Assembly (NCBI GenBank): GCA_963930775.1
Contig: OZ005689.1
Location: 23,372,058-23,436,057 of the forward strand
Source of the DNA: Cliona cf. orientalis
Taxonomy: Eukaryota > Porifera > Demospongiae > Clionaida > Clionaidae
Direction of reading: 5' to 3'
DNA length: 64,000 nucleotides
Positions 1 to 64,000 of this stretch are shown here, one piece after another. Positions within the stretch are counted from its first letter, which is position 1. Every line of letters starts with the position of its first letter. The notes beneath the pieces are model-generated. The model had not been told where the DNA came from. It worked only from the letters and a program-made list of their open reading frames with translations, and did no database searches. Position numbers and translations under genes: made by a program.

Positions 1-1405
1 CCATTTGATGTGGAGGTTCCGGATGATGTAGATGTTGTATCACTGTATTTGAAGCATTATTATTGTTAATTTGCTATAATATTATTTCGGATGTCAACAT
101 AATTTGTTGTATGCATATATTTTAATAACTTTTGTTCCTCCCCAGTGTACGCTACAACTGCCGGAAGTCCATACGTTTATCGGAATTTTATGGTTTGTAC
201 AGTATGTATGGGAGATAATGATATGCGCAAACCGCGCCTGCATACTAAATTAGTGTCAACTTTTATGTAACTCTACCAATTTTTCTGTTCATCCAAGAAG
301 GCTGTTCTTGAGCTCAAAATGTAGCTCGAAGGTAGTACTAAACGATGGTATACATTTCAAGGCCATTAGATGGCAAATAAGCGAGCTAACAGCGCCTGAG
401 GCATACCACCTCTCACTGTATATGGGTATGGTTTTAAGTGGTACATTTTAGTAACAGTAAAGCTTAGGCTTACCGGCTTTAACCTGGCATAGAAGAACCC
501 CTGAACTATTTGTACAACAATCGAGAATGATTTTGCTCGAGTATCTTCAGAGTTACAGAGACATCAACATCGAAGATAATACGTACAATTCAACAGCGCG
601 TAACTTTTGTCCAGAATGTTGCAATTTTGTCTAGTAAACGACAAATAGAAGCTCTACCATAGCGCTAGCTACTACCCAACTCGAAAGACTCCAGCTCTAG
701 TAACAAAACTTTTGTGGCCTTCGCAGTATAGCCACTATCTCGATCGCTTGTGTCTGAGGTCAACTTCAAAAGTGGTACATTTCAGTAACAGACATCCCCA
801 GACTCTCAAAACTCGAGATTTACAATCCTTCCATATAGCTCCTTTAGAAGCCTTGGAATGGAACCAGTACCTACTATAAGTATGGAGAACCAAGGCCCTA
901 AAATCTCAAAAAATGAAGCCTAGCTAGTTGCTGATCAGTAGCACCGTCCTAGTGTTGCATAGATTACTGACTTTGTGGGCGCAAACACGGAGTATTGGTC
1001 AACCACACGGTCATGACCCACACTAGATAATGATATTCACGATGCCAGGTGTGCTGTAAACCACTACTATGCATCCTCTTCCGCTTTTCAGATAAAATTG
1101 CAGTTGTAGTGTACACTGTCCCCTCATGTTTAAGGGCTCTGCACTAGTGAAGACGTAATATGCTTACCTGTGACTGTTGGTATTTGCAGGAGTCAGGGCT
1201 GCATCCAGATCTAGTGTCACTGAATCATTCCCAGTTCCATTTGTCATCAGACGGGCAGTGCTAGGAACATTGGGCTGGTCCCTGTTTGATGTACTTAGTG
1301 CCATTCCTTCTAGTGCAGCTGCTGATAAATTAATGCAAAACAGTGGCTGACATCTCGAATATTTGGCAAATTTAGCTACTTACCAACTGTATCTACTGAC
1401 ACCAT
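1..1405 (-). CDS. Small spliced Ser/Thr-rich protein gene, 3' end outside the window
   Basis: Three minus-strand exons join in one open frame: ATG at 1405 to 1384 (MVSVDTV plus one base), 1321-1168, and 42-1 running off the window. Each junction has canonical signals (GTAAGT donor after 1384, ATTTATCAG acceptor before 1321, GTAAG donor after 1168, AATACAG acceptor before 42), and the phases (1, then 2) add up without a stop. The 154-base middle exon is closed in its other two frames and open only in this one, which supports coding. The visible product is about 73 residues, low in complexity, rich in Ser, Thr, Asn and Asp, with no recognised domain. The second intron contains the 976-bp inverted-repeat element at 143-1118. 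It lies downstream of another short acidic gene on the same strand; the two could be alternative parts of one transcription unit. Function unknown. Confidence 0.5.
143..1118. mobile_element. 976-bp non-autonomous DNA transposon, copy 1 (4-bp TSD)
   Basis: The ends are inverted repeats CAGTGTACGCTACAACTGC (left) and the complement of CAGTGTACACTACAACTGC (right), 19 bp with one mismatch. The four bases TCCC at 139-142 are repeated exactly at 1119-1122 and read as a target-site duplication. A second copy at 14335-15308 is nearly identical along its whole length. No substantial reading frame is present, so the element must be moved by a transposase encoded elsewhere. A 4-bp duplication is known from several DNA-transposon superfamilies (for example Chapaev, Sola, Academ); the terminal motif alone does not let me choose. 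Confidence 0.88.
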
Positions 1406-1697
1406 TGTAGCTAGCAATCAATCGCAGAATGAACATGCAGTGATAGCGCGAGTTATTAAATGCGGGAGGGAACGCTTCCGGTTCCATTAATAATATTAAC
1501 TATTGAGATTCATTGCTTCTGCGGAAAATGCCAATACATGGCTAATTATTAATAATTATTTGCATTATTAATAAAATCAAAACAATCATGAAATTGGTTA
1601 ATAGTCAATCAGATATTGAATTGAAGAGATAGTTTAAGAATATGGAATCAACTGTTCAATGAATTAAAGAGTCTGAATCAGTATTAACCTTTGCAGG

Positions 1698-2021
1698 CTA
1701 CTGCTGAGGTTGGTCATCTGGTTCTGATGCTTCGGGAGCTGATTGGCTGTCAGTGGTCTGGTTGTTCTGTGATATTGTAGTAATGCGAATATTATTAATA
1801 TTATAATATTATAGTTGACTAAATATATCATACCTCTGCATTGGTGTCTGCCGCACTCAAACTATGTTCGTCACTTTGATCATCGTCATCAAATGGACCT
1901 GCAGTATGGTAGTGCAGGTCAATCGGTGCACGATTACTTAATAATTGGAATGCTCACCATATACTGTTTCAATGAAATCCTCATATGAGAGGTCCCTGAG
2001 AAATTCCCAATCCTCGGCCAT
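1698..2021 (-). CDS. Small acidic protein, three exons, 65 aa
   Basis: Exons 2021-1958, 1898-1834 and 1766-1698 join in phase (64, 65 and 69 nt) to an open frame from ATG to TAG of 65 codons. Donors are GTGAG and GTATG; acceptors are CTGCAG and ATCACAG. The product starts MAEDWEFLRDLSYEDF, then is dominated by Asp, Glu, Ser and Gln (a run of four Asp near residue 25) and has no signal peptide or membrane segment. Introns are 59 and 67 bases, typical of a compact invertebrate genome. I do not recognise a family. The gene sits just upstream of the other minus-strand gene starting at 1405, about 290 bases between stop and ATG. Confidence 0.55.
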
Positions 2022-2557
2022 ACTGAATTTTTTTTTTCTGCATGAAAGATGGTGCAAAACGTTGAATATGAATAGCTTACTATAGCCCCACCCACCGACG
2101 CACCAGCATGCGCATGCGCATGCGCAATGATGGCATAATTAGTAAATGTGATAACTCTGTATTAATAATAGAGCCATCTGTCCAACAAAGTGGATCATTA
2201 GTATTTCAGTCCTACAATAAGTTAACACTGCATTGATAGACATTGCCCAGTAGACTACAGCAGATATCAATACTTCATTCATGTGTGCAGCTGAATAGCT
2301 AACTGTAAGACTGCTACTCACTGCATGAAAGTGTCTTAATTAGTATTATCAAAGAGTTCTCAAATCTGAAACATTCATATTAATTTTTTGTGAGGGCATT
2401 GTGAGCACACTGATTCCCACTTCTGTTAGTCTGAATCATTAACATAAGCCAACAACAGGTATCAACAAAGTTTGAATATTATCCCATAGATGTATAATAT
2501 TATTATCAGTCTTGTATGCAGATGTAGCCATCCCATAATAATATAATGTGTGTGAAT

Positions 2558-2685
2558 GGTTCCAACTGATATTTAGGTGCAAAGGCTTTGCAGAGGGAAT
2601 GGTCCCAACTGATATTTAGGTGCAAAGGCGTTACAGAGGGAATGATCCCAAGTTATCATTGGGTGTGAAGGTATAGCCAGCAGAG
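2558..2685. repeat. Short tandem duplication, 43-bp unit
   Basis: Two close copies of a 43-base unit (GGTNCCAACTGATATTTAGG...CAGAGGGAAT) occupy 2558-2600 and 2601-2643, followed by a more diverged third copy to about 2685. No coding meaning is apparent. Confidence 0.75.
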
Positions 2686-2944
2686 CATGTGCAAAGGTGG
2701 TGCGCCTGTGTTGATCCCAGTCATTGGTAGAGAAGTGTATATGGGTACTCTTGTATAACTTCACCATCATGAAGCAATCAAAATTTGATAGATGAAGACA
2801 TGCTGAACATAGCTAGCATGCTGATATGTCTCTACTCTGAGACTATCACTTAAGTCCCATAGCTCTGATGCTGTCTACACTTTCACCATCTCTATCAGGA
2901 AAGAATGAGATATATAATATAATAATTACAAAGAATCTGGAGTC

Positions 2945-3252
2945 GTAGACACACTGAGATGTACATAATACATACTGCCATATTATGGTCAGTGTGTTTC
3001 GCTCTTTTTAGAGCTCATCAGTACGACACACCAGGCTATAATAAAGAATAATATAATAACAATACATGTATTATGGATCCAATGATTTCTGGCTGCCAGA
3101 GGAATTCATCAAGAATGTACACTAATATGTACACTATATAGTTGGTAGGGTAAAGAATAATTACAGGATTGGTGGCTGGAACCATAGACACACTGCCTTC
3201 AGGTCAGTGTGTTTCGCTCTCATTTGAGCTCGTCAGTATGGTATACCAGTCC
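2945..3252. repeat. Duplicated two-hairpin module in a gene-free stretch
   Basis: Segments at about 2945-3032 and 3184-3252 share the stem ACACACTG...CAGTGTGT followed by TTCGCTCT...GAGCTC and TCAGTA. The loop of the first stem differs greatly in length (about 30 versus 9 bases) while both stems are kept. The rest of 2022-3653 holds no convincing gene. Confidence 0.5.
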
Positions 3253-3653
3253 TACAAACTGATTAAGTTAAGTATACTACAATATTAAGTGAGGATACAC
3301 ATAACTCCATAGTGGTTTAGACCATCTTCAGCTGTGCAGTATAATTCCTATCAAGAGTGTATTCTTGTTCCTATAATAATAATATACAGACGTAGTATAA
3401 TAGGAGTGTAATAAAGGTAGTAATTTACCTTGCATAAGAGTTTCCATCCTCAATTGTGACTTCACCAGACTGCATGGAAGTAGTCCAATGTCTTCTGTAG
3501 AGATTGAATGTACAGGATAGGTAACCACAAGAGATCAGCCAGTGTCCTCAATATCTGGCGATAGAGAAGTGCTGCTCGTATACAGGCAAGCAGGAGAGCA
3601 GTGTGTGTGCATGCACAGTGGCGATCGCATCTTGTGGACTACCTGTCGGTAGT

Positions 3654-5060
3654 TTAGTCGTCGAGCACTTTGCTGAATGGGATGGGTATGTGCTGTAGTA
3701 CAGAGGATGATAAGGGCACCAATGCTGTAAAATGACTGTGAGCAAAAAACAGTGCTAGTGGCAAGTGTGGTAGTGTTGTAACATCACCTGACATGAGCAA
3801 TGCTCTATGTACACTACTGCACCATTGTAGGTGTTGTCTCGTACCTGGAGCAAAGGCAAGAAATTTCTGAGCAAATATGTTAACATTGTCGATATCTGCT
3901 AGCATCATTGTTCGTACACCATCTTCATCAGTGCTTGAGAAAAACACATACATAAATATTGGCCTATCAAGGAGCAGTGACAATGGAAACAAGTGGAAGT
4001 CACTTCCCCAGGATCCAATGCGTAATGCATGTACAATGAGGGTGTTGGCATTACGCACAATATCTTCCAATGGGCGTGAGGGGAAAGCATAGTGTATGGA
4101 TCGAATCAGGACATCTCTGTACTTGACAGCAGCATATGCAGTCAATAGTCTGAAAATTTTGGAAAGCTGCTCACTACCACAGACAACTCGGGAGAGGGCA
4201 TGGTACATGCAGTCCCCATCTCCAGTGGTCAGTACAGGCTTGTATGTATGCAACATTAATGGGTGACATTGGTTTCCAATAGATACAGCTGTGGGTAAAG
4301 CTGGAAAATCATTGACATAGACTGGTGGCAGTGAATTAACAGCTTCTGCTATGGCTTCAAGAGCCTCATGCATTCCATTAAAGGCACCAATGATATTCTG
4401 CACAGAGCTCAATGACAGCATGGATGACAATACAAACTCTGGAGAGGTGTTACCAAGCAATTGTCGTACTGTTTGTTGCAACTGAGCACAGGCACTAGTC
4501 ACGTTTCTGTGAACAGATAAAGTATTAGATGGAGTAGTATTTGGAGTACCAAGTTTTGGCATTTTACTAGGGGATTGTTCATTACCATTATCATTGGCTC
4601 TCTTAATCCCTTTGGATGTCTCATGCTTAGGAAAACGATCCACAGATTGAGGCTGACTGCTGTGATGAGCTTGAGGCTTTGGCAGGCACACTACAGCACT
4701 TTTAGGTGTGGTACTGGAAGTGCTGATTGGACTGTCAGCAGGAGGCTCCGACTTTCGTGGACGCCCTCTACTACGTTTTGGAGGCTGACTGCTATCAGCC
4801 TGTGGCTTTGAAGGGCATGGTGTACGTGTGTTACACTGAGTACTATCAGGAGGTTGAGACTTTCGTGGACGTCCTCTACCACGCTTAGGCTGTGCTTTGT
4901 TAGATGGAGCTGGTACAGTATTCTTACGAGGACGTCCCCTTCCTCTTTTAGTTGAAACACCAGTACAATCAGAATGAGCACTATCAGGGTCAAAATTAAA
5001 CTGTATAGATGTCGGCTCATCACTATCTTTAGATGGTTTAGGAAGGGGAGCATTGCTCAA
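3654..5060 (-). CDS. AT-hook / OTU cysteine protease-like reading frame of the Helitron
   Basis: A 468-codon frame with three AT-hook motifs (two KRGRGRPRK, one KRSRGRPRK) in residues 35-105, a linker rich in Ser, Pro and Lys, and an OTU-type peptidase domain in the C-terminal half. The nucleophile motif GDGDCMYHAL lies near residue 283 and a candidate catalytic His is in AHSHFTAL near residue 446. OTU domains accompany the Rep-helicase in many animal Helitron/Helentron elements; AT hooks bind the minor groove of AT-rich DNA. The frame begins at TTG, not ATG, and is open further upstream past the helicase stop at 5090-5092, to which it is offset by one base. It may therefore be the tail of a longer Rep-Hel-OTU polyprotein split by a frameshift, or be reached by splicing. 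The frame itself is intact to its stop. Confidence 0.75.
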   Translation of the reverse strand: MSNAPLPKPSKDSDEPTSIQFNFDPDSAHSDCTGVSTKRGRGRPRKNTVPAPSNKAQPKRGRGRPRKSQPPDSTQCNTRTPCPSKPQADSSQPPKRSRGRPRKSEPPADSPISTSSTTPKSAVVCLPKPQAHHSSQPQSVDRFPKHETSKGIKRANDNGNEQSPSKMPKLGTPNTTPSNTLSVHRNVTSACAQLQQTVRQLLGNTSPEFVLSSMLSLSSVQNIIGAFNGMHEALEAIAEAVNSLPPVYVNDFPALPTAVSIGNQCHPLMLHTYKPVLTTGDGDCMYHALSRVVCGSEQLSKIFRLLTAYAAVKYRDVLIRSIHYAFPSRPLEDIVRNANTLIVHALRIGSWGSDFHLFPLSLLLDRPIFMYVFFSSTDEDGVRTMMLADIDNVNIFAQKFLAFAPGTRQHLQWCSSVHRALLMSGDVTTLPHLPLALFFAHSHFTALVPLSSSVLQHIPIPFSKVLDD

Positions 5061-5089
5061 AAAATCATGAGCTCTTTGTGGATGCTCAA

Positions 5090-8000
5090 TTACCTCAGTT
5101 GGGGAGTGGGACGAATCACATCAACATTATCACACCACTGCAATAGCTGTTGATAGAATGGTTCAAGGTAGATGGCAAAGGGATGAAACTCCCATAATAC
5201 TAGATCACTCAGAGTTCTGACTCTGCTTAGAGCTACATAAGCTTGACCAGAAGCAAAAAATGTCTCTCCCAAGCATACTACAGCCTTTTGAACAGTACAG
5301 CCCTGAACTCGGTGTACTGTCACACCATAGGCCAGCTGAAGGGGAAATTGTTGACGTAGTATGCTATAGGATGCACCACGGATTTCAATCCGCTGTCTGA
5401 ACCTAGGGACAGGATGCTTGTGGGCTGGATTGGCAAGCTTGGCTATAACAATGCAACTAGGATGGAGGGAGGTGACAACAGCTAGAGTACCGTTGACCCA
5501 ACCTCCATCAATGTTGATATTACGCCTTAAAACAACACGGGCACCCACTTTGAGTACTAGTTTATCGGGAAGTCTCTCACGATACTTAAGAACTGTTTGT
5601 TTGTCGGCCTCTCTTAGTGGGTGGCCATGATGGTCAGTGTCTAAGGCTTCATACAGACTCTCTCGTCCATCAATTCTGTGGATACAAAGGTCATTAACCT
5701 TATCACACTCATCCCTGGTGCTACAGATTACAACAGTTCTATCTATCTGTATGTTGTCAACATTTCGAGGCTGAAGTACACCTCTGAGAACATCAATGAC
5801 CTCTTTGTCACACACACCCATCCTGACTTTAGTCAGGACACTAGTTAGGACAGGATCCTGAGACCTTTTGATCTCTCTGAGGACCAAAATAGAGAATGTT
5901 TGCCAGAGATGGGTACCAAATAAATCACTCCTACCCACAGCAGGCAACTGGGCAGGGTCCCCAAGCATAACAACATGCCTACCACCCCAGGGTAGCCTAG
6001 ATGCACCATGTTTGGCGAACTTTCTACAGAGGCCCTCCGCTACACGGAAAAGGTAATAGTCCAGCATACTGAACTCATCAATGACTATTACATCAGTCTT
6101 CCTCAATTTGGTCACTTGCACAGTGCCATTCTCTAAGGTGCTATTGCACTCGATGTCTAGAGAAAAAAAATTGTGGAGAGTTGTTCCTCCTATGAGGTGG
6201 GCAGCAACACCACTGGGAGCCACCTTTGTAACCACTAGGCCCTTGGACTTGGCCAACTCTATTAAACCATTCAACAGATAGGATTTGCCAGTTCCAGCTG
6301 GCCCCACTATGGCTGCACGGACCTGTTTGTTCTGGTTGAACTGACCCTCAACCCACCTGTAGGCTCTTAATTGGGATTCTGTAAAGGTACTAACAAATGT
6401 GCTCAAATCAACACCAGAACTGGTAGGGAGTAGGTCACCCATATCACTGTGAGGGTGATTCAACATTTGGTCTGTTACAGTAGCCTCAGGCTCATCCTGC
6501 TCACCAAGGATAGGAATATCGCTCAAAAATGTGTCAGCTTCTTCTTCAGATAAGAAGCCATGCTCAATATACAACTGTGCTAAGGATCTCAGCTGGTCTG
6601 TGTGAAACCCCCTTGAGATTGCTGACTGCAAGCAAGATAGTGCATCAAGATGGGCATCACACATTCCACTTTCGGCACAGAGCTCTACCCAAGACTTAGG
6701 AGGATTCACAACAACCTCATGGTTTTCCGTCATAGGCACACTGAGGAGATACTTCTGTTGGTAGTACTTCTCAGTGTCATCTCCAACTGAACTGATGAAT
6801 CGGTGTCTAGTAATGACCATTTTGGCCCGCCTAATCCAATAGTGACCCACTCTGTCAGCCAACATGGTACCAGGGGGATATGTGCTCAAAACAGACACCA
6901 ATTCATCTCTGGGATTGGCTTCCATAAGCCAGTGTTTTGAGTTCAAACCATTCTCTAGATCAGGGTGGTAAAAGTCTATGGTTTCATAAAAACCATTTGC
7001 AGCAATAATAGATTCAAGGGGGAAATCATTACACTCCTCACTCCGCTCATCTATTCCAGATTCAATATAAAACTGCACAACAGCTTCAACTACTATGGGG
7101 GCTACATCATGTGCCTTCAAGCACGTTTTCAAGGCTAAAAGGTCAAAACTATTCTGAATCTGGAAGCTACACTCAGAGAGTAAATCAGCAAGGAGTGCCT
7201 GAGCCGATTCCAAGGTTGCCTTGGCATCCAAGAAACCACTGAAATCATCGGCACCCTTGCATTTGATGACACGCTGGCTATTCGCCCGTGCTGCTTTTTT
7301 TTGCTCATCTTGGTTGGCAGAACGCCACCACTGATAAAACTCGGGATAAGTGAGTGAATCAAGCTGAGTAGGCCTCTTCAAATAGGTTTCTAGCTTGGTC
7401 TGCAAGTAAATATCCTCACTATCATCTGAAAGTGAATTAAGCTCAAACTTTGGCTTCAGCATTCTTTGGCAAGGATTGAGCTCAGTCTGCAGAAATATCA
7501 CTTGCCTAGACATCTGGTTCTGATGAAAGCCCATGAGTACATCAAGCACTTCTACTGAGCCAACAACACGTGTTCTGAGGAATTTCTGGGGATCACTACA
7601 CTTCTCTGGGAGCTCTATCTTCAGACTAGGCTCAGGTTTTGAGATGTACTTGGCTAAATACATCTCAAAACCATGCTTGGACACAATCTGTACGTTATGA
7701 GCTGCACCCCAGAGGATTGCTATCTTGGGGTTGTAAGGCACTACATTTTTATCTTCGTCATGTCGACGCACATACAAGTACCTAACTCCATCTTTATCAA
7801 GACAGACAGTTTCATGGGGGACTTCAAATGGAAATCCATACTTGCATTAGGACAGTACCTTCCCATGACTGCCCTTGAAACAACGGGATGGGTAACATGT
7901 TTTGTGCTGGAGCATGTTCTCCACAAGTTTCCTAAGGTAAGCAGCCCTCATATCACTGGTATCAGCTGCACGTGGCATCTCTGCCATCACAGCATGCGGA

Positions 8001-9640
8001 GGTGCAGTCCCTGGCTCTACCCAGATCAACATGTGCCAGTGAACTGCACCTCTGCGCTGGTACTCTTTTTTGACAACAGAATCAATTACCACTCCAAGTG
8101 GGCCACCTTCAGGTGATCTCAAAATGCTCATGAACCAGTCAAATCTCTTCTCTGCAGCTAGTACTGAGATTTGAGGTTTGAATCCAACAGGCTGCCTATC
8201 TGAGAGGTCTTTGGCCAGATCTTGCACCTCAAGCTCACTAGCACGTGCACCCCACCCATCTCTTAAAGTGGCTTGTACTTGGGGCCACCCATCATATGCT
8301 GTGAGGGTAAGGAAAAAGTTAGGCAAACCCCTTTGTTCTACAAAGGCCACAAGATCAAGGCCAAATGACCTCCAGAACTCCTTGCTACCAGGAATAATCC
8401 TTGGTATTTCGGTTCCATACACTGAGTATGGATCAGATGGTCCAGACACTCTTTCTGCAGTTAGGGGTTCAGATACTCTTTGTACTTTCACAACTTTGCG
8501 AGCCTCATGCATGCGGAGGCGGACTTTCAGCATGTAGTCATACTTAAAGAAAGGATACAAACGATCCTCAGCATAAAAGCCACGTACATCATAGAGCCTC
8601 ATCTTGACATGGGCATTAAATGGAATGGGGCACTTGTGATACCATCCCCCGTAGCCCCACGGGTGGAGGTGTGGAAAAGCCTTACAGTCAAGGAACTCTT
8701 CCCCATACTTAGCCTGGCATAGGCTTACTATGCTTTCTGATAAATCAGGACGGGGATACTGACGGCCAGCAATATCATCATGCATATCCCCCCGTATGAC
8801 GGGAAAATCATCAAAGTATTTTGCATCCAATGGGAAAGCCATAGCAGCAGCCTCATCTTCCAAAAGCTTTTCAAGTGATATGCTTTGGTCCTCTAAAAGC
8901 TTAGGATTGATAAAGCTGGGCTTATAATATCACATGAGCGTCTCATACTGGGAAAAAAATTTGGAATAAAGGTGGTTGTTTGCATGCATCCACCGCACGG
9001 CTCTTTTGATACGCAAGGAAGATGCAGGTGAGGGGCTCTTCTCCCAAATGTCACTGTCTTTGAGAGCTAGGAAACCAAACAGGCCATGATAATGCTTATC
9101 TAGTTTTGTGATAGCATTCACTTCACCTTGAAGATGGCGATACTGAGTCATGCTTGCCTCCCTGACAGTACTGGAAAACAGGCCACAGACGGATATCTGT
9201 CCACGTTCATATTGGTTTGCTAGAGACTGTATCTCAGCAGGAAAGCTCATATCCCACTCATTCATAGGCTTCACATTTAAATCACAATCAAGGACACACC
9301 CAACATGCTGGATTGATGGAATAGTATTGGACCTACAATAGGCACAGCAGTACCACCGCTCTTTAGTTGATGTACCCCTCTCAGTGTATACAAACCCCGC
9401 AGTACAGCTAGGTACAACTTGCAAATAAGCACTTGCTGGTGCCTCATCTTCAGTCATGCCACTGGGTTTATCTACAAGGAAGGTGTGGGCACCATCAACA
9501 CAACTCCACAGTAGATGCCCACACCCATAACACACAGGAGCGCACGAGGAACAGAACGCAAAGAACCATTCTAAATAACGCACACTAGGACAATTAATGC
9601 GTACGCGCACGCGCACGCGTGGATACAATCTTTGACACAA
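5090..9640 (-). pseudogene. Helitron RepHel (zinc finger, HUH Rep, Pif1 helicase), two in-frame stops
   Basis: One continuous frame of about 1,517 codons, interrupted only by TGA at 8932-8930 and TAA at 7849-7847. In order: a Cys-rich finger region (CSSC, CYGCGH, CCAYC) near 9540-9290; the Helitron-like N-terminal region; the HUH metal site HWHMLIW near 8045; the rolling-circle tyrosine pair in YLAKYISK near 7655; then a Pif1-family helicase with Walker A GPAGTGKS near 6290, Walker B DEFSML near 6080, GDPAQLPAV near 5960, and VTVHRVQG and ALSRVRTL near 5320-5220. This is the full catalytic set for rolling-circle transposition in the nucleus. Sequence around both stops continues the family pattern, so these are nonsense mutations in an otherwise well preserved gene. 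The frame starts after a stop with no ATG, so the first exon is missing or lies upstream. Element termini were not identified. Confidence 0.9.
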
Positions 9641-9659
9641 TTAATGGGGGTATTTATTA

Positions 9660-9860
9660 TGGCAGCATGTTCAGTAAAGGGTCGTCAACGTACCCCACGC
9701 GCCCGTAATTTTTTTTATGGGCAAACATTGCAAATGCATGGCTTCCTATACAAACATATGGGGATACTTCAAAGGGCCATAACTTTAATTCTAAGGTGTC
9801 AATCAAAATTTTCTCATGTCAAATCTCGTGTTTCGACCCATTCTGCGTGCCCATATAAAA
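9660..9860. repeat. Dispersed repeat, also at 39340-39490 (inverted)
   Basis: Stretches such as CAAATGCATGGCTTCCTAT, AAAGGGCCATAA and TTTCGACCCATTCTGCGTGC here match the complement of 39340-39490. It lies just upstream of the Helitron Rep gene and could be part of that element's 5' region, or an independent repeat. Confidence 0.6.
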
Positions 9861-9942
9861 ATTATCTCCCCAAATGCTCCCAATCCCTCCAAACATTATT
9901 TACTGCACAGAAATCTTTTTTTTTTTTCTACTTAGTGTGTAA

Positions 9943-10229
9943 TTAAGTCGCTGCGGTTAATAGTTAAGCAAGAATGCTTTGATCTTGCTTTGATGTGGGA
10001 GCCTTTTCTTCAGGGGCCACTTCCGGTCGCTAATTACACGCGCATAATCATCCCTGGCCGATTCTGGACACGCCCACCTTCGACCAAAGCACTCGTATGG
10101 CCTCTTCGGCCACGCCCCTTCACGATTCGCTAATTGAATTAGCCATTCCTGACGCTCACGCCCACGCAATTAAATGGTACCTTAAGCTTTTTACTATGCC
10201 ATATACTGTGTACAGTACATAAGTTTTAA
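9943..10229. repeat. 290-bp repeat, uninterrupted copy
   Basis: The stretch from TTAAGTCGCTGCGG to ACATAAGTTTTAA matches 10993-12232 once a 941-bp insertion is removed from the latter. It is rich in CACGCCC motifs and codes for nothing obvious. Its end overlaps a strong palindrome (arms 10155-10185 and 10226-10256). Confidence 0.85.
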
Positions 10230-10256
10230 GGTACCATTAAATTGCGTGGGCGTGAG
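10155..10256. repeat. Inverted repeat, 31-bp arms, 40-bp loop
   Basis: The left arm runs from CTCACGCCCACGCAATT to GGTACCTTAA and the right arm is its complement with one mismatch. The right arm could be the stump of a second, inverted copy of the 290-bp repeat. Confidence 0.8.
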
Positions 10257-10992
10257 GTGGGGATATGACACCTAAACCACATCAAAGTCATTAGTGAGGT
10301 GCATGTTGTGTAACCACGCCCTTTTAATTGCACAGGTCTCAGGGGTGTGGCTGCTAGAGCCGGAGATGTTCATTTAATATCCTCCATGGACCAGAAGCCG
10401 AGCCGGAAGGGAGGGGCCAGGCCACGCCCAAAACAGCCCCACCCTCTTCCCCAAGGACCACCATTCTCAATCAAGTGCCTACTAACCACCGGATGTCCAC
10501 CGGAAGCCCACAATCAATCCCAATTAAAACACACAGCTTCCTCAAGGCCAAAACACACACAAACACTTGGAGGCCGTTCTGCCACACCGCCCACACAAGA
10601 GCTCACCTCATTTCCTGTGTGGGCGGAGTAACAACACGTCATCGCAACCACATCCGCTTCAAACCATCGTCAGCTTCCGTCCGGCTGTACAGGCCCCTCG
10701 ATCGCACCGCCGTACAGTGCCTCATTAACAGACATGGCCTCACCTTTGACCTCCTGCCACGCCCCCAAAGCCTCCTGGACGGGTTCAAAGGTCACCACCG
10801 CATCCGGGACACGCCCACCTATCGCCGCAGCCAAGTCCCCGTCCCCGATGTCCAAGCACTGGCCCGCGAAGCCACGCCCAATCGGAAGCAATAAAACCTG
10901 CATTAACGCACACGCACACACTCCACACAGTGCCAGGAACACGCCCACATGCTTAATTAGGCCTAATTAGCTTTTTTTTTTTTTTTTTTTTT
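10257..10992. other. GC-richer spacer between two repeat copies, no supported gene
   Basis: Locally richer in C and CACGCCC/CCACGCCC motifs than its surroundings, ending in a poly-T run (10973-10994). Reading frames of 90-139 codons occur on both strands but overlap each other and lack splice or start support, as expected from base composition. Confidence 0.5.
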
Positions 10993-12232
10993 TTAAGTCG
11001 CTGCGGTTAATAGTTAAGCAAGAATGCTTTGATCTTGCTTTGATGTGGGCAATTACCGGCCTTTTCTTCAGGGGCCACTTCCGGTTGCTAATTACACGCG
11101 CATAATCATCCCTGGCCGATTCTGGACACGCCCACCTTCGACCAAAAGCACTCGTATGGCCTCTTCGGCCACGCCCCTTCACGATTCGCTAATTGAATTA
11201 GCCATTCCTGACGCTCACGCCCACGCAATTAAACAGTATACACTAAGCCCTCACTTTTGCCTGATTGTGGAATGTGATTCAGTAGTAACCACTAATTACG
11301 TTATCTTGCATTTGCGGTGCTTCGTGCGCGCGCCGCGCCATGTATTGTAGTGTATCGGCAACGCCCACACTTACTCTTCGTGACGTCACAAGGTCCTGAG
11401 GCCGGCCAGAAGTGAGAGAAAAATGGTCCTGGTCGACATTTTGCAAGTTCATATTCAACACGAGCAAGGGATTTAGCCAAGGATATTGCACTGGGCAACT
11501 CTCGAGGTCAAACTGTCCATGTGATCTTCATATGACTTGGCTCTGACCTTTCGCATCAGGTTGTCCAGTAAGCTGAAATCGAGCTAGCCACGAGTGTGGC
11601 GATTGATTGGTGAGCAATCGGCTCCATATCTCAACAACGAAGACAGTTGAAGAAACGAAACTTCTTCCATCCTTTAGTAGAGTTGTAAAACTAATCTCTA
11701 TGTGAGTCAGCTAGTCTACAGAGCTGTTCATACTTTGACAGTACGTTATTGAATGTATAAATTATTTTCATTTTTCATGATCTTATAATTCAACAAATAC
11801 AGTAAATAATACTTAGTTAAGCAAATATACTATACTGCTAGTGGTACTCTCCTTCCAGCTGAAGTATGAAAGCCTCAGCAGTCTTCGCATCAGGTTGTCC
11901 AGAATGTTGAAAATGAGTCGGCTAAACATTTACGGCCGATATTCGGCCGTGTATAGAGAGGTAGCTACGCTTTGGACACGAACTGGACGTGCCCATATGT
12001 TGTTTAGCTAGTCTTCTTACAGTCTGCTGTGTTTCAAAATCCAGAAATATACCAGTAGCCAGAAACTAAACTTTTTTGTCATGCATGTTGACCGCGATCG
12101 CGGTCTCCATATGTTCAATACAGCAACCGCAAACCGGAAGTGATCAGGCAAAAGAGAGGGCTTAGCGTATACTGAAATGGTACCTTAAGCTTTTTACTAT
12201 GCCATATACTGTGTACAGTAGATAAGTTTTAA
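10993..12232. repeat. 290-bp repeat, copy split by a transposon
   Basis: Matches 9943-10229 in 10993-11233 and again in 12175-12232. The junction AATTAAATGG of the intact copy is broken here after AATTAAA and resumes as AAATGG, so the insert duplicated AAA. Confidence 0.85.
11234..12174. mobile_element. 941-bp inverted-repeat DNA transposon with AAA duplication
   Basis: Terminal inverted repeats begin CAGTATACACTAAGCCCTC at the left and, on the complement, CAGTATACGCTAAGCCCTC at the right; about 32 bp match with two mismatches. AAA flanks both ends (11231-11233, 12175-12177), and the uninterrupted paralog at about 10173 has a single AAA. No transposase is encoded. The tip CAGTATAC resembles CAGTGTAC of the 976-bp family, but the duplication is 3 bp, not 4. 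Confidence 0.88.
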
Positions 12233-12654
12233 ATTTTAATTATCATCAATGCTCATGTCCTCATTGTGCAGGGACGAAATCTCAAGCAATTTAAAAAAAA
12301 GGATCAATAACTGAATAATCCTGCTGTTCACCTCTCTCTCTCTCTCTCTATCTCTCTCTGATCTGTTGACAATATTATTATACATCATTGTGCTGTATAC
12401 TGTACTATACTGTGTCTGGACATAACAATGTCATGTTAACAAGTACCTACTGACATGATGCATGTGCTCGCCACGCGTTGCACTGTTGCGCATGCGTGCA
12501 TAGTAATCTCGATGGCAACCGTTTGTTTGCCTGTGAAACTCATTTCATGCAGGTAAGTCAATGGGAGAAGAAGGTGGTAATTTCGAATTCATTGCCATAT
12601 TATTAGTATTATTATTATTATCACTAACATTAAAACTTATCTTTCAGAAGAGTA

Positions 12655-13153
12655 TTATAACCTAGAAGGGTTCATGGACTCGATAATGGAGTATGAGTAT
12701 GGTAAAGAGTGCCAAGCATTTGTACAAATTTAATTTTAACAGAGTTAGCCCTGTTCGAAATTCCTTTCCTGCAGACACCACTGCTCCGGCGCGGAAAGAG
12801 GCGTCTCTGCCACCACCACCAGACCATCCGGGAGCCGCTGGAGCTATGCCTCCACCGCCACCTCCCCCTGGATCACCGCCACCACCACCACCACCACCAG
12901 CAGGCCACCATGATGGAGCCGCTCCACTGCCCCTCCCCGGCCCCTCTGTCGCCGCCATCACCCGGACCTGAACGGCGGTCTCCATCACCCCCTCCCCCTC
13001 CATCGCTAGGAGCTCTGTCACCTCCCCGGCCCCTTGTGTCAGAAGCAGGAGGAGGTGGACGACTCTGAGGAAGAGGAAGAAGAGGAAGAGGAAGGAGGTG
13101 GGGAAGGGGCAGGGGAGGACGAGGACGAGGGGGAGGGATGGATTCTTCCAAAT
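12655..13153 (+). pseudogene. Proline-rich / acidic low-complexity exon, frame-broken copy
   Basis: After a TTTCCTGCAG acceptor (12775) the exon encodes TTAPARKEAS and then long Pro runs with Gly, Ala and His, ending before a GTAAGA donor at about 13154. The proline frame stops at 12969-12971; the proline-rich reading then continues in another frame, and the exon's end reads best as a Glu-rich acidic stretch in a third. The paralogous exon at 29427-29054 is open throughout, so this copy has suffered small indels. A second acceptor (TTATCTTTCAG, about 12648) opens a short frame ending YGKECQAFVQI. The composition suggests a disordered, FH1-like proline segment; no domain can be named. Confidence 0.45.
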
Positions 13154-13601
13154 AGTAAGATATGCAGTAAACCTATTACACTTTACTGTTTTAAATTATT
13201 TTCAATAATAATATTATGCAGATAAAGAACTGTAAAGTAACAATTAACTATCAGTAGTACATGTACACCACTAACTTATCAACTTATAATATCACTATAT
13301 TATTATTATTATTGTTATTCACTGACATATAAAAGTATTACTCTTATGTATTATTCCTTATTAGCATTAAGAAGCTGAATTATAGTTATGTCAACAATAA
13401 CGTATCGTGTACTGCAATTGCATGCAAGTAGCAGCTGCAGCCAACACGCATACGTGCGCACACACAATTGCGCAAGCGCATACTTATACTTATATGCGCA
13501 TGTGCACAAACGATTCATCGTGAAATGATGTCAGATACCTGCTGGATCGTTCATAATAATATAGAAGTATTGGCAATATCATTGACAAAAAAATAAAGAC
13601 A

Positions 13602-14237
13602 ACATTTTAATAAAATTGAAGGATGAAGTAGGGATGACAGGGTCAAAAAGTACACAAACAAGAGTTGTAGCGATAATCACTTACACCATACATCCCTATG
13701 CTTGATTTATGAGCTCCATGGTTCAGTTAAAAATTACAAGATATCTGCATAGTCACCACTCACATCAACATCAGAATTGATTTCAGACCGTGATCATGAG
13801 TCGGTAGCACTGAAGCCTCACAATAGGTAGAATCTGAACATGGCTTTATCACTGCAAGTTAATCTGCCTCAACAGTGTCAATCTCTGTGAGTAATAATTA
13901 ATAATAAACTTTTCTTATCACAGTAGCCAAAAATTTAATATTATGGGTCTAAATTAAGCAACAACAAAACAAGATTAGGGATATGCATAATATATGACAT
14001 TGTATTATTCACCAACCCATAATGAACATACAGATAACTTGATCGAGATGCAAAAGCTCACAGTCGCCTTTACTGTTATCATCAAAGACGTATAATGTAA
14101 CTGTCTAAAGAAATCACCTTGCACACGAGAAAATCAAGCATAGGGATGTATGGTGTATGTGATTATCGCTATAACTCTTATTTGTGTACTTTTTGACCCT
14201 GTCATCCCTACTTCATCCTTCAATTTTATTAAAATGT
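13602..14237. mobile_element. 636-bp MITE with about 110-bp terminal inverted repeats, copy A
   Basis: The left end ACATTTTAATAAAATTGAAG and the following hundred bases return inverted at the right end. A sister copy lies at 27699-28273 within the other duplication arm, and a partial copy at about 26228-26350. No coding capacity. Confidence 0.8.
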
Positions 14238-14334
14238 TTTTTATACTTGTATACCTGGTAGTGAAAGGGGATATTCATAATCAGTTCCTGGAGTTTACTG
14301 GGTGAATCACTACAATTCTTCGTGGCTCAGTAGA

Positions 14335-15308
14335 CAGTGTACACTACAACTGCCGGAAGTCCATACGTTTATCGGAATTTTATGGTTTGTACAGTATGTA
14401 TGGGAGATAATGATATGCGCAAACCGCGCCTGCATACTAAATTAGTGTCAACTTTTATGTAACTCTACCAACTTTTCTGTTCATCCAAGAAGGCTGTTCT
14501 TGAGCTCAAAATGTAGCTCGAAGGTAGTACTAAACGATGGTATACATTTCAAGGCCATCAGATGGCAAACAAGCGAGCTAACAGCGCCTGAGGCATACCA
14601 CCTCTCACTGTATATGGGTATGGTTTTAAGTGGTACATTTTAGTAACAGTAAAGCTTAGGCTTACCGGCTTTAACCTGGCATAGAGGAACCCTTGAACTA
14701 TTTGTACAACAATCGAGAATGATTTTGCTCGAGTATCTTCAGAGTTACAGAGACATCAACATCGAAGATAATACGTACAATTCAACAGCGCGTAACTTTT
14801 GTCCAGAATGTTGCAATTTTGTCTAGTAAACGACAAATAGAAGCTCTACCATAGCGCTAGCTACTACCCAACTCGAAAGACTCTAGCTCTAGTAACAAAA
14901 CTTCTGTGGCCTTCGCAGTACAGCCACTATCTCGATCGCTTGTGTCTGAGGTCAACTTCAAAAGTGGTACATTTCAGTAACAGACATCCCCAGACTCTCA
15001 AACTCGAGATTTACAATCCTTCCATATAGCTCCTTTAGAAGCCTTGGAATGGAACCAGTACCTACTATAAGTATGGAGAACCAAGGCCCTAAAATCTCAA
15101 AAAATGAAGCCTAGCTAGTTGCTGATCAGTAGCACGGTCCTAGTGTTGCATAGATTACTGACTTTGTGGGCGCAAACACGGAGTATTGGTCAACCACACG
15201 GTCATGACCCCACTAGATAATGATATTCACGATGCCAGGTGTGCTGTAAACCACTAGTATGCATCCTCTTCCGCTTTTCAGATAAAATTGCAGTTGTAGT
15301 GTACACTG
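14335..15308. mobile_element. 974-bp non-autonomous DNA transposon, copy 2 (TAGA duplication)
   Basis: Near-identical to 143-1118, with perfect 19-bp inverted repeats CAGTGTACACTACAACTGC. TAGA at 14331-14334 recurs at 15309-15312, a second independent 4-bp target duplication. Few differences between copies imply recent activity. Confidence 0.9.
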
Positions 15309-15362
15309 TAGAGATGTATCTTCACACTCCTTCCTATTATTAATGTGAATACATACAAAATA

Positions 15363-15940
15363 TCAAATAGCACAGACATCCTTATGTTTGTCCACAAGCT
15401 GTGGGAACCATGTCTTCCCCTTGTCTTTCACTCGGCCTTCAGTGATCTTCATCTCCCTAGCAACATTTTTTGTTCCTATGCATCATCACAATAAACATTA
15501 ATATCTAACAACGTATGTTGCTGAAATACAAACATACCATGCCAAGTATCATAAGAGTTAACTAGCCCAAGCATTTCTCTGATATACTTGGCCACTTGCG
15601 CCTAGATATCATGAGCAACTTCAACAACATGGAAATCTATATTTACATCGCACATACTCAATTCACATGAAATTTGACACTAACACGAGAACTAACCTCG
15701 GTCAATAACCTGCGGCAAAATATCTTTGGTACAAACGAACTCCCTAGTCTGTGCAGTAGCATGAGCAGCTCGAGAGATGGTGATGATACCAACAATCTTG
15801 TGCGTACTGTGCCACATAAAAAATCGATTAACTGATGACAAGAACCCTAAAGTTCTACATGCATACCTTCCAAACATGCATGGCACTGTACTGTGGTATG
15901 CATTGGCTGTGGAATCATGCCGTGCGTCAGTAATGACCCA
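15363..15940 (-). pseudogene. Transposase-derived gene, four in-phase exons with stop
   Basis: Exons 15940-15867, 15806-15697, 15594-15538 and 15475-15363 join without frame loss (74, 110, 57, 113 nt) to 117 codons and a TGA. They read WVITDARHDSTANAYHSTVP, a THKIVGIITISRAAHATAQT block, a VAKYIREM...NSYDTWHGTKNV block and GRVKDKGKTWFPQLVDKHK. The pattern TDxRxDS ... DTWHGTKN ... WFxxLxDK is, as far as I recall, shared by a large family of transposase-like proteins in cnidarians and sponges; I do not name the superfamily. The product stops early after DVCAI, so the copy looks C-terminally truncated. The 974-bp transposon ends 54 bases beyond the stop. Confidence 0.6.
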
Positions 15941-17040
15941 CTAAAGTCGGTGGAGACAAATAAAATTACAGCATTTAGTTTGCATTTACTTGTACCTCTC
16001 CTTTGGTTGAGTATATACTCCAGAAGAGCTTGAACTTCTTCCACACTAGCACGCATACTCATTTCAGCAGCTCTTCCAACTATTTCAATGTACCCTAGCT
16101 TTTGATACACTAAAGGTAGACAACAAATAAATGTACATAATATTTTGTCAACCATGGGTAAGATAACCTCAGCAGATGTAAGCATGACCAACAACTCCTA
16201 CACCAGAAAACATACTCAAGTGGGTATACTGAGAAGGCAACATCCCCGCACATGTGAATGCATGCACCATCCTATAATAGCAATTATACAAAATAATATT
16301 ATTATGTATTTCATGTTTTAAGCTGGCAATGAGACATGCTTTTGGTTCACTACATAGTGCCCTGCCAGCACACGGGAACTAGACCATATTATATGTCTTT
16401 GCTGCTTACAGCGACAACTACAGAAAAGAGCTTGGATAGAGTGCCCTTTCTGGGATAGTAGTGGATTGACATATACCGCTAAAGTTTCACATTGATCTTC
16501 ATACCTGTACAACAGATTCCAGTACCCAGGGAGCGCTCATCTTTCCACATGGGCATTGCGTTGACAGGCCTTCAACTAAATCGGAGAAGCAATATCTTTC
16601 TGTAATAAACAAAGACTGTTCCTCAGAAGAAGCACCATCAGTGTACATTCCTAAACTTAATGATAGCAGCTTATACTCACTGCTGTATTTGTAAAACTCG
16701 TGCTATAGCATTTTCCATGACATTCCACTGTTGCGCATGAAAGACCTAGTAGCTGGGCCAGCAATATCGCTATGGGGGTCAGGGGTCGGATGGGAGCCAG
16801 ATTCAGCAAGATCGAGTAGGGCATAGACAAGGTTCTGGTTCTCAAGCAGAGGGGCTCCTGCCACCATCCCTGAGAGAGATCTATCAAAAAAGGTGAAGCA
16901 CAAGCGAGCACGCTGCACCAGGTGTTACAGCCGGAGCAAACGCAACGTGTATACCTCATGGTATTGCCTCCAGTGTTAGGTGTGGCTTTGTCACACGGGA
17001 GAGCAGAGCACAGACTGCTACATGTCCTGACATGCCCAAT
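15941..17040 (-). pseudogene. Probable upstream exons of the transposase-like remnant
   Basis: Several minus-strand stretches look exonic: a YQKLGYIEIVGRAAEMS...VQALLEYILNQRR block near 16110-16000, RYCFSDLVEGLSTQCPCGK near 16600-16510 between good splice signals, and a frame reading MVAGAPLLENQNLVYALLDL near 16870. I could not join them to the downstream exons in phase, so the 5' part may be decayed or my splice choices are incomplete. Confidence 0.35.
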
Positions 17041-18700
17041 GCGTCCCAGGCTCCCTGAACTGTAAAGTGTAATGTGTATTTTTATGATTGTTTATGTTGC
17101 TATCTAATTATGGCAGCTATCAGACACTGCCTCTGCAAGGTTTTGCAACTGATGTATAACTTTCTAGGCCGAAGAGGCTACCAAATGAATAAATACTCTA
17201 GTCATCAACGTAATTTATACTGCTACCATCTCTTGCTACGCTATCAAACCTTGGGGCAACGCTTGAGCTAGAATGAAGCCACCAGACTCAAGAGCGATCA
17301 AGGGGCTCTCGATTGATACCGAACTCGATCGTGAATAGCAGCTCTGGAATTGAGATCGCTACAGGTCAATTTAGGTAAGTATCGTATGTCAGAGCCACCG
17401 CTTTCAGTCGCATATGGTGTCAAAAATTACATTCCGTAAAAAAATTAATTTCGTTCTAATAGAACATCGCACACGGCGCGCATAATCAGTTAATGGGGGT
17501 ACTCACATAGCACAGTCCATTAGAACGTTGCTAGCCAATTCATTCTATTATAACTGCCCTTTCAAATTCGATCCACAATACTTTGTTTTATGCCTTCTCC
17601 CCCACCCGCTATAATTTCCAATTAGCTATCTGCACAGGGTGTGTGCGAACAGTATTCATTTCTTGAACCAATTATACGTGAGATACGCCTTAAGGTACAT
17701 GCGTGTGCATGTTAAGTGCAAGAGACACCTTAAGTCGCTTGCACCATTATTGCTGTGCGATAGCCACGCCCATCATTACATAGTAGATTAGTTTGCGCTT
17801 GGCATCCTGTCTGAGGTTAGTACCTTACTCCAGTGTGGCTTCGAGGTCACTTGTTCACCTTCAGAAAGGAAGTGCTAATGAGGTTACTTATCGAGATCGA
17901 GATGGCCATGATCAACCCAGAGGACGTTGGACATTGTCCTATACGTAATGAAGGAATTTTTGGAATTAGGGAATGAAACTTTGCCAGTAAGTCTATGTTG
18001 ACAAATAATGTCAGAGCCCAACTGAAGCCCCGTGAAAAATCAACCATGGAGTACTTATGAGCTGTTTTATGTACAATGGAATGCAATTAAGCGACAAAGT
18101 ATAGTGCAAATATGTACTCCACTATATAGGTAACACTGTTTTGATGATCTTAACAGGCTAAGATGTAATATTTCATCAGTATGGAGTCACTGGCAAAGTT
18201 ATTACCTTCAATTCAAAGATTTTTGTCTTTAGGTATTGAACTATGCATGTCCAACCTCCTCTGTGATCAACCTAAGCGTTGAAGTAGCCCCGCACAGTAC
18301 GTCATTATGATAAGCATACAGTTAGTATGTCTACCTTACTGTGTAGACAAAGTGAGATAGAGTTCTACTAACCACGAGATAGTGACTGTTTGGAGGTAAC
18401 GCTACTAAAGTAAATTGTACATGAAAAAATTAAATTTCTTTTCATTACCCATTCACCAGTAATTCATGAGAATCTAAAAAAACTCTTTTCAGAAGCCTGG
18501 TTTCATGAATATTCACGATATTTTCACCAACATCTTGTGAAAATGTCTTCATGAATATATTGTGAAATTTTACGACTGTTAACTGCAATAACAGGTCATG
18601 AAAGTCATGAAAATGTCGTGAACTTTACAGCATATGCTTTGCACATATTTAGTCATGAATTATGCATGAAAATTATGAATCCGTCATTACAGTATGCAAA
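17041..18700. other. AT-rich intergenic stretch without a supported gene
   Basis: Only short scattered frames occur. From 18480 to 18690 there are many CATGAA/TTCATG repeats in alternating orientation, able to form weak hairpins. Confidence 0.5.
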
Positions 18701-18709
18701 ATCCCTGTA

Positions 18710-18896
18710 CCGTAAATCTGGAAATTTTCGTTGTAAAAATATTTTTGTAGTCGATGGTAGCTACGAAAATTAATCTTACGAAAATTAGCATGCACTATTA
18801 ACGCTAATGCGGTAAGGGGTCGTTCCTATGAAAATTTTTTTACATGAAAATTTATCATACGAAAGTTTCTTTACATGAAATTTTCCAGATCTACGG
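18710..18896. mobile_element. 187-bp MITE with TA duplication
   Basis: Inverted ends CCGTAAATCTGGAAATTTTC and, on the complement, CCGTAGATCTGGAAAATTTC are flanked by TA on both sides (18708-18709, 18897-18898). The inside is filled with CGAAAATT-type motifs. The TA target fits a mariner/Stowaway-like element. Confidence 0.65.
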
Positions 18897-18935
18897 TAAT
18901 TGCAGATGCAATCATATATACTGTGGACATACAAC

Positions 18936-18985
18936 ATAGGCGGATCCAGCATAGGGGCACAAGGGGCACGTGCCCCCCCCCCCCC
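18936..18985 (+). mobile_element. Solo left end of the hAT family
   Basis: CATAGGCGGATCCAGC followed by a GGGGCACAAGGGGCACGTGCCCC block closely resembles the left terminus of the hAT element at 20625. I found no matching right end nearby, so this is a truncated copy. Confidence 0.5.
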
Positions 18986-19240
18986 ACCTCCTGCTTTTTG
19001 GCGAGCCATGCACGCAAACTATATAGCTACAAGAGAGGCACACATTCCCCATGACCCAGTATACGTAAGTACTCTCCCCCAGCCTCTTCCTCTCTCACAC
19101 CCACATAGTCTCATACCCAGCCCCTCATATGCGCTTCCAGGGACTGAGCACGAGACTACCACACACACACACACATTCCCCCCCTCTCTCTCATTCACCC
19201 AAATATTACATGTATCCATTCCTCTTTGAATCCTCTACAG

Positions 19241-19968
19241 CTGGTTTGAAGAGGGGAGAGTCAATTTTTCACCAAAAGAAAAACCTTGTGGTCTGTGCAT
19301 GGCAAGATAAACGTCAAATGTACGTCATGTCTACCGACTGCCAAGCTACTGGAACATCTACTGTTCGCCAAAAACAAAAGGATGGTTCAATAAGTCATGT
19401 TCCATGCCCACCCAATGTTGTATTGTACAACAAATTCATGCGTGGAGTGGACCATCATGATCAATTTTGATCATACTACAAGCTTCGATCCAAATCCAAG
19501 AAATTTTACACCTATATATTTAGGTTATTGATGGATGTCTGCATAATCAATGCTTTTCTTTTGATGAGGCATTTTGGAGCAAGCACCCACTCAAAGCTGT
19601 CACAGATCAAACACTTCAGAGTGAAACCTGCAGAAGGTCTCATAGGTAGCTACAACTCACGTCAGAAATACTCACTGCCTGTCAAGGTCCGTGAAGTAGC
19701 CAAGCAGCCTGGCTGCAAGCCACCCTCATATTCCCAAGCTAGAGATCCTACTCCAGTTGCTTTAAGTAGTCTTCAGGTTGGGCAGGGTCACTTTCCAGTG
19801 AAGGGACAGTGTCGCAGATGTTACTACTGCTGAAACTTTCAGGGAAACCGTCGACATGAGTCAACTACGTACTGCCAAGTTTGTGGCCATCCTTTTTGTG
19901 TTGTTCCTCGAGATACCGAAAATGGACCCACCTGCTTTGAGATTTATCATTGCAAGTACCTTCACTAA
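19241..19968 (+). pseudogene. piggyBac transposase, C-terminal part, two in-frame stops
   Basis: After a CCTCTACAG acceptor the frame reads LKRGES..., LVVCAWQDKRQMYVMSTD and VLYNKFMRGVDHHDQF, the segment that holds the third catalytic Asp (MRGVD) of piggyBac transposases. TGA at 19468-19470 interrupts it, and the same frame resumes with SYYKLRSKSKKFY and an INAFLLMRHF block. A second TGA at 19831-19833 falls inside the C-terminal Cys-rich finger (CRRCYYC ... CQVCGHPFC ... CKYLH), and the frame ends at TAA 19966-19968. The first two catalytic Asp and the element ends are missing, so this is a dead 5'-truncated copy. Family members usually have Arg after DQx, and TGA is one transition from the Arg codon CGA. 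Confidence 0.85.
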
Positions 19969-20624
19969 CTCCCTTTTCTCACAAACCAGCTTTCATCACG
20001 TATTTCAAGCGTAAACTTCCATAAACGATCTTACACTTGTAAATGTATGTATGTATGTATGTATGTATTATACTTACTGAGCTCACCTGTGTCTTTGTTT
20101 TTCCAGGCTCATGTTTCCATCCATGTGCCATGACTAAGGCATCAAAATAAAGTCCATCTACTAATCTCTTTGATTCATAACACTAGTCAATACAAAAGTA
20201 GTTTAGTTTCTCTACTAGAGAGTAAAATACAGAAACTACTAAAAACCTACACGTGGACCTGAATTTCTGTGGTCACAGTGTCATATACAATTACATAATA
20301 CGGTTGGTAAAGGGTTAAGTTAAGTGTTGGTGACAATGTACATTAGACATAAAATGGTAACAAACATCACAATTGAAATACCATGATGTATTTTTATTGT
20401 CCCGATGTGATACGTACAATATTTATCTCATACACATGATTGTAGTGAGATGATTGTAAGTATGAGATCGGGATAACAAAAGTTATGCATGTTGGGATAT
20501 TAATAGCCATGGCATGGGAGTCAATTGCAAATGTACCGAGTGTGGCTTTCTTGCACGTTTAGAGTCTAATATTTCTGGCTCAAATCTTGTTTATCTTCAT
20601 CGGAATGAACTTCTTTATAATACC

Positions 20625-23623
20625 CATAGGCGGCGGAAGCGGGGGGGCACCAGGGGCACGTGCCCCCCCTTGAAATGAAACATTTGTGCTGTGCCCCCCC
20701 TTCACAGGCTTGCTAATACAACAGTATATAGCTAACCATGGCACATCCATGCAGCAATTTTACACTTAACTGACCTTCAATTATTGATAAATCAATTCAT
20801 ATTTTTAAGTGAATTCTGATTTTTCAGCACGGACTTGTCCTGCTAGCTATATAGTCCCGCTCCGTTTTGTTATGGTGTGCATCTTTTGGAACTAAACCAA
20901 GTAACATGTTGCTGACTCAGCACCATTCTGTCAGTCAGTATGGCCCAGCAAAAGTCTCTTTTTGATTATGAAGGTGTAAAAAGGAGGAGGATCTCAACCA
21001 GGTAGTGTTGAGAAATTATCTAGTCTAGCTAGTATTGGCATACAGATGTAGCTAGCTAAAGCTGGGAAGATTGACAGCTATAATTTATTCACATACTACT
21101 CTGGCATACAAAATGTAGCTCTGGAAACAGTGAGATTTCTGATCGTGAGTCATCTGTGGATCGTGGAGATGGTGCCAGCGTAATGGATGATGATGCTGAG
21201 ACCCCCTTGAACAACAGCGGTGGATCCACATTTGATAGCAGTGATATGGAAACTCCTGGCTCACTGTCCACACCCGCCACTATCAGTCCTGGATCAATAG
21301 TATGCAATGCACAATGCTGTGATTTAGCCAATCCAGTACAGATTAGGGACAAAGATGCTATTCAATCAACGCGGAAATTGCAAGGCAAAAAGTGGCGGCA
21401 GTTCTCTCCTGATTGGTACAAATCTTACCCTTGGTTAGTCCTTTGTACGACTAGATCAAAAGTCTTGTGTTCTTATTGTAGCTCTTGTCAGAAGCGGGGG
21501 TTACTGACTGAAAAGGTTGCAGGTGGGGGTGATGCATTCATGACTATAGGATTTGATAATTGGAAAAAGGCACAGGAGTACTTTATACAACATGAAAAAT
21601 CAGTTGTTCATAGGGAGTCTGTGCTTAAGCTTGAACTAATGAAGCAACCCACTGTTATCTCTCAGCTAAGTAGTCAGGCAAAACGGGACCAGAAGCAAAG
21701 GCGAGACATGCTACTAAAACAGCTATCATCGTTGAGATATCTACTTAGACAAGGTCTGGCCATTAGAGGGCATTCAGAAAGTGAAGGTAACATAATGCAG
21801 TTGCTAATGCTTCGCTGTGAAGATATCCCTGAATTAAAACAATGGCTTATAGCTAAGAAGTACCTTTCACATGATATACTCAATGAACAGATTGGTCTGA
21901 TGGCTAACCACCTTTTACGGAAGCTATTGCAAGAGATTAGGGAGGCTACAGTATATGCCTTAATTGCTGATGAAGCCACTGACGTAAGCCATAAGGAGCA
22001 ACTTTGTATAACGATTAGGTGGGTTGGTAGTAACTGCGTTATACATGAAGATCCTTTGGAGCTAATTAATGTTCCGAAGACTGATTCTGCAACACTTACT
22101 ACTTTGATTAAAGACAGCTTAGTGCGATTATGTTTACCACTTGGGCAATGTAGAGGGCAAGCTTATGATGGAGCATCTAACATGATGGGCCACATAAATG
22201 GTGTAGCTGCACGCATACAAAGGGATGAACCCTCAGCAATTTATGTACACTGCTTGGCCCATTGTACCAACCTGTGTCTTCAAACTGTAGGAAGGCAGGT
22301 GACTCCTGTTAGGGATGCATTAGAGCTTGTGAGAGAAGTGAGCCAACTCATTTGTTTTTCACCCAAACGCTCAACTTTATTTGAGTCAATGCAGTCTCAG
22401 CTTTCACATATAGTTCTCCTAGTCTCAAACCCCTGTGTCCTACTCGCTGGACTGTTCGTACAGGAGCTATCAATTCTGTTCTTACTAACTATCAAGTTCT
22501 TTGTGATACTTTGTGCAAAATTAATGAAGAAGGTCGGGATGAATATGCGATGAAGGCAGGGGGTATTCTGCATGCAATGGAGAAGTTTTGCATGTTTTTT
22601 GGTCTCCATCTCTCCCATATAGTCTTTTCTGCAACAGAACAGCTTTCACTCAGCCTCCAGGGTAAAGATACTACCATGCAGGATGCAATACAGGCTTCTA
22701 ATCTCACAATAAAATATTTAGAAAGGCAACGATCTGATGAAGCTTTCAATCATTTTTATCATCACCTTGTTGAAATTTCCAAGGAATTGACTTCTGAGCC
22801 TTCCTTGCCACGATATGCCAGGCGACCAAGGAGGATAGATGATGGTGAACCTGCACACCAATTTGAGACACCAAAAGCTTACTTTCGACAGCAGTACTTC
22901 GAGCTATTTGACATAGCAGGTGGGGAGTTGAAGCGTCGATTTCAGCAGGAGAATGGCTTACCAGTTGCTGCTACTATCGAGAAACTACTCTTGGAAGCAG
23001 CTCAGTCTACACTATCTGATAGCTTTGACGTTGCAAAAGAGTTAGCATTATATGCTAAGGATGTGGACATTCCTCACCTCAAAATGGAGTTGCAAATGCT
23101 TCCAGATTTGGTTAAAGCCTACAATGAGGCCAACCATAAAATTTGTACTGTTACTAACGTTCGTACTGTTGCACAACTATTGAACGATGTTAGCAACAGC
23201 AAAGCATTATTTAGAGAAGTATACAAACTCACAAAAATATTTTTTACTATTCCAGTCACGACAGCAACTGCAGAAAGAACATTTTCTGCACTTCGTCGTT
23301 TAAAAACATTTCTTCGATCCACACTAACTCAGCCCAACCTCAACTACATTATGTTGTTGCATGCACACAAAGAACGAACAGATTGTATTGACCTCATGGA
23401 AATTGCCAAGGAGTTTATATCAACAAATGAAAGACGACGAAATTTTTTTGGTACCTTTTAGTTTATTACCTGTCAGAATAATTATTATTGTGCCATGCAT
23501 GGTGTCACTTGTTTATGTCGTGTTTGAATTATTGCAAATTTAATGATAAAATTAATATTTGGAATTATGGAACTGACAAGAGCACAGTGCCCCCCCAGTC
23601 AAAACTATCTTCCTCCGCCTATG
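20625..23623 (+). mobile_element. hAT element with 5-bp target duplication
   Basis: The ends CATAGGCGGCGGAAG and the complement of CATAGGCGGAGGAAG form short imperfect inverted repeats. ATACC at 20620-20624 is repeated at 23624-23628. The 2,999-bp unit encloses one spliced transposase gene. hAT elements usually duplicate 8 bp; a subgroup with 5-bp duplications is known, and three smaller elements in this window (28691, 53068, 60140) also show exact 5-bp duplications. Confidence 0.88.
20940..23461 (+). pseudogene. hAT transposase (TTF zinc finger, DUF4371-like, hAT dimerisation), one frameshift
   Basis: Exon 1 (20940-21001, MAQQKSLFDYEG...) joins exon 2 (from 21119) in phase across GTAGTG/TGTAG. 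A TTF-type zinc finger (WRQFSPDWYKSYPWLV ... LCSYC) begins about 90 residues in. The catalytic domain carries LIADEATDVSHKEQ and GQAYDGASNMMG, and the C terminus has the hAT dimerisation signature TATAERTFSALRRLK. A single frameshift near 22420 splits the frame: the first runs to 22553 out of family pattern, while the family sequence (LCPTRWTVRTGAI) continues in the next frame to TAG at 23459-23461. Total length about 800 residues is normal for this type. The enzyme would act in the nucleus on the element ends. One repairing indel separates this copy from a full frame, so relatives may be active. Confidence 0.88.
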
Positions 23624-24002
23624 ATACCATTTACTTTGAGTCTAGAAATAGGATAAATGTCACAAAAGATATGAAGTAGTTACCATTGTATATCTTTTGT
23701 CCTTTTTTGCTTGAGTTTGTACTTCTGATACACATAAAAACAAGTTACACAATAAATGAAGCACTAATAGTGCGAAACCCTCGGCTTTCATGAAAGTTTT
23801 AAACTGGTCACTGATTAAGCCTATAATTATGCTTTGATGTATTATCATTATGCTGAAATGAGAAAAGATCTATATGCAATACCGTGCACTAGCCTTTTAT
23901 GACGCACTCTATTTTTACGAAAGCCTATAAATAAAATTGATATAGAATAATATGCTATTTATACTAGACATCCATGTGCAATGGCAAGGGATTACGTAAT
24001 AT

Positions 24003-24660
24003 GTGACCGGATTTGGGAAAACCCTCCGTATGGGATCCCCGCGTGATTCGCGCAATACGCGTTTTTAGTGGCTCAGGTTGAAATTTGTCAAAGTCCAGAT
24101 TTTATCTCGAACAACCCTTCTTCTAACTGTTGCCGTCTTCCACGGAGGCTAGTCGTGCTATACGAAGGCGAAATAAGCCTTCATTTTGACCCACCTAGTC
24201 GGCACAGCCGCCGTACACGGAGCCCGTTGCTATGGGCGGTAATTAGAATTCTCTACCTAGATACAGCTAGATTGATCGAACTACTGTACGTTCACTCACC
24301 TTTTTAGCTTCTTGGGCATCTAAGAACAATCGGCTGTCGTTGTCAACAACGAAATTCAACTCTTGCTCGATGTTTACGTTCATTTCGAACGGCTCCGCCC
24401 GGGTCCATTTAATTGATTTCCGGGTCACGCGTAGTATGCGGAAACGCCATACGCGTGCATAGCAATGCCTTTAGACTGTAATTTCTCGATTATTGGGGGT
24501 GTGGCGCGATCGCAAACAAAGTGCTGTATCTCAACAACGAAGTGCGCGATCGGCCTAAGACTTGAATGCGGGTTAGCTCTATGCTAGAGCTTATCAACCA
24601 TGCATCAAACTCAATTTTCTGAAAAAATCCCATACGGAGGGTTTTCCCAAATCCGGTCAC
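24003..24660. mobile_element. 658-bp inverted-repeat element
   Basis: GTGACCGGATTTGGGAAAAC at the left is repeated inverted at the right, with a perfect match of about 34 bp including CCTCCGTATGGGAT. ATAT flanks both sides, but being palindromic it could belong to the element. No transposase inside. The interior is CpG-rich at both ends. Confidence 0.8.
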
Positions 24661-24664
24661 ATAT

Positions 24665-26220
24665 GTAGTATGATCATCACGTGCCTGATCAGCAGTTGCA
24701 TTTGCTAGCTATAGCACTACACAAGAAAGGCAAGAAGCATTCAGAGTCTACTGTGATCAGTGATGAGTCAGTTGAGTTATAAGACCTATCATTAGTCCTA
24801 CATGCTAGTCTTTTGGAAAAGAAGCCATCGCTGTCAGTTTTGTCGATCGAGAGTTCATCAAGAAGTGAAGAAGGCAGAGGTAATCAGCAAATGTTGCGGT
24901 AACTTTTGAACAAAGAATTTTCAACGAATTCTACACGTTTCATTTGTTAAATCGCCACGAGAAGCCTAGTGACACCTTGCTTTCGACGTATAAATAAGGT
25001 ATGTAGCAACTAGCCTGGTAACAGACAGACAGACACACAGAACGAGTACCGTAACCCACCGAGGGTTAACAATAAGTTTTGTTCCTTTTGTGCCTTATTC
25101 ACCGGCCTATAGTTCTACACTATGTGTGTATAGGTCAGGGATTCTAGTGGTCAGGCTTGAGTTTCAAGAATCAAATGAAGAACCATACTTCAACCTAATT
25201 ATTTGATACTCTATCAAAATCATTGAAAGTATTAAATTCACAAAGGTTGTCATGCATACACGCACAAGTGTAACTAAATGTGTAACTGAATATTATTAAG
25301 CACTCTATATACTTGATTGCATGCACGGATTAACACATACCTTTTAGGACTGGGACTAGCGTGTATTCCATCAACTACTTGGGAGCCACTGTTAAAAAAG
25401 TTAGCAGGTTGTATACTCGACATATAACCAAGAAATTTACCTTATGGAACCAGTAATGTTCCCTTTTGCGTTCTATAAAAGAATGATATTGATTAAAGCA
25501 AAATTATGGCATCAGGGCTTTCAGTAACTTCGGTTGTACTGTCAAAATGGAAGTATAAACCTATAACTTTGTCCAGATATGTACAAAATTTATCCTGTTG
25601 ACTTATGCTTACCTGCTGCTGATGGACCAAAGATTACCAACATTTATAGTGCTCTCAATAGTGTTTCATCTATAATAGTACGCAAAATTTAAGCAAGGGA
25701 CTAAGAAATATCCATGCAGACATATCAAGCAGCTAAAGCACATAAGTCTGCTCGTGGTTGTGTGGTACTACATCACCACTTAACAGATTCACTCTACAAA
25801 TTGTGACCACACCAACAGCCCAGTACATGTACATTGCCTACAGGTGCAAGCTGTCACTATATTATGATAGTTAGGTTTTGCATATTCTACAGTGGCGAAG
25901 CTGCGAGTAGAATTGCAAAACTATTTCAGTGGCAGTTGCCACTGACATGTTAACCTACTAATGACCCTCTATCACCTCTAACTATCCGGGGTTGAAATTT
26001 ATGTTGCTATGGTAACTGCTACCAAATACTGTTAGTACTGCCACTAACTGGACAAAGGAATGTTTGAACTGTTTAATTTAATAAAATTTAATTAAATATT
26101 TAAGTGGAAATTGTCCGGTTGTCGAACATTAATTCAAGCCCTGGACATACAACACTCGGTGGTTTGGTCCTTTCCTTGGCCTTGTGATATCTGAGATGAT
26201 AAAAAGCAAGAATGTAATAA
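24665..26220. other. Intergenic, no supported gene
   Basis: No frame above 60 codons with splice or start support and no repeat that I could pair elsewhere. Confidence 0.45.
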
Positions 26221-26227
26221 TTTATAC

Positions 26228-26350
26228 AAGTATAAAAACAAAATTGAAGGAAGAAGTAGGGATGGCAGGATCAAAAAGTACACAAACAAGATTTGTAAGG
26301 CATAAGCATCTGCTATACATCCCTTCGCTTGCTTTTCTCGATGATTATGC
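26228..26350 (+). mobile_element. Partial copy of the 13602/27699 MITE
   Basis: AAAATTGAAGGAAGAAGTAG and AAAAAGTACACAAACAAGAT match the terminal repeat of the two fuller copies. The other end is not found. Confidence 0.6.
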
Positions 26351-27515
26351 ACCTAGCTATAAATGTGATGTATTTGTCATGTGGCATGTGGGAGACATTC
26401 AGGCTGTTCCTGTCCTTTTTTTTATTGCTCTTAGCATAATTTATCAATTCCATCTTAAATGGCTTGCTCATTCAACTCTCAGTATAATTAAGTAGCTAGT
26501 AGATGGGAGGTACCGAAGTTCGCGCGTGCGCGCAAAGTCTTAGCCACGCCCTTCAAGGTGGCTAACAAAGAAGGCTGCCCAGGTAGCCGTGTGTCTCTTC
26601 AAGGTGAACTGGCTATTATGCTGACTGCTGAGGCCGGGAGCCTCTTGATACCTAGTTCACTGTATAGTGCTTAGCTCGCACTGGCCTAGTTAATGAGCGC
26701 CGCGAGTGTCTGAGCACTGAGCGATCGAGCTCGTGGCAGGCGTTACATTGTACGCGGTCCGGTACGCGGTTCATGCTGCCTTGCACGTGCCGCGCCCCCA
26801 ACCATAGTCACATGATTTCATCATGGCAACATATTCTGAGTATGCGCATTGTAGGACAAAATGGCGTACCAGACACACCCACTAGTTAATGCGCCGTACA
26901 CGCCCACCATTACGTATAGTTGTCGAGATAACGCCAAACGAACGCGAACGTGCCATGGACCTGCGCGCTACAAAATATAGTGGATTTATACAAGAACTAA
27001 GGCGAGTGGTCCAGACAGTCTTGAGTTAGCCCTGATAATGAGAAAGAAAGAAGAAAGAAAGAATGAGAAATGGGCTATTTTTCAACCATCTGGTTCTGGC
27101 ATGTACAATTGTTTTGATGAGTGATCTTGGTCTTGCTAGATGCACAATTTGATGGAGATTCTGATTTTCACACTTAGAAATTTCATAAAATTACCTATTT
27201 TGAGATATTTGGGTATTTGTAATGTATTACATATAATATGGCATATCCGGACCATCCCTACTTACAGAGTCTACCGACTATGATACCACAAGAACAAAAT
27301 TAATGAAGGCACACCTCAGAGGACTTGACTTGGTCATATTTTGTGATGGAGTCTCCCTTTCCATGCAGTGTTTGACAGGGGGAAATGACAGGTAAAACTA
27401 CACAGCATTAATTGCTAGGAAATACAGAGTAAGGACTTTCTTTGCGGTATCGATTTTTCCCAATTTACCATCTTTCTCTGTACTGCTTGATCCAAAAAAC
27501 AAAACATAGCATACC
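26351..27515. other. Intergenic, no supported gene
   Basis: Contains a CpG-rich stretch around 26510-26960 with many CGCG words but no open frame or splice-supported exon. Confidence 0.4.
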
Positions 27516-27518
27516 TCA

Positions 27519-27686
27519 CTGTAACGGCTGAATATTTCATATGATAAATTTTCACGTTAAACAATTTTCGGACAAACAACCCTGTACTGCATTGTCGTTA
27601 ATATTGCGCATGCATGTATTTTTGTGCGTTTTTTTAACCAGGCTGTCCGAAAATATTTTAACAAAATATTCGCGATTTACAGTACT
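27519..27686. mobile_element. Short MITE-like repeat, related to 34796-34974
   Basis: ATTTTCGGACAAACAAC and AAAATATTTTAACAAAATATT with ATTCGCRATTTAC occur in the same order here and at 34796-34974. Ends are weak inverted repeats (GAATATT... / ...AATATTCG). Boundaries are approximate. Confidence 0.5.
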
Positions 27687-27698
27687 ACGAGTATAAAA

Positions 27699-28273
27699 AC
27701 ATTTTAATAAAATTGAAGGATGAAGTAGGGATGACAGGGTCAAAAAGTACACAAACAAGGGTTGTAGTGACACCATACATCCCCTACACTTGATTTTCTC
27801 GTGTGCAAGGTGATTCCTTTATACAGTTACATTACGTCTTTGATAACAGTAAAGGCGACTGTGAGCTTTTGCATCTCGAAGTTATCAGTATGTTCATGCG
27901 TTTTATTAGCATAAACACGGTAATACATGACATTATGCATATCCCAAATCTTGTTTTGTTGCTTAATTTAGACCCATAAAGTTTATTATTAATCATTACT
28001 CACAGAGATTGACACCGTTGAGGCAGATGATAAAGCCATGTTCAGGTTCTACCTATCGTGGGGCTTCAGTGGTACTGACTCCTGATCACGGTCTGAAATC
28101 AATTCTGATATCGATGTGAGTGATGACCATGCAGATATCTTGTAATTTTTAGCTGAACCATGGAGCTCAAAAATTAAGCGTAGGGATGTATGATGTGATT
28201 ATCGCTACAACTCTTGTTTGTGTACTTTTTGACCCTGTCATCCCTACTTCATCCTTCAATTTTATTAAAATGT
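27699..28273. mobile_element. 575-bp MITE with long terminal inverted repeats, copy B
   Basis: Same termini as 13602-14237 (ACATTTTAATAAAATTGAAG at each end). The position inside the duplication arm matches copy A, so it was probably duplicated along with the arm. Confidence 0.78.
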
Positions 28274-28690
28274 TAGTGTTTAACTTGTCTTTATTTTTTT
28301 GTCAATATTGCCAATACTTCTATAATTATTATGAACGATCCAACAGGTATCTGACGTCATTTCACGAATCGTTTGTGCGCATGCGCATGTAAGTATAAGT
28401 ATGCGCTTGCGCAATTGTGTGTGCACGCGTATGCGCATTGGCTGCAGCTGCTACTTGCATGCAATTGCAGTGCACGATACGTTATTGATATAACTATAAT
28501 TCAGCTTCTTAATGCTAATAAGGAATAATACAATACTTTTACATGCCAGTGAGATAACAATAATATAGTGATATTATAAGTTGATAAGTTAAGCTAGCCT
28601 GGTATACATGTACTAATGATAGTTTACTGTTACTTTACAGTTCTTTATCTGCATATTAAAAATAATGTAAAACAGTGAAGTGTAATAGGT

Positions 28691-29032
28691 CAGGGGCGGA
28701 GAAATAGGGGGGGCACTTTGGAAACAAGGGGGGCTGAGCCCCCCCATTTTATCATATGCCCATACTTTACAGCAATATAGTTCTATCATAATTCTAGGTG
28801 TTTGCAAAGAGTGCTAAAGCAGAAATTGCTACTAAAATCCGTCCAAAAACTGGTGCCAGATTGCATCAGAAACGCTCTCAGAGAGTAGAAATTTCCAAAG
28901 TTTTCTGGGCGAGCATGCCCCCAGACCCCCCTAGGTGGGCTGTGGCCATATGCCCACAGCCTATAACGCTTGTCACAGTACACAGTCAAAGGTCTGAGCT
29001 ACCCCACTTTTGCTACCTGTTCTCCGCCCTTG
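28691..29032. mobile_element. 342-bp hAT-type MITE with TAGGT duplication
   Basis: Ends CAGGGGCGGAGAA and the complement of CAAGGGCGGAGAA are flanked by TAGGT (28686-28690, 29033-29037). The corresponding place in the other duplication arm (about 13160-13185) reads straight through AAACCTATT, a clean empty site. Confidence 0.9.
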
Positions 29033-29053
29033 TAGGTTTACTGCATATCTTAC

Positions 29054-29427
29054 TATTTGGAAAATGCTATCCCTCCTCATTCCCCCTCGTCCTGCCCTGC
29101 CCCTTCCCCACCTCCTTCCTGTTCCTCCTCGTTCACCTCCTTGTTCACCTCCTCCTCCTCCTGCTGGAAACCTAAGGGCGGGCCGGGGAGGTGACAGAGC
29201 TCCTGGCGACAGAGGGGGTGGGGGTGATGGAGACTGTGGTGGCGGTGACAGAGGGGCAGGGGGCGGTGGAGGCAATGCTCCACCTGCTGGTGGTAGTGGT
29301 GGCGGCGGTGACCCAGGGGGAGGGGGCGGTGGAGGCAAAGCCGCTCCGGCTCTATCATGGTCCGCTGCTGCTGCTGGTGGTGGTGGTGGCGGAGATGACT
29401 CTTGTTCCCGCACTGGAGCAGTGTTGT
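29054..29427 (-). CDS. Proline- and glycine-rich exon, intact copy
   Basis: Between a CTGCAG acceptor and a GTAAG donor the exon is open for 124 codons: NTAPVREQES, then long proline runs with Ser, Ala and Gly, a Gly/Glu/Arg-rich segment and MRRDSIFQI. It is the paralog of the frame-broken exon at about 12776-13153. A disordered, proline-rich linker is all the sequence shows; neighbouring exons in this arm are damaged, so the gene may be dead even though this exon is open. Confidence 0.4.
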
Positions 29428-29764
29428 CTGCAGGAACAGAATTCGAACAGGGCTAGCTCTGTTAAAATCATATTTATTTAAATTTGTACAAATGCTTGCA
29501 CTCTTTACCATACTCCATACTCCATTATTTCATCCATAAATCCTTCAAGATTTTAATATTCTTCTGAAAGATAAAAATTTTAATGTTAGTGATAATAATA
29601 ATATAACATGGCAATGAAATTACCTCCTTCACCCATGCATAAACATAGCTTCACTAGCCTGTTCATGGGCAAACAAACGGTTGCCATCGACATTTCTATG
29701 CACGGATGCGCAACAGTGCAATGCGGCGAGCACATGCATCAAGCATGCATTATGTCACACTGGA

Positions 29765-29787
29765 NNNNNNNNNNNNNNNNNNNNNNN
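29765..29787. other. Assembly gap (23 N)
   Basis: Separates the inverted-duplication arm from the 3' end of a Mutator-like transposon gene. The upstream part of that gene is missing, so the true gap may be several kilobases. Confidence 0.97.
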
Positions 29788-30081
29788 CCATGCAAGATCA
29801 AGTACAATCACAGGTCTATGAGGCAGCACTTGGCAGAGTGCTTGGAGAAATGTCGCCTCTCTCGCTTCCCAGCGGTCGGTGAGCGCAGGACTGTGGGTGT
29901 CAGGCACACCCAGTCAGTGGACCTTCACTGCTCCTGCCGCTTGCCCGAGGAAATAGGTGATAAAATGGCCGAGTGTGATGTATGTAAAACCTGGTACCAC
30001 AAACACTGCATGGACGTTCCTAACTATGTTTTTGAAAAAAAAGATGTCCCCTGGAAGTGTAAATCATGTGCCGCAGTGTGA
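29788..30081 (+). CDS. C-terminal end of Mutator-like element protein with PHD finger (copy A)
   Basis: 97 codons from the gap to TGA at 30079-30081. The start (MRQHLAECLEKCRLSRFP) follows the Ulp1-like domain in copy B. The end is a C4HC3 PHD finger: CSC, CDVC, HKHC and WKCKSC can all be seen. PHD fingers usually read histone H3 tails, so the element protein may be directed to chromatin. Unlike copy B at 63.5-63.8 kb this copy has neither the 2-bp frameshift nor the premature stop, and is the best preserved 3' end in the window. Confidence 0.8.
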   Translation, partial: PCKIKYNHRSMRQHLAECLEKCRLSRFPAVGERRTVGVRHTQSVDLHCSCRLPEEIGDKMAECDVCKTWYHKHCMDVPNYVFEKKDVPWKCKSCAAV

Positions 30082-30237
30082 AACTCTACCTAGTATTTTG
30101 TTGTATATAGTATACCCAGGTGTGGCCACATGTATTGATTACCAATCCATCCTCTCTCTCTTATGTTTCTCTCTCTGGGATATGATATCACCTCTCCCTC
30201 TATTATATACATGTACATGTATAACTGCATATATCTA

Positions 30238-30275
<38 letters not shown>

Positions 30276-32519
30276 TGCTCGTCTAATGCTAGTACACGTA
30301 TGTGTACATGTCTATTACCATAATAATATTATTTCTTGTCAGTATTATTTCTCTTCATACATGTACCTGTGTTTTCTTGAGTGTTAAGGCATGTCAACTC
30401 AATAAGCCTGACGCATGGAAGGATTATGCAGTTGTAGGCTCTACCTTTCTTGAATTTTGTTTTGGGGTTAAAACTGGTTCCTGAATGTCAGGTCATAGGG
30501 TACAGGTGCTGGTTATCAATCTTATCTGTATGCCTGTAGTGACACTGCCAAACCAGCTGACTGATTTTTTTGTACTACCTTATAAGGAAGTACACAAATG
30601 CCATGTCAGCAAACAGCGTTGTTCTCTGCTCTGCCATAATATCTAGATGTACATGTATCTCTCCTCGTTGAAGTCAGTTGCCTGAAGCTCCCACCCTCAG
30701 GTGGCGTGATGAGTTGTTGATGGCTTCTGGTTTTCACATTGGAGATATGTTTCTCTCTTGTATTCTCTATCCCAGTCTATACTACATGTATGTTTGTATT
30801 AATATGGCTGCATTCTCCCTCTCTGTATCATCTCAATACTTGTTTGTGTTGGGCACTTGGTACAGTTGTTTGTTGCCTGTTCAAAGCTGATTATATTACA
30901 GAGCAGTAGGTACAGTTATAGGTTACCGAGCAAAATTTTATGAGTGAAAACGTAATATCAAGTTGTATCATGTTGCTCTAAATATAATCTGCTCTACAGT
31001 ACATGTATTCTATCAGTACAATAATATTATTATTATAGTGTCATGGGCACTTGCCTGGGACACTATGGTATTACCCCCGTGTGCATAGAAGAGTAATCGG
31101 GTGGCTTGACGTTTTCTCTCTTTCTCCTCGTTGAAGTCAGCTGCCTGAAGCTTGGGTGGCATGATGAATCGTTGATGGCTTCTAGTTTTCCCATCGGACT
31201 TATATTTCTCTCTCTGTTCTAAAAAAATTACCTGATATCAGCATAAAGGCAATCTTAGCGAGTGGTGAGTATAATATTCATCAAAAATGTCAAAGCTGAC
31301 GTTTGTTTCACCTCATAATGTTGATAAACTGTACAAATCACATCAGGTGTGCCATGTGCTGTTTCAATCGTGTACTGCACATCTACATGTATATGACGCG
31401 TACATGTAAGTGAATGCAAGAGCACACACTAGGCTACTAATTGTGCACACGGGGTATGTGCTCTACAGAGCTCTCATTCTCTCTTTCTTGAAAACTGGCA
31501 GTCATGTTGATGTGCTCATTGTAACATGGTGCTTGTAGTCACACTGTCTAGGTGTAAGGGTCAAGGAAGCTCATACTAGTGTCGGCTGCTATTATGTTTA
31601 GGCCGCTATCTTTACATCAATATGTATGTGCATTGTACACATTTAGCTTCCTCCATAAACCGAGGCAGTGTGGCCCGGTCTCTTTATATCGTGTGTGTTT
31701 ATGTCGAGCTCCTCCAGTTACAGCATGATTGAGCCGTCCATGATGGAGCACTTATTGCTCCTGTCAGTGGAGATATATGGCAAGTACTGATACAGACTTC
31801 GTTTTCTGTGGTGTTTTTGTGTTAGTGAATGGTCTGTATTGTGCTATATCTTTCCTCTCTTCTTAGAGCTCAGCCGGGATGAATGTGAAGGCTTGTTGTG
31901 TATGTATGTATGTATGTAATGGCTGATTCTTGGCTGCAGCTATGAGTACACATCTGATTTGTAATGAGAGTAGGGTGGGGAGATATTTAATTTGTGTGCT
32001 TACAGTTCGATCCAGGAATCAGCCATTCCTTCTTTCTCTCCCTTGAATTTGAGCCGGGGCATTATGTAGTAGACATAATGCCTCGAGGGTCACCTGTGCA
32101 TCTGCCTCCGCGTGGCGTGACCTGGGATAGGAGTTACATGTGCATAGAAATGTCTCCATAATCAGGTTCTAGTAGCTACTACGTATATCATCCACTTCAC
32201 TATAGTTTGTGGTTCTGTTGTACATGTAACTCTGAAGCCAAAGGATGCACACCATCGCTGTCTCTTTTTAGTCTCGTGCCCAGCCCCCTTCATACACACG
32301 CGAGAAAGGGTCTGGTCAAAAGGGTTGCACTTCCTTGTCCTCGAGGTACGTATATTGCGGCCCAATCAGATTTCAGAACCATGGTCACATGACATTAGTG
32401 GAATGTAATTATGCGTGGTATATACTACACTACACTGCTGTAAGTGCATGCGCTTATTAGCCAGATTTCACAGTAACTTGATTTCAATCCTATTGCAGAA
32501 TAACGAAAACCATAAAATA
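30082..32519. other. Intergenic with simple repeats, no supported gene
   Basis: Holds a CT run (30238-30275), a GTAT run near 31900, and two related blocks with the words CTCCTCGTTGAAGTCAG and GATGGCTTCT at about 30660-30760 and 31125-31215. The block at 31485-31585 recurs at 34487-34575 (GTGCTTGTAGTCACACTGTC and following). Confidence 0.5.
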
Positions 32520-33680
32520 TTAGCATATTATGCAGTTATGACCATAAAGGGGAGTTGGTGAAGTAGGTCTCATAACTGGTGGACCTGGCGGAGGAGGACG
32601 CACTGATGGAGGAGGAGAAGCAGAGTGCCACTGACCAGCTGGAGGAGGGGGACTCACTACTGGAGGAGGAGTAGAGGGCCGCTGACCAGCTGGAGGAGGA
32701 GGACGCACTGGTGTAGAGGGCCACTGACTAACCGGAGGAGGAGCAGAAGGCCACTGACCAACAGGAGGAGGAAGAGAACTTGCTGCTAGAGGAGGAGGAG
32801 CAGAGAACTGACTACCTGGAGAAGAGAGACTCATTACTGACGGAGGAGAAGCAGAAGGCCATTGACCAGCCGGAAGAGAAAGACTCGCTGCTGGAGGAGG
32901 AGGAGCAGAGGGCCACTGACCAGTCGGAGGAGGAGGACTTACTGCTGGAGGAGGAGAGGGCCACTGACCAGCCGGAGGAGGAGCAGAGGGTCGCTGACCA
33001 GCCGGAGGAGGAGGACTCACTGCTGGAAGAGGAGGAGGAGAGGGCCACTGACCAGCCGGAGGAGAAAGACTCGCTGCTGGAGGAGGAGGAGCAGAGGGCC
33101 ACTGACCAGCTGAAGGAGAAGGACTTACTGCTGGAGGAGGAGGAGAGGGCCACTGACCAGCCGGAGGAGGAGGACTCGCTGCTGGAGGAGGAGGAGAGGG
33201 CCACTGATCAGCTGGAGGAGAAGGACTCACTGCTAGAGGAGGAGGAGCAGAGGGCCACTGACCAGCCGGAGGATGAGGAGCAGATGGCCACTGACTAGCC
33301 GGAGGAGGAGGACTCGCTGCTGGAGGAGGAGAAGAGGGCCACTGACCAGCTGAAGGAGAAGGACTTACTGCTGGAGGAGGAGGAGCAGAGGGCCACTGAC
33401 CAGCCGGAGGAGGACTCACTGCTGGAGGAGCAGATGGCCACTGACCAGCCGGAGGGGGATGACTCGCTGCTGGAGGAGGAGGAGAGGGCCACTGACCAGC
33501 CGGAGGAGGAGCAGAGGGTCGCTGACCAGCCGGAGGCGGAGGACTCACTGCTGGAGGAGGAGGAGCAGATGGCCACTGACCAGCCGGAGGAGGAACTGAT
33601 TGAGCGACAAGGTGAGTTTGTGATTTCTGTGTTGGGAGAAATAAATATGTTACTGTCGATCCTCTAGAGATTGCTCTTTG
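32520..33680 (-). CDS. Open frame of Pro/Ala/Gly/Gln/Trp repeats (minisatellite), coding strand uncertain
   Basis: The minus strand is open for about 386 codons and encodes about 22 copies of a 16-17 residue unit like PPPPAGQWPSAPPPAVS, ending MRPTSPTPLYGHNCIIC. No ATG was found. The plus strand over the same DNA gives a Glu/Leu-rich repeat (LLEEEEQRATDQPEEEDS), but that frame is stopped near 32730 and 33298; its last segment ends at a plausible GTGAGT donor after IERQG at about 33612. The minus frame being uninterrupted favours it; the donor favours plus. Either product would be repetitive and disordered or coiled coil. Confidence 0.35.
   Translation of the reverse strand, partial: QRAISRGSTVTYLFLPTQKSQTHLVAQSVPPPAGQWPSAPPPPAVSPPPPAGQRPSAPPPAGQWPSPPPPAASHPPPAGQWPSAPPAVSPPPAGQWPSAPPPPAVSPSPSAGQWPSSPPPAASPPPPASQWPSAPHPPAGQWPSAPPPLAVSPSPPADQWPSPPPPAASPPPPAGQWPSPPPPAVSPSPSAGQWPSAPPPPAASLSPPAGQWPSPPPLPAVSPPPPAGQRPSAPPPAGQWPSPPPAVSPPPPTGQWPSAPPPPAASLSLPAGQWPSASPPSVMSLSSPGSQFSAPPPLAASSLPPPVGQWPSAPPPVSQWPSTPVRPPPPAGQRPSTPPPVVSPPPPAGQWHSASPPPSVRPPPPGPPVMRPTSPTPLYGHNCIIC
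32580..33600. repeat. 48/51-bp minisatellite, about 22 units
   Basis: Units built on GAGGGCCACTGACCAGCCGG plus GAGGAGGAGGACTCGCTGCT in tandem, varying in whole codons, as expected if a frame is or was under selection. Confidence 0.9.
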
Positions 33681-34048
33681 TCATTTGCACTTACCTGAGA
33701 TGTTCTTTTGCCTTTTTTGTCTTACGTATATATGGCTGGTATCGCTGGCCTAGAAAGTATTAGTGAGTAATGACTGTACATAGTGAAGCATGCAGCCTAT
33801 AGTGTATACATGTAACTAGTACCTCTAAGACCAAGCTACTGTTGTAGCCGCTGTAGGTGCTGCACCTCTCTCTCCCTTTCTTGCAGCTCATCTGTAACAT
33901 ACCCTGCAAGTCAGACTAGAGGATAAACTTTTCAAGGTAGTATTGTATCCTTACTTGATAAATGCTGTCCCATTTTCCCAGCAATGTGAATTAGACTTTG
34001 GTAGCTGTCAGGGGGTATTCATATAGGCACCTAGGCACTGCAAGAAAG

Positions 34049-34245
34049 CAGCATGCTGCTGCTTGCTCTCTGTCTAATGAAGAAAGATTTTCCCACAGCT
34101 TTGAGGCATGCTGCTGCCTGCTCTCTGTCTAATGAAGATTGTGGTGAGAGCATTTCCCACAGCTTTACAGCTTTGAGGCATGCTGCTGCCTGCTCTCTGT
34201 CTTATTGAAGATTGTGGTGAGAGCATTTCCCACAGCTTTGAAGTG
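34049..34245. repeat. Three tandem copies of a 58-75 bp unit
   Basis: GCATGCTGCTGCCTGCTCTC followed by TGTCTAATGAAG and TTTCCCACAGCTTTGAG occurs three times in a row. No coding frame spans it. Confidence 0.75.
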
Positions 34246-34795
34246 GTAATCTCTATTCACTGGACTGGACTTGGATTCACCTTTAACCCCATAAAACCTG
34301 TGATTTTGCACTGATTGGCAGTCCTAGAATGCGGTCATGCCCTGGGTTCCGTTCAGTTTGGGGTTGGGTGTACTGTAGCTGTGCTTAGGTTACAGATTTG
34401 AGACTCATTCTTGTTACTCCAACACTGGCAGAACGAGAATGAGTGTAATATGATTTCACGGATATACCTTCCCTCTCTGTCTCTAAAACTGGCGGTCATA
34501 TTGATGTGTTTCATTGTAGCATGGTGCTTGTAGTCACACTGTCTAGGTGTAAGGGTCAAGGAAGCTCATACTTTCCTCTCTTTTATGAGGATACGATGAA
34601 GTGCTTCATATGTACTACTATTTACGACAGAGTGTATCACTGAACAGCAAAGCAGTTCCAGGTCGACAGAGCACTCTTATCCCCTTCAATTAGAAATCAT
34701 CGCAGTTAGCCACCCAATGATCCATATTTTCCAGAATATTTTTACTCCTGATAGTTGTAATTTTGAGTTGTCCCTGCTATGTTACTGGTACCCTA

Positions 34796-34974
34796 AATAG
34801 CGAATATTTGGTGTCACAACCATTCCGTGCAATAATACATAATTTTCGGACAAACAACTCTGTACCGCCATATCTTTAATAATGCATATTATGTATTTTT
34901 TTGCGTTCTATTTTCGCACAAGCCTGTCTGTCCAAAAATATTTTAACAACAAAATATTCGCAATTTACTGTATG
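34796..34974. mobile_element. MITE-like repeat, relative of 27519-27686
   Basis: Inverted ends TAGCGAATATT and the complement of GCGAATATTTTGTTG, with the shared core ATTTTCGGACAAACAAC. Boundaries approximate. Confidence 0.5.
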
Positions 34975-35170
34975 TGATTAATTTTTTTTCGGGTACGCCA
35001 CCCTGATAAGCTGCAATAACAGCGAAACAGAACACATGTTCTGTCGGTGGTTCCCACTATTCCACTGCAGGTATTGCAACTGGTGTTTCATTATAAATGA
35101 CTCCACTGAAGCTTATCTTCAAAAAAAGTGAGTCGGACTTCTTTAGAGCAGATAACTACTAAAACATGAT

Positions 35171-35528
35171 CAGGGTTTCATCCAGAAAAAAATTTTGGGG
35201 GAGAAGTAAGCGAGGCAGTTTCACGCACCGTGACTCCTCCCCCAATTAAGAATTGATATCGATTAATGATTGTGCTTTCTGATGTCACTGAGGTATTGCA
35301 GTTTTATCTACTGCTCTTAAATAATTGAGGCATGAAGGAGGAGACTATACTGATCACTTGCAATGCAACGCAAAAATGTACACACTCCCCTTCCCACACC
35401 ATGCACCTCTCTCTCTCTTTCTTTCTCTGTCTCTCTCTCTCTCTTTCTCTCCTTTTCCTCTTTTCTTCTTTCTCTCTTTCTTTTTGGGGGGGAAGCCTCC
35501 CCCCCCCCCCCCACTGGATGAAACCCTG
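35171..35528. mobile_element. 358-bp hAT-like MITE
   Basis: Ends CAGGGTTTCATCCAG and its complement flank a CT-rich interior with G/C homopolymers. The outer five bases are ATGAT (left) and CTGAT (right), a 5-bp duplication with one mismatch. Confidence 0.65.
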
Positions 35529-36481
35529 CTGATTGTATTGCAGGCTTCAGCAACACTGCACTGGATTCATCAAGTAAACAATGACACTAATTTCATGCAT
35601 CCTTGAAACTGAGCATATTGTGGGTCCCTAGCTGTCTCTACACCCTATATGAAATCTTATGCATGTAATCTTGTTATGTTACTAGCATTTGCATGCACAT
35701 TGACCCAAACATGCCTGTAATATCAGTGGCGTGTCCACTTTTTGTATCATGACCTTTTCAAAAGTTCCCATAATTATTATGCTACCATGAAATTCTCCTG
35801 CTATACAGTAGTGAAGCTGGCAGATTTAGACCAGCAGTGGAGGCTATGGATGGCAATCACTACTATGATTTTATGGTTGCTTGTAAAAATTTCCGTCCAT
35901 GTCACAAAAAACCACAAAAGCTAACTAAGCTAATTCAAAATTAGCATCCCTTAAAATATGATACATACTGTGTAGAAAACGTGCATCTGTCTTTGAACTA
36001 CGACAAAGCAAGTACATGCACGGGGAGAGAGAGGTAGAGCAACTACACATACAATGTATCTTATTGTCCTAAACTGAATCTCAAAGGAAGTTCAGCCTCA
36101 GCGATGATGTTTGGGGATGGGGATATGGATGCATCAATCGGGTGTCAAAACATTTTCATAGTTGATGGCGGAAGAGCAACTGGGACCACATGCACCCACC
36201 TCCCCAGTGTACAAGAATGGGTACAGGTTCTATGGAATAAAACGAGATAACAGACTCACAGATAGAAATACTGTAACCATAATTTATAGATCTTCTGTTT
36301 TTCAGTCCGTCAGTGAGCCTGCTACCCCTCTCTCTCTCTAGAGCTCCTTAGTGATGCATGTGAAGGCATATTTATGTATGTATGCAATGGCTGGTTCTTT
36401 CTTTGTGCGCGAGAAGGTTTTCTTTCCGCATTGGTGCAGTCATTTCCTACCATCTGCTTGTTTCTACTTCTTATATATAAT

Positions 36482-36815
36482 ATCAGGAGCACATAAAGAG
36501 AAGGAGCGTACATCTAGAAATTATCGAAAAATAAAGTAAATTGAACACTATAACCACAAGTTATTGGAAAAATGTTCAAAAACTTCAATATATGGCAGTT
36601 TTCTAACTTGCTAACAATAACATAATATTATTGTGGTCATTTTTGCTACTCCCATTACTAGTCACATCATTTGGATTATGGAATTTTTGTCAAAATATTT
36701 CTACCTGCTTTGCATTAGCAGGAATGAGAATCTGCCAGTTTTGCTTTATTTTTCGATATTACCACTGTATGTAGCTATGTGACTTATACGCTCCTTCTCT
36801 TCATGTGCTCCTGAT
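36482..36815. mobile_element. 334-bp MITE
   Basis: ATCAGGAGCACATAAAGAGA with AGGAGCGTA at the left returns inverted at the right (one mismatch in the first 20 bp). AAT flanks both ends. A second inner inverted pair contains TCGAAAAATAAAG. Confidence 0.75.
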
Positions 36816-37012
36816 AATATCCATGTTGTTATTCTGCCTGTGCATCAACTATTGGAGTTGACATGTTCACTTAGAGCTTGTACATTGTTTATGTTGTATC
36901 TAGTATAATCATGTGACACAATAGTAATCCAGTGGTATATAGATCTACACACTAAAATTGCCCCAGAAGCGCTCACATAATTCTCTTTTAGCCGAGCTTT
37001 TTTAGCGTTGTA

Positions 37013-38480
37013 ATGACTCCGTTTGGTATCGGCTGTGGGTCAATTGGTCAAAGGTCGTGCTTTCAGCCCCACCCCTGCCAAATGCGCATGCATCAGCCCT
37101 TCCCCTGTCCATCTGCGCACGCGCATATCGTCCATCATGCCACGTGAACTCTGTCTGCACACTGCCGAGATAATTGGTAAGTTTTGTGTCTGTCTGTCGT
37201 GTCACTTAATCTCATAGTTGTGAGATGATCTCTATTTGTGTGAGTATATGGCTTACTGATACTGTTCTCGTCTTTCCTGACTATCGAACTGTATGCATAT
37301 CACCTGATTTACTGGGCTTGGAACGCTAGGTTTGTATTGTTATGACTGGGGAGGAGGAAGGTTCTGGTGTTATGCCTATGTATAATTATACGAGACTAGT
37401 ACCTGCTGCAGCAGCCCAATCAGATTGCTCCACGTCATCACCAAATTTTACAGGGCTTGCTAGGCTACTAGACTACATCATCTCACAAGTGAGGTTTTGC
37501 ACACAGGCGTAACAGCTAAGCACTGGTACAACTCCAGTATGGGCACAACACCAGAGCCTTCCTCCTCCTCCCTTGTGAAGAGGCTGGCCCACCAGACTAT
37601 GATATGTTATGAACGAAACTGAAGGTTTCCCGAAGTACTGATGACACAGTCTCGTACCCACACGTGGATTGGAAAAAGAGTGTGGTGAAATGTTTATTCA
37701 ACTTCGGTTCCAGATGTACACGACATATTATGACACGCAAACAATAAATATTATCAGTGGTAGCATGATCACGATATTTTGCTTATATGCACAATTTACG
37801 CAGCCCTATACCCAGCCGGAGCCTCAAAAGCACAATCTTGGCAAATTATGGAGCCCGAGACAAGCATAGCACTCGGCTGTTTGGTTAAGCGTTGTAGGAG
37901 ACATGAATGACTCTGTTTGGTATCGGTTGTCGGTCGTCAATTTTTAAAGGCCATGCTTTCAGCCCCACCCATGCCAAATGCGCATGAATCAGGCCCTCCC
38001 CTATTCATTTGCGCATGCGCATATCGTCCATCATGCCACGTGAATGCCATCAGCGTGCACTGCCGAGATAATTGGTAAGCTTTGTGTCTGTAGCTGTACG
38101 TGTGTGAGTAGCACGTAAGTAATCTCATAGTTGTGATACTATTCTCGTCTTCCAAACTGTATGTCGCCTGATTTACTGGACTTGGAACGCCAGATTTGTG
38201 TGTGTGTGTGTGGGGGGGGGGGGGGAGAAGCATCATCAGATTGCTCCACGTCATCACCGATTTTTACGGGGTTTGCTAGGCTACTAGACTCTACATCTCA
38301 CGAGTGAGGTTTTGCACACGGGCATAACAGCTAAGCTCCTCCCTTGTGAAGTGGCTGGCCCACAGACTATGTCAGACTATGATATGTTACGAACGGAACT
38401 GAAGTTTTCCTGAAGTACCTGATTACATATTCTCGTACCCACACGCGGATCAGAAAGAGAGTGTGGTGAAATATTTATTT
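37013..38480. repeat. Direct duplication; its first block recurs at 45635-45835
   Basis: ATGACTCCGTTTGGTATCGG, TTTCAGCCCCACCC and GCGCATATCGTCCATC appear in order at 37013, 37908 and 45635. The first two copies extend to AACTGAAGGTTTCCCGAAGT-like sequence 0.5-0.6 kb on, so they form a local tandem duplication of about 0.9 kb. Confidence 0.75.
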
Positions 38481-39953
38481 GGGGCGAGCCTGAGCGAGTG
38501 TATAGAGCACATACCCCACACGCACATTGTGCAATCTATAGATCTGTTTTTGTTGCTGCCTGGTTGCATCAAGGGGCTCTTGGAGATCATGTGGCGAGCC
38601 AAAATACCACTGACTCTCTCTCTGCGCCAGATCTAGACTGGGTACATATGTATAGGTAATACATTCTGATTCGATGGGGCTTTGCATTCCAGTCTTGGCT
38701 AGCTTACCAGCCTAACATGTGCACTAGCATTATTGACGACCTTTACCAGTCCATAATATTGAATGTTACGCGCATGAGCAGAAAGCACAAGGCCTGCATG
38801 CATAATGCATTGGTGGGCACTGTCGATAGGCGTGGTTACGAAGGCTAACAAAAAGGCACCATTTGTGACGCTCGTGGACCATATCCCTCGATTCGAAGCA
38901 CACTGAAGCCTGTTTTTCGCCAGCTACATTTGAGCTTATCGCCCTCATATGAACTTTACGGACACTATTCTGAAAGGGCGCAATGAGATATTGCCAGAAC
39001 CTTGCACATTTCACCATACTTTTATTTTCTGCATGCAACAAAGAGGCTGGGCACAAGACTACTGATTACAGGCGAGATCAAATTTGCCATCACAGATTGA
39101 TGTACAGTGCTAATTAGCTCAAAACAGCAACAATTGAAAAACGTCTCTACAGAAACAAAAACTAGGCTATAACTAGCCATACATTGTGCCCGTGTATGAG
39201 AGCAAACGCTTCATCAGAAGTGAACGGCTGACTGGGTTATGAATAACAATCAGAGCTGTGCATCATTCATTCCATTGATATATTATTGCCTAATACCAGT
39301 ATGAAGCCTTTCAAATCAATAATCTTGAGAAAAGTCTGCACGCAGAATGGGTCGAAACTAAGGATTTGACCTTGGGGAATTTTGATTCACACCTTATGGC
39401 CCTTTGAAGTTATCCCGTATGTTTGAATAGAAAGCCATGCATTTGCAATGTTTTCCACCCATGCGCTATGTGAGGGGCGGGTCACGTGCGCACATAAACG
39501 CAGACCATAACCCATATTGGTCAAAATTGACGTATATATAGGCTGACTCCTTGAATCTTGCCCATACCCAGTGCACTACGAAACAATTTGAGCTCTATAG
39601 AGCACATACAGTAGTGGTCAATAAAAAGTTTACGTTCCGTTCACCGTTCTACGATCGTTGAACGCATGCGTTCGTCTAAAAAAACGACGACGTGCGTAAT
39701 ATGGACCATACGGTACGGAACGATGACGCGGACGGTACAAAGATCGCGATCGTTTGACACCTGGTTAGAAGATGCTGGGACGCTTTAAAAGAACGATCGT
39801 GGGCCAGCTGATCGCAGAAGCTCCTCATCATTCTACAGGTGTACCTCATCGTAGAAGCTATTCGTCTGTCTATTTTACCATCGCGTATATTTAGCAGAAG
39901 CTAGTCGACACATCGAACCAGCTGGCCAGGGCAGAACTCAACCAGCTTCAACC

Positions 39954-42900
39954 ATGGCACTGCGAAAGCAAATAAAAAAGCTTCAGGAGAAGAAAAGTAA
40001 GTACAAGACATAAAATACAGCTATTAATAGTGCTTGTAGCTACTGGTGATGTCGCTCATAAAGCATGCTGGAGAGTGCTCTGTCTAGCTGTTTATTATTT
40101 TAAAATTGCTGTACCACAGAGCGCTACTACCTGATATTTTGGCCATCAGAGGAGATGTACAGTGTTATCCAGGAGTCCAGAATAGTAGAACCCAAAGATC
40201 CAGGGGTTGACGAGACTATGAAAGTGAAGGAAGGAGGAAAAGCTTATTTCGGCAAAGTGGCAGCCGTGGGAACCCGAGCAGATGTTGAAGCGCGCATGAG
40301 GGAACTGGAGGGTAATAACACAGACGGGTCACCAGTTGAAACAAACGTTGAGTTAAGCTATAATTATGTAATACAGTGTGCACATGGCAGATTGTCCGAC
40401 TTGCATGTACACGTACATTTTTAGTAATTATTAATATTGGAAGTACAGTGAAGTTATAGAATGATGCATGTACATGTAAATAGAAAGTGAAGGCAGCTGC
40501 ACATTGTGTTTTATACATGTACATTGTACTATACTTACATGCTCATTTTATACGTACTCACATGTACAATGTACTTGCAGAACAAACGACAGCAGATGAA
40601 GACTCCAAGAGAAGTAGGGGTGCTAAACCGAAATGTAAGCTTTAACATCGAGTGTACATGTAGATGTACCTCAATAACATCTTACTTGCACTGATTATGT
40701 CCCGCATTAAAACATATGCAGCTAAGAAACGACCGAGAGAAAAGAATGAAGCTGTGGCTGGGAAACCACCAATGAAGAAGGCAGAAGGTTTGTTATGCAT
40801 TTTTCCATTACCTTGTTTACAATTTTATGCTATTGTTACAGGCAAAATTATACGCATTGAAAGTCATGCTCCATCTACATCTACCAAGTCATCAGAGAAA
40901 GCACCAGCAGCAGATCTATCCTCTATCCAGTCTTCAGGAAATGTGGGAGAGGTTCCCTCATCACAGTCATTCTCAAATGCAGGACAGCCTCAGTCTACGG
41001 AGAGAGCAGGACAGCCTCAGTCTACCGAGACAGCAGGACAGCCTCAGTCCACGGAGAGAGCAGGACAGACTCAGACTACGGAGACAGCAGGACAGCCTCA
41101 GTCTACGGAGAGAGCAGGACAGCCTCAGACTACGGAGAGAGCAGGACAGCCTCAGTCTACCGAGACAGCAGGACAGCCTCAGTCTACGGAGAGAGCAGGA
41201 CAGCCTCAGACTACGGAGAGAGCAGGACAGCCTCAGTCTATGGATAGAGAAGGACAGCCTCAAACTATGGAGAGAGAAGGACAGCCTCAGTCTACCGAGA
41301 CAGCAGGACAGCCTCAGTCTACGGTGAGAGCAGGACACTCCGAGTCTACCGAGACAGCAGGACAGACTCAGACTATGGAGAGAGAAGGACAGCCTCAGAC
41401 TATGGAGAGAGAAGGACAGCCTCAGACTACGGAGAGAGCAGTACACTCTGAGTCTACCGAGAGAGAAGGACACCCTGAGTCTACTGAGACAGCAGGACAG
41501 CCTCAGACTACGGAGAGAGCAGGACAGCCTCAGTCTACGGAGAGAGCAGGACACTCCGAGTCTACGGAGAGAGCAGGACAGCCTCAGTGCAGGACACTCC
41601 GAGTCTACGGAGAGAGCAAGACAGACTCAGTCTATATATCGAGAGAGTAGGACAGCCTCCATCTACTAAACAAGGTAAATTATCACAGATTGATAATTTA
41701 TACTACAACGCACAAAGGCTGTCAGTTTATACAATGACAGACAGGTACCATCCCCAACTTTTCCTAGACACAAAGCACAGAACAACTACCAACCTACATG
41801 TAATTGCACCTAGTGCTTAGTAACCTGGTTACAGGATACCATTGGCATGCTACATGTACATGTAGTACATGTAGTCTGCTTTTACTCCCCCCCTCCCATT
41901 TTCCATTATCAAAAAGCTAATGTATATCTCCTTTATTCAATACAGATGCGAGTGTTATTGATTTGACTGGAGTAGCATCCAGAAAGTCCAGTCCACCTCA
42001 AATTCCATTTGTGCTAGGAACATCACTGTCTTTGTCCACCACCTCATCAGTGGATAAGGAATCAAAAGATACCAACTTCCTCTCTCTGGAGGCAGAAATT
42101 CAAGATCTCATGGAAAGAGTGACCACGTTGGAGTCAGGCCAAGCACACGTCATTGAGATGCAACACTCCATCATGAGAAACCAACAGCAGATTTTTGGGA
42201 GGCTGGCTGCACTGGAGAAGAATTCGTACACTTATGAACACTCATTTGGCAGACCTCAACCTGTCTATATCCCTCCTCCTCCAAGGCACGCACCTCCAGC
42301 GCTGGATACCTCCCTCGACCTCAGTTTCGACTCCCCTGGAGGTCCTACAACACCCTGCAGGAATCGCCCACCTCTGTACATTCCAGCACAAGCAGCTACA
42401 CTTGATCCGCAACCCACACCACACAGTTCGTATACTCCATCACGACAATCCCCTCCATATCTAGAGGAGAGTGATAATTTTCTTGGACTTGATTCATTTG
42501 AGGATGAGAATGATGGAGCGGATCTTGCCTTATCCACCAACCATCCACCACCTCACCATTCTTTCCATAAGGATAATTTCCAAGGCCGTGCCACTGGTGA
42601 ACGTAATCTTGGAGCAGGTGTTCCCCCACCTCCTCGAAACCCTTTCCGGCCTCTCCAGCCAAAGTACCCCCCTAGCAGTGTCGATGGACTTAGCACGTGT
42701 GCCCAAGCCCCGTCTAAAAGGAAAGTAGCTGTAATCAAGTTACCATCATCAGCCATCAACAAAGGCCAATTGCTGCAGGCAACTACTGTCTTTCGAAATA
42801 TCCAGGTCTCATCTATGAAAGCAAGGTTGGTACTCTAGCAACCAAATTGGCTAGGGAGGCCTTCTTTGGCGACGATGTGCTCGTGCAGTGTACAGTTGCA

Positions 42901-43077
42901 GGCGAGCGAGATTATCCAGGGCTACCTGAGGAGGAGCTAAAGCAGCTTAAGCATGCTCTTTTCATGCAGTTCCCTTGGTTCTGGCATTCTCCACAGGAAT
43001 TTGAACCAACATGGAAAAAGTGTCAAGCATCAATAGGACAAGCTTGTAAACGTTTAAGAACCAATACAAAAGTTTGA
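39954..43077 (+). pseudogene. BEN-domain-like protein, six exons, cargo gene of the Tc1 element
   Basis: Exons: 39954-39996, 40120-40311, 40581-40634, 40722-40787, 40842-41674 and 41946-43077. The five introns all have GT-AG ends and phase 1; the shortest is 54 bases. The N-terminal part has a basic helix (MALRKQIKKLQEKK) and a small conserved-looking module (RYYLIFWPSEEMYSVIQESR ... FGKVAAVGTRADVEARMREL) of a kind I have seen upstream of BEN domains. A basic stretch (KKRPREKN) follows, then about 24 copies of a 9-residue repeat (AGQPQSTER), a coiled coil (LEAEIQDLMERVTTLE), a Pro-rich linker and a C-terminal BEN-like domain (GTLATKLAREAFFG ... TWKKCQASIGQACKRLR). BEN domains bind DNA in chromatin regulators. 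The frame is broken inside the repeat near 41590 and by one missing base near 42806; both could be decay or assembly error. Confidence 0.6.
40976..41640 (+). repeat. 27-bp coding minisatellite
   Basis: About 24 tandem units of GCAGGACAGCCTCAGTCTAC plus GGAGAGA, encoding AGQPQSTER with Ser/Thr, His/Gln and Arg/Thr variants. The last units carry an 11-base deletion and a 4-base insertion that shift the frame before the exon end. Confidence 0.92.
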
Positions 43078-43101
43078 CAATAACAAAAACATTATAATAT
43101 C

Positions 43102-44167
43102 TTAATAACCAGTAGCAGCACCATTTAATTCTATAACTTTAGGTATTACTTTTTTTAGGTGTCTAATGTACTTCATGCATTTATGTTGATCTACCGTAGA
43201 CCAAAATTCAATAATTCCATCTATCAATTCATCCTTGGTCTTGGGCTTGACTTCACGGCGTATGTACTCTTTAAGTTCATGCCACAAGTTTTCAATCGGG
43301 TTCAGATCTGGTGACTCGGCAGGGGTCTTCCACCAGTGGATACCGTTGTCCCTCATCCACTGCACTGCATACCCAGATGTATGCTTAGGGTCGTTATCTT
43401 GCATAAACTTGTGACCACTTGGGTAGACTTCATTCACGAATGGTAGCAGTGTTCCGTCTAGGATCTCAACAAACAACTCTTTCTTCATGATGCCTTCAAA
43501 CACACAAATTCCTGTCCTTCCCCTCTCGCTGATCCCGGCCCACACATGGACTTTTGTTGGATGCTTGGGTCTATGTATGGATGTACATGTACACATTAAA
43601 TTTTAGTGTATGATTAAATTTGAACATCTGAGAGATGATACAAATTATCTACATCTCACCTTGGCTTGGGACGTGGTGCCTCACCGCGTTTTCTACACGC
43701 AAAACGGCGATGACTCTCAATTTGCACTGTGCATTCATCCGACCATATCACATCTTCAAAACTGCTGTGCAAGTGCTGCTGTGCCCAGGCAAGCCTCTTT
43801 GCTGGCAATAAGCCGAGCCACGGAAGGTCCAACCCAAAGCCGTTCTATACCGTAGAATAGTTCTCAAAGAGATCGAGTAGCCTTTCTCTACCAGTAAGCG
43901 ATGTAGCTGGTGGGCCGTAGTCTCGTCGTCTAGCCTCATCCGCTCCTCCACGATACGCTTGATCTCGGCTGTAATCTTGCTGGGTCAACCAGAACCTGGC
44001 TGTCTCGCGATCGTACCAGTCGCTTGGTATACTTTTAGAAACTTTGCGACGCCGCACCTAGAGCAACTCAATCTCTCCTCCTCGAGCGCTTTGGCTATGG
44101 ATGGTGGTTTTAAGCCTTGGTTGAACCAAAAGAGAATCCGCTGCTTCTTGTACGTTGAGTACACCAT
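43102..44167 (-). pseudogene. Tc1-type transposase (DD34E) with a spliceosomal intron
   Basis: From ATG at 44167 the N-terminal helix-turn-helix region reads MVYSTYKKQRILFWFNQGLK; a TGA at 43987-43985 stands where GSGRPSK is typical of the family. The frame goes on through RLLVEKGYSISLRTILRYR, then two small frameshifts near 43800-43830 precede VIWSDECTVQIESH with the first catalytic Asp. Codons ...PRPKP then meet a GTGAG donor at 43659; an 89-base intron ends in ACATAG at 43571 and the frame resumes PKHPTKVHVWAGIS, restoring the usual Tc1 sequence exactly. The second Asp (MQDNDPKHTS) and the Glu (SPDLNPIENLW) are separated by 34 residues. Stop TAA at 43104-43102. The enzyme would cut at the element ends in the nucleus; this copy cannot. 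Confidence 0.88.
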
Positions 44168-45049
44168 CCTTTTCACACGTACAAACGTCCGAGTGTCCGT
44201 TCGTTCGTACTAGTACTGTACTTAGACGGTTCGATCCCCCCACAACAAGTACTATCTGGTAACGCACGCGTGCAGCGCAAGATGCTTGAACGTTCGCTCG
44301 AAACGGTGTCAAGACCGTTACGGTACTATGCTGAAACGATCGTTGTACGGAACGGAATGTAAACTTTTTATTGACCGCTACTCTACCCCATCGCACATTG
44401 CATCTGCATCCACATCTATTTGCATAGAAATGAGAGCTGCAGCAGTAGTGTGCATACATGTATGTAGCTGACGTATACACATGGCCTGCAGTGGATGGGT
44501 CGAGTCGATAGGTGTCGCCAACAATTGAAAAACGCAGTGTTTGCGATGCTCGTGGGCCTTGCCAAGCAATTTGATATACAGGTGTTGGTATTGAGAACAT
44601 ACCCTCAATACCTGTGTTCAAGAGTAAATAATAAGGAAGGGAAGAGAGTATCTAATGTGCTACACACCCGTGTAATATGTGTTCGGAGAGTAACTTGACT
44701 TCCCGCCTTGCGCACGTGACTAACTCAAGGGGCTGAACATTCAGGTTGGTTTGAGTTTGAGTTTGGATTTCTGGCGCGTGTGCCCATATTGTGAGTCTGG
44801 TGTTACAGAGTGGCTTTGTAGGGCTGTTAGCATACAAACCTAATGTTACTGTCTTGCTACTGGTGACCAAGAGATGTGGTGAATTCAGCGCAACTCTGTA
44901 TAGGATACTTCACAGTGAACTACAGTGCAGCCTCGATTATCCGGGCCCCTTTATCCACCGGCCGAATGCCTGATTTATGATGGCCTAGCCTATAAACAAT
45001 ACCTATACAGTATGATCATGGTCAGTAGTATAGTGTTCGGGAAATTACT

Positions 45050-45325
45050 GAAACTACAGGATCGATTTCAAATACTGATATTACATCGTCCAGCACCACT
45101 ATTGAACCAACGAATAAAACTACAGGATTGATTTCAAGTGCTGAGATTACATCGTCCAGCACCACTATGGAGCCAAGGAATGAAACTACAGGATCAATTT
45201 CCAGGTTCTGACATCATCCAGCACCACTATGGAGCCAACAACTGATTATGAAACCACAGGATCGATTTCAAGCACTGGCATTACATCGTCCAGCACCATC
45301 ATAGAGCCAATAAGTGATCATGACC
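45050..45325 (+). repeat. Four Ser/Thr-rich tandem units of about 70 bp
   Basis: The words AAACTACAGGATYGATTTCA and ACATCGTCCAGCACCA alternate four times; one unit is shortened. In one frame they encode a mucin-like ETTGSISS...ITSSSTT repeat, closed by a stop at about 45368 but frame-broken between units. Possibly remnant coding DNA. Confidence 0.6.
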
Positions 45326-45835
45326 AAACGTGCTGCATGCACTGCTCATGCGCGTGCGCACTTCAGTAAGATACCATGTAATTTGCATTCTACGCTAAAA
45401 GTGCTCACTGTCAGCAAAGGGTAAGCGGCTAAAAGATAATTATATGAGCAGTTCTGGGGCGATTTGGTGATATATCCACGTACTCTCGTCCCCAGACCCT
45501 CCAATGCGCAAGAAGAGAGAGAGGTTCTGGAACATAATCCTGGGCGGAAGTATCCCGAAGGAATGTTGCACACAAGTAATCATGATGTATAATCTGGCTT
45601 TTGTCGTTTCGCACGCGTACAAATTGTAGGAGATATGAATGACTCCGTTTGGTATCGGCTGTCTGTCGTCAAAGGTCGTGCTTTCAGCCCCACCCCTTCC
45701 AAATGCGCATGAATCAGTCCCTCCCCTGTCCATATGCGCACGCGCATATCGTCCATCGTGCCATGTGTACTTTGCGCACTGCCAAGATAGTTGGTACGTT
45801 TTGTGTCCGTATCTGTGTCTGTCATGTGTGACACG

Positions 45836-48550
45836 ATTCGCGCAGCTACCACTGGATGCACTTCCTGGGGCCTACCCATATCCTCACCCACAACACAGGA
45901 CTGATGGCCTCCTGACATACTACTGCAATAGAAACATACAAAATTTTCTACATGAGGACTATAGCTATTATACTAGCAATCTGTGATACTTCCACTGTCG
46001 TGGTAGCTTGTCAGGCCTAGCTATTGGGGCACCAACCCCATGTGCGCATGCATGCCTGTGTGCTTTCAAAAATATTTTGTGACTTGTGCGAAGGCTCGCC
46101 CCGCACAGATGATTTTCATCACTGACACACTATGGACCAATCAGGATTGTTGTCACAGTCTAGTGGTTGCACTTGATGTTTGTATGTAGCGATACGTCAA
46201 GCACGTGCTCGCTAGCTCATAGCGCATGCACATAATCATTGCGGTAAAGATCGTCAACGTTGGCCGCGCTAACTCCAAATGCAGCTCTGCTCTAAATGCT
46301 GCTCACCAAAAGATGCAGTTCGCGTCCAGCTCGAGTAGATGGCTAGAAAACAAGCAATGGTAAGGCATCAGTACACAAGAAAATTTTCTACAGCAACAAG
46401 GCCATGTAGTCTAAGTCTAGGTATGATCTATTAAATTTCTGTAATAGGCTACGAACGTGGGTCCAAGCTAGCCCAGACCAATTCTGTAGCCTCATAGGGG
46501 CCGAAGCTCCCGACATACTGGGAATGTAGTACATTAAACTATACATTTTTCCTCCTTTCTTGATCTTTATAGCGACAATAGATTGTGCTCAGTTAATGAT
46601 GATAGCTATAGCTACTTGTACAAATTATCATGTGCTTTGGATCGAAGATAGCCGGCTGTGAGGGGGCAACCGTTTACTATGCTATGAGCGAAGGCTCACC
46701 CCTCGATGGTTTACATCACCCTAGTTATAATGATTAACAATGAATGCGAATCCCATAATGGATTCGGATAGTCATGCACACTCTACACAGATGCTAGTCT
46801 TGAGCAAACTCACACATACGGCCACTTGCTTGAGCCAAGTTGTCCTCATCAGCACGGTTGCTGATAATATCGTGCATGCGCGCTTTACGTGATAGACACT
46901 TTCGGGTGGTTTGGTCTGCTGGCAAAATCCTCTGGGAGATCCTCGTGCAGCCTCAGTAGTCTTGTACAAGCGAAACACTTCTCTCCGAATCTCTTCGTCC
47001 TGTGGATCCAAGGTTAATATAGGATAAAGCGCTTGTGTGCTGTGTCATTTGAGTGCAGATCTGGACATCTAGGCCTCTGAGGGACTCGTAAGCACAACAA
47101 ATCCATCAAAATCGTAAACAGACTTTTAAAAAATTTGGCCCGTTTGCTCTTTTTTTTGGCAACAGACACCGCATACGACCATTAATATACTTTAAACGTG
47201 CTGATGTACTCCGTCAATGTCTATCTTGGTTTCTCGACAACCTCTCGTGAAGGTAGTCTTGAGCCTTGAACTCCTATGCCTGGTTCTCCTCATTGAAGTC
47301 ATAGCCAGTAAATACTATGTATGTGACCGCATTTTAGGGCTTGTACGATGTGGCGAATAGTTCACTACTTTAGTGCAATGCTAGTATATTTTGATCGAAC
47401 TTGGGGGGGGGGGGGAGGGTGGAATGCTCTACTTGATCAGATAGTAACGTTCAGCAACGCTTTTGGTATCTTTATATTGTTAATTTTAGTGGCAGGTTGT
47501 TACTTGTACTGAACTCCTCACTACCAAAGTCCTTGTGCTTCTTTCAGCAGCACAGAATCTGGCCCCTGTTTTGCTCTTTTTCAGCAACAGACACCGCATA
47601 CGACCATTTGTGTAGCGCAGATGTACTCCTTACAAGTCACATAAAGAAGTTTGAGTAAAAAAGGGAACTCTTGACACTCCATACATAGTGTGAATGAGTG
47701 TAGGCCTCGATTAAATAACTAGAGCTCTGTAGAGCACATACCCCGTGCGCACATTGCGCAATCTATAGATAAGTTTGTGAACTTCAGAGAAATAATGGAA
47801 GTGCTGCTTAGTTGTACCATAAATTATTAATAGATGGTTGTACTAGGGGTTCCGGTGACACTTGAAAAAGCGCTCTCAACACCCAGACCTAGCCCAGACT
47901 AGGAAGATATGAATTTCTAAGACTATCTATATTTGTTGTAACAATAGTAGTATAGCTATCTTACATTATGATTGGTTCCATAGGGAAGTAACTATACATA
48001 TCACGAGCATTATTTAGAACATTGACGAGTCACACGCTTGGCCACTTAGTTGTGCGCATGAGCAGAAACCATAATAGGTATGCATATGCATTGAGGGGCA
48101 CTGTACGACACAACCAATTACTTTACCCCTTGCGCATGTGCGCGGGGTAATAATTATGTTGTGGCAGTGTACGCATGCAGTGAGGTTGTACATGACATTG
48201 TAGATTAGGCTAAAGTACAAACAGTTTTGAGGATGTAGAGGTCAAACTTACAAATTTATGAATACAAGTGGTGACTTTTCTTTTGTTGTTTTGGAGACAG
48301 TACAGTTCCATAATTATGTACACTCCCAGACCAATACTAGAGTACACACCAACACTCACACATGGCAAGCTCCACTATACCCCCAGAGCAAGAAACACAG
48401 TTGGTATTTTCGTTTGTGCGTCGTGATGGTAATCATCGTAAGCTTGAAACCTTTCTAACATAACTGAATACCACTGGCCACTATATTATTAATAGTAATA
48501 CTAATTGCATCACAATCTATATCTGCTTATCTTGGCTTATCCACTTAGGG
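45836..48550. other. Intergenic with one weak exon-like segment
   Basis: On the minus strand 47011-46772 reads DPQDEEIRREVFRLYKTTEA, then fits a protein pattern only with a frame change (EDLPEDFASRPNHPK), suggesting an old exon. Elsewhere there are repeats such as TAGAGCACATACCCC near 47738, a relative of the empty-site repeat at 58.8 kb. Confidence 0.3.
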
Positions 48551-48625
48551 ATGGTACACAAATGCATAGTTCCGGGCTGCCCAAATCAACCCAACAGGAA
48601 GACAGATTCTGAAGGCATTAGTTAA
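48551..48625 (+). pseudogene. N-terminal fragment of a THAP-type zinc finger
   Basis: After CCACTTAG the frame reads MVHKCIVPGCPNQPNRKTDS and stops after 24 codons. CxVxGCxN at the start is the beginning of the C2CH THAP finger found in many P-element/THAP genes; the rest is missing. Either a dead fragment or a first exon whose partner I cannot find. Confidence 0.4.
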
Positions 48626-51006
48626 TATGAAGCAAGCGAGCACTTATTTGTAATGTTGATAATCAGTAATTTATTTTTTTTTCATGCTCAACTACGTCAT
48701 GGTTTCCGGACAATTTTTTTTTTTTCTGCTTGTTGTGTGGTCTCCTTGAAAAAAAATTGAAGTTAACAAATAATCTTTACTGAAATGCAACTTACTGTTT
48801 AATGGCCACTACACTTGGGAGTGTATCTGCTGCAGTTGCCATAGAAGACTAGTTGAATGGTTTCAATTCTAGAAATGTAACCTGGACTTCTCCTAATGGT
48901 ATCTTTGTGGTGACCATTTTCCACTGAACCATCGCTACTGCTGCTGCTGCTGCTGTTGCTCTTGCTCCCAGTTTTCTTTCGAGGTTTTTTCATCGACTGC
49001 TAATAAGAATTGCTTACTCTACAAAACTACCTTCCCACAGGATGTATAACTAAACCCACAGGATGAATAACGTACTCCCGCAAGGAGTATAACTGACTTG
49101 TTGTTGACTACTGCGGGTATATATAGCAGCTGAGGGAAAGTACCTTGTAACTACAGCTATATGTACGCTGTGGTTTGACGTGGATGAAGATGAACTTGCA
49201 ATAGTGGTTTTTGGGCGTAAAAAGACGTAAACTTATAAACTTGTAGACTCAACTCTGACCATCTAATAATTGTATCTTGCATGATATCAATTGTATAACT
49301 CTCTCACCGTCAATGTCTATCTTGGTTTCTCGACAACCTCTCGTGAAGGTAGTCTTGAGACTTGAACTCCTCTATGCCTGGTTCTCCTCATTGAAGTCAT
49401 GGCCAGTAAATACTATGTATGTGACCGCATTTTAGAGCTTGTACGTTATGGCGAATAATTTACTAGGGTAACATATGCAACTTCATACAACTGGGAATTC
49501 TGGTAATTAGTTAGGTCTATTAGCAAGGTATGAAAGCAAGCATAGAAAGACGTAAACTTGTACACTTGTAAACTCAACTGTGACCATCTAGTAATTATAT
49601 TTTGCATGATATCAATTGTATAACTCTCTCACCGTCAATGTCTATCTTGGTTTCTCAACAACCTTACGTGAAGGTAGTCTTGAGCCTTGAACTCCTTTAT
49701 GCCTGGTTCTCCTCATTGAAGTCATGGCCAGTAAATACTAATGTATGTGACCGCATTTTAGGGCTTGTACGATGTGGCGAATAATTCACTAGGGTAAACT
49801 GTGCAACTTCATACAACTATTATGGGTCATGCAGGCTTCTTTCATTACAGAAAAATATATATAAGCTGGGAAGTCTTGTATTGTTAATTTTAAATACGAC
49901 CATTTATATACTTTAAACGTGCTGATTATATAGCGCATGATATCAATTGTATAACTCTCTCACCGTCAATGTCTTGATTTCTCGACAACCTCTTGTGACA
50001 GAAATGTATATATAAGCTTGGAAGTATTACTATCCGTTTCTATCCAGTAATAAAAATTTTAAACGAATAGTTTTCTGTTTGGCGATTGTGTATACTAATA
50101 TGACATTGAGGCACTAAATATGTATGTGTAGATTCATCTCAATCTTTGAAAAATGCAACACAAACTTTTAATAAATCTGGCCCCTATTTGGTCTTTTTTT
50201 CGGTAACAGATAACGCATACTGCATTACAGAAGAATATATATAAGCTGGGAAGTCTTATATTGTTAATTTTAGTGGCAGGTTGTCACATGCTTTGGTAAC
50301 TTGTTACGTACTCCTTACTACCAAAGTCCTTGTGCTTCTTTGCAGCACAGACTTTTAAAAAATCTGGCCCCTATTTGCTCTTTTTTAGCAACAGACACCG
50401 CATACGACCATTTATATATTTTAAACGTGATGATGTACTTCTTAGTACCAAAGGTGATATTTAGTGGTTGAGCGTGGATGAAGATGAACTTGTAATAGTG
50501 GTTTTTGGGAATTCGGGTGAATGGTCAGGTCTATTTGCAAGGTATGAAAGCAAGCATAAAGACATAGACTACGTTGTGGCGAATAATTTACTAGGGTGCT
50601 TGAGGCGATGAAAGGTCCCTCAGGGTCATGGTAGTCTTATATTGTTAATTCTAGTGGCAGGTTGTAACATGCTTCTTAATACTTCCTTCCTGACTTTATA
50701 ACCACCCATTATGATTCTGAAAGACAGTACTGTACTCCTCACTACCAAACTCCTTGGGCTTTTTCCAGTAGCACAGACTTTTTAAAAAATCTGGCCCCTA
50801 TTTGCTTTTTTTTTTGCAACAGACACCGCGCTCATGCATGCAACCATTTATATACTTCGGAAGTGCTGGTGTTCTGCTTACCACCAAAATTGATATTGAT
50901 GTTGAATGGTTTAAGGTGAATATAGATTTATGGAGTGTGTATGATTGCCTCACTTTTGATCCGAAAATAACGTTCAGTAACGCTTTCGGTATGTTTAATT
51001 TGTGGT

Positions 51007-51414
51007 AGGATATGAGAAAAGGGACCACTTCGCGCAAAACGCGTTTTTTTGCCATTTTTCAAACTGTCACCATTTCAAGGCCTCAAGAGCCCCAGGCTTC
51101 CCACTTGGTTTGTAAGCAGTTTGGGCCTTCTACTTCACAGATCCAACGTTAGAAGCTGCAGCAAGCCTCCTGTCCCAAGCGGTGAGCCGCCAAAGTGAGG
51201 CATAAAACGGCGATTTTCGAACGAGATCGACGCGGCCGCTCGCCCCGCCCACACCGGATGTGGGCGGGGCTCGCGATTTGCAGCGAGTGTAGCAGGATGA
51301 TGTAAGAATATTCATTCCAGGTTTGAAGTTCATAGCTGCTATGGTTCCAGAGATATAAGCGTTTTAAAATGAAAATTCGAGAAATGCGCGAAGTGGTCCC
51401 TTTTCTCATATCCT
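51007..51414. mobile_element. 408-bp inverted-repeat element inside the repeat field
   Basis: AGGATATGAGAAAAGGGACC plus ACTTCGCGCA at the left is repeated inverted at the right, about 30 bp perfect. A clear target duplication was not found. The interior has a CpG-rich GCGGCCGC stretch. Confidence 0.8.
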
Positions 51415-52818
51415 GTCACATTTGTTAATTTTAGTGGCAGGTTGTCACATGCTTTTGTAACTTGTACTGTACTCCTTACTACCAAAGTCCTTGTGCTTCT
51501 TCCCGCAGCACAGACCTTTAAAAAATCTGGCCCCTATTTGCTCTTTTTTTGGCAACAGACACCGCATACGACCATTTATATATTTACGTGCTGATGTACT
51601 CCTTAGTACCAAAGGTGATATTTAGTGGTTGAACGTGGATGAAGATGAACTTTCAATAGTGGTTTTTGGGAATTTTGGTGAATGGTCAGGTCTAGTTGCA
51701 AGGTGTGAAAGCAAGCCATCAATGTATATCTTGGTTTCTCGACAACCTCTCGTGAAGGTAGTCTTGAGCCTGGAACTCCTCCTATGCCTGGTTCTCCTCA
51801 TTGAAGTCCTGGCCAGTAAATAGTATGTATGTGACTGCATTTTAGTGTGTGTGTCTCCTCCGTCCACAGTGTCTCCCCACTCTCACCCACCGTTCTCCAC
51901 ATCTTTCACACTCCCATGCCGAGCAGCCAACATCTTTGGAAGCTCTCTCAACTTCATGCTGCACCCGGCACAGGTTTCTTAAATTGTCGTCATTGTATCT
52001 TGGGTCATACATTTCAGGACAGTCGGCACAGTGTTCCAGTTCATTTGGGGATACTGGGGCTTATAAATTATGGCGAATAATTTACTAGGGTAAAATGACT
52101 TCATACAACTATTGTTGTTATTCAGGTTACATGCTCGAGGCGATGAAAGGTCCCTCAGGGTCATGCAGGCTTCTTGCATTACAGAAAAATATACATGTAT
52201 AAGCTGGGTAGTCTTATATTCACTTTAGTGGCAGGTTGTCACATGTTTTTTATTACTTTCTTCCTGACTTTATAACCACCCATTATGATTCTTAGAAGAC
52301 AGTATTGTATTTCTCATTACCAAAGCAACACAGGCTTTAAAAAAATCTGGCCCCTATTTGCTCTTTTTTCGGCAACAAACACCGCATACGACTATTTAGG
52401 CCATACCAAGTTAATTTTTTGTTTCTCGGATTCGGCGGGTCTGTTTTTGGCTGATTAGAAAAAAAAATAAAATTTTTTTAATTAACATTCCTCACATTAT
52501 GATAGTGATAGGCCAGGAGTACTCGTTAGAAAGAGCACTCTTGGTCTGCTACTGATAGCACTGTAAGCTAAACGATCATCAAAACTGCTCTAGAATGCAA
52601 GTATTCACTACTAAAATGATAGCTGGCTGGCTGTGGACTGGTGATGCTCACGATTTACTAGGCCACACCTCCTGTTAATTAGTTTTTTTTTTATTTTCAT
52701 GCCGACCACCCTGGTCTGTTTCCAGCTCCTGTTTGTCCGAGAAACAAAACATCAAATTGGTATGGCCTTATATATTTTAAATGTGCTGATATACTCCTTA
52801 GTACCAAAGGTGATATTA

Positions 52819-55800
52819 ACGGGGGATCGTTTAGTATACTAATATAACTCAATGATGTCCAGGTCTGGGGTAGCAATACTGGTGCTGGTGGATGGCATAA
52901 ACTAGGAAAATATCGGTTACCACTGTTGTTTGCTACCTCATAGTGTATGAGTCATCCAAGGCAACCACTCAGCTGGGGCTAGTGTGTAACTTCTTCACAA
53001 TCATCTTCGAATTCTTTGCAGCACCTCTCACTACCACGTCCTAGCTACCCACGAGGGGGGGGGGTGGCAGTGGCGGATCCAGGATTTCTAAAAGGGGGGT
53101 TCTAATATACTGTTGCGCGCGAAGTGCGCGCGAATTTTTAGAAGCCACGCCCACTTTTGGGCAAAACCACGCCCACTTTCGATCGTTCTTGAGACAGTCT
53201 ACCAGCTCTTTCAGTCCAATCGATCTGTTTTCGAACGAATTTCTTCTAAAGCATTCTAAGGTGAGCCATAGCAGCAGTTTTCTTAGTTCTGTAGCCAGAA
53301 AGGGGGGTTCCATTTACCTATCATCAGTATACTTCTTAGTGCTAGGTGTAGCCAAAAGGGGGGTTCCTGTGCACCCCTGGATCCCCCTCTGGATCCGCCA
53401 CTGGGTGGGGATCGTTTAGTATAACAATAAAACTCACTGATGTCCAGGTCTGGGGTAGCAATGCTGGTGCTGGTGGATGGCATAAACTTGGAAAATATCG
53501 GTTACCACTGTTGTTTGCTACTTCACAGTGTATGAGTCATCCAAGGCAACCACTCAGCTGGGGCTAGTGTGTAACTTCTTCACAATCATCTTCGAATTCT
53601 TTGCAGCACCTCTCACTACCACGTCCTAGCTACCCACGAGGGGGGGGGGGGTGGGGATCGTTTAGTATAACAATAAAACTCACTGATGTCCAGGTCTGGG
53701 GTAGCAATGCTGGTGCTGGTGGATGGCATAAACTTGGAAAATATCGGTTACCACTGTTGTTTGCTACTTCACAGTGTATGAATCATCCAAGGCAACCACT
53801 CAGCTGGGGCTAGTCTGTAACTTCTTCACAATCATCTTCGAATTCTTTGCAGCGCCTCTCACTACCACATCCTATCTACCCACGAGGGGGGGGGGGGTGG
53901 GGATCGTTTAGTAATAATATAACTCACTGATGTCCAGGTCTGGGGTAGCAATGCTGGTGCTGGTGGATGGCATAAACTTGGAAAATATCGGTTACCACTG
54001 TTGTTTGCTACTTCACAGTGTATGAGTCATCCAAGGCAACCACTCAGCTGGGGCTAGTGTGTAACTTCTTCACAATCATCTTCGAATTCTTTGCAGCACC
54101 TCTCACTACCACGTCCTAGCTACCCACGAGGGGGGGGGATGGGGATCGTTTAGTATAACAATAAAACTCACTGATGTCCAGGTCTGGGGTAGCAATGCTG
54201 GTGCTGGTGGATGGCATAAACTTGGAAAATATCGGTTACCACTGTTGTTTGCTACTTCACAGTGTATGAATCATCCAAGGCAACCACTCAGCTGGGGCTA
54301 GTCTGTAACTTCTTCACAATCATCTTCGAATTCTTTGCAGCGCCTCTCACTACCACATCCTATCTACCCACGAGGGGGGGGGGGTGGGGATCGTTTAGTA
54401 ATAATATAACTCACTGATGTCCAGGTCTGGGGTAGCAATGCTGGTGCTGGTGGATGGCATAAACTTGGAAAATATCGGTTACCACTGTTGTTTGCTACTT
54501 CACAGTGCATGAGTCATCCAAGGCAACCACTCAGCTGGGGCTAGTGTGTAACTTCTTCACAATCATCTTCGAATTCTTTGCAGCACCTCTCACTACCACG
54601 TCCTAGCTACCCACGAGGGGGGGGGGGTGGGGATCGTTTAGTATAACAATAAAACTCACTGATGTCCAGGTCTGGGGTAGCAATGCTGGTGCTGGTGGAT
54701 GGCATAAACTTGGAAAATATCGATTACCACTGTTGTTTGCTACTTCACAGTGTATGAATCATCCAAGGCAACCACTCAGCTGGGGCTAGTCTGTAACTTC
54801 TTCACAATCATCTTCGAATTCTTTGCAGCGCCTCTCACTACCACATCCTATCTACCCACGAGGGGGGGTGGGGATCGTTTAGTAATAATATAACTCACTG
54901 ATGTCCAGGTCTGGGGTAGCAATGCTGGTGCTGGTGGATGGCATAAACTTGGAAAATATCGGTTACCACTGTTGTTTGCTACTTCACAGTGTATGAGTCA
55001 TCCAAGGCAACCACTCAGCTGGGGCTAGTCTGTAACTTCTTCACAATCATCTTCGAATTCTTTGCAGCACCTCTCACTACCACGTCCTAGCTACCCACGA
55101 GGGGGGGTGGGGATCGTTTAATATAACTCACTGATGTCCAGGTCTGGGGTAGCAATGGTGGTGCTGGTGTATGGCATAAACTTGGAAAATATTGGTTACC
55201 ACTGTTGTTTGCTACTTCACAGTGCATGAATCATCCAAGGCAACCACTCAGCTGGGGTTAGTCTGTAACTTTTTCACAATCATCTTCGAATTCTTTGCAG
55301 CGCCTCTCACTACCACGTCCTAGCTACCCACGAGGGGGGGGGGATCGTTTAGTAATAATATAACTCACTGATGTCCAGGTCTGGGGTAGCAATGCTGGTG
55401 CTGGTGGATGGCATAAACTTGGTTACCACTGTTGTTTGCTACTTCACAGTGTATGAGTCATCCAAGGCAACCACTCAGCTGGGGCTAGTGTGTAACTTCT
55501 TCACAATCATCTTCGAATTCTTTGCAGCACCTCTCACTACCACGTCCTAGCTACCCACGAGGGGGGGGGGGTGGGGATCGTTTAGTATAATATAACTCAC
55601 TGATGTCCAGGTCTGGGGTAGCAATGCTGGTGCTGGTGGATGGCATAAACTTGGAAAATATCGGTTACCACTGTTGTTTGCTACTTCACAGTGTATGAAT
55701 CATCCAAGGCAACCACTCAGCTGGGGCTAGTGTGTAACTTCTTCACAATCATCTTCGAATTCTTTGCAGCACCTCTCACTACCACGTCCTAGCTACCCAC

Positions 55801-56047
55801 GAGGGGGGGGGGGTGGGGATCGTTTAGTATAACAAAATAACTCACTGATATCCAGGTCTGGGGTAGCAATGCTGGTGCTGGTGGATGGCATAAACTTGGA
55901 AAATATCGGTTACCACTGTTGTTTGCTACCTCATAGTGTACGAGTCATCCAAGGCAACCACTCAGCTGGGGCTAGTGTGTAACTTCTTCACAATCATCTT
56001 CGAATTCTTTGCAGCACCTCTCACTACCACGTCCTAGCTACCCACGA
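52819..56047. repeat. Satellite array, twelve units of about 240 bp
   Basis: Units start in a G run followed by ATCGTTTAGTA and run through TGATGTCCAGGTCTGGGGTA to CTAGCTACCCACGA. Starts lie near 52820, 53405, 53651, 53897, 54136, 54380, 54624, 54866, 55105, 55338, 55570 and 55811. The first unit is followed by a hAT insertion (53068-53403). From the third to the eighth unit two variants alternate. No frame is conserved. Confidence 0.92.
53068..53403. mobile_element. 336-bp hAT-type MITE in a satellite unit (GGTGG duplication)
   Basis: Ends CAGTGGCGGATCCAG and its complement are flanked by GGTGG (53063-53067, 53404-53408). Other satellite units show the uninterrupted G-run junction, so both boundaries are confirmed. 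Confidence 0.9.
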
Positions 56048-57650
56048 CACATGAACACCTTTAATTTCGACTTTATGCATGGCCCCTACTATTTACAAAG
56101 AAAAGTGTACAAGGCTATCCACCACCCCCCCTCCCCCGCTTGTTCTCTTCCTTCTGTAGATAAACTTGTAAACCGAACTCCGACTATCTAGTAATTATAT
56201 TTTGCATGATATCAATTGTATAACTGTCTCACCGTCAATGTCTATCTTGGTTTCTCGACAACCTCTTGTGACAGAAATATAATTATATATAAGCTTGGAA
56301 GTCTTACTATCCATTTCTATCCAGTAATAAAAATTTTAAACGAATAATTTCTGTTTGGCAATTATGTATACTAATATGACATTGAGGCACTAAATATATG
56401 TATGTGTAGATTCATCTCAATCTTTGAAAAATGCTCTATTTGATCAGAAAATAACATTCAGCAAAGCTTTTGGTATGTTTCTATTGTTAGTTTTAGTAAC
56501 AACACAAGGAACTGGACGACAAGAAACGCATATGTATGCTGTTAGTGGGTCTGATTGGAGATGAAGCAGGTCAGCAAATCATGTTTGCCGAAGAGGTGAG
56601 GTTTGAGGTATCCTCTAGCTAGGGGCAAGATAGATATATTAGTTGGCTGTGAGAGCAGTAGACGTCCAGTCCTTACGCTTCTTTCAGCAGCACGGACTTA
56701 AAAAATTTGACCCCTATTTGCTCTTTTTCGCCAACAGAGACTGCATACGACCATTTGTATTCTTTAAAAGTGCTGATGTACTCCCTTAGTATCGAAGGTG
56801 ATATTCAATGGTGTAACGTGGATGAATATGAACTTGCAATAGAGCTTTTGGTGGCATTACTTTTGCATACTAGTCGTGCAGTTCAATTTGAATCTTCATC
56901 CTTTCTTCAGTGACCACTGTGTAAGCTGATATAGGAAGCACCTACACTTTAGTAGTGCAATGCTAGTATTATGATCATGATGAATGGAGACGAACTACCA
57001 ACAAATCAGTTACATGACATTAATTGGGGTGCAGTCGACCATGCATCTCGTGCACCCCAATTAACGTCATGTAACTACTATGACATTGTGTGTATGCATA
57101 TATGCTGGTATCTGTTTTGCACATACGTTGTAAACTCTATATGTCCAGTGTGTATACGTACCTACCCAAGTACTGGCTACTATGTATGGGCTTACCAACA
57201 CATGCACATACTTCATAAGCCCCCAGATTGTATTTTTCTCTCATAATGGCGATACTTGTTAGAATACATTCATCATCTACCATTATAAATAGTGGATTGA
57301 CTGGATCTAGTTATTATTACCCTTGCATTCATCCCGGGGGAGGAAATAATGTATTGGTGCTTCAGTAACCACAAGCATATATATTGGTATTTGTATTGAT
57401 GTACTTATTTTCTCAAAATATAGCGGGGGACCCCACTGGCCTGGACAGTCATATCTTTCTTTTTATTCCATAGAACCTTTACCCATTCTTGTACACTGTG
57501 GAGGTGTTTAATGGAGAGATGGGTGCATGTGGTCCCAATTGCTCTTCTGACAGATCTAGTCAATCTACGTTTGCCCTTACGGCAAAGTTTAATAGGGATT
57601 TAAGGTTTCTCCATTCCACATTCCAATGTATGAACCTGTTTTTATGATTT
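56048..57650. other. Repeat remnants and a strong hairpin, no supported gene
   Basis: Outliers of the 47-52 kb repeat words (near 56240 and 56737) and the palindrome at 57008-57076. Frames up to 91 codons lack support. Confidence 0.5.
57008..57076. repeat. Near-perfect hairpin, 26-bp arms, 17-base loop
   Basis: AGTTACATGACATTAATTGG plus GGTGCA is mirrored with one mismatch (A/G) at 57051-57076. It could be a solo MITE tip pair or a stem-forming RNA. Confidence 0.85.
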
Positions 57651-57657
57651 TCTCCAG

Positions 57658-58494
57658 ATTCTGTGTGCATTATACCTGAGGAAGTAGGTTCAAAGTGCAG
57701 CATCATAGATACCATTGTGGTTGCCTTGAGAAGGGGTCCACCCCCGTCATTTCTTGGGACAGAAGGACGAGAAAGACTGGACATCTTATCTTTATTGAGA
57801 GTGGTAGTGCTCAAGACAAACACTTCACAAGTAAGAAAAAGACATACATGTATAATGTAACATGCATGCAAGCAACATGATGGCGAGGATGAAAAGCTAG
57901 TTGTTAAACCTATTTCTGTTGAAATCATTTCCAGCTCTTGATGGAGTTGGTGGTGTGGTGTGGTGTATAGTAAGGGTTACACAAGAGAGTTTGTGATTGG
58001 GGTGCTTGACGAGCTGCCAATTGCCATGTGTATTCTGGTGGTACCCATCGACACTCGAGGGTTGTTGCTTCTGTGAGCCATTCAACCATGAATAACATTA
58101 GCCTCATCCCCAATCCTAGTAGCCTCGCCCCAGCCCAGTTGTTAAGCCAGCAGTCCAAAATACGTACAAGCGTTGCAGATCCAGGAAGTGCATCCAATGG
58201 CACATTCCAGTGCATGCAATTTTTTCCGTTTTTATCTATTTTTTCTTACCTATTCTATCTAGACCATCTTTCACTTCTAGGACTCCAAACAAAGACCAGA
58301 AGACAGAGGAACTCTTCTACTTTCTGCTTGACTTTCTGCTTGTTCAAGTCCCACAACCCGGAGACATTCGTGAGCTCTGTGGCAAGCACTTCTGTGCATG
58401 CTATTTGCAAGCACTCACAAAAGTGCATCACGCAAAAAGTGGGGCAACTAGGTTCCCTTGGATGGATTCCCATGATTCAAGTACCATTCAATAG
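57658..58494 (+). CDS. Unidentified spliced gene or pseudogene, last exon well supported
   Basis: Exon 57658-57830 lies between TTCTCCAG and GTAAG and is open for 57 codons (VCIIPEEVGSKCSIIDTIVV ... FLGTEGRERLDIL). The last exon, 58281-58494, follows CACTTCTAG and encodes TPNKDQKTEELFYFLLDFLL, then VPQPGDIRELCGKHFCACYL and SGATRFPWMDS to a TAG. It joins in phase to a Ser/Gln-rich stretch (NNISLIPNPSSLAPAQ) ending at 58209, using a weak GTGCAT donor. Between about 57935 and 58070 two frames look protein-like in part (VYSKGYTREFVIGVLDELPI and GGTHRHSRVVASVSHSTMN), so a frameshift or overlooked intron is likely. I do not recognise a domain. Confidence 0.4.
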
Positions 58495-58760
58495 CTCTTG
58501 TATTGCTCTACAATATGAGATATTATAATTCCAAAATATGTATATACACTCTTCACAAATATGTAGGCCAACACACAAGTGGAAAAGATTCCAAGTGGCA
58601 CTAGTTAACAGAAAGACCAGCCCATGTTTTTTCCCACTCCACCCCCCCCCCACCTCAACTCACACCTGTCTTCCCCCACATCTTTCCAGATGTCCATTGA
58701 CCCCTCCTTTGTCAGGAGGCCATCAGTCCTGCGATGTGGGTGAGGATATGGGGGTCACGC

Positions 58761-58990
58761 ATAATCTTGCCCATACCCAGTGCACTACGAAACAATTTGA
58801 GCTTTATAGAACACATACTCTGTCGCACATTGCATCTGCATCCACATTTGTTTGCATAGAAATGAGAGCTGCAGCAGTAGTGTGCGTACATGTATGTAGC
58901 TGACGTATACACATGGCCTGCAGTGGATGGGTCGAGTTGATAGGTGTCGCCAACAAAGACGCAGTGTTTGCGATGCTCGTGGGCCTTGCC
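58761..58990. repeat. Empty-site paralog of the Tc1/BEN insertion
   Basis: The left 56 bases match the left flank of the Tc1 element (39553-39608) and the following 170 bases match its right flank (44384-44570), contiguous here across one TA at 58816-58817. Shorter relatives of the junction occur near 38495 and 47738. Confidence 0.88.
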
Positions 58991-59905
58991 AAACCATTTG
59001 AAGCATAATGAAAACAAATTTTGGACGACTTGTATGGATTTGTCATATTTACTAGTCGCTCAGATGCCTAGATGTCCAGATCTGGCGATTTTGTGGTGAC
59101 AGGCAGACAGACAGACAAACTTTATCCCTTGTGCATGTGAGCTGGTACTGTGTTCCTGGTGCTGTTCACTAGCTCAGCATGTGTATGGGGGTATATTAGT
59201 GTCATAATTATGGAGGGTGTAGTCATTTTGTGAGAAGGGCATCCATCTTATTTGGGGTGGTCATTTAGGAGGTCTGCAGAGCAATACTGGGTTACTATCA
59301 AATGTGGGTGTATCCATAATATATTATTATTATTGCTACAATTTTCTGAAACTCAAGGTACATGTACAGGTGCATGGTCTGTTACGTGTTGTGCTGATTT
59401 CTACAGAGATTTGTGTTGGAAATTTCAACAGTTCATCCAAGTTTTGTTATTCAACATATTAACGTGAGTATACGTACCATAGTGTGATTGTGACCATAAT
59501 GGAGTGCTTGCATGGTGATACTGTATCTATTCATCTTCTGCAGTGATATGGAGTCAGTTGAGAGTGCTGATGCACAATAAGTGAGTACTTGAAGAAAGGA
59601 TTAACTTTAATTATTATTGTTTTTACACAGGATGTGTGTGTTACGCAGGGCATGTATAATATAGGCAGACACTCAGTGGGCGGGCATGAGACTTCCAAAG
59701 GATATACTTTACATACTACATGACCAAGGAGTGATGACGCTTTACCATTTTGTTAAGTCTGGCTATTGGAGGAGGCCTGGTGGGTGTACACTAGACTGGG
59801 AGGCTGATATATTTCGCTTATATGACATTGTACATGTTCATTGAAGGAAGTTGTCTGTATGCATGCACATCACCGAAAGTTTTCTTTGCCATTTAGGATA
59901 CTCCC

Positions 59906-62900
59906 ATGTCAAATAATGATAGTCTCAATGTGACAGTGGAGGGTGATGAAGAGATTGACAGTCTCAACGCGACAGTGGAGAGTAATGATGGCTCCCTGTA
60001 CGTTCCAACCCCTCAAATAAAGGTTAGAGAGAGCATAGAAAATACGTCAATTATTCCATCAAATATTTGCTTCGTGGACTTGAAACAATTGAACAAGTTC
60101 ATCAAGCAAGTGAATCAAATACGTTGTTGTGCCACACCTCAGGGGCGTAGCTAGCATAGGGCTCAGCGGGCTCGAGCCCCCCCTTTGTCTTCCCATAGTG
60201 GGCTCAGTGAGTGGGCCCACTGTCTATGGATATACAATAGCTTGGCCTGACAAGCTGAAGCTGCATGACAAACTATATAAAGTTTGTAATTAAAATGATA
60301 TAGAACACTAAGGATAAGTTTCTATACTTACTATTTTAAGGTCGTTCAGACTCGTAGCTGCTAAGCGAGGTAGCTACGTATACCACTCCAAGAAACAAGA
60401 GATCGAAAGGTCAAACGATGGGCGTGGTCGACTGCAGTATTAGTATACTGTACATGTAATAACGAATAATTGACCATGGTCACGTGATATAATTAGTTGG
60501 CGTGGTCAATCGGAAAATTTTTTCGCACGCTTCGCGCGCACTTCTTTTTTATACTCAGCCCCCCTTTCTATAAATCCTGGCTACGCCCCTGCACCTGGTT
60601 GTAAAGGTGCATTGTGTCCCATTCATGTGAAAAGCCTTGGGCTGGGTGGTGCTATTTCTATCACCTATGCTTGTAACGGTTGTGCTAGTCAGTGGGCATT
60701 GTTTAAAACATCTAAATACGAACTTGGCTGTGCTACCGAAATTAGTATTGCTGTGCAGGTGGCTTTTATCATAGCTGGTTGCACGCATGTGACTTATTAC
60801 AAGGTATTGAAGCATGCACTTGGGATTGAAGGAGTTAGTTGGCCGTTTGACTCGACCATCAAGAGAATGTACCCTATTGTCAAATAGATGGTCGATAAGA
60901 TGTGCAGTGATGCAAAGGATGACATGCAACGCATGGACCAAAATGAACTGGGTTCATGGAGTCGTGCCGTCACGTCCACTGATGGCACGTGGATAGCACG
61001 TGGATGATACGTGGTCATCACAGCAAGAATGCTACTTTCAGCATTCGAAATTTCTACAATGGAGCTCTTCTTTACCGCAAGCATCTCTGTCAGAAAGGCA
61101 GAGATGACATAATTAAAGAAGAGCTCTACCAGGGGACATCCAAGGGTACTGAAGGCTATGCTGCACGCCTTACATTCAAAAAAGCCAAGGAAGAAAGGAT
61201 GAACATTGCCATTCAGTGGCAAAATGCCGACTCCTCCTCTGCTAAGGCAGTGACAGACCACTTTCCCAATGCAGAGATCATGATCTGTGGTGGGCATGCC
61301 GGTAGGGCCCACAAGAAGCAGCTGGAAAAGCTGCAGAAAATTAAGTCCTTCACTGTTGATTTAATAAGAAAGTATAAAGAAACTTTTTTCTCTGTTGGTG
61401 ATGTGGTCTGTCATTGCTCAAGGCACAAACAGGGATGTGGTTGCTTCTCCAAGGCGTTCATTGAAAAGGCTAGAAACTACTTTTCGCTAATTTCGTCGAG
61501 TGAATCTGACGAAGAGTTTGCGACCAGAATGAAAGGATTGGCCAGACATGCCCGCGACGAGCACGATTGGGGGGTTGGTAGGTGTGACTTTCACCAACTT
61601 CGAGTATGCAGCTGTGGCGAGTGTGAGGATGGAGAGGATCTAAAGTGCGAAGGAACAGACTATCACACAAGGCATGCACTGACATATCCTTTCCACTCTC
61701 TGGCTTACGAAATTGAATGCCATGAGAGAGCAGAAATGGACGAACAGCTGGTTCACCCCATTCTCAAAAGGGGGCATTCCAACTGGTTGGAGGCCTCCCA
61801 CAATGTGTTCATTCGCTTCAGACCAAAGCACATCTTCCTCGAGAGGCTACACTATGTGGTTTCAACCGAGCTGGCTCTGCTGCAATCCAACATGACATAC
61901 ATGTATGAGAAGCGTGGGCCACAATATCATTGGGTAGTTGAGCTGTTTGAGCGTCTGAAGCTACCTGTGTTTGATGGTGTTCAGGCTGCTCTGGAGACAT
62001 TCGGTCGACAGAGAATGATGTACTTCGATCAGGAAAAGATCGATTTCTCCAAGCGGAGGCGAATACAGTTGAAAAGTGAGCGAACAGTGGATGCACAGTG
62101 TTGCAAGCTGTGGTCAAAGAAGCATGGCCACGATACCTATGGCAATGACGACAGTGACATAGACGAAGATGAACTCAAAGGAAAAGGACAGAAGAAGCGT
62201 ACAACTGGAGGGACGTGCAAGTGTGGGTCCACCACTCACCTTCGTACCAACCATAGTGAATGTCCTTTGAACGTAAAAAATCAGAGAAGTGGTGTTTCTG
62301 TGGATGACAGAGCATCTGACAATAATGATGTCATTTCCTATTCTGAGGATACTGTCAGACGCAGAAAGCATTTCTTTGGAAAAAAGTGTGCCTACCCCAA
62401 CTGGTGACACTAGTTGGTGTTTTGAAGATGACGTAATAAGTGGTATCTGCGTGTGCGAGCGCTCGGACGAGCACACAAGAGGGATTGCCCCTCAAACTCA
62501 CGAAATCGTCACGTTGGGTGCACATTGTTTCCCAAGGCCTCTTCTGCTGACTCTGACAAGAATGGCAAGGATGATGCTTGTGTGAAATCCAAACCTCCTA
62601 AAGCAAGCCAGCCGGTCGATACGAGGTCTACTTGTCGAGGAAAGAGAGAAAAGCCAGGTGGCGAGAAGCTTCCCCCAGCGAAAAAGCCTAGGCCCAACTT
62701 CAAGGTGGGTGACTGCGTGAATTTGCATGATAGCAAATTGGGCCAATGTCACCTTCCTTGCTGCGTTGTGCAAGTGTTTGGTGATCAATGCCTACTATGT
62801 TGTCACAAGGGAGTTCTCACTACTGGCCATGCAAAGAGGCAGTTGACGGCTATCAGTGGTGATCTATCCATTTCAGTAGACAACTGGCGAACTGCAGGAA

Positions 62901-63790
62901 GGACCTCACTACGAGATGTAGCAAATGATTCTGCAAATCTCAAAGTGTGTAACTGTGGCCTAACCAAGACTGTTGTTGAGCATGTTGTTGACCTGACTGA
63001 CGATCCCACAGCCTTGTCTTCAGCCGATGGTTCTGCAGTTGTAAGCAACACCTGGGTGTCCACTCCACTGTACACCTTGCACATAGATAAGAAACGGGAA
63101 ATCGTTTCATCTGATGGTTGGCTCTCAGACACAGTCATTAGGGTCGGTCAGTTGCTCATCTTGCAGGAATTCCCAAACATAGTCGGCCTGCAAGATCCGG
63201 CAGTTCACAAAAGTCTGTCGTTCCAAATCCTCAGAGGAGAATTTGTGCAGATCATCTTTGTTGGAGGCTGTCACTGGTGTACTATTTCCAACGTTGGATG
63301 TGACGATGGAGTGGTCAATGTGTACGACAGCATGTACTCCAGTGCTTCCAGTGGGACGGTCAAATTGATTGCCAGCCTTGTGTTCAGTCCTGCTAAACAG
63401 CTTGTAGTGAGAATGATGGATGTTGGAAGGCAGTCAAATGGTTCTGATTGTGGAGTCCTTGCCTTAGCATTTGCATACGACATTTGCGGTGGTAATGACT
63501 CATGCAAGATCGAGTACGATCACAGGTCTATGAGGCAGCACTTGGCAGAGTGCTTGGAGAAATGTCGCCTCTCGCTTCCCAGCGGTCGGCGAGCGCAGGA
63601 CTGTTGGTGTCAGGCACACCCAGTCAGTAGACCTTCACTGCTCCTGCCGCTTGCCCGAGGAAATAGGTGATAAAATGGCCGAGTGCGATGTATGTAAAAC
63701 CTGGTACCACAAACACTGCATAGAGGTTCCTAACTATGTTTTTGAAAAAAAATATGTCCCCTGGAAGTGTAAATGATGTGCCGCAGTGTG
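59906..63790 (+). pseudogene. Mutator-like element protein with Ulp1-like protease and PHD finger (copy B)
   Basis: Starting at ATG 59906 (MSNNDSLNVTVEGDEE) after a TTTAG acceptor, the protein runs through a Cys-containing region (RCCATP, then after the MITE GCKGALCPIH ... TYACNGC), a transposase core with TSTDGTW and RGHHSKNATFSIRN, DADSSS-like QNADSSSAKAV, GGHAGRAHKK, an acidic/basic linker and a knuckle-like CxC...H...C (GRAHKRDC). A Ulp1/C48-type protease fold follows, with His in GGCHWC near 63275, Asp in VNVYDS near 63325 and Cys in NGSDCGVLAL near 63455, and then a PHD finger. Damage: a MITE at 60140-60591, TAG at 60885-60887, an 11-bp duplication at the first catalytic Asp (near 60992), frameshifts near 62390, 62456 and 63570, and a late stop in the PHD finger. 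Assignment to the Mutator-like superfamily is by motif memory only. Confidence 0.65.
60140..60591. mobile_element. 452-bp hAT-type MITE inside a coding exon (CACCT duplication)
   Basis: Ends CAGGGGCGTAGC and its complement GCTACGCCCCTG are flanked by CACCT (60135-60139, 60592-60596). Removing the insert and one CACCT makes the surrounding transposase frame continuous, an independent confirmation of both boundaries. Confidence 0.92.
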
Positions 63791-64000
63791 AAACTCTATC
63801 TAGTATTTTGTTGTATATACCGTATTTCTTCTAAAATTTCGGCCCTTCTAATTATTCGGCACCCTTTACCAAATGATTTAATATAGTCTCTAATTTTTTT
63901 GCAAAGGTCGTCTTGTGTATATGCTATAAATGCGGACGCAGACAGAATGTTGAATATTAACCTCTAAAAATTCGGCGAAGGTAAAGCAATATTATTTTCA
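63791..64000. other. 3' flank of the Mutator-like copy, no gene seen
   Basis: Similarity to copy A (29788-30110) ends about 63817, after GTATTTTGTTGTATATA. The remainder is AT-rich, with CCGTATTTCTTCTAAAATTT that may begin another repeat. Confidence 0.5.

Follow-up and report, generated by a model that had tools for sequence, protein, structure and literature searches.

A probable clade of two-protein Tc1/mariner transposons pairing a DD34E transposase with a BEN-type protein

The window analyzed here, a stretch of 64,000 nucleotides from the sponge Cliona cf. orientalis, contains a TA-flanked Tc1/mariner element (39607–44385 including the TA) with two convergent genes, one for a DD34E transposase and one a multi-exon gene ending in a BEN-type domain. 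The best reading of the sequences is that this element, now decayed, belongs to an ancient clade of two-protein Tc1/mariner transposons, in which the transposase would be accompanied by a protein with a Tudor-like domain, a coiled coil and a BEN domain. A sequence-only reading had proposed that a BEN-type partner was taken up by such an element or evolved alongside it, and that this partner might conceivably direct targeting, silence the element or protect it from silencing. Comparison across the genome supports the partnership at the sequence level, with the pair kept clade-wide, and the case for a partner is stronger than first proposed because the BEN gene is kept across the clade even in elements with unrelated terminal inverted repeats (TIRs).

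Results

Both genes are enclosed by Tc1-type TIRs with TA at each outer end, as the sequence-only reading had described (Table 1). Counted with the TA, the arms (39607–39642 and 44350–44385) are 36 nt long and 92% complementary, and the stop codons of the two genes are separated by 24 bases, the spacing originally given. The window copy is decayed, with frame breaks in both genes, a feature absent from the earlier description.

Table 1. Features of the two-gene element, in window positions.
Feature	Position	Strand	Basis
Two-gene Tc1/mariner element	39609..44383	.	4,775 bp; TIRs and homologous copies in own genome
TA target-site duplication, left	39607..39608	.	
TA target-site duplication, right	44384..44385	.	
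Left terminal inverted repeat	39609..39642	+	Inverted-repeat match
Right terminal inverted repeat	44350..44383	-	Inverted-repeat match
CpG palindrome ACGATCGT, left end	39651..39658	.	Position 45 from end; candidate protein-binding site
CpG palindrome ACGATCGT, right end	44336..44343	.	Position 43 from end; candidate protein-binding site
BEN gene exon 1	39954..39996	+	Start ATG, GT donor; by-eye model
BEN gene exon 2, Tudor-like N-terminal domain	40120..40311	+	AG/GT; conserved in other copies; predicted fold
BEN gene exon 3	40581..40634	+	AG/GT; by-eye model
BEN gene exon 4 (basic)	40722..40787	+	AG/GT; by-eye model
BEN gene exon 5	40842..41674	+	AG/GT; 27-bp repeat array 40979-41588, frame broken inside array
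BEN gene exon 6	41946..43077	+	AG acceptor, TGA stop
Transposase exon 2, DDE_3, DD34E	43102..43570	-	E=5.6e-18
Transposase intron	43571..43659	-	GT/AG borders; by-eye model
Transposase exon 1, HTH region and first catalytic D	43660..44167	-	ATG and GT; stop near 43985 and frame change

The transposase matches the Pfam profile DDE_3 (E=5.6e-18; 65.6 bits against a cut-off of 28.6), and the second D (QDND) lies 34 residues from the E (PIEN) as counted by eye, both in agreement with the DD34E assignment made at the outset. Its exon 1 has an in-frame stop at about 43985 plus a frame change. An N-terminal HTH domain was recognized in the related copy L025 (HTH_Tnp_Tc3_2, 32.6 bits with a cut-off of 31.5), the window fragments falling under the cut-off.

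The exons of the plus-strand gene were modelled by eye. The six-exon structure first suggested for it holds, with GT/AG at every internal exon border and with peptides of exon 2, the coiled coil and the C-terminus reappearing in other copies. Exon 6 contains a coiled-coil-like stretch (about 42062–42220), a Pro-rich stretch and the BEN domain (about 42.8–43.07 kb); the frame changes twice, once within the array of 27-bp repeats in exon 5 and once near 42.8 kb.

The C-terminal domain had been said to look like BEN, and a profile check bears this out in part. The window copy by itself scored 17.5 bits with Pfam BEN (PF10523), under the gathering cut-off of 23.2, as did its near copies (L019 17.2, L025 14.4, L002 13.9 and L016 13.4 bits), and L026 had no match to the profile at E 1; BEN rather than another family is reached through relatives and the predicted fold. 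The window domain matched C3:8982965-8983237 at E=2.3e-22, a locus that itself scores 33.9 bits with Pfam BEN and adjoins a transposase 69% identical. Sister lineages passed the same cut-off (L036 27.0, L038 30.2, L035 24.4) or fell just under it (L037 22.7). Window and sister-lineage BEN domains aligned in hhalign with a probability of 89.5% (E=2e-6), and the sister-lineage profile found BEND3 at 3e-10. Another BEN gene, L033, was linked to the element domain by tblastn (8e-15) and scores 25.2 bits with Pfam BEN. A PDB search with a sequence profile of the window lineage alone matched no BEN chain, and this route to recognition was set aside. The model predicted for the domain (pLDDT 76.4) had BEN domains as 11 of its first 12 PDB matches in Foldseek, with probabilities of 0.57–1.00 and TM mostly 0.45–0.58, the best E of 0.19 not being significant. 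On this model the fold of the C-terminal domain is predicted to be BEN, and we assign the window domain to BEN because it is linked to that family through C3:8982965, the sister lineages, L033 and the fold.

The N-terminal domain resembles Tudor in its predicted structure. The single-sequence model had pLDDT 82.4, and among its 20 leading PDB matches 17 were Tudor by title, 13 of these 17 being one protein, 53BP1, with a best Foldseek E (0.077) that is not significant. There was no sequence match for this domain in Pfam or PDB, and none in NCBIfam for the three proteins searched.

Other copies with the window termini also contain the plus-strand gene, as the sequence-only reading would predict: one TIR pair encloses both genes in 10 of 10 full-length copies examined. 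Gene order across copies is TIR-NTD-CC-BEN> <transposase-TIR, elements range from 4.0 to 6.5 kb, and TA is present at both ends in 10 of 11 inspected elements (L009 is without it at the left). The 92% relative L002 (C1:35.77 Mb) of the window element (L001) was rejected as an independent second insertion and is a segmental duplicate, both flanks being common with the window locus at 94%. Transposed pairs with unlike flanks are represented by L024/L025 (91–95%), L009/L010 (88–93%) and L019/L023 (91–95%), identities being those of the longest alignments. Among the best 26 matches to a sister transposase, a BEN gene lies within 3.5 kb in 25 and within 6 kb in all 26. After merging, 76 of 95 transposase loci had BEN within 4 kb, against 0–1 of 95 in a position-shifted control, and 19 had no BEN match at that distance. 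For another IS630/Tc1-type clade used as a control, BEN was nearby at 4 of 115 loci, each of the four being 0.2–3.4 kb from a BEN-clade transposase. The genes of the 76 paired loci are convergent in 60, on the same strand with BEN downstream in 11 and on the same strand with BEN upstream in five. Hand-picked distant loci (L035–L042; transposase identity 47–65%) kept the BEN partner in all eight cases, some with unrelated TIRs or a different gene orientation; for L035, L040 and L041 the sequence examined showed no clear pair of TIRs, and the N-terminal domain type was seen again by eye in L036–L038. The suggestion that sister Tc1 lineages lack BEN, based on 1 of 19 loci at 55–60% identity with the window BEN query, was discarded since L036–L038 all carry it; the apparent absence arose because that query was too diverged, and other queries found partners.

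Estimates of dN/dS for BEN in four independent pairs, computed on conserved BLAST-bounded pieces from the few unsaturated pairs of related copies, were 0.17 (L024/25), 0.10 (L019/23), 0.10 (L016/26) and 0.23 (L016/19). As far as substitution patterns can tell, both genes are constrained between transposed copies. There is no sign of constraint in the substitutions of the in-place duplicate L001/L002, where five nonsynonymous and one synonymous change in 92 codons give a ratio of 1.5 from six changes only, with an out-of-frame segment of L001 excluded. Transposase and BEN distances were correlated among 12 copies (r=0.83, 0 of 5000 permutations), among seven non-duplicates (0.55, 68 of 5000) and among 13 copies including distant loci (0.91, 0 of 5000). 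The two trees have broadly the same groupings, with several nodes modestly supported. Judged by these distances, the two genes show divergence together.

Element ends in the window lineage are CpG-rich (observed/expected 1.33–2.11 compared with 0.41–0.58 in bodies, 10 of 10 elements). The palindrome ACGATCGT, chosen post hoc as the commonest 8-bp palindrome in ends, occurs 16 times in the ends of eight elements and not at all in their bodies or in background sequence of 59 kb and 29 kb; it is absent from L024 and from distant lineages, and could equally be a site for the transposase instead of BEN. Head-to-tail elements L036 and L038 are CpG-rich also at the end far from the transposase, and L039 has BEN with CpG-poor ends (0.49, 0.27). 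CpG-rich ends were rejected as a BEN-specific trait, a CpG-rich block being found upstream of the transposase in 5 of 5 control loci as well.

Discussion

That the BEN partner travelled and evolved with the element suggests a helper needed to move or to escape silencing. In our judgment the BEN protein of this ancient two-gene Tc1 clade is probably an accessory factor that works at the element ends and on chromatin. Its BEN domain would bind CpG-containing palindromes in the CpG-rich ends, the window-lineage candidate being ACGATCGT about 45 bp inside them; the protein may multimerise through its coiled coil and aid the transposase in finding, pairing or keeping accessible the ends, while the Tudor-like domain could tie the complex to chromatin. 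It would thus work as the Myb-like partner of the PIF/Harbinger transposase does, which is described as binding a 9-bp subterminal motif, both proteins being required (PMC9710019). A transposase DNA-binding domain of the bacterial Tn3 family, reported to read the inverted repeat, has a BEN-like fold and binding surface (PMC9579193). Counting against a helper role is the report, cited in PMC5704228, that mariner transposase alone is sufficient in vitro.

A rather unlikely alternative is that the BEN protein is mainly anti-silencing or self-regulating, binding unmethylated CpG-rich ends and controlling transcription and methylation, not DNA cutting and joining; in convergent elements these ends would contain the promoters of both genes. 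It is consistent with the contrast between CpG-rich ends and CpG-poor bodies and background, with the predicted Tudor-like domain, with the CpG-rich end away from the transposase in L036 and L038, and with accounts of BANP and BEND3 as CpG-island binders preferring unmethylated motifs (PMC11472053; PMC10602864). On the other hand, isolated BEN domains of BANP and BEND6 are reported to bind DNA about as well when it is methylated (PMC10206803), and control elements without BEN also have CpG-rich blocks. Several independent captures of BEN by different Tc1 lineages could account for the three relative gene arrangements (60, 11 and 5 of 76), but we find this distinctly unlikely, given the same N-terminal domain type in L036–L038, the broadly similar grouping of the two trees despite modest support at several nodes, and internal inversion, which explains orientation in fewer events.

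The possibility that BEN is passenger cargo, a host gene captured once and useless to the element, is disfavoured as very improbable. BEN genes without a neighbouring clade transposase do exist in the genome (L033 is 32% identical to the element domain), but dN/dS is low between transposed copies and not in the in-place duplicate, with its six changes only; BEN is retained down to 47% transposase identity, its divergence is correlated with that of the transposase, and orientation changed without its loss. Nested elements also occur (L038:450-2389), and one might invoke chance adjacency of two unrelated repeats or the nesting of one inside the other; this is refuted by the counts and has next to no probability, the position-shifted control giving 0–1 of 95, the other-clade control 4 of 115, all beside BEN-clade transposases, and one TIR pair enclosing both genes in 10 of 10 full-length copies examined.

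Tc1/mariner elements usually encode the transposase only, are 1.3–1.6 kb long and are the textbook case of transposase sufficiency. The elements studied here share with Tc1, Sleeping Beauty and ZB (DD34E Tc1/mariner) a DDE_3 transposase, HTH domains, DD34E, a TA target and TACAGT TIR ends, but differ in being 4.0–6.5 kb long, in having a second, BEN-domain gene where a single gene is usual (10 of 10 full-length copies examined), and in the transposase intron of the window lineage. PIF/Harbinger likewise joins a transposase to a fast-evolving DNA-binding accessory protein as described in PMC9710019, whereas here the target is TA instead of a 3-bp site, the transposase is Tc1-type DDE_3 and the partner is Tudor-like/BEN, not Myb/MADF. 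The Tn3 domain DBD1 has a BEN-like fold reading transposon ends (PMC9579193), but is bacterial and part of the transposase, unlike a separate BEN protein with proposed end binding. Mariners with Fanzor1, nuclease or methyltransferase genes are also Tc1/mariner elements with extra genes and a TA target; the four related examples given in PMC3627910 are single-copy, mostly virus-borne and varied in cargo, in contrast to one partner in a multi-copy clade. Oxytricha TBE elements are multi-gene Tc1/mariner elements (42, 22 and 57 kD genes), all genes being reported under purifying selection, but belong to a ciliate, and their partner genes are not termed BEN in the text available from PMC4724952. 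BANP, BEND3, NACC1, BEND6 and insv resemble the C-terminal domain in predicted fold, with the sister-profile match to BEND3 noted above, but are host transcription/chromatin factors and not encoded by DNA transposons. Neither in the shorter literature listings, which were complete, nor among the best-ranked matches of larger ones did we find a BEN gene described as part of a Tc1/mariner element, Repbase and subscription papers lying outside the search.

It is possible, though on balance doubtful, that the second protein is obligate across the clade, a Tudor-like reader and BEN binder that would recognize end CpG palindromes, keep ends unmethylated and accessible and steer transposition or integration according to chromatin state. 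Binary systems might in that case be the general form among the Tc1-type elements of this genome, a second clade having an unrelated SHOCT-ended partner. The finding bears also on the origin of BEN genes. With two element-derived queries plus Pfam, 86 of 130 BEN loci lay within 4 kb of a clade transposase, so that in some genomes transposons may inflate the number of BEN genes counted, or may be their source. A chromatin-type DNA-binding partner kept over great divergence, despite changes in TIR sequence and orientation, would make dependence on host chromatin, and evasion of it, directly testable.

Results

The element in the window (C1:23372058-23436057 of the 216.8-Mb, 149-contig genome that was searched) is a TA-flanked Tc1/mariner transposon bounded by terminal inverted repeats (TIRs), as the sequence-only reading had proposed, and its DD34E transposase and convergent six-exon partner gene, with stops 24 bases apart, were likewise borne out. 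The partner's product runs from a short N-terminal domain (exon 2) through a region of 22.6 copies of a 27-bp repeat and a coiled-coil-like and proline-rich stretch to the C-terminal domain. This copy is decayed: transposase exon 1 has one in-frame stop and one frame change, and the partner gene changes frame inside the repeat array and again ahead of the C-terminal domain. Coding exons of both genes are open in other copies, e.g. the related genome copy L026.

Features of the window and of related loci, with positions, strand and properties
Feature	Position	Strand	Properties
Tc1/mariner element	window 39609-44383		flanked by TA; 36-nt arms, 92% complementary
Transposase, Tc1-type, two exons		minus	DDE_3 65.6 bits; 34 residues from second D to E
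Partner gene, six exons		plus	by-eye model; GT/AG at every internal border
Helitron-like genes	window 3657-9640	minus	Helitron_like_N, Pif1 helicase, OTU protease domain
hAT-like gene	window 21084-23458		DUF4371 and hAT dimerisation domain, overlapping frames
Ulp1-type peptidase	window 62432-63667		Peptidase_C48, 22.0 bits
MITE-like TIR pair (example)	C1:26619194-26619803
MITE-like TIR pair (example)	C7:6217949-6218521
MITE-like TIR pair (example)	C1:30501832-30502441
Nested Tc1/IS630-type element	L038:450-2389		1.9 kb, TIR-bounded
Second-clade partner gene	L043:2507-3289
Second-clade partner gene	L044:2460-3215
Second-clade partner gene	L045:411-1265
Second-clade partner gene	L046:362-1282
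Second-clade partner gene	L047:424-1254

A DNA search of the same genome with the element gave at least 77 matches (best 40 of 171 candidates scored), and 20 regions were fetched. Ten copies (the window copy, L002, L009, L010, L018 and L022-L026) were free of large deletions and had both termini within the sequence fetched, and in the count that the sequence-only reading had suggested as a check, all ten kept BEN and transposase pieces between the termini in unchanged order; the N-terminal domain was not detected by tblastn in L002 and L010. One more TIR pair bounds L014, a derivative reduced to 2.2 kb by internal deletion. Of 11 elements inspected, 10 have TA at each end and L009 is without it on the left. 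The nearest relative of the window element, L002 (C1:35771839-35776599, 92%), arose by duplication of the locus rather than by a separate insertion, because flanking DNA is common to both (94%, in two long alignments that together cover the 7.7-kb locus). Three other pairs occupy separate sites with unlike flanks, L024/L025 and L019/L023 matching at 91–95% and L009/L010 at 88–93% in the longest alignments. The TIR core pattern occurred 259 times in the genome with up to 2 mismatches, versus 0 for the reversed control; among 100 listed places some window-lineage pairs lie only about 600 bp apart, as MITE-like non-autonomous derivatives.

With the window BEN domain alone as query (pairing used 113 of 143 transposase rows), partners turned up at 48 of 53 transposase loci of at least 65% identity but at only 1 of 19 in the 55–60% range. 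A true lack of BEN at distant transposases was rejected as the explanation in favor of the sensitivity limit of this query, since later reads found partners. A BEN-domain gene adjoins the transposase (47–65% identical) in all eight distant sister loci, L035-L042, chosen by hand from strong transposase matches. The genes lie within clear TIR pairs in L036, L037, L038 and L042, with sequence unlike the window's past the first bases; the arms of L039 are weaker (77%), and no clear pair was seen for L035, L040 and L041 in the DNA fetched. Both termini of L036, on C2, were matched on C13 (97–98%), with two gaps inside the match, about 0.5 and 0.15 kb long, and on C11, where the match (98%, and 91% for a terminal piece) is broken by about 4.2 kb; a fourth copy on C1 comprises the BEN half only (96%). 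The BEN-carrying element of L038 has another element nested within it.

Three BEN queries (92, 42 and 45 rows) were merged to 131 loci, and a sister-transposase search (113 rows; best 116 of 475 candidates scored) to 95. BEN lay within 4 kb of the transposase in 76 of these 95, convergent in 60, downstream on the same strand in 11, and upstream on the same strand in 5; for the top 26 transposase rows it was within 3.5 kb in 25 and within 6 kb in 26. When positions were shifted by -300, 200, 500 or 1000 kb, 0 or 1 of the 95 paired. Nineteen loci had no BEN match inside 4 kb, six of them in a repeated region of C6. There, at C6:159120-941718, decayed fragments of transposase and BEN genes form a cluster that is repeated along the contig, with BEN rows 4.3–6.4 kb past the transposase rows. 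In a different IS630/Tc1-type clade used as control, BEN was found in 4 of 115 (best 115 of 600 candidates scored), and all four sit 0.2–3.4 kb from a BEN-clade transposase.

The C-terminal domain is BEN, as had been suspected from its appearance, although the window copy itself scored 17.5 bits against a Pfam cut-off of 23.2 and the identification is carried by relatives and fold. Near copies were also under the cut-off (L019 17.2, L025 14.4, L002 13.9, L016 13.4) and L026 had no match in that search. C3:8982965, found by the window domain at E=2.3e-22, scored 33.9 bits; sisters L038 (30.2), L036 (27.0) and L035 (24.4) were over the cut-off, as was L033, a BEN gene without nearby clade transposase (25.2), with L037 narrowly under (22.7). 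The window-lineage profile alone found no BEN chain in PDB; the sister profile matched BEND3 at 3e-10, and the two profiles matched each other at 89.5% probability. For the predicted structure of the window domain (18 sequences, pLDDT 76.4), 11 of the first 12 PDB matches were BEN domains (BANP, BEND3, NACC1, BEND6, insv), with TM mostly 0.45–0.58 and E-values from 0.19 upward. Of the first 20 matches to the N-terminal model, which was built from a single sequence (pLDDT 82.4), 17 were Tudor domains, with 53BP1 accounting for 13, and the E-values were again not significant.

Ratios of dN/dS (NG86, conserved pieces cut at BLAST borders) for BEN were 0.17 (L024/L025), 0.10 (L019/L023 and L016/L026) and 0.23 (L016/L019), the remaining pairs having dS above 1.5 or saturated. 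At dS below 1.5, values were 0.04–0.19 for transposase exon 2 (duplicate pair 0.35), 0.08–0.49 for exon 1, 0.08–0.55 for the N-terminal domain and 0.20–0.61 for the coiled-coil stretch (duplicate pair 1.36). BEN of the in-place duplicates L001 (the window locus) and L002 gave no sign of constraint, from very few changes (over 92 codons, 5 nonsynonymous against 1 synonymous; ratio 1.5 in the shared frame, 0.89 with out-of-frame codons included). Pairwise transposase and BEN distances were correlated across 12 copies (r=0.83, reached by 0 of 5000 permutations), seven non-duplicate copies (r=0.55, 68 of 5000), 13 copies including distant ones (r=0.91, 0 of 5000) and six distant copies (r=0.65, 52 of 720), and groupings in the two trees were broadly alike.

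The CpG observed/expected ratio of the outermost 300 bp was 1.33–2.11 in all ten window-lineage elements and 1.56–1.85 at sister ends in four of five (L039 excepted, 0.49 and 0.27), versus 0.41–0.59 in element bodies; among background 300-bp blocks, 1.3 was reached by 1 of 91 from the flanks and by 4 of 197 from the window. Upstream of the transposase, 5 of 5 control loci without BEN had a CpG-rich block as well. Among 8-bp palindromes, ACGATCGT was the most frequent in the ends. In eight elements it occurred 16 times across the paired 350-bp ends and 0 times in the bodies, and it was absent from the remaining 59,221 bp of the window and 29,256 bp of flanks; this enrichment is no independent test, since the elements share ancestry and the motif was selected post hoc. 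The motif lay 33–45 bp from an end in 9 of 10 elements, four having extra occurrences elsewhere, and was absent from L024 and every sister.

Discussion

The Tudor-like/BEN protein may serve as an accessory factor that acts on chromatin and at the element's CpG-rich ends, and from comparison with other systems we infer that it would bind, interact and be required for transposition. BANP and BEND3 have been characterized as proteins that bind CpG islands (PMC11472053; PMC10602864, in excerpt), and an excerpt of PMC10206803 has BANP binding palindromes with CGCG and isolated BEN domains being methylation-insensitive. The Myb-like partner of PIF/Harbinger binds a 9-bp subterminal motif, touches the transposase and is required for transposition, according to part of PMC9710019. 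A BEN fold at transposon ends has a precedent, because in a bacterial Tn3-family transposase the inverted repeat is read by a domain whose fold and DNA-binding surface are BEN-like (PMC9579193, in part).

Tc1/mariner elements with additional genes are already known, with Fanzor1, nuclease and methyltransferase genes (PMC3627910, in excerpt) and as the three-gene TBEs (PMC4724952, in excerpt); BEN as a Tc1/mariner partner was not found in the literature searched, among the matches listed. Other public records include 19 related, non-identical matches for the L026 partner and 7 for that of L037. Another clade of IS630/Tc1 type in the genome searched pairs its transposase with a conserved gene of a different kind, in convergent orientation in 5 of 5 fetched loci and with a SHOCT-like ending in four (best 24.2 bits, under the cut-off of 27). 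Two-gene Tc1-type elements may be common in this genome. DUF4806 is described as a BEN subtype (PMC11075544, in part) and as expanded in Hydra along with transposase domains (PMC7642931, in part), and it is possible that DUF4806 proteins could likewise be transposon partners.
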